A stretch of 64,000 bases of DNA from Sclerotinia nivalis. Lineage: Eukaryota > Ascomycota > Leotiomycetes > Helotiales > Sclerotiniaceae. Shown here in pieces: positions 1 through 64,000 of this stretch. The position numbers were made by a program, and so were the translations under genes. The stretch spans positions 620,001 to 684,000 of the forward strand of contig JAPEIS010000016.1 of the NCBI GenBank assembly GCA_029531795.1. The letters run 5' to 3'. Position 1 is the stretch's first letter. The number at the start of each line of letters is the position of its first letter. The notes beneath the pieces are model-generated. The model was given only the letters and a program-made list of their open reading frames with translations, did no database searches and had not been told where the DNA came from.

Positions 1-42
1 AGCTGCGTGGAACGACCCGAGCTAATGACATATCTGCCATAG

Positions 43-237
43 AATTCGGTGGAGGATATACTACATACAGGATTGGGGCACCTTGTAGGATCAATATCCC
101 CATGGTTTGGAGGGTTCTATGAAGTCGATATTAGGCAAGGCATGACCGCTGGGAAATTACGAACAGGACAAAGAGTTGATGTGAAGGAAGGTTGTTTGGA
201 TTTGATTGATAGAGGGATCGGATTTGGAAAATTATGA
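43..237 (+). CDS. last exon of an unidentified gene, truncated by the window start
   Basis: A 64-codon open stretch ends in TGA at 235-237. It is preceded by a good 3' splice site: TAG at 40-42, with a CTAAT branch-like motif about 25 bases upstream. I therefore read it as the terminal exon of a gene whose earlier exons lie outside the window, not as an ORF starting at GTG 49. The peptide contains HTGLGHLVGSISPWFGGFY and ends in GIGFGKL. I do not recognise the family. The frame was chosen because it is the longest after the acceptor; a second frame stays open for about 26 codons, so the frame is only moderately certain. Confidence 0.4.
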   Translation, partial: NSVEDILHTGLGHLVGSISPWFGGFYEVDIRQGMTAGKLRTGQRVDVKEGCLDLIDRGIGFGKL

Positions 238-1011
238 ATGTAATGCTTTGATTGGTATTTTTATCTTTATATGCGATGCCGTATAGAGGCCGGGCTTTGC
301 TCCCCAGTATTAGTTTTCACTTCCCCCATCAAAAATATATACAAACCTGTATGCTATTTAGATAGCACTACCCATAGCCATCTGTTAAGAGCTCGATTGA
401 GCTCTTAACCGTCCTAGATAGTCTTTGACTCAGTGTGGACGTTAATTAAATCAATCAATCATTCGAACAGAATTTGTAAATTGCTTAAACTAAATTAGGT
501 ACTAATCTAGATTTCACACGTTTTGAGCTATCAATTTATGATTGGTCAATGAAAGCTATCAAGCTTTCCATCATCGGATACTTTTGGTTCTATCCTAATT
601 GGAACATTACATTCATTCATAGCTTTATATTAATTATGCAACTTTTCTAGCACAACCTAAAATACTAATTTTTAAGACTTGACACCGATACTATCACCCT
701 CTCACCTTGTCACGTTGTTATAGTCAGCGCCTTCCTCATTTGTTGATATCCTCGTTCTTCTTTCAAACGAGCAAAACTCACAGATTCGGTGTATAGTCAG
801 GTACATCCTCTTTGCGCCTCCTGTCTACAATTACCCACTTCTAACCTTCGCATCATTGCAAACTCAATCATCTACTCATGCGCAGACAATGAAACTTCTT
901 TGATTGTTATAGATGCTGATTATTAAGGATTTAAAAACAGATACTCAACGTTGGTTGTCGCAGACGAACAATCCTCCAGGCCAATACAATTTCCCACCCG
1001 GAACCATCATC
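238..1011. other. intergenic; 3' region of the first gene and VTC4 promoter
   Basis: No supported gene. The stretch 700-1011 is pyrimidine-rich, as expected upstream of a fungal start codon. It holds one perfect hairpin, listed separately. Confidence 0.5.
384..409. repeat. perfect 11-bp inverted repeat (hairpin)
   Basis: GTTAAGAGCTC and its exact reverse complement are separated by four bases (GATT). It lies about 150 bases after the upstream gene's stop. It could be an RNA 3'-end hairpin or a chance palindrome; no function is shown. Confidence 0.45.
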
Positions 1012-3537
1012 ATGAAGTTTGGCGAGCAGCTCCGGTCGAGTGTGATTAAAGAGTATCAATGGTACTATATTGCTTACGATGAATTGAAAGAGAAGCTCAA
1101 GACTCCTTATGTTTCCACTCCAAGCAAAAACAAGTCGAGCTCGAAGAGAGTAGAATGGACGGAAGCGAATGAGAGAGAGTTCATTGATCTTATGGAGGCA
1201 GAGCTAGACAAGGTGCATACCAAACAGAAACTGAAAGCTATCGAGATTAGTCGAAGAATTGCAAACGCGGATAGAGAGGTTAGTGAAGTTGTCGGGAGGT
1301 TAGATTCGAGAGGACCTGAACGTAGCAACGGCTCGGTAGATTCTGATGTTCCTACGGAGGAAGAGTTTATGCTATTGGAGGAAGATTTGAGCGACATTAT
1401 CGCAGATGTACATGATTTAGCCAAATTCGTTCAGTTGAACTATACTGGGTTCCAAAAAATCATCAAGAAGCATGACGTAAGTTTGTTGGTTATCTGCATA
1501 CCGCCCCAGCTAACTTTTGCTAGAAAACTACCAAGTGGATGCTAAAACCTGTGTTTGCGACAAGATTAAAGGCGAAACCTTTCTTCAAAGATAACTATGA
1601 TGCAGACATCGTTAAGCTATCAAAATTATATGACTTGGTCAGAACGAGGGGAAATCCAGTACAGGGTGACAGTTCGGCAGGTGGAAGTCAAGCAAGTTTC
1701 ATCCGACAAACAACTAAATACTGGGTGCATCCTGATAATATCACGGAGTTAAAACTTATCATTTTGAAGGTAAAGTTATTCTGACTACACCTGTAACCTG
1801 CGCTAACTTCATCCAGCACTTACCCGTCCTCGTCTTCAATGCCAGTAAAGAATTCGAAGCGAAAGATTCTGCGATCACTTCAATTTACTACGACAATCCC
1901 GATACCTGGGAGCTATACGAGGGTCGACTCAAGAAAAGTGAAGGGGCCGAGGCAATTCGTCTGAGATGGTACGGTGACATCGACAATGAACATATTTTTG
2001 TGGAAAGAAAAACACATCGTGAGGATTGGACGGGAGAGAAATCGGTTAAAGCAAGATTTGGGATCAAAGAAAAGAACGTCAATGCGTACATGAAAGGAGA
2101 AATCCTACCCGCTGCTATATTCGAGAAAGCTCGCAAGGAGGGCAAGAAGCCCCTGAAAGCCATCGAAGAGGACGAGAGGCTTGCTAGGGAAGTTCAATAC
2201 TCGGTTCTCAAGAAAGGCTATGTACCTGTCTGTCGATCGTTCTACAACCGTACAGCTTTCCAATTGCCGGCCGATGCAAGAGTTCGTATCTCCTTAGATA
2301 CTGAATTGACCATGGTTAGAGAAGACAACCTTGACGGAAGAAGGCGTGCTGGCGACAACTGGCGAAGAATGGATATCGGTATCGATTATCCATTCAGCCA
2401 ATTGCCCGCGGAAGACGTCGAAAGATTCCCTTATGCAGTCCTTGAAGTCAAGCTACAAACTCAAGCTGGCCAAGAACCACCAGAATGGGTACGAGAACTC
2501 ATCTCTAGTCATCTTGTTGAAGCTGTTCCTAAATTCTCAAAATTCATTCATGGTACGGCGACTCTCTTCCCAACTCGCATAAATCTTATACCCTTCTGGA
2601 TGCCACAGATGGATGTAGACATCCGCAAGCCAGTTACTCGGCATTTTGGTATCAAACGGCCAGGTCATTCAAACCCAAGTTCTACGAGTGATGACGACGA
2701 CGATGATGATTCTGATGACGAAGATTTTAATTTCAATCAGTCTGGGTCCGGGACTATTGCCGCTGCTTCCGAGAATCTACGACGACGCAACCATGAAGCA
2801 CGAGGCAATAATCTTGATATTGAAGAGGAAATCTCCAACATGCCATTGTTGGAAGAAGACTATATTTATGATACTGATGACGAGGATTCCATCGACAATC
2901 GACCATTCGAGAGACACAGAAAACTTGGCGGTCTTGCCTTTATAACAGAAGGCATCAAGAATTATGCCAAATCTGCGGCGCATCAATTATCTCGAGGAAT
3001 TCATTCCATAAGCCCTACCCCTAGAGATCCAATGGATAGTAACAATGCTACATTTACTGCTCTTAGAAATGGTGGTGGTAAAGTTGTGGCTAGGAAGTTC
3101 AAAGCCCCACCTGGAAAGAAGATTCATGTACCGGTTCGTGTTGAACCGAAGGTATATTTTGCCGCCGAGAGAACATTTTTGACCTGGGTACGTATCTATT
3201 TCGTTGCGATGCCTTTCACTTGTCCACCCAACCCGCTAATATAGTTGTTCCTTTCTGTTAGCTCGAATTCTCAATCTACATCGGTACAATTGCAGCCACA
3301 CTCGTCAATTTTGGAACAAAACCTATAGCGATATCCTTCATTGCTGCGGGCTTTTTCTCCTTGGTAGCAATTATGAGTTTGTCCTATAGTGTGGGTATGT
3401 ATTTGTATAGGAGTAATAGTATTAGGCAGAGGAAGAATATCAAGTATTATGATGCGTGGGGGCCGAGTATCCTGTGTGCGTCGCTATTTGCGGCGGTGGT
3501 GGTTAATGCCGCGTTTCAATTAAATGCCAAGGATTGA
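1012..3537 (+). CDS. VTC4: VTC4, polyphosphate polymerase subunit of the vacuolar transporter chaperone complex
   Basis: Makes inorganic polyphosphate from ATP and moves it into the vacuole as part of the VTC complex. Exons are 1012-1476, 1524-1769, 1817-3187 and 3262-3537; introns have consensus GT-AG ends and all phases agree, giving 785 aa. Residues 1-180 are an SPX domain (starts [10 protein letters not shown]; basic patch [11 protein letters not shown]), which senses inositol pyrophosphates. About 240-560 is the polymerase tunnel domain, with characteristic stretches such as [18 protein letters not shown] and [11 protein letters not shown] linker with a D/E-rich run follows (DNA about 2690-2730). 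The C-terminus (from [11 protein letters not shown]) is a DUF202-type three-helix membrane anchor. An in-frame upstream ATG context at 913 exists, but the SPX start MKFG fixes the start at 1012. Yeast Vtc4 is 721 aa; the extra length lies mainly in the acidic linker. Confidence 0.95.
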
Positions 3538-4223
3538 GAGGGTGAAATGTTGAAACTTACGGGCATGAGTTGGAGAGAAAGGAGAGTTGAGGAAGAGGAA
3601 CTAAAATGTACAAACAAGCCTGTTAATATGGAGATGGACATGGAGATTAATATATGAGAATGAACCGCGGTAATTGCTGGGGGGGTAGGTGAATGGAAAT
3701 GGAGCTGTCCACCAGAAATGAGGAAGTCAATTGTGAAGAGAAACCCTTGGAATTTGTATTTACGAGGACAATTAGCGGAATATATACATATATTGTTGTT
3801 TATCTACCTCTAGCACCTACCGAGTCACAAGAATCAGTAACGAGATGGGATGGGATGAGGTGAGGTAATATGATGTAATGTAATGTGATTTCTCGCCCCA
3901 TTCACCAACTCCCTCATTCCGCGCTAAGGTTAAATACTTTAAATACTTTGGCGCTTCTAACTACATAGGTATTATCTATCTGTAATTTTACATTTGCGGA
4001 AAAATGTAGATTATAGGGTAGACTTTAGTGAATTAATGAATGGAGGAGTGGAGGAGTAAAGTAGAGCAATAACGATCAAGGCTTTTTTGCTCATTTTACA
4101 TACCTGTCTTGCTAGGTACCTATCTATCTATCTATACACATGGTTCATTTCATTTCATACTCTTGCCTTACTTAGTATGTTATTCTTCCCCGATTCGTTT
4201 TTATCTACCTAGTAACGTAGCTC
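3538..4223. other. intergenic between convergent VTC4 and OST1
   Basis: 3' regions of two converging genes. I see only short G/A-rich and ATGT-type simple repeats (about 3845-3890) and no coding signal. Confidence 0.6.
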
Positions 4224-5815
4224 TTAAGGCTTCTTCGCTTTAATACTAACGTCCAATGTGCCAACAGCCCAAACGGTTACGAATAAACTTAACGTGGAGA
4301 AGAAGATAATGATGGGTTTGCGGAAACCCGCGAGGAAGGGGTAGGTGTATGTAACGATGAGTTCGCGATCACGGAGATCGTCGACGAGATTGCGGGAGTG
4401 GAGAATGAGGGTGGTGCGGCCGACGGTGTCCATGAAGGTTTTGTGGAGGGTGATTGTGGAGGAAGCGATAGGGACGAGAGTGGAGAATTGGACGTTTCTG
4501 TGAGGACATTAATTAGCTAGGTTGTAAGAGGAGGATGGGATGGGAAACATACTCAGCTCCTTCGGGAAGAATGACGCGGAGTTCTACAGATTCGTATTCA
4601 ACTCCCTCAGCTTGTTTTGGACCTTCCAAAAATGGAACATTGAGAACATATTGCTCTCCTCCGCTCAACTGTCTCAAGAATTTCTTGGCATCAGCATCCC
4701 AACCTACACGGAAAGGATAGTTCCAGCCTCCAAAAATTGGGTAACGGGGCTTGATCTCGAGGTTTGCTTCACGTCTATTGCTGCGGAAACGAGAGGTGGA
4801 GACGTTTCCGATGACATCAGTAAAATATGGCGTCAGACTTCCGACCTTCAATGGGAACTTGAGCTCCTTAATAGCAGAAGTGGGAGTGTTGGCATAGTAT
4901 GAGGCTTGATTCCAGAGAGTGCGGGAGAATGGTTGAGAAAGGTTGGCAGCACGATTGGTCAAAGTATAGCGTTCCTCGAAAGCAACATTTCCTCCCCAGT
5001 GGCTAACTTCAATATCACGCTCTAATTTGGAAACGTGGATGAGGGGTTTGGTGAACTCATATCGAACTCGGACCGGTTCTACCGCGCCAGCTGGTACCTC
5101 TCCATAAGAACCGTATGTGTACTTAGAACCCTGTTTTTCTGGTGACTCAGGTGTGCCGTCAGTTCCTGGAATAATGGTGTGCTCTGGAATATTGGTAGTT
5201 GGGAATTTGACCTCAGTCTTTTGCTTCAAAGTGACGTATGACGACTGGGCATATGCGGAGAATTCGTAAACGACATACTGGAGGTCCTTTTGTGCGATTG
5301 AACTTGGAAGAGGGTTCAAAGCCGATAGGTATGAATATGAAATACCAATTGTTTGTTGTGCTTTAGGTGCGAGAGGTTGTGGCAGTTTGATCAGGTAGAA
5401 TTGAGTATCACTTTGAAGAATTAGCCAATAGTTTGAGTAATGATACGAACCTGTATTACCTCTCTGTGTCAAACTCTACTGCTCGTACTTCGAATAGCCC
5501 TAAGTCGGCATCCTTTCTATCCTTGACTTCTATAGCTCCAATTGTCTCCATCTGCCTCGATGTGAATGGTAGGTAGTATTCATCTTGAGGCTCGTTCGCA
5601 ATGTTCTCAATTACCACATTAATCGATTCTTTTGGATAACTCTTTTCGAGATTGACACTGTGAACCAAATTTACATTCTTGAAAACTTGCGGGGGTTTGA
5701 AATTCGAAGGAAGGATTTGTTTCGAGGTAAGTGGTTTCGTCAAGTTACTCTTTTCTGCGCCGAAAGCTGTAGATACAAGAGAAAGGACGGCGGTCGCAAG
5801 CGCGAAAGACTTCAT
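4224..5815 (-). CDS. OST1: OST1 / ribophorin I, oligosaccharyltransferase subunit
   Basis: Subunit of the ER complex that transfers the lipid-linked glycan to Asn-X-Ser/Thr sites. Reverse-strand exons are 5815-5460, 5410-4553 and 4497-4224, separated by two introns of 50-55 bases with GTAATA and GTATGT donors. Phases agree, giving 495 aa. The N-terminus MKSFALATAVLSLVSTAFGA is a signal peptide. The lumenal body contains the ribophorin I hallmark HWGGNVAFEERYTL and the stretch KPRYPIFGGWNYPFRVGW. The last exon carries one transmembrane helix (PIIIFFSTLSLFVTVWAVG) and a short lysine-rich cytosolic tail, matching family topology. Nothing is broken. Confidence 0.95.
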
Positions 5816-6452
5816 TTTCGGAAAATATGAGAAGCCGGCCTGATGAAGAGATCAATTCATACCATGAAAAAAAAGGTGGAATGTGAATAATTTCTGAGAA
5901 ATGGTGGTCGTTAAGATTTCCTGTTCTCTCCCAGATAGCTAGCTGTCCCCCAGCAATATTGAATGAAGCTTACGTTGCTCCAAAGTGTCCTGAACAATTA
6001 GACGCCATTTCGCGACATTCACTAATTTCACACCTCTCTTTTCCATTGCTTAGCTCACTCACTAAGGTTTATCAGTGACTGCGCGCTTAATATTTTCTCT
6101 TATCGGAAACGGAAACCAACCTTTCCTTATCATGAATACAATCCGCGCAGTTTTGCTTATTAATCGGCCCATTACTGGCACTACTGGCTTGTGTTGAGCT
6201 GAACAACCCCACTATGATGAGGTTACAGCGGGGGGAGTCGAGTTGAAGTCTGGATTGGTGACAACAGCCTTTTCTCTCATTCAACACAAACTTAACTTTC
6301 TCTCAAAAAAGCTTCAAAATCATCAACAGCGAGTTCAATTTTTGTGTTTTTGCTCTGCTTTATATCTTCAATTCGATATTCAAGGACTTCGAATCGCTTC
6401 AACTCTTCTTTATACCCTTTCTTTACAAATCTATCTTTGAAAATCCTTCAAC
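5816..6452. other. divergent promoter region between OST1 and hexokinase
   Basis: About 640 bases between two divergent starts. The hexokinase side (6290-6450) is rich in C/T and CAA, typical of an ascomycete 5' leader. No coding exon is supported. Confidence 0.55.
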
Positions 6453-8857
6453 ATGGTGGGGTTAGGTCCAAGAAAGCCTCCTTCCCGTAAGGGTATGTAT
6501 AACTTCAACTTTCTCATGTCACTTCATTTTCGGTTTGCTTCGGTCGAGAGGCAGTTGATATAAGCTCATAATTCACATTCACTATTATTTATGAATGAGA
6601 GGGCTGTACAACTTGCTACAGTCTATCCCTATCATCTCTTCAATGTCTAAACATAAGAGGGTTGTCAGCTTGATAGCAACAAGCTTGGCATTTCAATCTC
6701 AAACTATCACCATCGAAAACTCAAGAAAATTTCAAGTCTACGAAGTCTCTAGATTAATAATTACAATATGTCGACAACTCCAACTCCATCTTCAGGCCCT
6801 TCCAAAAATCCCAAATCACCAACCAAAGAAGGTTCATACCTCCTCATCCATGTCTTCCACTTCAAGCTACCACTTATTAGTTTGGTCTACCCGACAAGTG
6901 TTCCGTGTAGACCGAACTCAAATATTGACATGTGCTCTCTAGGGGAGCACAAGAATCTCGTCTTCTTACCCCTTATCCAAATAAGGCATTAGGATCTAGT
7001 TCTTGGGCAAGATTCCTCGAGATCTCTAAATTCTCGCTATTAATACTGGTTGTATTGTTGCACATGACCAGTACAGTCTTGGCTCCTTGATATGGACTAC
7101 CGATTACAGCATAACTTAGTATCACAAGCCTATCTCCATTCTATGACCCACCCCCAATCTACAGTGAGGTTATAAGATTTTGATTAGATTTGCTAACTCA
7201 CGACGTGCACACAGGTTCCATGGCGGAGGTTCCAAAAAATTTCTTGGAGCAAATCAAGAAACTTGAGCAACAGTTCACTGTTGACACCAAAAAGCTCAAG
7301 GAAATTACTGAACATTTCGTCTCTGAGCTTACTAAGGGTAGATACTCCATCCTATCACTGTAATGTGAACGTTGCGCTAATTTCAAACCAGGTCTCACCG
7401 TGGAGGGTGGAAGTATTGTATGTTCTTTCGCTCCGTTTTAGGTCCTATGACTAATTTTCAAGTAGCCAATGAACCCAACATGGTGTATGTCATTCCCAGA
7501 CGGTTATGAAACCGGCACTTTCCTCGCCTTGGACATGGGAGGTACCAACTTGCGTGTCTGTGAGATCATCTTGACCGATGAGAAGTCTGAGTTTGATATT
7601 ATGCAATCAAAGTATCGCATGCCGGAAGAGCTCAAAACTGGTGATGCCGATGAACTTTGGGAGTACATTGCGGATTGTCTTCAGCAATTTATCGAGTCCC
7701 ATCACCACGGCGAGAAGCTTGACAAATTGAGTCTCGGTTTCACCTTTTCCTACCCAGCTACCCAGAACTACATTGATGAGGGTATTTTGCAAAGATGGAC
7801 CAAGGGTTTCGATATTGCAGGTGTTGAAGGCGAGAACGTTGTTCCAATGTTCGAAGCGGCTCTTGCTAAGAGAGTAAGTGTTGAATCAACATTCCAAAAA
7901 CATACCACTTGCTAAATTTGTCAGGGTGTGCCAATTAAGCTCACTGCTTTGATCAATGATACCACTGGTACTTTGATCGCTTCCGCATACACTGATACAT
8001 CCATGAAGATTGGATGTATCTTTGGAACGGGTTGCAATGCTGCTTACATGGAAAACTGTGGTTCCATTCCAAAATTGGCCCACATGAACCTACCTCCTGA
8101 CACTCCAATGGCTATCAACTGCGAGTGGGGTGCTTTTGACAACGAACACAAAGTTCTCCCCCGTACTCCATACGATATCATTATTGATAAAGATTCTCCA
8201 CGTCCTGGTCAGCAAGCATTTGAGAAGATGATTGCTGGTCTTTACCTTGGAGAACTTTTCAGATTGGTTCTTGTTGATCTTCACGACAACAAAGACATTC
8301 ACATCTTTGAGGGTCAAGATATCGAAAAGCTCCGAAAAGCTTATACCTTGGACTCTTCTTTCTTGTCTTTAGTCGAGGAGTAAGTTTCTATATGCCCATA
8401 TGTTGTTTTAGTTGATTGGTTAACACTGCTTAGGGATCCATTTGAGAACTTGTCAGAGACAGCTGACCTCTTCCAAAACAAGCTCGGCATTGTCGCCACT
8501 GTTCCAGAACTTGAGCTTATCCGCCGTCTTGCTGAGTTAATTGGTACCCGTGCCGCCCGTCTTTCCGCGTGTGGTGTTGCCGCCATTGCCAAGAAGAAGG
8601 GTTACGAGACTTGTCACGTCGGAGCTGATGGATCAGTCTTCAACAAATACCCTCACTTCAAGGCTCGTGGTGCAGTAGCACTTCGTGAAATTCTTGATTG
8701 GCCTGCCAAGAAGAGTGCTAAGGAGCATGATCCTATTGAAATCTTGGCCGCTGAAGATGGATCTGGTGTCGGTGCAGCTTTGATCGCTGCGTTGACCCTC
8801 AAGCGTGTTAAAGAAGGTAACATGGCTGGTATCTTGCATCCAGAGAACTTCAGATGA
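6453..8857 (+). CDS. HXK1: hexokinase
   Basis: Phosphorylates glucose and fructose to the 6-phosphates; cytosolic entry step to glycolysis, and in fungi often also a sugar-repression sensor. Six exons: 6453-6492, 7215-7337, 7392-7417, 7466-7873, 7925-8379 and 8434-8857. All phases agree, giving 491 aa. The protein starts MVGLGPRKPPSRKG, the conserved N-terminus of filamentous ascomycete hexokinases. It then shows the phosphate-binding loop LALDMGGTNLRVC, sugar-binding LGFTFSYPA and ALINDTTGTL, the GCIFGTGCNAAY loop and the C-terminal adenosine segment EDGSGVGAALIAAL. Intron 1 is 722 bases, far longer than its neighbours, and holds a possible alternative first exon at 6768 (see findings). The third exon is only 26 bases long. 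Confidence 0.95.
6768..6831 (+). other. possible alternative first exon inside hexokinase intron 1
   Basis: An ATG at 6768 opens a short Ser/Pro/Thr/Lys-rich reading frame (begins MSTTPTPSSG, ends SPTKEG). At 6831 it reaches the same phase as hexokinase exon 1, so joining to exon 2 at 7215 would stay in frame. The composition also resembles the normal leader PPSRKG. Against it, the following bases are GTTCAT, a poor fungal donor. The frame also runs on open to 6992. Confidence 0.25.
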
Positions 8858-9219
8858 GTCAGTATACGAACTCATGTAGAAGGATACACAGGTTTTGGGG
8901 AGGTGATATTGAGTGATGCGAACATGAATATTATGGACAGTCAGTTATGATCGATGTTTAGAGAAAGTGATTCTGCGGCATAAGAATGGGTATGTAGACA
9001 GAAGACTTGCATGGCATTTTTTTGCTTCTACTAGCTTGCACATTCCATTCGTATTTAAGCGGACCAAAGCTTTTAGCAATCACACACCAGACCAATATTT
9101 ATACATTTGCTACACATTCATTAGCTGAAATTGATGTTCTATATGCTGCCTGGGTATCATTATTTATTTTACGGCCACACCTTTGTCCGCGATCTAGTCT
9201 TCCTCTACTTTCAATCCCT
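8858..9219. other. intergenic between convergent hexokinase and RMT2
   Basis: 362 bases of 3' flanking sequence for two converging genes. I see no coding or RNA signal. Confidence 0.55.
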
Positions 9220-10464
9220 TCATCCCATAAATCCACAAATTGGTAAACGATATTTATCCAAAACCCAGTATCTCCTTCTCACCCCCTTCCATTCTCCCTC
9301 TCCCTCGCCCCCTAGCTCTTCTACTTCTACCTCTGTCCACTCAACATCCAAACCCGCATCACAGAGATCAAGCTCCGCAACTTTCGTATATACGTCATAG
9401 CAGACTTTTCTATCCGCTCCTAGCCCATTGAAGAAACTAAATTTTCCATTTTCAGATAAAAGGCCAATGACGTATTCGGAAAAGAATTTCTTGAGCTCCA
9501 TGTAGGATTCTCCGAATGTGTCAAAATATATGACATCAAACTGGAGGTTTTCTTCGAGAAGCGTGGGTAGGATTTCTTGCCAGCGACCAGCGTGGATTTT
9601 ATAACTTCCTTCTTCTGGTGCGGATGCTTCCCATTCTTTTCCGAATTTATGGCCGGGCGTTTGCAGGTGTGCGAGGACGTCGGGATGGGCTTCTATTATG
9701 TGGTGGCTAGCTGGTGAGGTGGATGCGAACATGGTGTCGATTATACCCATCCCAAAACCTATATTGAGGATTCTTAAAGGAGGGGAGGATAAGGGGATTA
9801 GGAGATCGACAGTGCGTTGCATGATGGAGGTCTCCCATGCCATCATTACACCGTTCGCGTCTGCGTCGAGGAGTTTGTCGTCTGTGAATTCGAGTTTACT
9901 TTGTAGGTAGTCTGCGGAATTGACGTCTTTCTTTGGGACTTCCACTTCGACTTGTTCTACGGTTCCTTCTGCGGTGTCTTCTGGAGAAGTCTTTTCTCCG
10001 TCGACAATAATATCAACACCCTCATCCGTTTGCATTTCCTCTGCCTCATCCTCCTCTTCATCGTCCCCATCACTCAATTCCTCATAACCACCCATCAAAT
10101 TCATTAAAATTTCTGCCCTCACACCAGCATCCACAACCAATTCATATAATTCCTTCCTACCTAATCTGAAAGCCAGACAGCCTGGCGTCTCATTGTTCGT
10201 ATCCAGATCATTCCATATAGCTCCTGATAAAAATAACTCTTTTATAGTCGCTTTCGCGGCCTCTATATCTTCCGGCGAAGGAGAATCTTCACAAGATGCA
10301 ATGGCTGCATGGAGAGGTGTGAAGCCTGTTTCGGGATCTTGAACAGATGCAGCGCCGGGTACTCGAAGGAGGGGTTTGAGGGCGGGGAGATCGTGGTTGG
10401 AGGCTGCGAGGAGGATAGTTTGGGTGGTTGTGTCGGTTTCAGTCGTGAATGCAGGGTCGTCCAT
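9220..10464 (-). CDS. RMT2: protein arginine N-methyltransferase 2 (type IV, delta-N-methylation)
   Basis: Single-exon gene of 414 aa. Residues about 15-130 form ankyrin repeats (PETGFTPLHAAIASC; LFLSGAIWNDLDTNNETP). A Glu/Asp-rich linker follows at about 130-185. The C-terminal half is a SAM-dependent methyltransferase of the GAMT/RMT2 type, with motif I reading ILNIGFGMGIIDTMF and the downstream acidic segment FDVIYFDTFGESY. In yeast Rmt2 puts delta-methylarginine on ribosomal protein Rpl12; the same role is inferred here. Both ends are intact and no intron is needed. Confidence 0.92.
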   Translation of the reverse strand: MDDPAFTTETDTTTQTILLAASNHDLPALKPLLRVPGAASVQDPETGFTPLHAAIASCEDSPSPEDIEAAKATIKELFLSGAIWNDLDTNNETPGCLAFRLGRKELYELVVDAGVRAEILMNLMGGYEELSDGDDEEEDEAEEMQTDEGVDIIVDGEKTSPEDTAEGTVEQVEVEVPKKDVNSADYLQSKLEFTDDKLLDADANGVMMAWETSIMQRTVDLLIPLSSPPLRILNIGFGMGIIDTMFASTSPASHHIIEAHPDVLAHLQTPGHKFGKEWEASAPEEGSYKIHAGRWQEILPTLLEENLQFDVIYFDTFGESYMELKKFFSEYVIGLLSENGKFSFFNGLGADRKVCYDVYTKVAELDLCDAGLDVEWTEVEVEELGGEGEGEWKGVRRRYWVLDKYRLPICGFMG

Positions 10465-11061
10465 TTTGAGATGGGTATATTTAAACTAAATTCGACAGAT
10501 GAATTGGGAATGATATATACCTATTTAATTTCAGAATGCCGGGGAATTTTTTTTGGAGGGGGTCGATGGATTTGGTGGGAGAGGGGCGGTGTGGAGAGGC
10601 AGAAATTAATTGTATTTCCCTTGTAATATTGTGTCTCGGCTCACACGATGCATCTATCGGAAGGGGACGACACTCTAGATTTTGGAAGACGAACTTGAGT
10701 TAGCCGTACAGTTCTTTGGTCCTATCAACTCTATCAAGATGATCTTACTCCATTCAGAGATCGGAAGGCTACTGCCGGCGACCCGCCCTTAGCTCTGGGA
10801 ACGGGCAAGGATCTACAAATGAAGAGTAGACTTTGGGGTCCCGCACGAAGCTCTCGCGCATACACAAATATGACTAGTTTTTAATGACAATTGGACATGT
10901 ACGGTGAGTATGACTCTTATTTTCCTCTTACAAATATATGTGGTAGGTCCAATTTCTTTTGTGTTACGATGTATTACAAATAGATTGTCCTACTCGAGTT
11001 GTGTATAAGTTCGATACCATTGTGGCCGATTTCGCTCTGATCTGGCACAAACGACAAGAAC
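10465..11061. other. divergent promoter region between RMT2 and the permease
   Basis: 597 bases with no supported ORF. It presumably holds both promoters; no regulatory site stands out enough to name. Confidence 0.5.
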
Positions 11062-12709
11062 ATGTCGACGACAATGGATACCACACAGGATATGAAGATG
11101 GATGTTGAGAGTCAATTGGATTCAAGGACGCGTGAGGAATCGCTTCCCGTGATTGACCCTGAAACGGAGAGACGAGTTGTGCGGAAAATAGACAAGCATT
11201 TGATGCCTCTGATCATTGGGCTATGTACGTATCTCTTGGAACTCTCGTGGGTTCAATAGCATTTTACTAACCATTGTCAAAAGACCTTTTAGCATATCTT
11301 GATCGCTCGAACATTGGCAATGCTAAAATCGCGGGAATGGAAGATGATTTACATCTTGATTCTGACAGCTACGAATGGCTCCTCACCATATTTTACATAT
11401 CATACATTGTATTCGAGCCATTGGTCTTGATGTGGAAAGTCTTACCACCACATATGTGGGGCGCTATAACAGTGATGGGATGGGCATTATCTGCGACATT
11501 GCAAACCGTCGCATTCAATTGGTCAGGAATGATGGCTGCTAGATTTTTCCTGGGAGCTTTCGAGGCTTCTTTTGCGCCTGGCATCACATTCCTATTGTCT
11601 TTCTTCTATCTGAGAAATGAGCTCGGACTTCGATGCGGATTTTATCTCGGGGCAGCTCCTTTAGCAACGTGCTTTGCTGGTGCTCTAGCCTACGGTATCA
11701 CTTCTGGTCATTTTCATAGCATTGCGGCTTGGCGTGTGCTATTCCTAGTTGAAGGCCTGCCCGCCATTCTTGCCGGTGTTCTTACTTGGTTTCTTATGCC
11801 AGACAGCGCTGAGAAAGCCAAATTTTTGACCAAAGAAGAACTACTTGTTGCACAGGCTCGCAAAGTTCGGCAAGTAGGTACAACCGAGTCCAGAAGGCCA
11901 CCCGGGATACAATGGCTCGAAGTAAGGGCCGCGCTCCTTGATATCAAGAATTGGACAACGGCATTGATGTACTTCTCCTGCAATGTATCATTTGCTTCAC
12001 TGCCGGTTTTTCTACCGACTATTCTTGCTGCGATGGGCTACTCAAAGGTCAACGCTCAAGGATTGTCCGCTCCGCCTTATTTTCTCGCTTTTCTGGTTGT
12101 AATTCTTACAACGTGGCTCGCGGACAAGTATTCTCAGAGGGGATACACTATCCTTGTACTATCTCTCATTGGAGCCGCAGGCTACATCATGCTTGCCGTA
12201 TCTTCCAGCACGGGAGTGCGGTATGCTGGAGTATTTTTAGCCGCTTCGGGTATTTTCCCGGCTATTGGAAACATCCTTCCATGGGTGATGAATAATCAAG
12301 GCAGTGAGAGTAAAAGAGGCACTGGTATTGCGATTTTAAATGTCGTTGGGCAATGCGGACCTCTCCTGGGAACGAGACTGTATCCTAGTAGCGAAGGGCC
12401 TTACTACAAGAAAGGAATGGTATGTTTGCACGATATTTTTTTGACTCCCTGATTTTCACATGTGGTTCATATTCTAGCTAGAAATGATTGAAACTATACT
12501 AATCATGGCTTTCGAATCAGTGGATATGCGCTGCATTTATGCTCTTCAATGGAGCATTGGCAATGGCTCTTCGTTTTCGACTCGCATATGAAAATCGCAA
12601 ATTGGATGAAAAGTATGGAGTCCTTGGCGGTAACGGGGGAGATAGTCCTAAAAATTTAAAACATGGTGGAAGGGAAAATGATGGTCCGGATTTCAGGTAT
12701 ATCTTATGA
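11062..12709 (+). CDS. MFS permease, allantoate permease (Dal5) family
   Basis: Plasma-membrane proton symporter of the anion:cation symporter group, whose fungal members carry allantoate, nicotinate, pantothenate and similar organic anions; the substrate cannot be read from sequence. Exons are 11062-11224, 11284-12419 and 12521-12709 with consensus sites and matching phases, giving 495 aa. The N-terminal cytosolic segment leads into RKIDKHLMPLIIGLYLLAYLDRSNIGNAKI, the family signature (here broken by intron 1). It is followed by the typical WLLTIFYISYIVFE, helix 4-5 (ARFFLGAFEASFAPG) and the central loop. Twelve hydrophobic segments are plausible. The last exon gives a soluble tail after LRFRLAYENR, as in Dal5 relatives. 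Intact. Confidence 0.88.
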
Positions 12710-15303
12710 TCGATGAAGCTTTGTATGATAATATTATTTATTTAGATTTTTGTTTATTTTTGTTGATTGAATTGTAATGATATCTTAATGATATCCCTGA
12801 AAAATATGAGATGGATCGGATATCTTCATGCAGCTGGAAATTTTTCATATTGTGGAGAGCTACTTTTATGTGATCAAGCGTATAGTTCCGGTTTTATTCT
12901 ATGTGGTTATTTGGAAAACAAATCTCGTATCATTATTTGGTGCCCTGTGATTCCAGAATATTTCATATTTAAGTTTCATTGTCCCGCGATTCATTAGACA
13001 TTGCATCTATTGGAAGTCCACAAGCTTTCCCTCTGTATTTATTTATATCGTTTATACAAATCATTATACATTCCAGCCGAAAACAGTGACGTGACCTATA
13101 TATGGTCTTGGTCATTCCTTCTAACTTTGGTAGGATCTTACTTCCTCATATGAACTTCCTAGTGTTTGTTCTCTATAACTGAAACCTTTGTGAATATGAA
13201 TGTAAATGTGATAAACTTCCTCTTGTTTTCATTTTACTTTTGTTTACTATTATTTTGTGTATCACATTTTGATTATTTACTAGGTATACAATCTAATACC
13301 ATACAATACAATCCAACGCAATACTTTTTTGGAACAGATGTAATGGGATGGGATGGGATGGGTGAATGTTATGTTCCTAGGCTTTTTTGTGGATGGAGAA
13401 TGAATGTAGGATGGGGTGGGATGGTGCAGATGGTGTGGAAAGGAAAAGAGATGACGGGGAGAGGAGATGGGGAGGAGGGGGGGCGTGTTGTGATAAATTG
13501 TTCTTGAGGAGGAAGATGAGAAGTTGGAGGAAGTTGTGGGGTGGGGAAAGATTGAGGTAAGTGTAGGTACTTCTGTATGTATATTTATGTTCATTCCAAC
13601 TGCTTTTGATGTTGATGGTTTGGTTTGGTTCCCTAATAATAAAATTAATATGGTGTTCAAAGGTACCTGCATCATTACAGTCGTTAGTTTCTGTCGTGTC
13701 AATGGTTCGCTTGTCATCTTTGTATTGACATGGAGTGTGGTGATTGGGTTTTTGATGATGGGATCATTGGGTTAGAGCTTCAAGAAAAGATGCTTTGGCA
13801 ATCGTATTTTTGAGGATTAAATTAGAGCTTCAGAGTTTCAATCAACACTTAAAGATCCAGAATCTTTAGAAATCCTACACTTTAATACTCAAGGTACTGG
13901 CTCTTTTTAAATCAACCAATAAATATTTTAGGTTCAGATTCGTCTCTCGCCTTTCATCTAGATTACCAAGGCTCATTTTGTCTTTCACTTCTATCCGTGC
14001 AGCACTCTTTTCCAGCTCCCTCTTTATAGCAGAGACTACACTTTCCAGATCCAACTTCTTGATTAGATATTCGGTTGGATGATCCAGGTTCGGGTTAGTT
14101 TTTGAGGCTACAAATAAAGCTGTTAGGGCTAGATTAATGTCTAACCACTCAAGCAAAGCTGCCAAGCCCAGATCAAGTGGTTGAAGTAAATTTCCTAGGT
14201 TCATCTCTAATTATCCAAATAAATCTGCTAGGCGTAACTTTTCAAGGCACTTTTAAAAACCTCCAGACGGGTCTGCCAGGCCCAGATGTATCTCATAATC
14301 ATCAAGAAGATCTTCAAGCCATACATTACATCTTGACCTTTATACCATTCTTTCTGGCAGAATTTATTCTTTAAACCTCCAAATTCATGACTAGGAGACC
14401 ATGCTGTGTATAGATCTACCGGCAAAGGTTTCCTGAACAAAACTTTATCCCCGCACTTATTGGGATCGTTGAGGCACACATTCTTTTCCGTCCTCTCATA
14501 AACATTTCCCGGGCACAATCCGTCGTTTCTATACGCTCAAAGTATGGATATCTCTACACAGCATGACTCCAGGCTTCTTTTTGCCTTTTAACACTAGCTG
14601 CCGAAGCACAAATTTGCTTTTATCTTCCATAATCAAACTGAAGAGGAGATGTATCTCGTTTCTATCCAAATTTTCAGACTAAAGCTTCTTCTCTACTTCA
14701 TCGTATAGATACTGGACCAGCGAAATGCTGCATCGAAAGGAAAGGGAAGGAAAGCTTGCCTGGCGGGTTAGCTAGGGGAGAGTATTGCTATCTTGAGTGG
14801 TCGTTATTGTGCAAGTGACCGGGCATGGCTAGGCTTTTATCATAGATAGGCTTGGGACTAATTTATAAGAGATGACTCTCGCTGAAATAAATGTAGAAGG
14901 ATAACAGCACAAAGCGGTATTGGAAAGTCAAATTACAAACCATCCAGCCAATTCAGACTGTGGAGATTTATGTATGGTTAAGACTCATTGTTAAAAGAGA
15001 TTGTATGCATAGGGGAAGAAATAAGTAAAAAATCCAGCTCCCAACTGGAAGACTTCCACGAGATGAAGTACAAACACTGGCTTTACCTGCACAATCCACC
15101 AAATCTTCAAAAGTTTGAAGTACCGCGCAAAACTACGAGCACGAACCTATATGCTCCATAACGTTATACTTTCAACTAGCAAGATTGACTCTTGGCGTAT
15201 TACGAGCAAGGCTCCATCATATAATATTGCTACTCCGAAAGCACATACATTTTTTTCGGGTATATATCGGGATATATGTTTTGACTTTTGTTCAAACTTT
15301 CAT
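12710..15303. other. gene-poor AT-rich gap before the transposon
   Basis: No gene I can support. 13320-13560 is strongly G/A-skewed with short TGGGA repeats, so the ORFs there on both strands look composition-driven. 13870-14520 has two adjacent minus-strand open stretches of 96 and 109 codons in different frames, one with a Cys-containing segment (MCPGNVYERTEKN). They look like a decayed coding relic but match no family I recognise. Confidence 0.4.
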
Positions 15304-15305
15304 TA

Positions 15306-15366
15306 ACGTGGTTTATCACCGAGCGGTTCATATCACCGAGTGGGTCACTTTCACCTCAATTTACCA
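15306..15366 (+). repeat. left terminal inverted repeat of pogo copy 1
   Basis: Exact counterpart of 17315-17375 in reverse complement. It contains two subterminal ATCACCGAG direct repeats 19 bases apart, likely transposase-binding sites. Confidence 0.85.
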
Positions 15367-15435
15367 TTTTAAACTTATATTATTCAACAATAATTGAATC
15401 AATTGATTGAAATTATTAAGAATCTAATAATCTAG

Positions 15436-17285
15436 GATCTATTATATTAATTTGACAAGTTCTTGAATTATGACCTATCTTTCCATATTTACTACAGCAT
15501 CTACTAGTAGATACTTTCCTATTAGAATTCCCTCCATTTTGATATTTGTCGCATTGAATCTGAATATCAATTTTTTGTTGAGATAATATATTTATAGTTT
15601 TTTATCCAGTAAGTATTCCTTTATTACATAATTGAACCTTTTTTGCACGTCGATGTTTATTTAATGCTTTATTTGTTTTCCGAAGTATACAGTTTTCTAC
15701 ACTTAAAAGTGTATTTTTATATACTAATCTCTTTGTATTTTTAGCTAAAACTAGTATAATTTCGAATATAGATATAGAGGAGTTTAATTGATAACAAATT
15801 ATTCAAGATTTTATTAAAGTTGATTGAGAAAGAGCTTCAATTGGATTGTAAGGGGTTTGAAAGATTTAAAGGTCCAAATCGAAAGAAGGAAAAGTAGATA
15901 TATGAATTCGAATATCTAATTTTGAAAGTACAACTTCAAGATCAAATGGTATTAATCCAGCTTTTCGAAATCCAGCTTTCATATTCTGAATTGTAATTGA
16001 TTCTTGATATACAGCTTTAAAAGCTATAAAGAATTCAACCTTGGAAATATGATTAATATATATCACGGAGGCAGCAGACAGGATAACAGAAATCACTTTT
16101 ATTGATAAGACGTAGCTCGAAGAGCTACGTTTCTATAGAAGGAACGGTTCCTTAAATACATTTATGTGTAGCGCTAGCCCCGACCGGGGCTAGCCTACAC
16201 TTATCCGAGGTCCGACTCCTATGGGTCGGAACCCGAGCGGTCTCCGTATACCATATACGGGGACCCCGTGACAATATATGCCTTAATAAATCCATCAATT
16301 TAACAACCATACGAACATTTTAGGATACTAAAACATCCAATATCAAATGATTGAATTAAATGACTTGAATACAGTGATAATCTTATACATATAATATCAT
16401 TTGCCTTACAATATAATTGAAAAGGTATCGATTCGTGATTTTCATACCCATCTAATACTAGCATTCGATATTTGCCCTTTGTTCGATGAATTGTATGCTT
16501 ATCGAAATGCTTTATTCATTCTAACCCTGTCTCATTGTTTGTCCATCCATTAGAAGTAGGTTTGATAGTCCAATCTACTGGAAAATCGATTTCGGTATAC
16601 CAATTGGAAAGATGGACTTGTCCTTGAATTATCAGAAATGGAGGTATAGTTTCATCCTCTCCATTGCTATATACAATCACTATAACCCACTCTCGATTGC
16701 CTGATTGTATTGCCTTGCTTCTGCCACTCCGTTCAGCACTAGTTACAACCATTCCGGGGCATATTATACCCATCATAAAGCCGGTTTCATCGAAGTTGTA
16801 GAAATCGCAATCCAAAATACCATATTTCGCCCGCATATTCGATACCAATCGAAACCACTCTCCAATAAGCTTAGGATCTTCGCAGAGAGCTCTTTGAAAG
16901 TCATAAACACAACTAAAACGCATCTTTAATTCTGTATAACGCTTTACGAATCGATGAACCCAGAGCTTTCCAATCTTCTTTGCCCTCCGCAATTCAAGAA
17001 TATAATTCGCCATATCTTCTACCCCCTTAAGTTTAGATGGAAAACTTCTATTATCCATATCAAATATATATTGAACAATCACTTCCTCTTCCAATTCTAT
17101 AATATTATAACAATTCGCTCGAGTTTCTATACATAAAGTAGAACCATCCATTCTGCGCGTAAGTGTTGTATGCGATATATTATATAGCTTAGCAGCCTTT
17201 CGAATGCTTAGTTTTTTGTCTTTTTGAAGAGCTTCGATAGTTAAAAGTATTTGTACTTCTTTATTATTAAATTGTATGATAAATA
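15436..17285 (-). pseudogene. pogo/Fot1-family transposase pseudogene (copy 1)
   Basis: Read from about 17285 downward it gives a psq-type helix-turn-helix (SIRKAAKLYNIS), a CENP-B/Tc5-like second HTH region and then a DDE_1 catalytic domain. The first acidic residue lies in YNFDETGFMMG, the second in MLVLDGYENHES and the third near SFDIGCFS. The main open stretch is 16516-17151; a stop follows it, then more stops. The coding region is split at KAYI/NHIS by the 210-bp insertion. The C-terminal end, near 15465-15540, resembles the CCHC zinc knuckle of copy 2. Not functional. Confidence 0.8.
16063..16272. mobile_element. 210-bp hairpin-rich MITE-like insertion in pogo copy 1
   Basis: Inserted in the transposase and bounded by an 8-bp duplication (16055-16062 and 16273-16280) with one C/T difference. 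Ends are TCACGG and CCGTGA. Inside are five strong consecutive hairpins: 16110-16130 (9-bp stem), 16139-16153 (7-bp), 16166-16200 (16-bp stem, one bulged C, 2-base loop), 16211-16230 (6-bp) and 16239-16265 (12-bp with one G-T). An 8-bp duplication would fit hAT-type mobilisation. It encodes nothing. Confidence 0.7.
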
Positions 17286-17314
17286 ATTGATAAAATGCAT
17301 CTTGAAATCAAAAG

Positions 17315-17375
17315 TGGTAAATTGAGGTGAAAGTGACCCACTCGGTGATATGAACCGCTCGGTGATAAACCACGT
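17315..17375 (-). repeat. right terminal inverted repeat of pogo copy 1
   Basis: Reverse complement of 15306-15366 and followed by the TA duplication. It lies on the transposase N-terminal side. Confidence 0.85.
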
Positions 17376-17377
17376 TA

Positions 17378-18061
17378 CGCGGTTTCAAATTTAATTTAAT
17401 TTTGGATTTCTTAAAAGTTAAGAATGGTTATTGTGAAGATCATTGAATAGGTATGAAATATATGGTTTCTCAACTGAGAGAGTGGATTAATCTGATTCTA
17501 GCGTCAATTTGGTGCAGAGTATGTTTACTCTGGAGATCATCACCACCACTTACGAGCTTTTATACGTGTGCAAAGCTGAAGAGTGATATTGCGATTCTTC
17601 TCTACCCTCAGACTTTATATGCCGTGCATCATGGAGTTTCGAGTCGAAGTTTCAACTACATCCGCAAGTTTACAGTCCAGATATCCCAGGTATAATTTTA
17701 TACGTACGATCTTCGCTCTGTGGAATGCCTTGCATGTTTTTAGAGTTCTTTCAGATATACGTACACCTTGAAACACGCTATAGCATGCGGATTCTCATTT
17801 TTAGTTGAAAGGGCCTGTATTTAACCTTATTTTACTACGGGGTTTGAATCGTTTGATAGAGGACCAAAAGTCGATTGAACTATAAGAAACGATCGTCTGA
17901 ATTTCTTGTCTGTGTTGCGCCTTTACTGTAAATTGTAGATCTCAATGTTACAATTCATCATATGAAATATGTAAAAAGATTCTCGAAACTGGAGAAAGTA
18001 GCCATCTCTTTGTTTTGATGAACTAGTCACTGTCGTGAGCTCAACCCTCCCCGTAGTTCAG
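17378..18061. other. intergenic; upstream of the chitinase
   Basis: 684 bases between the transposon and the GH18 start. Only short overlapping ORFs with no recognisable motif are present. Confidence 0.5.
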
Positions 18062-19640
18062 ATGGCTCGGTTAAATGCACCGAGTGCGAGAATAAGGAGA
18101 GTGCTCCTTATTTTCGCTCTTTTTTTCAACATATCTCAAGCCAGACGTACGAGTCGTGTACTAACGGAGAATTCAAATGTGGCGTTGTATTGGGTAAGTC
18201 TTTAGTCTTCGCTCTCCAGGAGAAATCCACTTTCTAACCAAGAATCCCAGGGTCAAGGAGCGTACCAAGAAGATCTCATCACGTTCTGTCAGGAACCATC
18301 TGTAGATATAATAATCCTCTCATTCGTGGACCGGTTTCCAGCTCAGGGAAATGGCTGGCCTGGCACCAATTTCGGGAATCATTGCGTGAGACCGGGATTT
18401 TATCACGCGCCTGGAAACGATTCTTCCAAGGATCAACTTTTGTCGGATTGTCCGCATATCTCGGCTGATATTCCCGTGTGTCAAAGTGTTTATGGAAAGA
18501 AGATACTGCTTTCTTTGGGGGGAGAAGATGATGGGTATGAGTTGACTGGAGCTGTGGATGGAGAAGCATTCGCGGATTTCTTGTGGGGGGCTTTTGGACC
18601 GCAAACTCGTGAATGGATTGATGGTGGGCTTCCTCGTCCGTTTGATGGACCGAATGATTTGCCCGTCGAAATCGATGGTTTTGATTTTGATATTGAACAT
18701 CCTTCGTTGGGTACGTGAAAACAACACTCGCTTGATATTCCTTCCATCCATTTTCAATATCTAGCCCGTTTGGAATCTTCAACCCCGTGGCGAAGATTGA
18801 AGACTCATCTGATTTGCTAAAATCCATTCATCAGATGACCAAGTCGGATACATTGCCATGATCCAACGACTCCGCGCCCATTTCATCGGAGCCGAAAAGC
18901 AATACCTCATAACCGGTGCACCACAATGCATAATCCCAGACGCAAACATGGGAAACATGATAGCCGCCTCACAATTCGACATCCTCTTCATCCAATTCTA
19001 CAACACACCGCAGTGTTCCGTCCACAGCTGGACGAATGCCAATCCCAACTATTTAACTACGGGTATTGAAGAATTCACTTCGTTCAGCTATAACACGTGG
19101 GCGAATTTTCTAGTTGGAACCGCAAGCGCCAATGCAAAATTATACATAGGAGTCTTGGGGGCCCCGGTTCCCGATAGCGATTATTTGACTCGGAGCGAAA
19201 TGTCTAGTATGGTGAAGGCATATATCTGTCGAGAAAACTTTGGCGGAATCATGATGTGGGAAGCTACGTCTGCGGCGAAAAACATCGGTCCAGACGGGAG
19301 GACTTATTACCAAGCTGCGAAAGAGATTCTTGTTCACTATGAAAATGAAGCTGGATTATGTTGTAATACTTCCGTCGTTCCTGATAAAACTTTACAGCCT
19401 ACATGTATACCGACGGGGAAAACGGATACGAATGTGAGACCTTCTCCTCTGCCCATTCAGTCGGGTATGAGTACGCAGTGTGCTTCTTTTCACTTGGTGA
19501 AGAATGGGGATAATTGTTATAATATTGCGAAGGCAGTGGGTGTATCTTTAAAGGATTTTTTCGCTTGGAATCCGGCTGTGAAGGGAGGAGAGTGTTCTGG
19601 TTTATGGCCTGGTTATCATGTGTGTATTCGTGTTTTTTGA
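18062..19640 (+). CDS. secreted GH18 chitinase with C-terminal LysM
   Basis: Hydrolyses beta-1,4-linked GlcNAc polymers outside the cell. Exons are 18062-18193, 18251-18710 and 18835-19640, phases consistent, 465 aa. The N-terminus has a basic stretch then RRVLLIFALFFNISQA, a signal peptide. The GH18 barrel follows: strand 1 VALYWGQGAYQEDL, substrate strand KKILLSLGGEDDG, and the catalytic motif DGFDFDIE at 186-193, with Glu193 as acid/base. QYLITGAPQCIIPD and GGIMMWEA give the later barrel strands, so this is a class III-like chitinase. The tail (about 410-465) is one LysM/CBM50 module (FHLVKNGDNCYNIAKAVGV; WPGYHVCIRV) with paired cysteines, suggesting chitin anchoring. All catalytic acids are present. 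Confidence 0.9.
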
Positions 19641-20350
19641 TTTGATATTGCATGTATGAATTTTGTGTTTCAGGTTGCATTTGGGAAGTTTCCGATAGGT
19701 AGGAAGGGATTGTATACCCGGTAGGTATTAAGGAATATTCTTTTGAGGATAGGGAAAAGTCCGCATTGATGCTTCATTTAAGAGCATATGATACTCCATG
19801 CGTACAGCATGTGAATATCAAATCCATACATATAACGAGCAATCATCTCCCCGCGCATCGCATCGCATTTCAAGTTTCATTTGACCTATCACCAGAAGGC
19901 AAAACCCTAAAAAGGTATAACCAACAACAGCCCATTCATTCAAACATATGGAAAAACAATAAATATATTTAAAACTTCGCATGCATGCATTGCTAGAACT
20001 ACAAGCATCTCTAGTGAAGATGCATACGATACATAATTGGCGACGACTAAGTCCCGGAAAATTACTTTTACATGTTCCCAGTTTGCAGAAAAAACGCCTT
20101 GAAATGCGATCACTTGTACAAATAATCTTAACCAGCCAGCCAAAACCAACCAACCGTCCGTCCGTTCCATCCAGCCCAAGCCTGCCATGTATTACCACCA
20201 AATCCCACCAAAGTTATTCGTTACAGGTCGTCCATTACAACCGCAAGGCGCCGTAAAATGCATAAATTTCGTTCATCCTGGCTTCCATCCTTTCTAATAT
20301 TTCTTTTGGTCATCTGATCTAATTTCATCTCCAGAATGTGTAGGTCGTAA
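19641..20350. other. intergenic between convergent chitinase and CYK3
   Basis: 710 bases of 3' flank. Short ORFs on both strands carry no recognised motif. Confidence 0.5.
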
Positions 20351-23300
20351 TTAGACACATGTCCATTCGGCAAATACGCACCATCTAGCACTTCGATCGG
20401 CTAGGACTAGTCCTCTCCATACACCTCTTTCTCCACACTTAATTATTGTCTCCCAAGTTCCACCATCCCCGCCTTCTAAATTCGTACTGATACCTCCGTT
20501 TCTCTCTTCCTTTCGCATTAATCTTAAGATCTTTCCACCAGGTGCTTGAATTGCGAGTTTGGCCGGTTTTTTACCAGTTCCTGAACCAGATGCCGACGAA
20601 TTTGCTAAAGACATAGCGGAGCCCGGTCGTATAAATGGGATAGGCGATATTCGTCCCGGATCTGGCGATCCTGATGATAGCGAGGAAGGATGTTGACGTA
20701 CGGCGAACACAAAGGTGTTATTGATTGCTAATCGCTGGCATTGTGGCTGCGCGACATAAAGATCATGACGTTGGGCATGAGGCGTTGGGTGACGGGTTAA
20801 GAACTCGTATGGAGGATTGTCGCCAGAGTGGATGATAGGTAATGCCACCGCCAATGCATGTGGAATGTCCTTGATACTATGCATAAGACCACGTTTCCCA
20901 GCATAAATCTTGAGTATGCCTGCTCCTTCATCACCAGGAAGTAGAGCCTTAATCGTATACCTCTTCTGACTGCCCACCCATTCGGCCTGTGCCAAAGCAC
21001 GCTTCGTGATAATCTCACCGGTCTCGAAGAGATCACCATCTGCATCACGCTCAAAAGCACGTGCTTCAACTTCAGCTACACACTCAACATCAGGTGGAAC
21101 AGAAAGTTTGATATGAACGAGTTCGAGATCTTCAATACGTATGAGACTTGTATCATATTCTACCATCTCCATCTCATTGATAAAGAACGCCGGACAAGCA
21201 CATGGTAGAGCTAGAAGTACCTCATGCGCGACGGGAGGGCAGAGATGCTGGTCAACATGTTGCTCCGGTATGTGAGTCCAGCACATCTCAATTGGCCGAG
21301 CCAAGAACCACCACGGTTCTGCATATTGACTGCTGGCACTAGTATACTGGCTTCGTCGAGGATGAGAAGGACTTGCCAAAGAGCAATCCATCATTCGCCA
21401 TTCTCCATCAATTACAACTGCGTTCCAGAAATGATTCGGCCGAGGCATAGGACCCATATCCGGTACCTCACCTGGCGATTTCAGATATCCTCTAATAACC
21501 TCGGCATGAATCCCAACAGCTTTACACATATCCATAACTAGAAATGCGACTTCTTCAGAAGAGCCGTGCTTGGTTTGGATCACCCTTCTTGAATCGGAGG
21601 TATCATTATCGAAGCCCTCTTCCCAGGTAATTTTCTCGCTAACCCAAATGAATATTGCTCGTAATCGTTGGATGTCGCTTCGATATGGTCGACACACATA
21701 ACCTGTGGCTAAACTCATGGGATTAGACATTGGTGGAAGACTATTGATAAACCTTGTGTTCTTATCCACCAGACTGAGATTTACTGCTTGGAAATTAGTT
21801 GGCTCAGCGACAGCATTACCGTCAACCCCTTCATCACCATCACACCCCTCAAGAAGCTCTTCCACGGGACTTATGGCTGGGTAATCCATCATCTGGCATC
21901 GCTCCTTTCTTTCAACCCGCTCAATCCTACTTAACGAATTCGATCTGTTAATGTCTCGCCGTACCTGAACCCAATCGACACCCATGGTAACACCACCAGA
22001 TCCTATTTCATTGGTTGGATTAGTGTTCGGAGTATTTCCAAAGCCACCACCTCCCATTGTCGTGACTCCCGCTGGAAATGAACTATGGGCCTGAACTCGT
22101 GGTCTTGAAGATTCACCAATAGAAATACTGCTCCTTGCGCTCGCAGCACCTGTTTTCGCGGATTCAACTATTCTTTTGAAGAACCCGGTTTTCTTGGTTT
22201 TAGTAGGTGTCATAAGACCACCGAGGGCAGCATTAGAATCTGCAGGAGAACCTGACCAGCCAGGTGGTGACTGCATACGCGAAGGATCCGAAGCGTGACT
22301 ACTGTGATATGAAATACCGGTCATTGGCGTCTGGGATCGGCCAGTAGTGAAATCAGGTTGACTGTTATTCATCCCTAGATAGTTGTCCTTCCGCGAATCA
22401 AGTGCACTATGTGCTCGCCCATACAGCATTTCTCGCTTCCTCGCTAAACTCCCGGCGCTAGTTGAAGAGAAGCCACTAGCAGAAGGACCACTCATGAGAC
22501 TTTTATCAGTCATTTGAGTACTTGAGCTTCCATTGGTAGTAGTGCTGCGAGTCCCGCTGGAAGAGGTCGTTGAGTCAGTCTTATCTGTTTTTGTTGTGAA
22601 AGATCTCCCCAGCATGGCTTTTCCAACTTCGTATGCAGATTTTCGGTGGCGAAGCTTGGTTGGCTGTACACTTCCGCTGAGAGACGATTTTGGTCGGCTG
22701 TCATAAGCATATGAACTCGATTTAGGGGGAACCGCTGGCCGAACATCATCTTCAGGTGGGCGAGGCGTTGAAGAATACATTTTACTTAATCTATTCTCCA
22801 TCCTTTGAACATAATTGCTCAGTTGAGGTGGAGGAGTATTTGTAGGTTGATAAGGTTGCATATTATTGGCGTATGTATCATCGCCTACAGAATTATAATC
22901 TTCAGAGACTCCGATAGCTGTATTGGATCTAGGTGCCCGTTTCGTTGATATATATGTTTGATCAAATGCCCCAGGAGACCATGGGTCGATTGGTTCTTCT
23001 GGAATTTCTGACTCTCGAGCCACCCCCATGTCTGCCAAAGAGAGCATTACATCATCCATTGCGCTTCGTAAAGGAGAGGGAGTGCGGCCTGTACCCGCCG
23101 GTGATGGTGGACATGGAGATGCTGCCGATGGCATTTGGTACGGATTCGGGCTGTTGTTATGAGTATCTCTGGTTGCCTGCGGTGCATAAATGCTCCGATG
23201 AGGTGGTGGAGGTGGCGGTGGAGACGAGGTCCTTGATCTATCGAATTGTGGCGCAGGCGATGGACCTCGAGAATAACTTTGGTAGCCAAATGACGGAGCT

Positions 23301-24404
23301 GGAGAAGGAGCACGAGATCCATAATGATGGGGATTAGGCGAGGGCGAGCGAGATGTGTAATGATTAGGAGCAGGAGACGGGCCCCGAGAAGTATAATGGT
23401 TGGGCGCAGGAGACGGGCCCCGAGAAGTATAATGGTTGGGCGTAGGAGACGGGCCCCGAGAAGTATAGTGGTTGGGCGCAGGAGACGGTGCACGAGATGT
23501 ATAGTGGTTGGGCGCAGGAGACGGTGCACGAGATATGTAGTGGTTGGGCGCAGGAGACGGTGCACGAGATGTATAGTGGTTGGGCGCAGGAGACGGTGCA
23601 CGAGATATGTAGTGGTTGGGAGCTGGGGAGTGCGCGCGAGACGTATAATGGTTTAGACCGGGAGATGGCACACGAGATGTATAGTGGTTGGGCGCAGGAG
23701 AGGGTCCACGAGGAATGTAGTGGTTGGGAGCCGGGGAGGGTGCGCGAGAAGCATAATGGTTTGGGCCAGGAGATGGCGCTCGAGATACATGACCTGGAAA
23801 CTGAGAAAGTGGTGCTGGCGAGCGCGTTCGCGACTGGTAAACCTGAGCTTGGGATTGAGGAGAAGGCCCCCTTGCTACATTATTGTATCCACCCCTGGCC
23901 GCCGGCGATGGTATTCGAGAAGTTGATGCCGCGAGACGTTCCTTTTCCCGTGCCTCTGCTCTCCTTAATGCCCCCATATCTGGCGCTGCATAAGCTTGAA
24001 AGGGTTTTCGCATCGATTTAGTCTTCGGTTTTGTCGGAGCTATCGGGTTTTTGAAAGGGTTTGGACTAGGACTTCGATCCGGCAGGGGACTCGACGTTCT
24101 GCTTGTTGGTCGGAAATTCTCATCCAGTACTTGTACGAAATTCGAAGGAAAGAGACCCATCATTCTTTTGTCCCTTCGCAAACGACCCATCCACCATGAT
24201 CCATCTCCTGCGTTCAAACATTCTATCAAATCTCCCTCGATGAAACCCAAGTCGCGTTTTGACTGCGCAAGCGTACGGTTAGAGCTTGGAGATATTTAAA
24301 AAAAAAACTGTAGTATACAATTAACTTACCTCCCCGCTGAATGAATATACAGCTCTACACCAAACAGGGAACTTAGTAGGCAAAGTTCCCGGAGCTGGTG
24401 TCAT
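20351..24404 (-). CDS. CYK3: CYK3-like cytokinesis protein: SH3 plus inactive transglutaminase-like domain
   Basis: Acts at the actomyosin ring and septum. Exons are 24404-24330 (25 aa) and 24262-20351, giving 1328 aa. Residues about 8-68 are an SH3 domain split by the intron (FPVWCRAVYSFSGE, then FIEGDLIECL, SWWMGRL, GLFPSNFVQVL). About 180-335 is an array of a 12-residue unit like SRAPSPAPNHYT. A long Ser/Thr/Pro-rich disordered region follows. About 860-985 is the transglutaminase-like domain. The usual nucleophilic Cys position reads HGSSEEVAFLVMDM, with Ser, while the His (PNHFWNAVVIDGEW) and Asp (MMDCSLAS) remain, as known for Cyk3 homologues. It is therefore probably a non-catalytic binding fold. 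The start was chosen because it completes the SH3 domain. Confidence 0.9.
23330..23790 (-). repeat. 36-bp coding minisatellite in CYK3
   Basis: About a dozen tandem copies of a 36-bp unit encode SRAPSPAPNHYT variants. Individual copies are very similar, suggesting ongoing length change by slippage or unequal exchange. Confidence 0.85.
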
Positions 24405-25158
24405 GGTTGAGGACGTTTGCGACTTGGTATCCAACTATCCTGCTATCGGGATGATGATGTGATTATCCGATTAACGCTACCCGACATGGATGCAAATCAA
24501 TGAAATCAATGAAATCAATAATCAAATCAAATCTCTCCAGCTGGGAATAGAAAATCTTTCAAAATTTCAGATTAAACATTGAATGAGTTATTGTTATTGT
24601 TATTGTTATTGTTATTGAATGAAAATACAGTAGAATTTTTGGGGGATATCTAGTAAACTTCAAATTAACAAATAACAAATAACAAGTAACAAGTAAAAAA
24701 TGACAAAATAACAAATTACTCCTGTATAGATTTTAGACTTTAGCTATAACGTAGCGTATAGTATGAAGGGTTAGATGAGATGACAATTTGTTGTTTAGAT
24801 TGGATATTATTATTATGGTTTTGCTGGCAGGAGAAGGTTCACAGAGCAACGGGCTACTCCGTGTCGTGGGTCGGATTGGCCGCTTCGTCATAACTTTTGT
24901 TTACTTGCCTGCTAACAAATCTGGACTTACTCGTACATATTACATATTTATTATATTGACATCGACATCGACATCGACAATTACTATTTAATTTGATATT
25001 TATATCTAAATCACTTCCAATTGATATATCAATCCCCATAATCCGATTGATATTTGATCTGATATTTGATCTGATAATAGGTTAATATACTCGAATCAAT
25101 TTGATGTTCAATACTTTTTAAAGTTCATGATTACCACCACATTCAATCAACCCTCATA
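24405..25158. other. divergent promoter of CYK3 and the kinase, with microsatellites
   Basis: No gene. It holds TTATTG repeats (about 24588-24617), AACAAAT/AACAAGT variants (24665-24715) and a CGACAT repeat (24960-24980). 25065-25080 repeats ATTTGATCTGAT. Confidence 0.55.
24588..24617. repeat. hexanucleotide TTATTG microsatellite
   Basis: About five consecutive TTATTG units in the divergent promoter. Confidence 0.7.
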
Positions 25159-27138
25159 ATGACCGAGTCGGGAGCATCACAATATCAGGTTCTGGAAGAG
25201 TTAGGTTCTGGTAGCTTTGGTGTAGTTTATAAAGCAATCGAAAGGGCCACGGGAGAAATATGTGCGATCAAGCATATCGACCTCGAATCTAGTGAAGATG
25301 ATATACAGGAAATTCAACAGGAGATATCAGTCCTCAGTACCTGCGCTAGTCCATACGTTACTCAATATAAAGGAAGTTTTCTACGAGGTCATAAATTATG
25401 GATTGTCATGGAATATTTGGGTGGAGGATCATGTTTGGATTTGGTATGATGATATTCACCCAGGGAAATAGATAGATACATTGCTGACTGGGCTTAAGTT
25501 AAAACCCGCGCCATTTCACGAAACTCATATTGCGATTGTTTGTCGAGAAATCTTGTTAGGCCTAGAATATCTTCATCAAGAAGGAAAGATACACCGAGAT
25601 ATAAAGGCAGCAAATATATTACTATCGACCACAGGGAAGGTTAAATTGGCAGACTTTGGAGTTGCTGCACAGCTCACAAACATTAAATCACAAAGGAATA
25701 CTTTTGTCGGAACCCCTTTCTGGATGGCGCCGGAGGTTATTCAACAGGCAGGATACGATTTTAAGGCAGATATCTGGTCCCTTGGAATCACAGCAATAGA
25801 GATGGTGAATGGAGAACCGCCGCATGCCTCGATACATCCAATGAAGGTTCTATTTCAAATCCCTAAAGCACCGGCGCCAAGGTTGGAAGGTTCGGATTAC
25901 AGTAAGGAGTTTAAGGATTTTGTGGCACAATGTTTGGTCAAAGACTGCGATCGTAGACCTACCGCAAAGGAACTATTGAAGCATAAGTTCATCCGCTCTG
26001 CAGGAAAGGTTGAGGCTTTACAGGAGTTGGTGGAGAGAAGACAGGAGTGGGATGGAACAAGGACTCGGCCATCGCATCCTAAGTTCTATGAAGAAACACT
26101 GTAAGCATGTAGGAAACCCGGTATTTTAATTAGCCACTAACGAATTCCAGTAACACAATGAACCCGAAATATGAACCCGATGGATGGGTCTTTGATACAG
26201 TTAAGGCTTCTACTATTACTGTAGCACCATCACGAAAAAATGGGAGCAAAAGAAGAAAGCTTTCTGCCATTCATGCAAATGGTCAAGGTAGTCAAGCTCC
26301 TCCGGAAGAGGCTTTCAAGAAACTGGATCTCAAAGATTCTCCTTTGGAATATTCTTCGCCTCCTTCACTACCGACTGATAGAGGTACCGTTAGAAGGCAG
26401 CCACCAGCGGTACAGCACACTTCACCCACTAGGCCTCGAGGGAATAGTACGCAGAGTCAAAACAACACAACAAAGAGACCACCGCTAGCACCGGATATGA
26501 GCTTTGGAAATACTGGCTCAACAGTTCGATTATTCCGCAGGGTATCGAATAACTCAATCTCATCTAGACCAAGCAGCCCCGAAGATTCCGCTGACGTTCC
26601 ATCTCGTGACGAAAATAAGGCACTCGTACAGGTAGCTGAAGCAAATACAAAAGAAGCTTACCTAGGACGACGTGCTTACACGAAAATTATCGATCCAGCA
26701 TTCCAAGAAATGCACGCACAAACTGGCGATCAAGCTAAAAGACAAGCATTGTCCCATCTAGCCGATGCCTGGGCAGCTCTCGACGCTGTGGATCCAGAAG
26801 GCGAATATCATCTACTCAAGCTTTTGATAAACAAGATAGAGCAAGAACCCAAAATTGCTTCACACATCTCTCCAAGCAAATCTTTGGTCTTGAGAGATGG
26901 AACCCCTCAAGGATCACCACAAAAACCCGCCAATGGAAAACTAGTACTAGCAACAAGCAATCCGCACCTCAAAAGTCACCGCAGGAGACAATCTAGCGCC
27001 ATGCCCGAAGTAGAGACAAAGGAAAAGTTAAACCTACCCGGTCAAATAGTGCCAGGAATGGAACACACCAAACAACTTGCCGATGTATTATACGCTCGAT
27101 GGGCAGAAGGATTAGGAAAGAAGTTTCCGGTGGTGTAA
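25159..27138 (+). CDS. germinal-centre-type STE20 kinase, Sid1/SepL-like
   Basis: Ser/Thr kinase likely acting in the septation initiation network. Exons are 25159-25443, 25499-26100 and 26151-27138, phases consistent, 624 aa. The kinase domain spans residues 9-265. It has a glycine loop [11 protein letters not shown] (from 16), the VAIK-type Lys38, catalytic HRDIKAAN (127-134), DFG (147-149) and the GCK signature GTPFWMAPE. All catalytic residues are present. The C-terminal 350 residues are Ser/Pro-rich, with a conserved helical region near the end ([15 protein letters not shown] ... [19 protein letters not shown]). That tail resembles fungal Sid1/SepL rather than Kic1 or PAK kinases; orthology is my inference. 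It is divergent from CYK3, another cytokinesis gene, which may be coincidence. Confidence 0.85.
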
Positions 27139-28058
27139 TGACTTATGTACACAAATTGTATATTAACTGTATGTAGTATAGAACTGGCCGGGATTGGAGT
27201 TTTATCATATGCTTTTTTGTAGTAAGGAGGAGAATTAATAGGTAGATACCCAATACAGAGATTTATTTGCGTGATTTTCTTGCGAGCTGATGTGAGAGCG
27301 CTGTGTGGTCGCTGAACGAACCTTGACATTCTACAGGTAGATCAGATCAGTAGACTCCTGGATTTTCGCTAGGAGAGACACCAAAGCTGAACGGAATCAC
27401 TTAATTAGCTATTCTTTCTTCTTGTAAATATTTGCATACTCAAGCTAGGATGAGACACCATCATATCATAGAGAACTCCCTTACGCACAAGTGTAAGTTA
27501 GCGAGGAGATATCATCAGAGTAATCAGAGTAAAGCCGCGTAATTATCATGCAGAGGTGGAAGACCAATCTCCAGAACTTTTAGATAAAATTGAGTTCTGT
27601 ATTTTCCCCTTAAGGTGCGGCGTTTTACTCGTGGTATACGTTAATCATGATGGCGAGTGGAATCACGAAGGTTGGAGTTATTTTGATGTATGCAATATGG
27701 TTGTTGTATACTATACTAAGCACTAGATGCTTGGGGACTCGGTGTAGGATGATATATCATACCGGCAGAGAATGTAGATGGATTAAGATTTGACAGGATT
27801 TAGATAGTACCATAGGTTATGTATGAGACGAAATTGACGAATGAAATCACTGCACCAAACAACTGGCCTAAAATATGAACAGCTTGCCATCTCACCATCA
27901 TCAAAAGAGACCCCGAAACGCAAGCTCAAGTCAGCGGAAATGATTTCATTAGAACTAAGAATGATTGACGATACTACTTAGACAAACATGCACTAAACAA
28001 CGCAAACTTTTGAAACCAAAAAAACTACACCCATCATTATTTCCCCATCAGACCCCCA
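27139..28058. other. intergenic between kinase and NRPS (convergent)
   Basis: 920 bases holding only 3' flanks. I see no supported gene. Confidence 0.55.
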
Positions 28059-31000
28059 TTACCCCTCACCAAAATACCCAATCTCCTTCAAAAATTCCAC
28101 ATTCTTCGCAATCGCCTCCTCTACCTCTTTCTCCACCATCACATCCAATTCCCTCGGTCTCCTACTCTTCCCCAAATTTCCTTCTCTGGTGATAAGATGA
28201 GCCACCGGCCAAAGCGGATGCGCCTCGGTCCGCATCTCGAGATCCTTTTGTATCAATTGAGCCCACTCATACGATGTAATTGGTCGAAGTGGAAGTCCCA
28301 TATATTTATTAACAATATTCCAGAATCTCTGCATATCAACCCCGCCAGTTATATCCAAGGTGTAATTTGTATTATTGGGAGTATGTACCAGGGCATTAAT
28401 GGTAGAGTTTGCGACGAGATCGGCATGTGCTACGGTTAACCAGTCGTTTTTGTCAGGGATAGGGTATGCACCAATGTTTACCGCACCGGCGACATATCTC
28501 CATAGAAAGTCAGTGGTATTGGCAACTCCTTCCCGCGTCGTGCCAATGATCAACCCCGGCTTGACGATGGAGACATGATTGCCTTGGGCAGAAGCAGTGG
28601 CCCGTTGAGCAAAGTTTCTTACCAGCAGCTCTGAAACGAATTTTGTCTGACTGTAACCGTCAAGTCCATTCAATTTCATAGCGGTAGTATTATCATCCAT
28701 TTCTCCTTCAAAATCACGACCTCCAGACACGTAAACAAACTTCGGAGGCGAAATATTTCCGGAAATATTCTTCAGAAGGTCAAAAGTGGATGTGACGTTG
28801 GCGGCTTTGAGAGTGTGATAATCCGCATTCCATTGTACGGAAGCTCCATTATGGATAATCGCATCGACTGTGCTCAATTTTTGCCATTGTTCGAGGTTCA
28901 GACCTAACATTGGTTTGGCTAAGTCGCCGGTCCAGATTTCGAGTTTCGTTGCGAGTGAGTCGTCCCACCATCTCGCGGATTTAGCTGCTGCTATGATCCG
29001 CTCTTTGCCAATTTCATCGGTTGAAGCTCGCACATGGACAATGACTTTCTCGACTCCAGGCCTGTCGAGAAGCTCTCGAAGTATCTGTGTGCCTAGGAAG
29101 CCACTCGCACCTGAGAGGAAAACAACTCCGAAGTGATGCTGAATCGAGGCTAATTGTGTATCCAAATGCGAAATCTCTTTCATCAAATCTAAAGTAGGAG
29201 CTGTATCTATAGGACTCTTATCTTTGACTTTAGCCGCAGCGCGAATATGCTTTGAAACATCTGAGATTGTCGTCTGATGGTTGATGAGTATCGACATGGC
29301 TATACTAACTCCATATGATCGTTTGATGAAAGCTGCCAGAGACATAATCTTGATAGAGTCTATCCCAATAGAAGCCAAGTTGACATCACGCCCTACGATA
29401 TCTGAATTGATATGCGAAGAGGGCTTTTTGGTGATTAGTTGTGCAATCTTATCGCTAAGTTCCAATGAAATATGGTCATCTGATGATATCAAAGGTGCTT
29501 CGCTACTTTTGGGGTACGTCTCGGCTCTTTGGATCAATGGAAGACTACTGAGCCACTTGGTGAGTCTAGGACGGTCCAATTTCCCAGAGGTATGAAGTGG
29601 TATGATCTTCATAGCAATCCAGGAAGAAGGAACCATATAACTTGGCAGATTGTCTAACAGATGATTGGCAATGCTGGACCATCTAAATCCGGAGGCTTCG
29701 AGTTCCAAGTGAGGAAGTACTGTTATGCCGTTACCCTTCTCAAAACTGGTTGGAATTTCGAGTTCGATGATTGCCGTAAGCTGATCTGCATATGGCCCCG
29801 AAGTAGGCAATACAACCATAGCTTTTCTGACTTGCGGATGACTGAGGAGATGATGCTCCACATCCGCTATTTCTATACGAAGTCCACGAAGTTTGATTCG
29901 AGTGTCCTTCCGACCGAGGTAGCTGATCGTTCCATCAGAATTGTATTGAGCAAGATCGCCGGTTTTGTATAGACGAGCAGGACGTTGGCTCGAGCTAGAG
30001 TTACGAGCCCAGCTAGGACGATCGATGAAAACAGCTTTCGTTTTTGCTTCATCGTCGAGATATCCTAAAGCCATTGCTGGCGATTCAATTAGCAGTTCAC
30101 CAATGGCACCGATAGGCAGAAGGCGGTTTGAATCGTCGACGTCTACGATCCAAGTGATTGCACCAGCTCCACGTCCAATATTCGTGGGCGAGGTGCTTGT
30201 AGAGATCTCTGAGTTCACTACACTTGTTCTAGAGGGTGATTCGTGAGTAGTCATATAATGCCATAGGGGAAGTCGTTGCATTGTAATGGGTGCAGCAAGT
30301 GAAGAGAACAAAAAGAGGATATGTAGTTGCCTATTCAGTTCCTGCGAAAATGGAAATTAAACTTACACGCAGCATTCGGTGGTTCCGAAAGCATTAATTA
30401 AATGAACACGATCCGCCCAGGTCTTAATGACATTAGCAGTAATAGGCTCTCCACCAAGTGTCACTCTTTTCAGCGACGGAACTGAGTCGGGTGAAATTGA
30501 GCTTATATAGGAAGGTGTAAGATCCGCTGTGTTAACATTCATTCTAGCTATCGCTCCCACAATGTCCGAATTCCTTTCCTCCTCTACAAATTTATCGGTT
30601 AGGTTAGTTGTCTGTAAATCAAATAATGATCGAGACTACTTACCAGATGGTATGCAAAGGCAGCCTCCGGTCATCAGGGTCGTTAGGATATCCTCAATAG
30701 AAGTATCGAAGCTATATGAAGCGAATTGCAGAAATCGAGATGTTGGACCGAAGTGAAGCGCTTTGCCATGATCTCTCGCGCCTGAGCAATATGCTTCATG
30801 GGTCACCACTGTACCTTTGGGAATCCCGGTAGTACCTGAAGTGAAGCAGATATAGAGAGGGTCTTCAGGGGCGACATTGCTCACAATATCCGTCGGCACT
30901 GGCAACAGATTCATTTCGCTCTCCCTAACTACAATTGTTTTGCCGCTAGGAAACAATTCTAAGCACGACTGTTGGACGTCGCTTGAGCAAAGAATTAATT

Positions 31001-34000
31001 CAGCTTTAACTTGCTCAATAAGTGATATGAGGCGTGATCTAGGGTGGTAAGGGTCGCAGGGCACAAACGCAGCACCAGACTTGATAGTCGCCAATGTAGC
31101 CACAATAGCCCACTTCGACTTTGTAAAGAATAATGGTACCTTGCTTCCAGGCCCGACCCCGTGCTTTATCATTTGAGAAGCTAGTCGAGATGAAAGTTTA
31201 TCCAATTCATCGCGAGTTAAGTCACCATCCCAAGACGAAATTGCTGGAGAATGAGGGTCTTGCTTCGTCATGAGGTCAATAACTTCGTGGACACAACACT
31301 TCGATACATCTGGTAACGTGGAGTTCCATTCCCAGACATTTTTTAGGTCAACGTCGCTGATGGAATTGATATCCTGGACAGTTTTGCCCGCATCTTCATG
31401 GCACAATTGCTGAAGGACATGCTGGAATTGGGAAAGTATCCTATCCATCTGCGGAGTTTCAATAACTTCCGAATCAAAGATTGCCTTTGCCTTCAGCCCA
31501 CCTGCAGTAAGATGACACTCGAGAGTCAAAGCATTTGTGTCCCAAACGGTTGCATTTACGAGATCCATTTGACGTCGCCCCATGAACGATTCATCAATGG
31601 CTGAATTTTCCCTGGGTTGTATAACCAGAATATTCTGAAATTCGCACGCCTTTTTCAGTCCTCCGCCCATTCGTTGGATGTTTGAGAGTCCAATCTGTTC
31701 GAATGGCATCATTTTCATCATTTTAGCTTGAACTTTCTGAAGTAGGTCTATGGCCGTCTCGTGGGGATTGAATGTGATTCTGACCTAAAGATTGGTGAAG
31801 TCAGTACAAATGCCGCAAGAGATAAAAAAAAGTAGACCATTCCACTCATGTGACTGAGACGATGGGATTCTATCTCAGAACATGAGAACCCAATGCTCTA
31901 GTTAATTTTGAATACTGTACTTAGAACAATGAAATGCTTCCAATATGTTATTTTGAATGTGCAAATGTAACTAGAACTTTGTGGATGCGTGTTTAAGGTC
32001 ACATGAAGACCTTAAAACTGACAACCTCATCTATACTCACAATCCAACTCATCAAGTTATCAAGGGGTTTGAAAAAATCACTTACCGGCACAGTAGCTAG
32101 TGTGGGCCCGACTACTCGAGTGAGGTCAGCCGATGAACCTGTACGACCTGCCAGAACTTCTCCAAACACAATATCATTCGAGTTGGAGTAGTTACTGATC
32201 GCAATTGCCCAAGCTGTTCGGATAAGATTCGAGATTCGAAAGTCGGAATTAGCTTTTCGAGCCAGCTTGATCTCCTTAATGGCTGTTGCACCAGGCTGCG
32301 GCTGGTATCCAGCTCTGATGGTCGGAAAATGTGACGGCGCTGCACCTTCACTCGTAAACTCAGATCTCCAAAATTCTTCTGCTGCTGATTGATCCAAATC
32401 GAGAATAGTTTTGATAAATCGGTTGAATGATACATTTTGAGGTTGATTGGAATCTACAACATTCGTAGATATTTGTGTGAGCATCCTGTATTCTTTTTCC
32501 AACTGCTGAAGCATCAAATTTATACTCCAGGCATCGTATACGGCGTGGTGTAAGGTAAGGACAAAGAAATATTTGTGGGAATTTGGGTTCGTCTCTTCAA
32601 TGATGCAGAAACGACTGAGTGGAGTTCCTAAGCCCATGGAGATTGATTTATCGGAATCCAGATATCGTTGGAGGTTGTCTTGCAAGCCCCATGAGACATC
32701 TTCGGTCATAACCATCTGCAGTAGACCGGAAGATTCATGTTGTATGATACGCGTACGAAGAATTGGACTTAAACGTACAACCTCGTTCCAGGCACCGCGA
32801 AAGTTGTCAATATTACAGAATAGATCCTTGGATAATTCAAAGACGTGTTGTGCAACATACGTACCAGGATGGCTCATTGAGAGAGCCATGATGGCTTCCT
32901 GAAAAGGAGTGCATGGGTACAAGTCTTCGACATGACCTGTCTTGAGACCACCCCCAATGGTTGCCTTTAGCAGCTGATCACCCCCGCCAATCAAAGAGAA
33001 TGGTTCGATATCATTTTGCGTGATAAGTGCTGAACCATTACTATCTGCGAAGCTTTCTGCAAGATCTGATAGGATTGGAGTCTGAAATATGGTTGCAACA
33101 GTCAAGTCAATGCCCTCTTCTCGCGCTGCTGCAACGAGCCTCATAGCAAGGATAGAGTCTCCACCGAGTCGTGTAAAACTATCGTCTCTTCCTATGTTCC
33201 CTGGTGGAAGTTTCAAAATAACGGACCACAGACGCTGCATTTGAAGCTCATTCTCTGTTAAAGGAGCAAAGTGCGTAGCCTCTTGGCCTGAATAATATGC
33301 AAATTCTGAAGTCGTTAAGCCGGCTGCAAGAGTCTGTAGTCTTTGGCGGTCACACTTCTGAGAGATGGTAAGGGGTATCGATGATAGAGGAATGTATACT
33401 TTGGGTATCATGTATTGAGGTAGTGCGAGACTCAAGCGGTCAATGAGTGATCGGACCGTAGATTTATCAAGACATTCTTTGAAAAGACAGCCTTCTTCTT
33501 TTCCTCTGCTGTTACCTCCATCGTTAAGACACAAAAATGCCGCTAGGAATGGCGATCTGCCATCCACAGGCGTTGCTATCACTGTGGCGAGATCTATGAC
33601 CTCGTCAAGATTTTGATGCAGATAAGTTTCAATTTCACCCATCTCAATTCTTTGGCCATTTAGCTTGACCTGTGCACCCTGGACTATAGTTAGTATGCGT
33701 TATATTTGACACTCTTGACATCATTCAACGGCATGTTTATGAAGCATGGGTGCAGATATTAGGCGATTCAAGCCGAACAGGAAGGACTGTGAAGCACAAC
33801 ACATCCAGTGATGTAGGAGCAGGAAGAAGATATCTCCTCACAAGACATGACCACCTCGTTGAAACTACTGAAGGAGAAGAGGCATGGCCCAAGAAGAGAT
33901 AGTACGTACTGTATCCTTTCGCGCAATATACACGATTGACCCATCAGGATCCATTTTGACCAAGTCTCCTGTTCTATACCATCTTTTCCACCGGGTAGAT

Positions 34001-36797
34001 CCCGTAGGGACACTAGATGGCGTAGGCACAAACGACGCTTCCGTTTTCTCGTGGTTATTGAGATATTCTCTTGCAAGCGGCCCGCCAATCAATAACTCAC
34101 CAGCAGCTCCTTGCTGCGCCAATTGATCGTTCTCGTCAAGGACAATAAAACTTCCAATGAAACCGGATCCAATTTTGGCGGGATTGGCACCTTTCTCGGT
34201 GATCTCAGTACCGATACACATACCTACAACATCAGAGAGTCAGTACCGAGCAAGACTTTCAGGGGAAAATCAAGGGATCGTATAATGAAGTGCACAGGAT
34301 TTAGAAGATGAGGAATTGACGTAGACTTGGGAACATAATGGATTGCGAGAGGAAATAGCTTACAACAACATTCGGTAGGTCCATATACTTGTAACAACCT
34401 CAATTTTCCGAGCCATCGATCTAGGTCCTCTTGGATCAGCTTTTCTCCTCCGATAAGGAGAGTCTTCAGCGTTGGCACAGATTCCGGAAGAATCAATCTT
34501 CCAAAAGCAGTTGTCATAAATGCGGTATTGACTTGCATTCGGTTTATTGTTGATGTAATGTTGTTCATTTTTTCTTCATCTGATGGTATGCAAACGACGC
34601 CCCCAACACCCAAAGTAGTAAGAATTTCGAAAACCATGCCATCAAAAGTGTATGCTGACAACTGAAGACAACGACTGCGGGTATCCATTTTGGCGAAACG
34701 AGATAGGTGACGCATGGTAGTGCAGCATGTGGCATGCTCTATCACGCATCCCTTTGGTTCTCCTGTGCTTCCAGAAGTGAAGATAATATAGACAGAATTG
34801 TTCGGCTGCACACCTGTACACAACAAACCTTGGGGAAGGGTTTCGAGCATCGATTTTCCCACAGCCAATGTTTGGTCAGCGAGGCCCGTAAAAGAGGGAA
34901 AGAGACTTTCGGAGCACAGCATCACTGTTCCACCTATTTGCTTTACTAATCTCCTGATTCGTTCTTCAGGATGATCGGGGCTCATAGGTACAAAAGCCCC
35001 GCCGGCCTTCATCACTGCCATCATCGCGATTATAGCCCACATAGATTTTTCAAAAATCAATGCAACCTTAACTTCAGGCCCAACTCCTGCGGACTGGAGA
35101 AGATATGCTAGACGATCAGATACGGAGTGTAATTGAGCGTAAGTCAATTCTCCATCCCAAGATGTCACCGCTAATTCAGATTCGCGGTTCTGTGATTCTT
35201 GCCGAATAACCTCATGAACGCAAGAATGCACCTCTTCAGCATCAGTTTCTTGAATTGCTAGTTGACTTTGTGTTTTCCATATTGATAGCCCTATACTACC
35301 AACCAATGTGCTTGCATCGGACAAACGAGAAATGATGTTATCAAATTGTTGCAGCAAAATTTCTACTTCGTGATCAGATATTATGTGGGAATCATAGCTG
35401 GTCATTGCAGTAAAGCCATCCGCCATTAGATCACATTGCATCATTAAAGGATAAGCATTTAGCTTTGCCCAGTGATCATTAGTATTCTCTCTGGCGCCGA
35501 ATATACTACTGAGATCTCTCTCTAATCTGGGCTGAATGACGAGTAGATTCTGGAAGCTGCAAGCTCTAGCGCAATCCGCGCCTAGTTTGCGGATGTTTTG
35601 TAGGCCAATATACTGATGAGGTTTCATTGCGACTCGAGAATCATGGACTGAGGCGAAAAGGTCTTTTGCAGATTTGTTGTCTTGGATGACTACTCGCATG
35701 GGCAACGAATTGAACGTTGGGCCGTTGACTTTTTTTAGATCGAGACCTAGAATTTTCGAATTCCGCCCCGCAAGGACGAGACCAAAGGTAGCTTCCGTCG
35801 CAGCGGTACGTCGTGCTACTAGTATAGCCCATGCGGCTTGTATAATTGTGGAGGTTGTTGCACCCGCCAAAAGGTTTTCTTTCACGTGAATAAACCGTTC
35901 GGAATAGCCATTCGCACGTGACTGGTGCTGCGATGGAACAGCAGGAAACTGTATTCCAGAAGTGGTTGCCAGGTGGTTGCTCCAAAATATTTCACTTTCT
36001 TCCTGTGACTGTCTCTCGAGCCTCAATTGATAAGCAATGAAGCGCTTGAAGTCCTCCAGCGGTTCAAAATTCTCTCCTCTATATGATTGCTCGACTTGTC
36101 GAAGGATCAAACGCATGCTCCATCCATCAAGAATAGCATGATGAAAAGTCCAAACAAAATACGAACAATTGGATTGACTGTTTTGGATGAGGCCGTATCT
36201 CAATAAAATCTTTCCAAATGAAGGGAAGATCTTTTGGTCTTTGCTCAAGTAACCCTCTAGGTTGACATCTTCTGACCAAATGATTGGCTCTGGCGCCAAA
36301 ACTACTTGGAGTAGGCCTGAATTTCTCGTTTGAACAAAACTAGTTCGAAGTGTCGAATTTAAAACCACTGTACTCTGCCAAGCGGCTTTGAACTTACTCA
36401 AATCAATGCTTGCTGGAAGCTTGCATATAATTTGAGGAGTAAAACTGCCGCATCGTTTCATTGATAACGCCAGCAGCCCTTCCTGAAGAGCTGTGCACGG
36501 GTAGGCGTCAACAAAGTTCGCATTTGATGGCATTTGTCGTCGAATTTCGTCATGGTCTTGCTCGGGGCCAAGAAGCGAAAAAGGCTTAACATTAGAGTCT
36601 TCCCTTTGGCTGAGATAATCATGTGTGTCTATGGTTGACGCCAGGGGACGCTCGCTACGAAGCAGATCGGAAAGATAGTGTTTAGATGCTAAATCCAAAT
36701 CTATCACAGGGTCTGCTCCCTCGACTCGATTTTCTTCGGGCGGGCACTGGCCCCTGTGAGCCAGATCAGGGAAGTAGCTCTTAGCTGTCAATGCCAT
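28059..36797 (-). CDS. two-module non-ribosomal peptide synthetase with terminal reductase (C-A-T-C-A-T-R)
   Basis: Exons on the minus strand: 36797-34364, 34223-33910, 33678-32086, 31784-30644, 30583-30367 and 30228-28059; all phases agree, 2622 aa. Domains: C1 about 95-510 (HHAILDG 219-225); A1 about 525-1040 (FTSGSTGEPKG 673-683, YGPTECC 805-811, A10 SQKCDR with Lys1024); T1 with LGGDS (Ser1091); C2 about 1165-1590, where the motif reads HHAVYDA (1293-1299) rather than HHxxxDG; A2 about 1615-2120 (FTSGTTGIPKG 1761-1771, FGTTECC); T2 with GIDS (Ser2191); reductase about 2268-2620 with NADPH loop GASGFLG (2273-2279), Ser2401 and Tyr2425/Lys2429 of YSQTK. A reductive end normally releases an aldehyde or alcohol, or a cyclic imine. 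The product is unknown. An ATG seven codons upstream (36818) is also in frame. The 231-base intron between exons 2 and 3 is the least certain junction. Confidence 0.9.
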
Positions 36798-39139
36798 GAT
36801 ATATTCTAAGCAATTCAATTTTTAGTCCATATCCAAAATCACTCAATGCTTGAGACTGACCTTAGATGTAGCAAGAAATATTGACCGTGGAAAAGATGCG
36901 TCCGTAATTCCCGAAAATTGTAAAGTTCGGATTGAGCTTGAATGTTAAATTGAAGATTTATACAGGCGAGTCTCTTACCAGCTCGTCTTTGGTATCACTC
37001 GGTCCTTAAGTATTAAACTACATTTCCATCACATGTGGATGTAACAGTCCATTCACAGAGCACTCGTCATCCGAGTTTGTCCCCCTTGCCTTGTCTCAGC
37101 CAGCATCACTTTCAGGGTTAATTCAACATAGATCAACGGATAATTAACTGCGGCTTCACAGGTCATCACTTCCGATCTAGTACGCATCCTGGCTCTTCGA
37201 CCAGATTACCCGGAGTACCTCGATCTCTACACAATTTACCCCTCATCATTGAACAGTAAATATTGTAATGCACACAGCTATCCCAGAGCATGTAGCCTCA
37301 TCAACAAACCCTGGTTGGACTATACCAAGTACTAGTCCTACAATGTCAAGCCCAGCGGAAAGGGAGAGGCCATCGATATACTTTTTGCGGCACTCTTTCA
37401 GCTTCACAGTTATATTTCCACACTATTTGTGTTGAGTCCTAACCCTTAAATTGTGTCTTCCAACGCCGTATTGCTCCTATCTGGTCGTTGTATAGCAATT
37501 AGTTATAATGAGGCGTCGCGCGGGATTTGCACTACATAAACTAGGGAAGCGGCGGATTGAGTTGAAAAATAAATGGTCTTACATAAATGGATTCCCAGTT
37601 CTGCTACAGGATAAATTTTTGGTTATGATTCATTGGCCAATTCATGTCTCGAATGTCTCGGGATACGCAAATATGGTTCGAGGTACTTCACTGGATGCAC
37701 TCATTTCTAATCTCAGAAAATATGGCGCCACCGCATTAAAAGCAGGCCTTGATCCCTTCAGGATTAAGATGTTCATGTTGTAGGAATAGCTAAATAAAGA
37801 TTGGAGATGTATACATCATTGCGGGCACTACTCTTTTTTGTGGCTTGCGCAACGATGATTTCTCGTGTAGGCGAGGACACTTGCCGAACCGAGCGAGCTT
37901 TGAAGATCTGCGGGGTAAGCTGGAAAGATCTAAGACAGAGGGCGGGTCAATCAACATCCTCGGAATTATGCAGGAGGCCAGATTGATAGTCTCGGCACCA
38001 TCGAATGCTAATTGCCACGGGATGGAAAGGTAAAAAAAACATGAACGACTGCATTTTGAATGTTAATTCTGATGCTGTCACGAGGAATGATTACTATATA
38101 AACCCAATTAACCACTCGGTAAGGGTGGCGTCACTTTTATCGTGATAGATGCTATTTCAAAAGTTGTCTCATAATACAGAAATGTGGAGTCGAATAGGGA
38201 TTTACTAGTCCGGTTGCTTGGTGCAACTTTGTCCATGAGGAGAACATGTATCAATCATTAATCTTGAATCTTTTCATCCACTTGGCAAGATCCAAGAATG
38301 GACACGGGCATATATCATTGTAAGACAAACATAATGCGCCAAAAAATTTCCCACACATCAAATTGATGAGGAGCTGGCTCGGATCAATTGAGCTTCAGCG
38401 TGGATATCACAAACTTTACGTAAATGTGTCTGCATCCACTCTGTACAACGTGATTTTGAAGAAATAAAAGCATCGTACTTTGTACGGCTATCGGAAATCT
38501 CTTCAATTCGTACGATCAACAAACATTACCATAGGCAAAAAGGAAATTAAAATGAGAAACAGATCAACTTTTGGAATCTGCAACTCAAGATCCTAGTAAT
38601 GAATTGCTGTTATTAATGGTGATCATGCGGTCTAATTAATTTGATTCGCGATATAGAGTAATGGTTGCGGAATATCACAAGATATTTGCATTGGATTTAT
38701 CACATCTCATGGAAAAGAATGCAATGCAATGCAACAAAAAATCCCAAAGAACGGTCTAAGTCGTACGCAGATCCTGTACAAAGTATGGTGCGGAGAACGA
38801 AAGCGTTACACTGCATCAAAATAACCTTGCCATTTGCGCGGTTTGTCTTTCAGTGGCGCAACTTCACACCAAGCCATCTGGTGCATGATGGCTGAAAACT
38901 ATTGTGTAGTGCATCATCACTTTCACCAGACTTCATATGTATGGCACTCCATAAGTGGTAGGTCGAGAGACCAGAAATAGTATCTTACACGATGTTACCT
39001 TTCAGCAAATGAGCCTCACACAACTCGATAGAAAACTCCTTCTCCTGTCTTATAATTCCAAGTTACTCCGTCATACATCATTGTATAATCCCGCATAATT
39101 GAGGCCAGGAGGCAAAGTTCTTCGATTTCGTTTCCAATT
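36798..39139. other. 2.3-kb region between divergent NRPS and MFS genes
   Basis: Likely holds both promoters. Two small plus-strand ORFs (37508-37783 and 37801-37986) have no recognised domain. The second begins with a hydrophobic stretch (LRALLFFVACATMISRV) that could be a signal peptide, but composition and context do not make it a convincing gene. No cluster transcription factor is present. Confidence 0.45.
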
Positions 39140-40855
39140 ATGTGGCCATTCAAGACCAAATCTGCTGAAACTCAGAAAGAGCAGAAAGAACCAAAGTTTC
39201 TGGAAATACGCTCGTCAAAATGGTTCATTGTTAGCACAATATGCGTTGCATCCTTCAGTGTAGGTTGAATTGGAAATCGCAGACGCCCGAGGGAAGGAAA
39301 TGCTGACGCCCACATTCTAGGATTCGTTTATATATGGAGTGGTTATTCCTGTTCTTCCCAATGAATTGGAACGTCGGATTGGGGTTGCAGACGAGAACCG
39401 TATGAAAGCACCTCCTCTTCAAACATAGTGTTCTGTCAAGTTATGAAGCTAATCCCTCACAGTGGAGTTCTGGAATTCTATGCTCTTGACAGCATTTGGC
39501 CTTGCTCAATTGATAGCAAGTCCACTTTTTGGATACTATGCTGATCGAAGTTCATCACGACGAACACCATTGCTCCTGGGATTCTTCTCTAATGCTGCTG
39601 CCACGGCTGTCTTATATGTTGCACAGAATGTCTGGATACTGGCTCTGAGCCGTTTCCTTCAAGGACTCTCCGCAGCTGTTGTATATACAGTCGGCTTTGC
39701 TTTGCTTGCAGACACAGTTGGCTCAAAGGATATCGGACAATGGATGGGATACGTGATTTCGAGTCTCAATATTGGAATGTTGATATCTCCAACCATAGGC
39801 GGCATAATGTACGCAGGGCTTGGATATGCATCATTGTTTATTGTGATGTTTATCCTTATTGCCATTGATATCATTATGCGTTTGTTTATGATCGAAAAGA
39901 AAGTTGCGGCAAGATTGAAGGACAAGGATGTAGGTGAAACCCAAGCGTATGGAACTTTTCAGCGAAGTGTCGACGAGGCCATTTTCGAACAACAAAATCC
40001 TTCTGTGTCTTCCAACAGCAACGGAGCATCTGAACCACTGCTTGGGAACAACCAAAACCAGTCTTTACCTGCAAAGGACAAGAAGCACCCAATAGCCTTG
40101 GTGACTTTGTTGAAGTCCCCACGCATATGGGCTGATTTATATGGCGTTTGGGTGACTGTATTTCTGCTCGCAAGTTTCGATGCAGCGCTTCCAATATTTG
40201 TGGAACGAAAGTTCAACTGGGACTCTACCGGGGCTGGCTTGATATTCCTGACCATAACATTCCCCATATTCTTAGCTCCGATAGCTGGTAGACTTTCTGA
40301 TGTCTGGCCTTCTCGTTGGCTCACGGCATCATATTTCATCGTATCTGCCATTTTCACAGTCTTGCTAGTGTTGATACAGAGAAATAGCACTGATCAGATT
40401 GTCGGTCTTTGTATCCTTCTTACCCTTTATGGTAAGCCTACCCTATTTTATGAATGGCCTTTCACAGTTACTGAAGTGAATCATAGGTATCGCTAGAGTC
40501 TTCGGTTCATCGCCACTAGGCGCTGATTTGAGTCGAGCAGTAGCAGATATGGAAGAAAAAACACCAGGCATCTTCGGCAAAACGGGAGCTAGCGGACAGG
40601 TTTTCTCCTTATATACTAGTGCTAGTGCAGCAGGAGTTCTCGCAGGCCCTGCTTGGACGAGTTTTGCCTTCGGAGAAAGAGGTTGGATATTCTTCGTCTC
40701 AAGTCTTGGAATTTTGACTGCAACTGTTGCAATACCAGCTGTGAGTGAACCCTTTGAAATGAAGAAGTATAAACGGAGCTTATAACATCTAGGTATTATT
40801 TACTGAACCTGAAAAATCTTCAAAGACAGACGACCTAGAAGTGGCTACAGAATAG
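39140..40855 (+). CDS. MFS transporter, DHA1/vesicular amine-like; likely exporter of the NRPS product
   Basis: Exons are 39140-39259, 39321-39399, 39463-40431, 40487-40740 and 40793-40855; phases consistent, 494 aa. Helix 1 (KWFIVSTICVASFSDSFIYGVVIPVLP) spans introns 1 and 2 junctions. GYYADRSSSRRTPLLLG is the conserved helix 2-3 loop (MFS motif A-like). A soluble Ser/Asn-rich central loop lies at about residues 235-270, and GIARVFGSSPLGADLSRAV falls in the second half. I chose a final exon ending at 40855 because it restores the family end VLFTEPE; reading through the last intron would instead stop at 40785. Head-to-head placement with the NRPS suggests export of its product or self-protection (inference). 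Confidence 0.85.
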
Positions 40856-41265
40856 ATGGTAGATGTCAAATCTCACTTCAAAAAGTAAATCTCATGAAGC
40901 CTGTTAGATGATCTTTCGGAGTGGAACGTCCCCAAGAGCTGATGAGAGCTAAGGTAGTAGAGCATCTGATAAGAAAGAACTTTAGATAAGATAACAAGTT
41001 GTCTGGGTTTGAGGCAAAAAACAAACCAAATCTAAGACAAGAATTCCGTCTGTATTTCTCATACATACAAAAGTTTTGAATTATCATTAGAGTAGAGTAA
41101 TAACTGTAAATTTGCAAGATTCTGATCATCAATAAACAAGATTGTAAGCTAATTGATTAAGGTTACCAAATACAATCACGTGAACACGAGACAAACTTCA
41201 CGCGAGATCTATTTTCTCGACTTTTCCACTTCCCTCATGCAATCCGATTTTCTCCAAATGCCTCC
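40856..41265. other. intergenic; RAD57 promoter
   Basis: 410 bases with no coding signal. The last 60 bases before RAD57 are C/T-rich. Confidence 0.5.
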
Positions 41266-42810
41266 ATGACCGACCTCCTAGATATCCTCCCCCATTTTCC
41301 CACTCACAAATATGTACGACTACTTCCGTCACTCGAGAAGAATCTCGTCACCGCCGCAGATTTGCTCACTCTGGATTGTGTCGAGATAGCCAAACGTGCG
41401 ACTTTACCACTCTTGGATGTTAAGAGGTTATGCGCGGATGTTTTAGTACATTTAAGAAAGGATCTAGGAATAAATGAGGTGGATCCTGGGACTGAGGGCG
41501 TTGGGGAGGCTGAAATAAACGTAGATGGAAAGGGGACGGAGAAGAAGTTGTTGAGGAAATCGGGAAAAGAAGTTGTGGATAAGTGGGAAGTTATAAGTAC
41601 ATTGGACGATGATATGGATTGCGCGTTAGGAGGTGGAATTCCAACGGGTTATATTACGGAGGTCACAGGTGAGAGGTATGTGCCATTTTCATTACCTTCC
41701 TTGTCTATTATTGTTCTCAACTACACTCCACTGGCACACAGTCTTCTGACTAACATCTATTGCAGCGGCGCAGGCAAGACGCAATTTCTTCTAACCCTAC
41801 TCCTCTCTGCACAACTCCCTGCTCCCTATGGCCTGACAGCTCCAACACTTTACATATCTACCGAATCTTCCCTTCCAACCACCCGTCTCTCCCAACTTCT
41901 ACGCACTCATCCTCTTCTCGCTTCTCACCCTTCTCCACCTTCTCTCGACAAAATAATCTCAATTGTTACACCTGATCTCGAATCTCAAGATCATATACTC
42001 CGCTTTCAAGTTCCTGTTGCCATCAAACGTCATGGTATCCGATTACTTATACTCGATAGTGTAGCTGCAAACTACAGAGCTGAATTTGAAAGACCTGGTA
42101 TGACTAAAGGAGGTGGAAATATGGCACAAAGAAGTGCAGAATTGGTAAAATTGGGACAATTGTTGAGGGATTTGGCAAGGGAATTTGGAGTTGCTATTGT
42201 AGTCGCTAATCAAGTAGCCGATCGATTCATAGGTGGAAGTGGTAGGGCAAGTCCATTGGGTCATAGTCAGCGAAGGGAAAGGGATATGCAAGGTAGTCCA
42301 CTTGCAAGAAGAGGCTTGGGAATGAATGGAGGTTTGTCAATGCCATCAAGTTCAATGAACGGACCAATGTCAAGTATACCTGGTAGTCCAATGGGTGGTC
42401 GAACAGGATCTCAAAACTACTCAACCATAACGCCAGACCCAATGTCACTAGATCATCAACAAAGATGGTTCACAGGTTGGGGTGATGATCCACATCCTTC
42501 CTACACTTCATCTAAAAATGTCAAAACTCCTTCTCTAGGTTTAATATGGACAACTCAAATAGCATGTCGAATAGCACTTATTAAAAAACCTGTCTATGGA
42601 CGAGGAAGAATTGAAATAATGGAGGAAGGAGATAGAGGTGAACCGATACTGAGGAGATGGAGACGATGGATGAAAATTGTTTTTGCGGGCTGGGCGATGG
42701 AAAGTGGAGAGGGATTAGAAGGAAGTGTAGAGTTTGAAATTAGGGGAGAGGGTATATTTGCTGTTAAGAAAGGAGAAGGGGAGGAAGATGAAGGGGATGT
42801 GGTATTGTAG
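41266..42810 (+). CDS. RAD57: RAD57-type RecA/Rad51 paralogue
   Basis: Helps load Rad51 on single-stranded DNA in recombinational repair, normally with Rad55. The N-terminus (about 1-75) has the helix-hairpin region of Rad51 paralogues (LLTLDCVEIAKRATLPLLDV). It continues with the hallmark ISTLDDDMDCALGGGIPTGYITEVTGE. I place an intron at 41676-41765 (GTATGT donor, TTGCAG acceptor), which restores the Walker A loop GESGAGKTQ at 135-143 and gives 484 aa. This intron is 90 bases long, in frame and free of stops, so unspliced RNA would add 30 residues inside the P-loop. Walker B is RLLILDSVAANYR. A low-complexity Ser/Gly/Met insert (SLSMPSSSMNGPMSSIPGS) sits in the C-terminal part. It could also be called rhp57/XRCC3-like. 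Confidence 0.88.
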   Translation: MTDLLDILPHFPTHKYVRLLPSLEKNLVTAADLLTLDCVEIAKRATLPLLDVKRLCADVLVHLRKDLGINEVDPGTEGVGEAEINVDGKGTEKKLLRKSGKEVVDKWEVISTLDDDMDCALGGGIPTGYITEVTGERYVPFSLPSLSIIVLNYTPLAHSLLTNIYCSGAGKTQFLLTLLLSAQLPAPYGLTAPTLYISTESSLPTTRLSQLLRTHPLLASHPSPPSLDKIISIVTPDLESQDHILRFQVPVAIKRHGIRLLILDSVAANYRAEFERPGMTKGGGNMAQRSAELVKLGQLLRDLAREFGVAIVVANQVADRFIGGSGRASPLGHSQRRERDMQGSPLARRGLGMNGGLSMPSSSMNGPMSSIPGSPMGGRTGSQNYSTITPDPMSLDHQQRWFTGWGDDPHPSYTSSKNVKTPSLGLIWTTQIACRIALIKKPVYGRGRIEIMEEGDRGEPILRRWRRWMKIVFAGWAMESGEGLEGSVEFEIRGEGIFAVKKGEGEEDEGDVVL

Positions 42811-42953
42811 ATATTGATTTGTGGGGGTTGTCAATGTAGAGGAGATTCTATTGTTCATGTCTAATGATTGTAGATGGTAATTGGTAGTTGATAGTTGGTA
42901 TATACATATTTCGCATGAACACATGGTACATAGTACATAGTACATGGTACATA

Positions 42954-44284
42954 GTAAGAGTTCTGGTCCTTACTCACCGCACACTCTTCAATTTTCACTT
43001 ATAATTTTTAAAATTTAATAATAAATCAACACCACAATATTTTTTATTGAAAATCTAAATAATCATTAATGAATAGTAACCAATCCTTTCACTTCAATCA
43101 CATCCTCTAATTTACAAGTTAATCTTTCGATATATGGCCTGAAATCTAAAGGATCAAACATCTCCCACAACCTCCTCAACTCCCTCTTCAATTCCTCAAT
43201 AGAAATAAATACAAATAATAGTTTTCTTAATTCCTCCTTCATCCAAAACCATACCTTTTCAATAGAATTGAAGTCTGAAGAAAAAGAAGACCATTGAAAA
43301 CCTCTAACTCCATACTCTAATCAAACCATTCTAGCATACTTCAAATAAACCTTTACACCATCCTCCATGAATATATATTCAAACCCTAATTCATCAAATA
43401 GAGGGAAAATGATTAGAATAAAAACCTAATCCCGATATACCATCGAAGTAATACCTCTCTCGCCCTCATTCTTCTCCAAAAAGACTAATGAAGATTTATA
43501 ATTCTAACTAAAAACCCCCTATATCATTACAGAGATCCTTCCTAATCTATATACTGATTTAATACAATTACCACATCTCTTTTCTTCAACCCTTCTAGTA
43601 ACCCATATCCTACCACATTTCCCTAACTCGAAAATGCTTTCGTTCGACCATATAACCTTTCTTCAATCACCCCTTCTAGATTTATCAACAACGATATCGA
43701 TAATCCCCTATCAACAATATAATAATACAAAATCTAGCCTCCTTTTTGCTTACTATCTCGAGATAAATAACCTAAGGCATACTACACAACATTTATAACC
43801 ATACCAGCGTAGCTCTCGACGAATCATACAAACCGAAGCTTAAATACCAAGCACATATTTCACCTACTCAAAAATCATCCTCCTTCTCTTCCAATCTTTC
43901 ACTAATTCCCTTATAATTCATCGAATCTTTTTAATAATCATTATAAAAGATCGATAAACCTTCCTTTTACAAATAATTCTATATAAATTCGATTTAATAA
44001 TACCTCTTACAATGTTTCGAAGTATACCCAAATTTTTTTCGATCTACCCCTATGATTTCCTGACCTCTCTAATCTGAAATACTCTAGCTCGATAAGGAGT
44101 ACCCCAATTCTCATTAAATTTATAATTATCATTCCCATCATTAAAAAGAATAACTATTTTGATTTTGAATGAAAAATAATGAAGATTAGAATTTTAATGA
44201 ATTATTTATATTGAAGGGGTCAGAAATAAGATGGGGATTATTTCTCGCTTAACTGTGCGGTAAGAAGATTCCAGAACTCTTACA
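42954..44284 (-). mobile_element. decayed Tc1/mariner-like element
   Basis: 1331 bp bounded by TA (42952-42953 and 44285-44286). The imperfect terminal inverted repeats both carry GTAAGAGTTCTGG and, further in, ACCGCACA. The interior is AT-rich, with a minus-strand transposase relic. The decay is heavy with C-to-T/G-to-A-type changes, as expected from RIP, although I did not count them. Confidence 0.75.
43075..44150 (-). pseudogene. mariner-like transposase pseudogene
   Basis: Minus-strand fragments in shifting frames resemble a fungal Tc1/mariner transposase. An N-terminal HTH-like part (RNIVRGIIKSN) lies near 43960-44000, then RRELRWYGYK ... PFIS-like sequence near 43760-43830. A C-terminal part contains SSDFNSIEKVWFWMKEELRK near 43230-43290, the usual third-acidic-residue region. 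Several stops interrupt it, so no product is possible. Confidence 0.7.
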
Positions 44285-44286
44285 TA

Positions 44287-44402
44287 GTATATAATAATTA
44301 CATACTACCTACCCATAAAATCTACACCTCATCGCCAACTATCTACCCATTGGCATTAATGATCTATCCATCCATCCAGCCATCCATCCATTCATCCACC
44401 CA

Positions 44403-44485
<83 letters not shown>

Positions 44486-44645
44486 AACCAAAAATCCTCC
44501 ACAAAAACAAAACGTATCAAAATCCAAAATCGATACATATACCTATCTAATCCCACACCACATCAAGAACTCCCTACTTATCCTACTAGAAAGTATATCA
44601 TATCACACTTCATCTAAATATAGATCACTATATCACTATTTATTA
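44287..44645. other. intergenic with minisatellite
   Basis: Only simple repeats (the heptamer array and short CATC/CCAT runs near 44365-44400). Confidence 0.55.
44403..44487. repeat. heptanucleotide minisatellite (TCTCAAC)n
   Basis: About twelve perfect head-to-tail copies of a 7-bp unit, with no spacers. Confidence 0.9.
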
Positions 44646-44876
44646 TTATTCCTTTTGTGAGATTTTATTTCTTTTATTATTGTAGTATTCTGAGGCATAA
44701 TACTTTGATTCTTGATTGACATAGAAAAGAGCGGGCTCTGGCGTCAAGCGCAGCCACATCCTAAGATTTGCTTTGAAGTCAAACACGATAACGCGATTGT
44801 GAGTCAAGGTTTCCATCCATATCATTTCACGAACTTCAGCAGAGAGTTTTTGGAATGAATGAAAGGATGGAGACAT
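44646..44876 (-). pseudogene. fragment of a 2EXR-domain protein
   Basis: 76 aa with the N-terminal pattern of fungal 2EXR proteins: FHSFQKLSAEVREMIWMETL, then NRVIVF and ALFYVNQESKYYA. Full-length family members run 200-400 aa. Here the ORF ends soon after the second motif, in AT-rich sequence, so I regard it as a truncated remnant; a short functional version cannot be excluded. Confidence 0.55.
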
Positions 44877-45491
44877 TATTTAGAGAGTGCAAATTCTGTT
44901 TGGAAATTTAATAGAATGATAAGGAATTAAAAATTTGCGACACATAAGCAGATCTTCTGATTAAGAAGGAACCTTAATTTACAATGAATTTCAGATGTCC
45001 TTTAAATAAAACAAAAGAAGACAAATTTAGCAAGATCAAAATAGGATAAATCAAGAGGTTGATCATGATCTTCATCTATTTTGGCATGTCAAGTAAAACT
45101 AGATGATGCTAATAAAAGAACATACGAAGTGAATCAATTAGGCTTCCCAGTGATTATGATCTAAACTTGAGAGAAATCAGGACATAATTACACTAAAAAT
45201 ACTCGACAACATTTTTCAGTTGAAAGGTATTGTCTTCTACTGCTATATCTTACCAAAAGATTCGGAGAACCTCACACACACAGGTATCTTGAAATGCCAC
45301 GAAAGTTTCTATACAATTCTGAGAACCTGAATAACGTAGATAACCTCATTGTTTGATACATAATTTCTATCTGGAGTTGATAATTTTGAATATTTCAATC
45401 TTTAGAAACTGAAAAATAATCTTAATGTAATTGCGACACGTATCCTATATATGAAACCCAAAAATCGCAATTATCTTTCAATAGTAACATC
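44877..45491. other. intergenic, nothing recognised
   Basis: AT-rich, with no ORF or repeat that I can support. Confidence 0.5.
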
Positions 45492-46520
45492 TTAACGATT
45501 CTCTGTTATGTGTTTTGCAATATCGCAAACACTTCTCATCTCAGCATCATTCGCTCTACCCAAACCACACTCTGTTCCAATACCGAAGTCTGCTATAAAC
45601 TCCCTCGCAGTAATGATTCTGGCTTTCGTTACTTCAAGATCATCCTGATGTAAGAGTCCCAAATACAATTCCGTATCTTCAATCTTTAAGTCCTTCAATG
45701 GTAGAAAATACGCTCTATCTGTACGGTCCTTGGGTACAGGCATGTGAAGCCAGTTTACTGACCTTTTCTTCCTTATTTCTATCAAAACTTCGTTCGCAAT
45801 ATCAACCAATAAACTCATATCTTTGGGTTGTACAAAATGTTGATGTCCCAGATCACCATAGCAAAAATGGAATCCCATTTCTACTTCCTCGTCTACGTAA
45901 TTTGCTAACTCCAAAATACTTTTGATAATCTTCTCCTTCAGAGCCAAGATCCAATGTGGTGGAGGTCGAACTATACCCTCGAGAAAAGCAAATTCGATAG
46001 CGACATCCCATTGAATTGCGAGGTCCTTGGCGGGGATTTTGTCTTGGATATTACGAACACAGGCTAGGAAAGGTTTGATGTAAACTGGCTCAAGAGCTTC
46101 TTGATATTCTGGTTCGATCGCAACGTGAAGGACGTTGATGGGTGTAGGAAGGGAAACCTGAAATTTCACCCTTTCAGGGATAACACCATTATCACGCAGC
46201 CGACGAAAAGTAGAATAAGAGTTGATCGCATATGTGTCGTACTCAATAGGCATAAGTCTGATTTCTTCTGGAGCTATTCGAATAGGTCCCGGATCTTTTG
46301 CCAAGGAGAAGTAGAGGGGTCGAACGAGGTAGGGATATCTATGGAAGACACTGCGTTGCCAAAGGACAAAGTTACCCCGGTTGCCAGGCTCGCCGTCGGG
46401 GATGCGCTTCAATTGAGTAGGGAAGGTTCCAGCCAGCTGATGGAAGACTGCAGATGTATCAGGAAGACAGACACTACCGACGAAGTGGACATTCTTGGTG
46501 ATGGAAGAACTCGATTCCAT
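45492..46520 (-). CDS. UROD/MetE-like superfamily protein
   Basis: 342 aa, single exon, started at 46520 (MESSSSITKNVHFVGSVCLP). An upstream in-frame ATG at 46649 adds an unlike, basic stretch and is less probable. The sequence shows a TIM-barrel pattern of the methionine synthase II/uroporphyrinogen decarboxylase superfamily: a first strand with KRIPDGEPGNRGNF, VKFQVSLPTPINVLH, LAIQWDVAIEFAFLEG, EVEMGFHFCYGDLGH and a C-terminal DFGIGTECGLGR. The GTECGLGR motif carries the Cys that in MetE-like barrels contributes to metal binding. The true reaction is unknown; fungal homologues are mostly uncharacterised. It has no signal peptide and is likely cytosolic. Confidence 0.7.
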   Translation of the reverse strand: MESSSSITKNVHFVGSVCLPDTSAVFHQLAGTFPTQLKRIPDGEPGNRGNFVLWQRSVFHRYPYLVRPLYFSLAKDPGPIRIAPEEIRLMPIEYDTYAINSYSTFRRLRDNGVIPERVKFQVSLPTPINVLHVAIEPEYQEALEPVYIKPFLACVRNIQDKIPAKDLAIQWDVAIEFAFLEGIVRPPPHWILALKEKIIKSILELANYVDEEVEMGFHFCYGDLGHQHFVQPKDMSLLVDIANEVLIEIRKKRSVNWLHMPVPKDRTDRAYFLPLKDLKIEDTELYLGLLHQDDLEVTKARIITAREFIADFGIGTECGLGRANDAEMRSVCDIAKHITENR

Positions 46521-48138
46521 GTTGAAAGATTCAAATAGATGCAAAAAAATTAAAGTATATTTGAAGTAATATTTAGTATAACGCCGTGTGATCGTTGTTA
46601 GCCTAAGAGTCGCAAAACCCCAGAACTTATTACCATTGTAAAGCTTCACTCAAGATCAGTACATTATATATTTTCTTACATTCCACCGAGATCTGTATTA
46701 TTCAGTATTATTGGTAAGTCAGGGGTGATTGGAGTAGATTCGTTCTTTATAAGGCAATTACAATGTTAGCACTAAAACAAGACAGATGCCCATTGAAAAG
46801 GTGTTAGATTAAGAAATTTTAGAATAGGGGATGTTAGAATAAGACATGTCACAATACAGAATATGAGAGTAAGACTTATATAAACTAATAGCTAATAAAG
46901 GTTTTATAAATAAGAGGTATAAGAGTTGTCGATCAAGGGGCTGACAAGAACTAAGCGATTTTTTTCATTGAGACTGGCCTCATGGTACGTGCTTCATGCT
47001 CTAGAAATCTTGTGTATATAGCGTGGAGTTGTGTATTATACGGCCCTATACGAGATGTCACAAAAGTTTCTGCTAAATTAGATAGTGTGTCAAAATAAGA
47101 GATGGCCTAAACAAGTGATGGTAATAATAGAGAAGATACTAAGACTAATCCTTTCATAGAAGATAGGATTACAACATAACATTCAGATCTTATTACATTG
47201 TCAGATCGTGTCGATCAATTGCTTTTTTCAAAATCAGGCGTCATATCAATAATCACATATCGTTCCATATCAATATCATTTTGAGCAATTAGTTAGAGTC
47301 ACAAGATTGAGTTGTAGATCGCAGGATTGAAGGCTTTGATAGGATTGAAATCTTTTACTAATCGATCTATCAAAATTCCTACCAAAATTTTTATCGAAAT
47401 CATATTTGAGATACATGAAATTAGTGACAACTTCTACTAAGATTAGAACTCATGAGAAGCTGAGGGTAGAATTTGACGGCATTTCGAGATTATAATTCTA
47501 CTAAGGTCCCTGACTCTTCCAATGACCAGAGTTCTCACTTGTGCTGAATGAAACTAGCTCCTCCTACTCTCTATCATCACGCAATCATACTTTCTAACAA
47601 CTTCCTTAGATCGTGCCCGAACAAGGGACTTGTAAGTAAAAGAAATTGCAAAAAGGACGGTGAATAAGCAGGGCTTGAATTGGAACTTACAGGTGAGGAA
47701 AGATAAATAAGCATGGAATCTACAAAAGTTCATTATAAAAAAAAATATAAGTATAGTATGTTCTTTTAAGGGAGACTATTGTTGTCACCATGGGGTTAAG
47801 ATGTTTCGCACTGTTGTAATATTGCTTGAGGATCTAGAAGCTGAGAGTATGACAGCTATCTGTTGTAGTACTGGGGTGCTACTACCGCTAACGCTAGCTA
47901 TGTAACATGATCAATACCCAGAAAAGGTGAGCAACTAAATTCAATTCACATTCACTATTTGACTTGGATTTACTATTATATCATACTTTCAATTTGTACC
48001 TAAGCTTCAAACAACTAAGCCTTTCATTGTATTCCAAAACTGATCTTCAAGAAGATTTAACGAAAAGGAACAGTGCATGCTATGTTATACGTGCCACTAA
48101 CTTTCCCTGATATCAGTCCTCTACCCCAAATTCTTCGT
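46521..48138. other. 1.6-kb AT-rich intergenic gap
   Basis: No gene supported. There are several loose repeats of AGAATAxGGGAT/ATGTTAGAATAAGA type near 46805-46870 and many stops in all frames. It borders the rearranged beta-glucosidase region. Confidence 0.5.
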
Positions 48139-49571
48139 CTATAAATTTATCACACCTAAAAGTGGCAGTTCTCGGCTACTCCCACCAACGTATATATTGT
48201 AAGCCCCCTTCTGTAGCTTCCACATTTGCGATTTAGTATCCCAGGTGCTGAGGTCTCTTCGAGTCAACTCAAAGCCCACTGTCACCTTTTCCCGTGGTGT
48301 GATCTCAATTTTGTTAAAACCTCGAAGCTGTCGGACTGGCCCACCAGGTACTCCAACGTATAGCTGAGCGACTTCTGCGCCATCCATCATTCCTGAATTC
48401 TCAACTTGTACACTTACTTGTGCAATGATATCCCACAAATCCTCCATACCGCCCTCCTTCACCGCCCCGGAAGGGAACTCTGGTAACGGCGATTGTACAA
48501 TTTTTTTTACTGATAGGTTAGAGTACAAGAAAGTGGTATATGACAGCCCATAGCCGAACTCGTACCGCGGAGTAATATTTTGCAAGTCAAAAGCACGATA
48601 ATCGATATAAATGCCTTCTGTAAAGTTCGATTGGGGAAAGTACTCAAACGGAGGTTGCGGAAGGGAGGGGGACAAAAGCAACCCGTAGTCAGACTCATTC
48701 ATAGGAATAGAATACGGGAGTTTACCAGAAGGTGCAGTGTCTCCGTAGAGAATAGAGGCGAGAGCGCGACCAGATTCTTGCCCTGGTAGATGAGCAAATA
48801 TGACAGCGGTAACATTATCGTGGTTGATGAATTGATCTACGAGGCGTACACCAGCGTTATGTATTATAACGATAGTATTGTTACATTGGTCCGCAATCTG
48901 CCTACATGTCAGTTTGAATTACAGCCTTGGTCTAGTGTGATGGTATTCAGCTTACATTGTTGACCAACGCATCGGAGTAATCATCGTGCAAACCAACCCG
49001 ATCAATACTTTCACTAGCAAAAGCATTGATAAACACCAAACATGCATCTGATGCCGGGTCGACGTTTGCTGTCGCATTAACGTTGATGAAGTCCCAGAAG
49101 ATGCTACCCCCATCATCAAAGGCCCGCTGGCGTATTGCATCGAAAGGCGAACTGATGTATGAGGGGTTATTAGAACCGGAACCGCCTCCACTGATCAGTG
49201 TGCCGTTTATCGCAATTTGTGATATGGGTGTATCTGGTTGGTAATCAAGAAAATATGGAAGAGCCTCATTTATATCGGCAATTTCAAACCCATATGTCCA
49301 TGATGAATAGCCCGGCCCGGGATTATTTTGATCAGGGGCCTTCGCATCGTAGCCAAATAACGAAAGAAGTTTTGGGGACCTCAATGGTAGGGCATTATCC
49401 ACATTCTTCACCAATACATGACCTTGTACTGCACTCTCAAGCAATATTTGCTTCGAGGCGGGGTCTCTTCCGTTGATTGACGTATGAGGTTTGAGAAGAT
49501 CATACGGGATGCCGCTGCCAGGTGACGGGCAAGTTTCATCCTGACCCATCTGATACCACGTTGCCAAAATC
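48139..49571 (-). pseudogene. GH3 beta-glucosidase, C-terminal half (gene split by inversion)
   Basis: Two exons, 49571-48956 and 48897-48139, separated by a consensus intron. The first begins with ILATWYQMGQDETCP, the point where GH3 beta-glucosidases leave the barrel. It continues through the alpha/beta sandwich (KNVDNALPLRSPKLLSLFGY), PGQESGRALASILYGD, the SGKLPYS segment and RYEFGYGLSYTTF, and ends with a fibronectin type III-like domain (VQVENSGMMDGAEVAQLYV). No internal stop is seen. The upstream splice acceptor (AAG at 49574-49572) is present, but the exon that should precede it lies 7 kb away at 56447-56512 on the other strand. Alone, this half lacks signal peptide and nucleophile. 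Confidence 0.88.
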
Positions 49572-49589
49572 CTTGATTGCTGTTTCAGC

Positions 49590-50124
49590 TCTCGTAGGAG
49601 GTTGATCGGATAATAATAAATAATATAATAATAATACTATAATATTATTTATTATAATAGTGGAAGACTTAGTCGTATTTAGCTTAGGAGTGATCGAATA
49701 TATGAACAATAGAATATTGAAGTCAGAATTATATATATATTGAATATTGAATTTTTTATCTGCTTATTTTTTTTTTTCGAAGAATTCTTTGAAGAAGATC
49801 TTCGTATTTATAGATTTTAATGAGATTCTACACTATTCTATGATTATAAATAAGATCGATTTAAATCGAATCTTATAGAATCATTTTATATAATAAAAGG
49901 AAATAATAACCAATAGTATTCAATCTGAGAATAAGAAAATTCTATATGCTTCCATTTCATTCTATTCCATTATAAATCATTCTGATATGATATATGATCG
50001 AAATTTTATATAATAATAAAATTTAATAATATGAAATCATATTATTAATATATCACGTGATCATATAACTATTGGTTCGGTAAATATTATTAAGTGTTTT
50101 AATAACTTATTAGGAATTCTCACA
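49590..50124 (-). mobile_element. solo-LTR-like repeat, left copy (535 bp)
   Basis: On the minus strand it starts TGTGAGAATTCC and ends CCTCCTACGAGA. It matches 56554-57091 in inverse orientation with no difference that I can find, except an A/T run of 11 versus 14. The flanks are TCAGC (49585-49589) and ATATG (50125-50129). They do not match each other but match the flanks of the other copy. The size, TG start, TATAAATA box and 5-bp duplications fit a solo LTR of a Ty1/copia-type element, although the end is GA rather than CA. Confidence 0.8.
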
Positions 50125-51128
50125 ATATGTGCCTTGATAAACCCATCAATTTGAGTACCATATGAACGTTTCAGGCTGCTAAAACAGCCAACATCAAGTG
50201 GTTGAGTTAAATGACTTGAATGTGGTGGTAATTTTAAACAGATAATATCATTCTCTTTGCAATACGACTGAAAAGGTACTGATTCATGGCTTTCATGCCC
50301 ATCTAGTACCAACATTCGATATTTGCCCTTTCTTCGATTCTTAGTATGCTTATCGAAGTGTTTCAACCATTCTAAACCTGTCTCATTGTTTGTCCATCCA
50401 TTAGATGTAGGTTTAATAGCCCATTCCGCAGGAAAGTCGGTTTCGGTATACCAATTGGAAAGATGAACCTGTCCTTGAACCACTAGAAATGGAGGTATGG
50501 TTTCACCCTCCCCATTTCCACATATTATTGCTGTAGCCCATTCTCGATTGCCTGGTTGTACTGATTTACTTCTACTGCATCTCTCAGCACTAGTGACAAC
50601 CATTGCAGCACATATAATCCCCATCATAAAGCCTGTTTCGTCGAAATTGTAGAAATCGCTATCGAGAATACCATATTTCACTCGCATATTCGAAACCAAT
50701 CGAAACCACTCTTCAATAAGCTTAAGATCTTCACAAAAAGCTCTTTGAAAGTCATAAACACAATTAAAACACATCTTTAATTCGATTCGACGCTTTACGA
50801 ATCGATACGCCCAGAGCTTCCCAACACACTTTGCACCCCTCGATTCAAGAATATGATTCGCCATATCTTCCACATTTCTGAGTTTAGATAGAAATCCTCT
50901 CATATCCATATCGAATATATACTCAGAAATGATATTCTCTTCTAGTTCTGAAAGATTATAAGATTTAGGTCGATATTCGGAGCGAGGAGTAAAACCATTA
51001 ATTCTACGCTGTAATGTTGTATTCGAGATATTATACATCTTCGCAACTTTTCGAATGCTTATTTTTTTGTTTTTTTGAATAGCTTCGATAGCGAGGAGTA
51101 TACGGGCTTCTTAGTTATTCAAATTCAT
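50125..51128 (-). pseudogene. pogo/Fot1 transposase, N-terminal and catalytic part (copy 2)
   Basis: From ATG 51128 the frame runs MNLNN, then a TAA (51113-51111), then an open frame to the LTR junction at KAHI. It holds a psq-like HTH (SIRKVAKMYNIS), a CENP-B-type second HTH (GKLWAYRFVKRRIELKM) and a DDE domain. The acidic residues lie in YNFDETGFMMG, MLVLDGHESHES and HLTQPLDVGCFSSLK, so the triad is complete. The early stop (CAA to TAA type) and loss of the C-terminal half make it inactive in the present arrangement. Confidence 0.85.
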
Positions 51129-51226
51129 TATAGATTGTTGATAAAACGCGTGTTGAAAGAGAAGAGATTGAATTGAGGTGAAAGTGACCCACACACTGAT
51201 ATGACCCGCACACTGATAAACCACGT
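50125..51226 (-). mobile_element. pogo/Fot1 transposon copy 2, 5' half
   Basis: Bounded on the right by a terminal inverted repeat ending CCACGT at 51226 and a TA (51227-51228), and on the left by the LTR. It is the partner of 57092-57846; together they give a 1.85-kb element once the duplicated CATAT is counted once. The terminal repeat carries ATCAGTGTG motifs where copy 1 has ATCACCGAG. Confidence 0.85.
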
Positions 51227-51228
51227 TA

Positions 51229-52218
51229 TGTCATATATGAATACCACCCACTATATTGATATATATTCATCAACTAGACAAATAAAAACTCGATAAACTT
51301 AGTGCGGAATGAGAGGTCCTCAAGTTAACGAAAATCACTACTATTTTACAGGAAGAGTATTCCGCATCAATATCAAGAATACGATATATTTAAGTTAAGC
51401 ATGTCAAATTATCAATATTGTATAGAATACTAGTGACTTAAGTTGAATATGGATATCAATCTCAACTCTTAAAATCGCTCGTGTGGTTGAGAAGAATACA
51501 GATGACGTAGTAACTACGATTTGTAGGCCCCAATTATCAATATTTATTTTGCCTAAAGAGCTATCCATGTATGGGAAGTAGTAGCCCTTATGTAGGGCCT
51601 ACTGAAAGAGCTAGTCTCTTTCGCGTTCGCTCAGGTGTATGGTATAGTGGTCATTATATCGAAGTCATTCACCTACGTTCACACGAGTGTAACTCATGAT
51701 ACTAACCCTAACACCTTCTTTTCACTATTAGATGATTGATATATTGTTGCAATTAGATGCGGCCCAAAGTTATGAGCCGCAGGTAAAACTGTCACCACCT
51801 TCCAGCCACCTTGATCGAAAGATTTTGTTTTGACTTCTCTTACTTTGAACATTCTTATTTAGACACCTCTTACTTATTCATTTCTTTCTACTATAGCTAT
51901 ATGTATATAGATTGATTTCATTAAAATACTAGAACTCATCTAAATAAAGTGATTATATAAGAGAAGCCAAAATAAGAATCATTTAGAATCAGAGGGGCTG
52001 ATTTTGAAACCCACTATTCTTCGTTTTGACATTAGCAATACCACGTTTTAGAACCTTGCATAACAGTTTAACGCGCTCGGTCACATTTCACTTCTTTTCT
52101 TATCTTATCTCTCATATAGAATTATGGTTTTGAGCCTTTCCACTTTTCTAGATCCCTGTCAAATTATAATCTTGGGGGGGCGGTTAGCCGTGGCCAGAAC
52201 TCTTACATGATTCCATTA
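51229..52218. other. intergenic AT-rich region with a stray mariner-type end
   Basis: No gene. 52194-52207 (CCAGAACTCTTACA) matches the terminal repeat of the mariner-like element at 42954-44284, so a remnant of a related element may end here. Its other end is not visible. Confidence 0.45.
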
Positions 52219-52546
52219 CAGTAGAACTTGGTTATACCGGAATGAAAAATTGGACCAATAAGATCCGGTATAAAAAATAGTGATTCAAGCGTCCCAGTCA
52301 ATATTTGTATCCGATTTCAGCTCCAAACCCCAATATTTTTGAAAAATATCATGTGATAACAGCCAATCAAGCTTATTCAGCCAAATCTACCACCAAAACT
52401 TATACCGGATTCGCAAAAAAGTGTCCTGGATTCCGGGTTTACTCAAAAATCCGGTATTCCCATATAAAAAGTAGTCAAATCAGGAAATTATGCCGGTATT
52501 TTCAGGATTTCGGTATATCCCAGTCCGATATAGCCAAGTTCTACTG
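52219..52546. mobile_element. 328-bp MITE (pogo-like)
   Basis: Terminal inverted repeats begin CAGTAGAACTTGG on both ends (52219-52231 and the complement at 52534-52546). The left flank is TA; the right is CA, probably a decayed TA. The interior has several CCGGTAT/CCGGAT direct and inverted repeats and no transposase, which fits a non-autonomous element. Confidence 0.75.
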
Positions 52547-52954
52547 CAGTAGCATTATTTCGGATTGTTATCTTCTTAAGTTATCTCGTAAGACTTTATG
52601 TCGGGTTCGGCAGTTCGAGTCATTATCCGCTGCCTTCAAATAATTGAGGCGGATGGTTTCCCGTCTTCATAATCTTAAGTCTGGCCAAGAAACTCTTTGT
52701 GCTAGCTCCGGAAAATCCGACGTCAGGGTAAAAGAAACTCTCACACGGGGCCCACCGTTGTCTCCGCGTTCAATTAGTATCCCCTAACCCTGTCTCGGTT
52801 CCAAAGCATCGGGACATTTAATTCCTAATTTGAATAGGCCCTTACCGTAGAACATTGATACCCCGAAATTACCCCGACGACGTCTCGTTTTGGGCACAAG
52901 ATCAAATAACACACAGACGTGTGATTACAAATTCTGGCCGTCGGCCATGAAATC

Positions 52955-53187
52955 TTGCCGATCTCGTAAACCAATTCAAGCGTAGTATCTCCCTTGAGCT
53001 TGGATGTACCCGGATCGAAAAGATGTAATAAATTATACCCCTCACTTTTCTAACAGTTACTACCTCTATATTGCCAATCTTGTAAATCAATTCAAGTATA
53101 GTATCTCCCTTGAGCTTGGATATACCCAGACCGGAAAGATGTAATAAGTTATACCCCTCACTTTTCTAATGGTTACTGCCTCTATGT
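52955..53187. repeat. tandem duplication, 116-bp unit
   Basis: Two consecutive copies of about 116 bp, each containing GTATCTCCCTTGAGCTTGGA (52985 and 53101), with a third beginning at 53188. The copies differ mostly by transitions. It is non-coding. Confidence 0.7.
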
Positions 53188-53724
53188 TGCCGGAAGCTAT
53201 AATATGCATTCCGGATGCAAGTAAACCCTTGTCATGACATGATAAAATTATTATCATCACGAAGTATGGCATACAACCTCATCTTTAATCATATCGAACA
53301 GCGTGAATACTCTCGGGATACAATCATCATTGTACGATGGTGGAGACAGGGAATCCGACAACATCCGTAGACAATGTGTTCCAACACTTCGATCTTCTAT
53401 CACATCACTCACTTGAGTTGTTGAATGTACAAGATCTCAACTTTCTAGGATTTTCATCTTCATCTAGGACTCGACATAGAGTTCTATCGACACAACGAAT
53501 CAGTTAGAGTTTTTATATGTCAATGTATTATGAACGGTTTTGGATCATATATATGCTTTTGATCAGAGTACAATTTGTATCATACTAGAAGGGCTTATAA
53601 GTACAAAGTATTCCTACCTGGACCCAAGACTCCTCATCGTCGCTTTCACATACTCGAATATCAATCAGAGAAACGAAAACTCTTTGATAACTATTACTTG
53701 ATTTTATCTATAATTTATATTCAG

Positions 53725-54473
53725 ATGATGGATGAAGTATACCCATACTTTCCTTCAGAATTCATCTATCCCTCACAAGCTCAATACGATCCCTCTTATT
53801 TCGTTCCGCAATATATGGCCCTTCAACAAGAACTGATTCAGGGGGCTTTTTACAACCATACAACATCTTTGCTTCCTTCGCTTGATTCAACATCTTTATT
53901 ATCTCTGCCTCTATTTGACACATCATCTTCACCACCTCTTCTTTCATTCGACATGACATCGTCAATAAATCTACCTACATCTGATATAGTGAGATCTTCA
54001 CCTTCATATTCGCCTTTCGAAAATAATGCCCCATTTATTCACTGGAGAGAGAAATTTCACTTGAAAATTCAATTGATGCATTGGAAGAGGGAAAACAAAA
54101 GCTGGAACTTAATAATAGATGAATTTGCCAAGAAAGGTATTAGGAGGAGCAATATGTCATGTTGGTACTCATACTACAATAGAACCCTAAAGGAGGTCAG
54201 TATTCTTATATTCAACTTGTATGAAAATAACTAATATTTACTTAGATGAATCATCTTAAAGATGCGGTTCAAGCAGATATTGTATACAAGTGCGAACGTT
54301 TAGGAGAGTCAATTTTAGACCCATACATGAGGCAGGCGGATTATGACGGATGTTGGGAGAGAATTTCTGCATTGATGGAAATGCATTGTAGTAGATGGAC
54401 TGCAGCTCGAGTCAAATATGCATGGACTCATGGTGTAGCGGATCTTTTCCCCGACCTTGTATTAAGTTCATGA
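53725..54473 (+). CDS. hypothetical protein, possible DNA-binding-like helices
   Basis: Not recognised. Exons 53725-54195 and 54246-54473 are joined by a 50-base intron (GTCAGT donor, TTTACTTAG acceptor) in phase, 232 aa. The first part is Ser/Pro/Leu-rich (PSLDSTSLLSLPLFDTSSSP). The second part is helical with spaced Trp: WREKFHLKIQLMHWKREN, SCWYSYYNRTLKE and WERISALMEMHCSRWTAARV. That spacing recalls SANT/Myb-like helices, but I would not call a domain. It lies wholly inside the inverted 50125-56553 segment. Confidence 0.5.
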
Positions 54474-55051
54474 TGATACTGGGATTTCCATTGAAAACTT
54501 CATTGTTTATTATTATTATTTTCGTTTTCTCAACAAAGAGAGTCATCGCATGATGATTAGTAACTAGATAATTGATTTTAAAAAGCATTAAACGTGTAAC
54601 TAGACGTTAATTAGTAGTTAATTTAGGGGAATATCCTTAGATCTATTTTCCTTCCTTTAAACAACTTGATTTGTAATTTCTGAAGTTGAATGTAGATAGA
54701 AGAGTTTATTCTATGGCTGGGCATACTTTAGTGACGAAAAAATGCATTGTGTATCGACTTACGAAAAATCGACATATTTATAGTTAGTTATTTACATCTT
54801 ATTATTATCATGTATCTATCGCGGAAGCATCTTTTTAATCCTGACTTCTCACTTTAGTTGGTTGAAATGTGATTTTAACCGCTACAAATTGTGGATTCTT
54901 ATTTTTGTTAGTTGGTTGATGTCTCAAGCCGAGCTTTCTTTATTGAATTACAAATTCTATGAACTTTATAAAGAGTAACTGCGACCTTATCAAAAGATAC
55001 AAAGATATCAAATCATTCATCTTTATTATTCATCTCACTTTATATTCAAGT
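54474..55051. other. intergenic; upstream of the GH3 first half
   Basis: 578 AT-rich bases. An in-frame ATG at 54959 precedes the chosen GH3 start but adds a non-signal-peptide stretch. Confidence 0.5.
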
Positions 55052-56512
55052 ATGTCTACACGCAGAGTGTTGTCTTTAGCGTTATTCGCCTCGGGATCAT
55101 TAGTTAGTCGTTCTATCGCGTACAATATTATGAACAAAAGCTATTTCGATAATGATTCTCCCCCTATATATCCAAGCCGTATGTTTGCATGCCGACAAAT
55201 GCTTCTTTCTTATTGAAAATCAGGAATAGAGAACTAATATATGTTACAGCTATCGGCACCGGTACTCCTTTATGGAAAGACTCTTATGTGAAGGCTATGT
55301 CCATGATAGATCATATGACGACTGAAGAAAAGGTTAGTCATTCAATCAATATTCTTCATTTTTACGGTAGATGTTGATAACCTTAGTCCAAACTCACCAC
55401 AGGTGCCATGAACACAGGCAATGGGTGCTCGGGAATCATCCCAGCGATCCCACGTGTCGGTTTCCCAGGAATGTGTTTTCAGGATTCGGGCAACGGTGTT
55501 AGAGGTGTAGAGTTTTCAAGTAGCTTTCCGAGCGGTATTCACGTTGGAGCAAGGTAATTGTTCTCAGTATAACTCGATTTACTCGTGCTAATTTACTAGC
55601 TGGAACAAAACACTCGCTTATCAACGAGCATCCGTCATGGCTGGTGAGTTTCGCGCACTTGGTGTCAACGTTGTACTTGGTCCAGGTATGTGATTTTTTT
55701 TAATAGCTCGAAACAAGTTCTTCGACTAATATGAACAGTTGTCGGGCCACTTGGACGCGTGGCTCAGGGAGGCAGAAATTGGGAAGGTAAACTCAGTATT
55801 TCAGTCATCTCATCACTTAAAAAGCTAATTTTTCCCCGAGGGTTTTCAAATGATCCATATCTTTGTGGTTCATTGGCTTCCGAGACGGTTTATGGAATAC
55901 AAGCGCAAGGGGTTATAGCTAGTACCAAGGTAGGCTTTTACATCATGCGTCTTTCTAATACACGACAAATCTGACCTCTTGAATTTGTAGCACTTCATTG
56001 GTTATGAACAGGAGACTAACAGGAACCCTGTCACCTCTATGCCTGGTCAGAATATTGAGTCAATTTCTTCAAACATTGATGATAAGAACATGCACGAGCT
56101 TTATCTGTGGCCTTTTCAAGGGAAGTCAATCTCATCTACATGTCAATTTTTTCTAATGCTCTTCTAGATGCCGTACACGCTGGTACTGGCAGCATTATGT
56201 GTTCTTACAATTAGATCAATAATACCTACGGCTGTCAAAACAGTAAGACACTGAATGGGTTATTGAAAACAGAGTTAGGATTCAATGGATTTGTGGTTTC
56301 AGATTGGGATGCTCAACATTCAGGATTTGTATCCGCACTTTCAGGCTTGGATGTAGCAATGGTATTACCAGGTAAGAACAAAACATGAAGTACCTGGCCT
56401 TCCTCTGAAACATTTGAGAAATAGGCTATGAAGTTTTCTGGGGCCCAAATCTAACGACGGCCGTCAACAACAATTCCATGCCGATATCAAGGCTAGATGA
56501 TATGGCTACAAG
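55052..56512 (+). pseudogene. GH3 beta-glucosidase, N-terminal half (gene split by inversion, also mutated)
   Basis: Starts with a signal peptide (RRVLSLALFASGSLVSRSIA). Short exons then give the GH3 barrel: [64 protein letters not shown] and HFIGYEQE. The nucleophile region is [13 protein letters not shown] and the end is RLDDMATR at the donor 56513. Introns have good sites except one donor at 56121, which reads GG instead of GT. The next exon has TAG at 56212-56214 where family members have Gln (SYN-Q-INNTYGC). The half therefore carries two lesions beside the split. The C-terminal half is at 48139-49571 on the other strand. Confidence 0.88.
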
Positions 56513-56553
56513 GTGAGATAGAGATACAATGGGCCATTTGAAACATTTGCTGA

Positions 56554-57091
56554 TGTGAGAATTCCTAATAAGTTATTAAAACACTTAATAATATTTACCG
56601 AACCAATAGTTATATGATCACGTGATATATTAATAATATGATTTCATATTATTAAATTTTATTATTATATAAAATTTCGATCATATATCATATCAGAATG
56701 ATTTATAATGGAATAGAATGAAATGGAAGCATATAGAATTTTCTTATTCTCAGATTGAATACTATTGGTTATTATTTCCTTTTATTATATAAAATGATTC
56801 TATAAGATTCGATTTAAATCGATCTTATTTATAATCATAGAATAGTGTAGAATCTCATTAAAATCTATAAATACGAAGATCTTCTTCAAAGAATTCTTCG
56901 AAAAAAAAAAAAAATAAGCAGATAAAAAATTCAATATTCAATATATATATAATTCTGACTTCAATATTCTATTGTTCATATATTCGATCACTCCTAAGCT
57001 AAATACGACTAAGTCTTCCACTATTATAATAAATAATATTATAGTATTATTATTATATTATTTATTATTATCCGATCAACCTCCTACGAGA
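56554..57091 (+). mobile_element. solo-LTR-like repeat, right copy (538 bp)
   Basis: Inverse twin of 49590-50124; the only difference seen is a poly-A of 14 instead of 11. Starts TGTGAGAATTCC and ends CCTCCTACGAGA, with a TATAAATA at 56866-56873. Flanks are GCTGA (56549-56553) and CATAT (57092-57096), which again do not match each other. Confidence 0.8.
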
Positions 57092-57739
57092 CATATCAAT
57101 CATATTTCGAAAGTTGAATTCTTTATAGCTTTCAAAGCTGCATACCAAGAATCAATTACGATTCAGAATATGAAATCAGGGTTTCGAGGAACAGGTTTAA
57201 TACCATTTGATCCTGAAGCTGTACTTTCGAAACTAGATATTCGAATTCGCACACCTACTCCCCCCTCTTTCGATCAAGATTTATGGACTTCTCAAACCCC
57301 TCACAACCCAACTGAAGCTCTTTCACAATCGACTTTAGTAAGATCTCGAATGGCTCGTCATCAATCAAGCTCTCCTACACCTATATTCGAGACTGTATTA
57401 GCTTTAGCTAAGGGTACAAAGAGATTAGCACATGAAAATACACTTTTAAATGCAGAGATTCGTATACTTCGGGCAGCAAATGAGGCATTAAGCAAGCGTC
57501 GACGCGCAAAAAAAACTCAATTACGTCAAGGAGGAGTGCTTACTGGACAAGAGGCTACCGATATATTATCTCAGCAAGAGGTTGATATTCAGATTCAACA
57601 CGACGAGCGTCAAAAAGGGGGGAATTCTAATGGGGAAGCATCTTCTAGTCGATGCTGTAGTAAGTGTGGAAAGACTGGGCATAATACAAGGACTTGTCAA
57701 AATAATGTAATAGATCCTAGATTATTAGAATCTTTATAG
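57092..57739 (+). pseudogene. pogo/Fot1 transposase, C-terminal part with CCHC zinc knuckle (copy 2)
   Basis: The open frame continues exactly where the N-terminal half breaks: INHISKVEFFIAFKAAYQES, then GFRGTGLIPFDPEAVLSKL, the standard C-terminal block of Fot1/pogo transposases. A helical basic region follows (SKRRRAKKTQLRQGG), then a single CCHC knuckle (CCSKCGKTGHNTRTC), ending at 57739. No stop interrupts this half. The knuckle probably binds nucleic acid. Confidence 0.85.
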
Positions 57740-57846
57740 TTTTAATCAATTGATTTAATTGTTGTTGAATAATATGGGTTTGAAAGAGTGAATTGAGGTG
57801 AAAGTGACCCACACACTGATATGACCCGCACACTGATAAACCACGT
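57092..57846 (+). mobile_element. pogo/Fot1 transposon copy 2, 3' half
   Basis: Runs from the LTR to a terminal inverted repeat ending CCACGT at 57846, followed by TA (57847-57848). Its terminal repeat is the same as the one at the 51226 end, including the ATCAGTGTG motifs. Confidence 0.85.
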
Positions 57847-57848
57847 TA

Positions 57849-58191
57849 GTGTACAAGATAATACACAATGAATATCGAAGTACACCCTAAAACAGTTTGG
57901 TTAAAACCAGGACCTCAAAACAACTTTAATCTTGGTAGTAATAAACATCAAGTTCTTTACTTCTTCAATACGCTTTTAGTCCGTTTTCTATATGACAGGA
58001 AAAATTTCACTGATAAAGTACTTTTCTAATTTTTTATAAGGAGTTTAAAAACAATCAGTATCAATCCTTGCTACAGCGCTGTCCCATTTTTCTCAAACTC
58101 AGCTCTTTATCGTTTCGATACTTCGTTCAAGTAGCTCGCTCTATCCATCTAAGTGACATTTTATTGACCGTCCATGTAGATTGAAAATCCC
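57849..58191. other. intergenic, 3' of the MADS-like gene
   Basis: 343 bases with no supported feature. Confidence 0.5.
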
Positions 58192-59226
58192 TTAGAATAT
58201 CTTGTCCAGCTCACTGTTTTCAAAGGCATCTTCGAAGTGTGGAAGCTCATAAGTTGGCGATTGCGTTGATGATGTTGTTTCATTAAAAAATCGATTTCTT
58301 AGAAACCTTGGTAATCGTGGCATGGGTAGTGGCTTAGTTGATATTGACGATAAGTCTTCTGGCTTCTCATGTGTAGTGTAATGTATTGTAGATGAGTTCG
58401 GATCGACGGAGGATTGAAAGAGGGAAATGTTTGTAATAGGATCAGGTGAAGCTCGTTTAGAGTATTCCAATTCACCTCCTGGAACCAACATTGCGGATGA
58501 CAGATCATGAGTTGGGTCATTCAAATCTTCACTAGATGATCCGAGAATGAGAGGAGGTATATCACGCGGTTGCTGAATGTTAGTATGAGTTGATGGATCT
58601 AGCTTGTTTCGACCAGAATATTCAAGGTCTTCACCTGACATTATCAAAGCAGCCGTTGTGTCTTCGTTGATCAATTCATTAAAACCCTCCACTAATGATT
58701 CTGAAGCAAGAGGAGATGATTCATGCGATGATTCGGTCTTCTCATGATGTTGTAGTGATGATTTTAGTCTGTATTCTGTATCCGAAACTTTTAAATTTGC
58801 CTTTTTGCGCTTCAAGGAGATGTCAGGGATTTTGTTTCGTCTCTTCTTCCCAGTATGAATATTTTCATCAATCGCAGTTGCATTACTTTCTTTCAGCTCG
58901 AAATCTTCTGGCAAATAATTGATTGAGTTGCTCAATTTTGTCTGCGGTTAATCAATCAACTGAATTGTCTTTGAACGAATAGATTACATACTCACTATTT
59001 CCATAATTGAAGGTGGCCAGGATTCATCATCTCTTGACCTATAGGTACAATACTGTTGAGAAATAGGATCGAACAAAATCATGGCTACATCCAGTTTTGC
59101 TACCTTTCGAAATTGCTCTGCTTTCTTCAGTAATCCATATTGCCGCTTCTTAGATGACTGTCGAGCTCGTATACGTTCTTGAGACTCTTTGAATTGTTGT
59201 AACTCGAGTATATTCTGATCAGACAT
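58192..59226 (-). CDS. MADS-box-like protein
   Basis: Exons 59226-58996 and 58941-58192, 54-base intron with GTGAGT donor, 326 aa. Residues about 17-60 resemble the SRF/MADS fold: RARQSSKKRQYGLLKKAEQF, then AKLDVAMILFDPISQQYCTY. This matches the order of the DNA-binding helix and first beta strand of MADS boxes. The leading part differs from the usual MGRxKI start, so DNA contact may be altered. The remainder is acidic, Ser-rich and disordered, with two similar segments (MSGEDLEYSGRNKLDPSTHT and LVPGGELEYSKRASPDPIT), suggesting an internal duplication. Probably a nuclear regulator; targets are unknown. Confidence 0.65.
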
Positions 59227-59817
59227 TTCGTCAAAAATGATTGCACCTTGAAAGTTAAACGACTAAAATGTAAGGGATATGATAAATATTTCATAATTAG
59301 GCTTGTTTTATCTTGAGAGAGATTTCAGAAGTCATATTGGTCTAATTAAGTTCAAATTAAGAGTCTTTCTGTTTAAGTTCAAACAAGCGTGCAAATGCGG
59401 CTAGAAAGTACACAACACTCCTCCACCTAAATATGAACCACCAACCACCTTGCATTTCACTACCTTATGAAATGTGCCTCGGTTGGAGTGTGATATACTT
59501 TCTGATCACACGATAACTTGTTATAAATAGAATTATCGAAAGTTGTTCTCTCGAAATGAATCACACATTGCACCCAAACTATCGGGATTTAGTGGATACC
59601 ATACAATACAATAGTGGGATTTCTTTACCGCTGCTGACGCGGACTCTACTTGCCGGCTATTCGAAAAATTCTGCCGACCACCCTCGCCATATTATGAATA
59701 GCCGACAAGTAATTCGGAGTCCATGATTTATTCTTGAAACAATTTAATTAAATGTAGTCTAGGTTACATGCATTGATAATTTATCACATGATATACTTTA
59801 CTATCATCACAATAAAA
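59227..59817. other. intergenic, nothing recognised
   Basis: 591 bases with an AT-rich first half. It holds one inverted-looking pair (GCCGGCTATTCG at 59652 and TATGAATAGCCG at 59692) that forms an imperfect hairpin. Confidence 0.45.
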
Positions 59818-60270
59818 CTAAGAAAATTCTCCTTGTGCATCACACCAATCATTCTCGGCATCCCTCTGAACTTTAATAAATCCTTTAGTCGTATTCTCCA
59901 ATCGTTCTACGATAAATGTTGTATCATCGAAAAGTGCCTGCATTGCATCTCTCATTCGTTGGTAGTAACGTATTTCCAATCTTAATTGACCATTCTCCTT
60001 CGTCAGCTCCTCAATTCTTTGAGCTGTACTTGGGTGTTGCATTTGTTTGGCTGCTTGCAAACGCTCAGGAGTCGCTTCTAGTGCAGCGGTGGAGCCTCTT
60101 TGAAGTCCTATTTGGATATCAATAGCCATTGGCGCATGCGGCTTGTCTGATGAGCTTTTGAGAGATGGTTTATTGATTCTTTGCATTTCTATCTCATATG
60201 ATTTTTGAGTTTGTTGATGCGGAGTAGAAATTTTACAATAGTTATAGATAAAAGGGATCTCTTTATACAT
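59818..60270 (-). CDS. small coiled-coil protein (cluster member)
   Basis: 150 aa, single exon, no known domain. The C-terminal half is one long helix with a pattern EELTKENGQLRLEIRYYQRM, then DAMQALFDDTTFIVERLE. It closely parallels the gene at 62358-62744 (an EN pair, then YY, then DA, then D-rich helix, then W), suggesting the two are paralogues. The start could also be a later Met (about residue 29). It has no signal peptide or membrane span. Confidence 0.5.
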   Translation of the reverse strand: MYKEIPFIYNYCKISTPHQQTQKSYEIEMQRINKPSLKSSSDKPHAPMAIDIQIGLQRGSTAALEATPERLQAAKQMQHPSTAQRIEELTKENGQLRLEIRYYQRMRDAMQALFDDTTFIVERLENTTKGFIKVQRDAENDWCDAQGEFS

Positions 60271-60404
60271 TACGAGGACGTCAAAGGATCAAATGGAACT
60301 CTTTAAGCAAGATCTTATTTTGTTACGATTTTCATCATCTCAGTAACAATGAAAACTAAAATTGAGAGTTAGAATAATCCAGGATTATCAACCGAGTTCT
60401 GTAT

Positions 60405-61172
60405 TCATTCATGTTCAATTTTCCAGACGTGGCTTTCCTTCAACCTCTTTAGAACTCGATCGTTCGCATCTGTCTCTTCTGCTGATCTCTTTGAGTCGTT
60501 TAATTTCCGCTGCGTCAATTTTAAAGATTCGAGAACCTTATGTACATTTTCTTCGTATAAAAATAGTTTACTAGCTAAAGATTGAATAATTTGCTGATTG
60601 TGAATAATTTCGGTCTTGTTTTGCATAACTTGAAGGTATAATTCGTTGGTTTCGCTTCGTAATATATCGTTAAATGTCGTTATCGAATATATAATATTTA
60701 AAAAGTGGGCTTGCAAGCCCGTATAATCTCCCGCCATCTTGTTTAAGCGCTCTTGCAAATCTTTCGCCTCTTGAGCGAATTCTAAGGATTTTGTTTGTTC
60801 AATTTTGAGGTGACATTGTACACGGAGCCGAGCAGATATCTCAAGTCTTCGGGTTCTCTCACTCTCGTATAGGCGTTTCTGCGTCAGATCGTATTCACAA
60901 AGATGCAATGCTTGATCTTGAAGCTTCGACTCAAGGTGTTTGATTCGCTCACTGGCGGCTTCCAGCTGCTCTTCATATGATCTGTGGATTTCTGCGTCAT
61001 GTTTGAACAGGGCAAAGTGACTTTCGGAACGAAGGTATACATCCTGAGAGAGGTCAGCACAAATCTTCGCTAATGCATTTATAAGTTTTACTTGCTCTCT
61101 GAATAACTTCGGGGTTCATATTTGTTATCTCCCAATAATAAGGTATGAAACTGATATACTTGTATCGCTCAT
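60405..61172 (-). CDS. coiled-coil protein (cluster member)
   Basis: I join a 13-base first exon (61172-61160, MSDT plus one base) to 61096-60405 through an intron with GTATAT donor and CAGAG acceptor, giving 234 aa. The join keeps a long coiled coil open (NALAKICADLSQDVYLRSES, SYEEQLEAASERIKHLESKL, RLEISARLRVQCHLKIEQTK). The ATG at 60908 alone would discard about 60 residues of clear heptad pattern. No known domain. The first exon is the least certain part. Confidence 0.5.
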
Positions 61173-61334
61173 ATCATCGTCTTTATAGTTAATTTCATTG
61201 TAAAAAAAATGTAATTATGGAACCAAAAAAAGCAAAGGTCTTTTTTAGAAAGTAGAATGGGGTTAGAGGGTGAAAGTAATCGACATTGCCCCCTTCTATA
61301 TCTATCCTCGTTCTTACGGATATTCATACAGCTC

Positions 61335-61370
<36 letters not shown>
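61335..61370. repeat. hexanucleotide (TCCCTG)6 microsatellite
   Basis: Six perfect units followed by a TCCATG variant, between two divergent coiled-coil genes. Confidence 0.85.
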
Positions 61371-61373
<3 letters not shown>

Positions 61374-61462
61374 ATGTCTTCCCAGACTCTTGGGACTGTC
61401 CTCAGTATATAAAGACGAGTAGTTGATTTTAATGTATAGTAATTCTTGATATTCCATTAAGC

Positions 61463-62301
61463 ATGGACACTTTCGAAGATTGGTTGAAAGATACGGTGTC
61501 TGCTACTTCCGAACAGAACCCATCCAAATTTCGATATTCGCCGTCTAATCAAGACAAGGGACCCATTCAATCATACAATACCAATCAGCGACATAATACT
61601 GAGAATGGCAATAGCCAGCCTTCAAGCCTCGACCAGATAACGAACAACCTGCCACAATCAAACCCATCGGGCTTTCAGCACCTCAACGGAACGACCTTTC
61701 ATCCCGACCCTACTAATTTCAACCCACATTCTCATCTCTCCGTATCATCTACATTCAACTCTCGCCCATCGATACCACCCCCAGTCTCAGATTCTTCGAC
61801 AATATCTCGTCAACAGAAGCGTACGCATAGCTCCTTTCAATTCGATATCCCAAACAAGGACGCTGAAAAAGAGAAGGATTACGAGAACACATCACACTTT
61901 TTCGGTGTAGAAGATAAGCAGCGCCAGAATCAGTACGATAATCAGTCATACTCTGATTTGAAGTCCGAGTTCCTGCAAATAATAAGCAAATTGAAGGGAG
62001 AGTTTGATACCGAAAGAAGGATAAGGATGGCCATTCAGCGTGAATTAGTGAATATCAAGAATGAGTAAGTGTGGCTCACATCACGACTCATTGAACCTCA
62101 AACTCATACCTATCATTTAGATCAGATACTTATATCAAGTCCGCCTTATCGTTTAGTGAGAAATGTGGTGAATTTTTAGCGACCTTCCCACGGCAGATGA
62201 AGGAAGCCAGAACTGCTTATGATGATAAAGTGAGAATTTTAGATAGAAAGATAGCAGAGGTCGAAATACTAAAGCAACAGCTACAGACTGAAATTATTTA
62301 A
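61463..62301 (+). CDS. coiled-coil protein with disordered Asn/Ser/Pro-rich N-terminus (cluster member)
   Basis: Exons 61463-62064 and 62121-62301, GTAAGT donor and ATTTAG acceptor, phases agree, 260 aa. Residues 1-145 are low-complexity, rich in Asn, Ser, Gln and Pro. From about 165 a coiled coil runs to the end (SDLKSEFLQIISKLKGEFDT, RRIRMAIQRELVNIKNE, RILDRKIAEVEILKQQL). No recognised domain. Divergent from the 60405-61172 gene across the microsatellite. Confidence 0.6.
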
Positions 62302-62357
62302 ACTGGATTATAACTAATTTCTCTCAATTTAAATTACGAAACTTCTGTTACTATTTT

Positions 62358-62744
62358 TTAAATCCAGTGATTTGCACGTGACGATTCAATAATGCCCCAA
62401 AATGCCAACCAGGCAGCCTCAGCTTCTGCGATCTTGTCATCGCATTCCTTCAAGGTGCTTCTGATCAATAAAATGGAATCCATCAACTCGTCTAGCAAAT
62501 CCATCAAAGCATCCCATTCTCGTCGATAATATATAACATTTCGATACATGATTTGGTTCTCTCTTATCAAGTGTGCAACTGTATTTGATTTTGAGATACT
62601 CTCAAATTCGTCCACTTTAATAACAAGATCTTCCAAAGAGAAGTTGTCCTCAAAAGGATTCTCATCTTGACTGTAGACACTTGAGCAGGGACGTGAGTTG
62701 GAAAACGGAATCGAATTTAAATCCGATGCTTTTTGCTGACTCAT
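62358..62744 (-). CDS. small coiled-coil protein (cluster member)
   Basis: 128 aa, single exon. The N-terminal 45 residues are Ser/Asp/Glu-rich (SQDENPFEDNFSLEDL). The rest is helical: AHLIRENQIMYRNVIYYRRE, DALMDLLDELMDSILLIRST and AEAEAAWLAFWG. It shares the EN...YY...DA...L-D...W spacing with 59818-60270. Not recognised. Confidence 0.5.
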   Translation of the reverse strand: MSQQKASDLNSIPFSNSRPCSSVYSQDENPFEDNFSLEDLVIKVDEFESISKSNTVAHLIRENQIMYRNVIYYRREWDALMDLLDELMDSILLIRSTLKECDDKIAEAEAAWLAFWGIIESSRANHWI

Positions 62745-63278
62745 TATGGAAATCGACCCGACCTAGATTGGACTTTTCTCAAATTAAACTTTTCTTAAAT
62801 TGGACATTGCATGAAGAGAATATTAGATTAGGAACCCCACGTTTTACACATCTCCTCATGAAAAATAACTCTCGTATGCTGACTAATTATTGAACACCCT
62901 TGAAGGAACGGCACAGACTTTGTGAGGCGGTGGCTGCAAGGGTGCGGGGCTAGCGGACTGCAGGGTTGTGAGGATGATCACAAGCAATAATGAGGAAATC
63001 CTTGTAATAGATGGAGACGTCCGTTTCCGCGAAATGCTCAGCGACGTTATGTGATAACCTGGCAATGATTGAATTTATACAACTGAATGGCAAGGTAAGC
63101 GCCCCCATAGAGATATTTAACTAAAATCGATTTTAGTACACCTCTTATTTTGGCTTTGGAGATCACCGCCCTCAAGCCGCATGTAAAAATATTTAAACAA
63201 TATATGTTTTCAATGAGATTCGTATAATTCAATCTATTATCGATACCTAGAGTACCCCCCGAGACCTAACTTCCCGCA
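62745..63278. other. intergenic, with a possible tiny secreted peptide ORF
   Basis: The minus-strand ORF 62883-63065 (60 aa) has a hydrophobic run (ISSLLLVIILTTLQSASPA) followed by PLQPPPHKVCAVPSRVFNN, like the start of a small secreted protein. It has only one Cys and a long basic leader, so I do not promote it to a gene. Confidence 0.35.
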
Positions 63279-64000
63279 ATGGAAACGACCAAAGAGATAG
63301 AAGGGAATCTTCAGAAATTCACCACATATGCCTTGTCCTTTCACCCCATTCTGAAGTATGGCGAGAATATCGATCACATAGATCTCGATTTATCCTTGGT
63401 ACTCATCTTTCCACTTCAAATTAGGACAAAGCTGACTCATGCTTTAGTGTACCACATGGCCTGAAGATGTCATCAAGTGTATCTCATGGTATATGCACAC
63501 CCATGATCAGTACCAAGTTCCAGTCAAGATGCGGAATAGGAGCAAGAACTCAATAGTGTTTGATGTTACAAGTTTTCTATTATCCAAGACTACATATGAT
63601 AGCAAACCTTGGGTTGTAGGATATGTGAGAAAGCGATGTCATCGCTTGATGAAAGATTTGATCACTACCTGGTATGCTCAAGGGTATCTCACAAAAACTC
63701 AAAACATTTTCCGGAAGTCTTTGATGTTCAAAGAGTGTTGGGAGCGTGCGCGAGAACAACTTGTTCGTCTTAAATCAGATGAGAGCAACATTTTGGGCAA
63801 CGAGGAATCATTTGCAAAGGTCGGTCTTATTACGTTTATTGGGCTTTATTATAGTATGACTAACCTAATTTCACTAGAGAAAGGCTGGCGATATCGGTCC
63901 CGCAGACGGAAACAGCAAGAAGGTTCGACAATACATGGCCGTTGATGACACAACTACTATTAACACGTACGATCGTCTAGATTTGGTGGAGGATTGGATA
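63279..64000 (+). CDS. 5' part of an unidentified gene running off the window
   Basis: Exons 63279-63398, 63448-63819 and 63878-beyond 64000, with GT-AG introns of 49 and 58 bases. Joining them keeps a frame open to the last base (ending YDRLDLVEDWI), giving 205 codons in the window. Without splicing, each piece soon meets a stop. Visible segments include WPEDVIKCISWYMHTHDQYQ, DVTSFLLSKTTYDSKPWVVG and FKECWERAREQLVRLKSDES. I recognise no domain; Trp- and His-rich patches are notable. The first donor (GTACTC) is weak. Confidence 0.5.

Follow-up and report, generated by a model that had tools for sequence, protein, structure and literature searches.

Background

The closest described counterpart of the rearrangement considered here is the Galileo-generated inversion 2z3 of Drosophila buzzatii, in which oppositely oriented copies of the element lie at the breakpoints and the duplications are exchanged, an arrangement explained by ectopic recombination (PMC2775673). 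In the filamentous fungus Mycosphaerella fijiensis the 5' and 3' insertion sequences differ in 125 of 640 LTR elements, which is taken as a consequence of ectopic recombination, inversion being named as one of its possible outcomes (PMC3562529). Within Sclerotinia itself, the MAT inversion of S. sclerotiorum, which truncates one gene, is attributed to non-allelic homologous recombination (PMC3574095), and the Galileo paper also mentions Ty-mediated rearrangements in yeast (PMC2775673). Claims that a transposon has caused an inversion often rest on a repeat at the breakpoint or on mismatched flanks alone. Rearrangements mediated by HERVs, for example, were reportedly inferred by Hughes and Coffin (2001) from mismatched duplications.

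The mechanism is already known, and the S. nivalis case is a recurrent and unusually complete instance of it. In the window, that is, the whole stretch of 64,000 nucleotides that was analysed, the full reciprocal signature is preserved and is confirmed by two unrelated reading frames, those of a GH3 beta-glucosidase gene and of a pogo/Fot1-like transposon; what is new is that the same test reveals three more probable flips in this genome. The rate, distance dependence and recurrence of recombination between inverted repeats thereby become measurable, in a genus that already includes a species inverting its mating-type locus at meiosis. The features of the locus are as follows.

48139..49571, minus strand: C-terminal half of the GH3 beta-glucosidase, two exons, covered by the 450-aa database protein OCU04_012593; Pfam PF01915 and PF14310
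49572..49589, minus strand: remainder of the GH3 intron hit by the LTR, splice site placed by eye
49585..49589: TCAGC flank (5 bp), duplication of the GH3 site, GCTGA on the opposite strand
49590..50124, minus strand (copia sense): left solo LTR, 535 bp, orientation from the ORFs of full-length copy L030
50125..50129: ATATG flank (5 bp), duplication of the pogo site, CATAT on the opposite strand
50125..51228, minus strand: 5' part of the pogo/Fot1-like transposon, with terminal repeat 51161-51228 and an HTH_psq + DDE_1 transposase segment
50125..56553: inverted segment between the LTRs, 6,429 bp
55052..56513, plus strand: N-terminal half of the GH3 beta-glucosidase, several exons, in-frame stop at 56212-56214
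56514..56553, plus strand: 5' part of the GH3 intron hit by the LTR, splice site placed by eye
56549..56553: GCTGA flank (5 bp), duplication of the GH3 site
56554..57091, plus strand (copia sense): right solo LTR, 538 bp, matching the left copy save for T11/T14
57092..57096: CATAT flank (5 bp), duplication of the pogo site
57092..57848, plus strand: 3' part of the pogo/Fot1-like transposon, with terminal repeat 57782-57848 and the C-terminal transposase segment

As in the Galileo 2z3 inversion, both breakpoints carry a copy of one element, in opposite orientation and with the target-site duplications exchanged; these are features by which the Galileo paper recognises such an event, as is the uninverted arrangement, known here from paralogues and from the proteins of relatives. 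However, Galileo is a DNA transposon of the P superfamily with 7-bp duplications and chimeric copies, whereas the S. nivalis elements are solo copia LTRs with 5-bp duplications, and four cases, with segments of 6-90 kb, occur in this one genome. M. fijiensis likewise is a filamentous fungus with mismatched LTR insertion sites, but in the passages concerned the mismatched copies are unpaired and the breakpoints are not reconstructed (PMC3562529), while in S. nivalis they form reciprocal pairs. The MAT inversion shares with this locus the genus, the kilobase scale and the short identical inverted repeats (250 bp in MAT), although in MAT the repeats consist of non-transposon sequence and the segment, as described, flips in every meiotic generation, whereas the S. 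nivalis repeats are LTRs known from one assembly. The yeast Ty and HERV cases have in common with ours recombination within a family and mismatched flanks as the diagnostic; unlike them, S. nivalis retains both reciprocal products, which can be paired so that each event is reconstructable.

Exchange of flanks between two solo LTRs

Both breakpoints are occupied by LTR copies in mutually opposite orientation. The initial annotation had described them as near-identical and had proposed aligning them; the alignment gives 0 substitutions and a single indel in a T-run (11 versus 14), so that the copies are identical except for the length of this run, and the inverted arms in the window (361 and 188 nt) are both 100% identical. 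The homology stops at the LTR ends, with no extra common base on either flank. Since T-run length is the sole difference, the copies are too alike to reveal whether they are chimeric. The 5-bp target-site duplications are exchanged, TCAGC/LTR/ATATG on the left answering GCTGA/LTR/CATAT on the right, and the reciprocal exchange that had been read from these flanks is thus seen at both LTRs.

We put at about 95% the probability that ectopic crossing-over between two inserted solo LTRs inverted 6.4 kb and so separated the halves of the GH3 gene and of the pogo element. In this sequence of events two young, oppositely oriented Ty1/copia copies would have inserted at nearby sites, the target being GCTGA in a GH3 intron for one and CATAT in a pogo transposon already present for the other. 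Both would then have shrunk to solo LTRs, and homologous crossing-over between the two would have flipped the intervening DNA, exchanging the duplications and parting the halves of both host sequences. We infer three points of this account: homologous crossing-over as the agent, the reduction of both copies to solo LTRs before they recombined, and the fixation of the inversion in the strain. Ectopic recombination between inserted LTRs, as originally proposed, is supported by the likeness of the two LTRs, by the exchanged duplications, by contiguous paralogues and homologues of the split sequences and by the three further pairs.

The two interrupted reading frames

The transposon has the traits of pogo/Fot1 elements, with a DDE_1 transposase carrying HTH_psq, terminal repeats and ends starting with TA, from which a separate TA duplication would be indistinguishable. 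All nine pogo paralogues that were read run unbroken over the joint, with no insert, one copy of the target (CATAT in six, TATAT in three) and both parts gapless. The transposases of relatives are likewise unbroken in 4/4 tested. The terminal repeats (51165-51228 and 57785-57848) are 98% alike and at present in direct orientation; flipping 50125-56553 makes them inverted, as such an element requires. This orientation is further support that the initial annotation did not contain.

For the GH3 gene, all six homologues tested are contiguous, their N-part mapping to the plus and their C-part to the minus strand. A Botrytis tulipae protein crosses the intron joint uninterrupted, with no insert and the target present once. 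In the solved GH3 structure 6jxg the exon before the joint stops at residue 287 and the next begins at 288, these matches of the two exons being weak (E 0.007 and 1.3e-6).

The LTR family and further exchanged pairs

Left and right LTR belong to a single LTR family in the genome, and their element is a young Ty1/copia family. Full-length copy L030, the only copy scanned for domains, encodes Retrotran_gag_2, gag_pre-integrs and rve in ORF 1 and RVT_2 in ORF 2; the integrase thus precedes the reverse transcriptase, and gag and RT are copia-type, with rve marginally under its cut-off (31.8 versus 32.6 bits). The canonical TG...CA ends are absent, the LTRs starting with TG and finishing with GA. 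Because the gene order and the duplications fit copia, we read the GA ending as a variant of LTR ends.

About 111 elements were placed, of which 84 were scored, 19 were unread and 8, although read, were too incomplete for scoring (the partial copies L064, L073, L083, L086, L092, L094, L100 and L103); 12 of 137 5'-end matches of the family were never given by position. Eleven copies were first set aside; inspection by eye brought back L052, L061 and L074, whose duplications agree when the LTR end is taken two bases shorter. One C5 copy was added from L016 and L105. Copies with LTR insertions or internal deletions (L023, L029, L033, L089, L098) were retained where both ends were readable, L033 being omitted from the LTR-LTR comparison.

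An own 5-bp target-site duplication, as for Ty1/copia, flanks 73 of the 84 readable copies, and 11 are mismatched. Eight of the mismatched copies combine into four pairs with reciprocal swaps, exact in three pairs and with a single mismatch in the fourth, so that LTR-mediated inversion is not a single case here. All four pairs are inverted, on the same contig and 7.5-90 kb apart: two of the three inverted pairs under 10 kb and two of the nine at 10-100 kb are swapped (4/12 readable inverted pairs up to 100 kb), against none of the remaining 3,474 copy pairs in the census. A deletion between two direct copies would escape this test, since no reciprocal partner survives it. An apparent fifth swapped pair under 100 kb proved to be a cross-pair mixing members of two events and was dropped. 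Chance likeness of the flanks was also rejected, three exact swaps being observed among the 11 mismatched elements where base composition predicts 8e-5 (with estimated positions where a copy was known only by its 3' end). The mismatched L041, L085 and L096 have no partner among the copies read.

Two of the three further pairs pass an empty-site paralogue test. Pairs 2 and 4 (the latter with one mismatch in one duplication, CTCCT/CTTCT) gave no Pfam match in their rejoined pieces, which we take to be LINE-type RNase H and zinc-knuckle pieces. Pair 3 (C1, 90 kb) is supported by its duplications and an open frame; the search for its paralogues gave, besides one short match, the two halves of the pair itself, and none crosses the joint.

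Alternative origins of the inverted arrangement

Inverted repeats are a classic cause of false inversions in assemblies, and the arms might have been misjoined at the two near-identical repeats while the DNA of the strain is uninverted. Against this, the repeats are merely 535 bp and the assembly consists of 31 contigs for 50 Mb. Moreover, 24 of 25 full-length, near-identical 5.8-kb copies are placed between matching duplications; the assembly thus resolves longer near-identical repeats, which weakens the artefact reading. The four swapped pairs all lie within 100 kb, whereas swaps between contigs number 0 in 3,199 pairs despite near-identical copies on many contigs, and we consider a misassembly very unlikely. 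Copia elements transpose via RNA copies, which argues against aberrant (alternative-end) transposition as the cause; both this and the joining of double-strand breaks, in place of homologous crossing-over, seem to us extremely improbable. Cut-and-paste elements are known to transpose aberrantly, as the Galileo paper describes in the legend of a figure (PMC2775673), but reciprocal exchange of duplications, complete LTRs and no base lost or gained are the outcome of crossing-over, and two complete LTRs are not what end joining is expected to leave.

A different possibility, which we regard as unlikely, is that the inversion is polymorphic or reversible, both orientations occurring among nuclei, isolates or ascospores of which the assembly shows one. 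The MAT segment of S. sclerotiorum, 3.6 kb long and bounded by 250-bp inverted repeats, is described as flipping in each meiotic generation (PMC3574095); the S. nivalis repeats are longer and identical bar one T-run, and two of three close inverted LTR pairs are already flipped. However, our picture comes from one assembly, and the MAT flip is stated to be absent in mycelial growth and probably regulated (PMC3574095), control of a kind not indicated here for the LTRs. Nor did the copies of the close inverted pair C1:3884392/3890030 swap mutually: the first has its own duplication, whereas the partner with which the second recombined lies at a distance of 89 kb. Recurrence of this kind is compatible with crossing-over between the LTRs, to which it adds repetition. 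More speculatively, and with low odds, Sclerotinia might possess an efficient short-range pathway for flipping segments bounded by identical inverted repeats some hundreds of bases long, which would drive the MAT flip of S. sclerotiorum and in S. nivalis act on any facing young LTR pair within ~100 kb, so that segments would flip recurrently, perhaps reversibly, rather than by rare accident.

Condition of the GH3 gene

The GH3 gene had been described as split in two. The joint does fall at the correct splice and codon position, but the N-terminal half is no intact half gene, given its stop at 56212-56214. This stop sits in 56167-56361, a stretch gaplessly covered by two homologues. Pfam finds Glyco_hydro_3_C and Fn3-like domains above cut-off in the C-terminal half; of two pieces scanned from the N-terminal half, one matches Glyco_hydro_3 at 22 bits against a cut-off of 27 and the other gives no match, and the half aligns to GH3 homologues. 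In one protein search the nearest protein of another species was a 581-aa B. tulipae model (82% identity) without a recognised N domain. This model and the stop led us to drop the idea that the inversion killed a working gene. Since the left and right LTRs have no substitution between them, the decay of the GH3 gene may predate their insertion.

An inversion bounded by two solo LTRs

The features concerned are, in order along the window:
48139-49571, minus strand, C-half of the GH3 beta-glucosidase gene
49590-50124, minus strand, solo LTR
50125-51228, minus strand, left part of the pogo/Fot1-like element
55052-56513, plus strand, N-half of the GH3 gene
56554-57091, plus strand, solo LTR
57092-57848, plus strand, right part of the pogo element

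Both LTRs lie, in opposite orientation, where the initial annotation had placed them and, aligned as it had proposed, differ solely in the length of a T-run (11 versus 14), their common sequence stopping at the LTR ends with not one extra base on either side. The flanks are swapped, as had been claimed, the left copy standing between TCAGC and ATATG and the right between GCTGA and CATAT; taken in one LTR orientation, the order is A-LTR-B at the left copy and B-LTR-A at the right one, and the duplications have thus been exchanged.

Both interrupted sequences were probably once contiguous

The GH3 C-half matches Glyco_hydro_3_C and Fn3-like domains and alone makes up the database protein OCU04_012593 (450 residues). 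Seven GH3 proteins, from at least 120 listed, were aligned to the window, one of them the S. nivalis C-half itself. All six others map their N-part on the plus strand, from 55052-55097 onward in five and from 55840 in the Botrytis tulipae model, and their C-part on the minus strand, reaching down to 48142-48193, which bears out the earlier view that the halves were once joined. In weak matches to the solved GH3 structure 6jxg, the final exon ahead of the joint stops at residue 287 and the one that follows the joint begins at 288. The claim that the reading frame is restored holds only in part: the homologues are contiguous across the joint, but an in-frame stop interrupts the N-half at 56212-56214, in a region (56167-56361) where two homologues align gap-free. 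Judged from the sequence, the gene may already have been decaying ahead of the arrival of the LTR.

The B. tulipae model (BTUL_0306g00100), the most informative of the six, spans the joint uninterrupted (HLKHLL-KQQSRIL). Its alignment to the window breaks at 56552 and picks up at 49588 on the opposite strand; the single residue common to both sides lies in the target. This joint, read from protein, is probably the orthologous empty site in another genus. The model itself, which is without a recognised N domain and apparently translates the intron by mistake, is probably a mis-annotated, decaying GH3 gene.

For the pogo element, part 50125-51228 has at least 40 full-length genome matches among those scored, itself included (198 candidates). 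Nine other copies were read, and all nine continue from left to right part without a gap, in agreement with the proposal that these halves, too, were once joined: the left part (1,104 bp, 94.9-97.9% identity) and the right part (752 bp, 94.9-99.3%) are free of indels, and the target is present once per paralogue, as CATAT in six and TATAT in three (copies L014, L017 and L018). The terminal repeats in the window are now in direct orientation, as they must be if one breakpoint of the inversion lies within the element. Likewise, the four transposases tested out of at least 120 proteins listed (S. nivalis, Botrytis porri, S. sclerotiorum and S. borealis) all map residues 1-338 to the minus strand and the remainder, from 57092 on, to the plus strand.

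The LTR family and its flanking duplications

The assembly (50.3 Mb, 31 contigs) contains 137 matches to the 5' end and 138 to the 3' end of the LTR at up to three mismatches (controls, 3 and 0). In a full-length copy the first open reading frame encodes a copia-type gag and an integrase core, the latter just under the cut-off, and the second RVT_2, the gene order of Ty1/copia elements. Of 24 full-length copies compared, 22 show no substitution between their LTRs, so that the family must be counted as very young; the inversion must be younger than both insertions it joins. In three elements (L052, L061 and L074) the duplications match only with an LTR end two bases shorter, indicating two end variants in one family.

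Since recombination between LTRs may have left the same scar at other pairs, 84 of about 111 elements (25 full-length, 59 solo) were scored by their flanks. Their own 5-bp duplication is kept by 73 (24/25 full-length, 49/59 solo); eight of the 11 without it form four reciprocal pairs, and among these 11 three exact pairs are observed against about 8e-5 expected by chance.

LTR pairs with exchanged duplications
Pair 1: window pair; inverted; exact exchange
Pair 2: C9:2530198/2538700 (L056); inverted solo LTRs; exact exchange
Pair 3: C1:3636180/3726105 (L075, L023), about 90 kb; inverted; exact exchange
Pair 4: C1:3800866/3890030 (L076, L077), about 89 kb; inverted; exchange with one mismatch

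Each pair is inverted and lies within one contig. The swapped fraction of inverted same-contig pairs is 2/3 under 10 kb, 2/9 at 10-100 kb and 0/133 beyond 100 kb, and is 0/3,199 for pairs across different contigs. The zero among direct same-contig pairs (0/142) is uninformative, because these would give a deletion without a reciprocal partner; L041, L085 and L096 may be remnants of such deletions. L041 (C4:2648972-2655166), a possible recombinant, alone among the 25 full-length copies has flanks that do not match (ACCCT/CCGTG). The eight swapped elements are solo without exception, from which nothing is drawn, as most normal ones (49/73) are solo too.

The rejoined flanks of pair 2 yield an open frame, a putative LINE RNase H; its joint is spanned by 149 of 150 genome matches scored (206 candidates; best 83%), many with internal stops, and the pair's own half ends at residue 66. 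For pair 4 a rejoined 131-residue frame matches paralogues end to end at up to 94%, the matches of its own halves being confined to residues 1-68 and 52-131. A genome search with the rejoined frame of pair 3 gave nothing beyond the two halves of the pair and a single short match; exchange at this pair is suggested by the duplications and a 107-residue open frame. A diverged pogo copy (77-86%) splits the L023 LTR of this pair.

Mechanism and known systems

The endpoints of the inversion can be read directly. We infer that two copia elements inserted in opposite orientation, that each would then have lost its internal part via recombination between its own LTRs, and that crossing-over between the two solo LTRs followed, the inversion presumably becoming fixed in this strain.

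This kind of event is already known; what stands out is its completeness and short-range recurrence. In Drosophila an inversion made by Galileo was recognised, in the accessible part of that account, chiefly from exchanged duplications flanking copies in opposite orientation (PMC2775673). In Mycosphaerella fijiensis 125 of 640 LTR elements have different flanks, taken as ectopic recombination (PMC3562529), but are not paired in the available text of that report. The titles and abstract openings surveyed, a coverage with most subscription journals outside it, describe no LTR inversions in filamentous fungi that pair reciprocally. Within the same genus, a 3.6-kb MAT segment of S. sclerotiorum between 250-bp inverted repeats is described, in the accessible text, as inverting every meiotic generation by non-allelic homologous recombination (PMC3574095). 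One question is whether such LTR pairs flip repeatedly, like the MAT segment.

Other features of the window

Inside the inverted segment, a short element-like stretch at 52207-52558, whose 38-bp ends form an imperfect inverted repeat (79%), resembles a small non-coding transposon, and 52952-53183 consists of two 116-bp units in tandem, 88% alike. Upstream of the GH3 N-half, a two-exon reading frame (53725-54473) gave no Pfam match; the start of the B. tulipae GH3 model (MHCSRW...) resembles its second exon, which suggests the same neighbour there.
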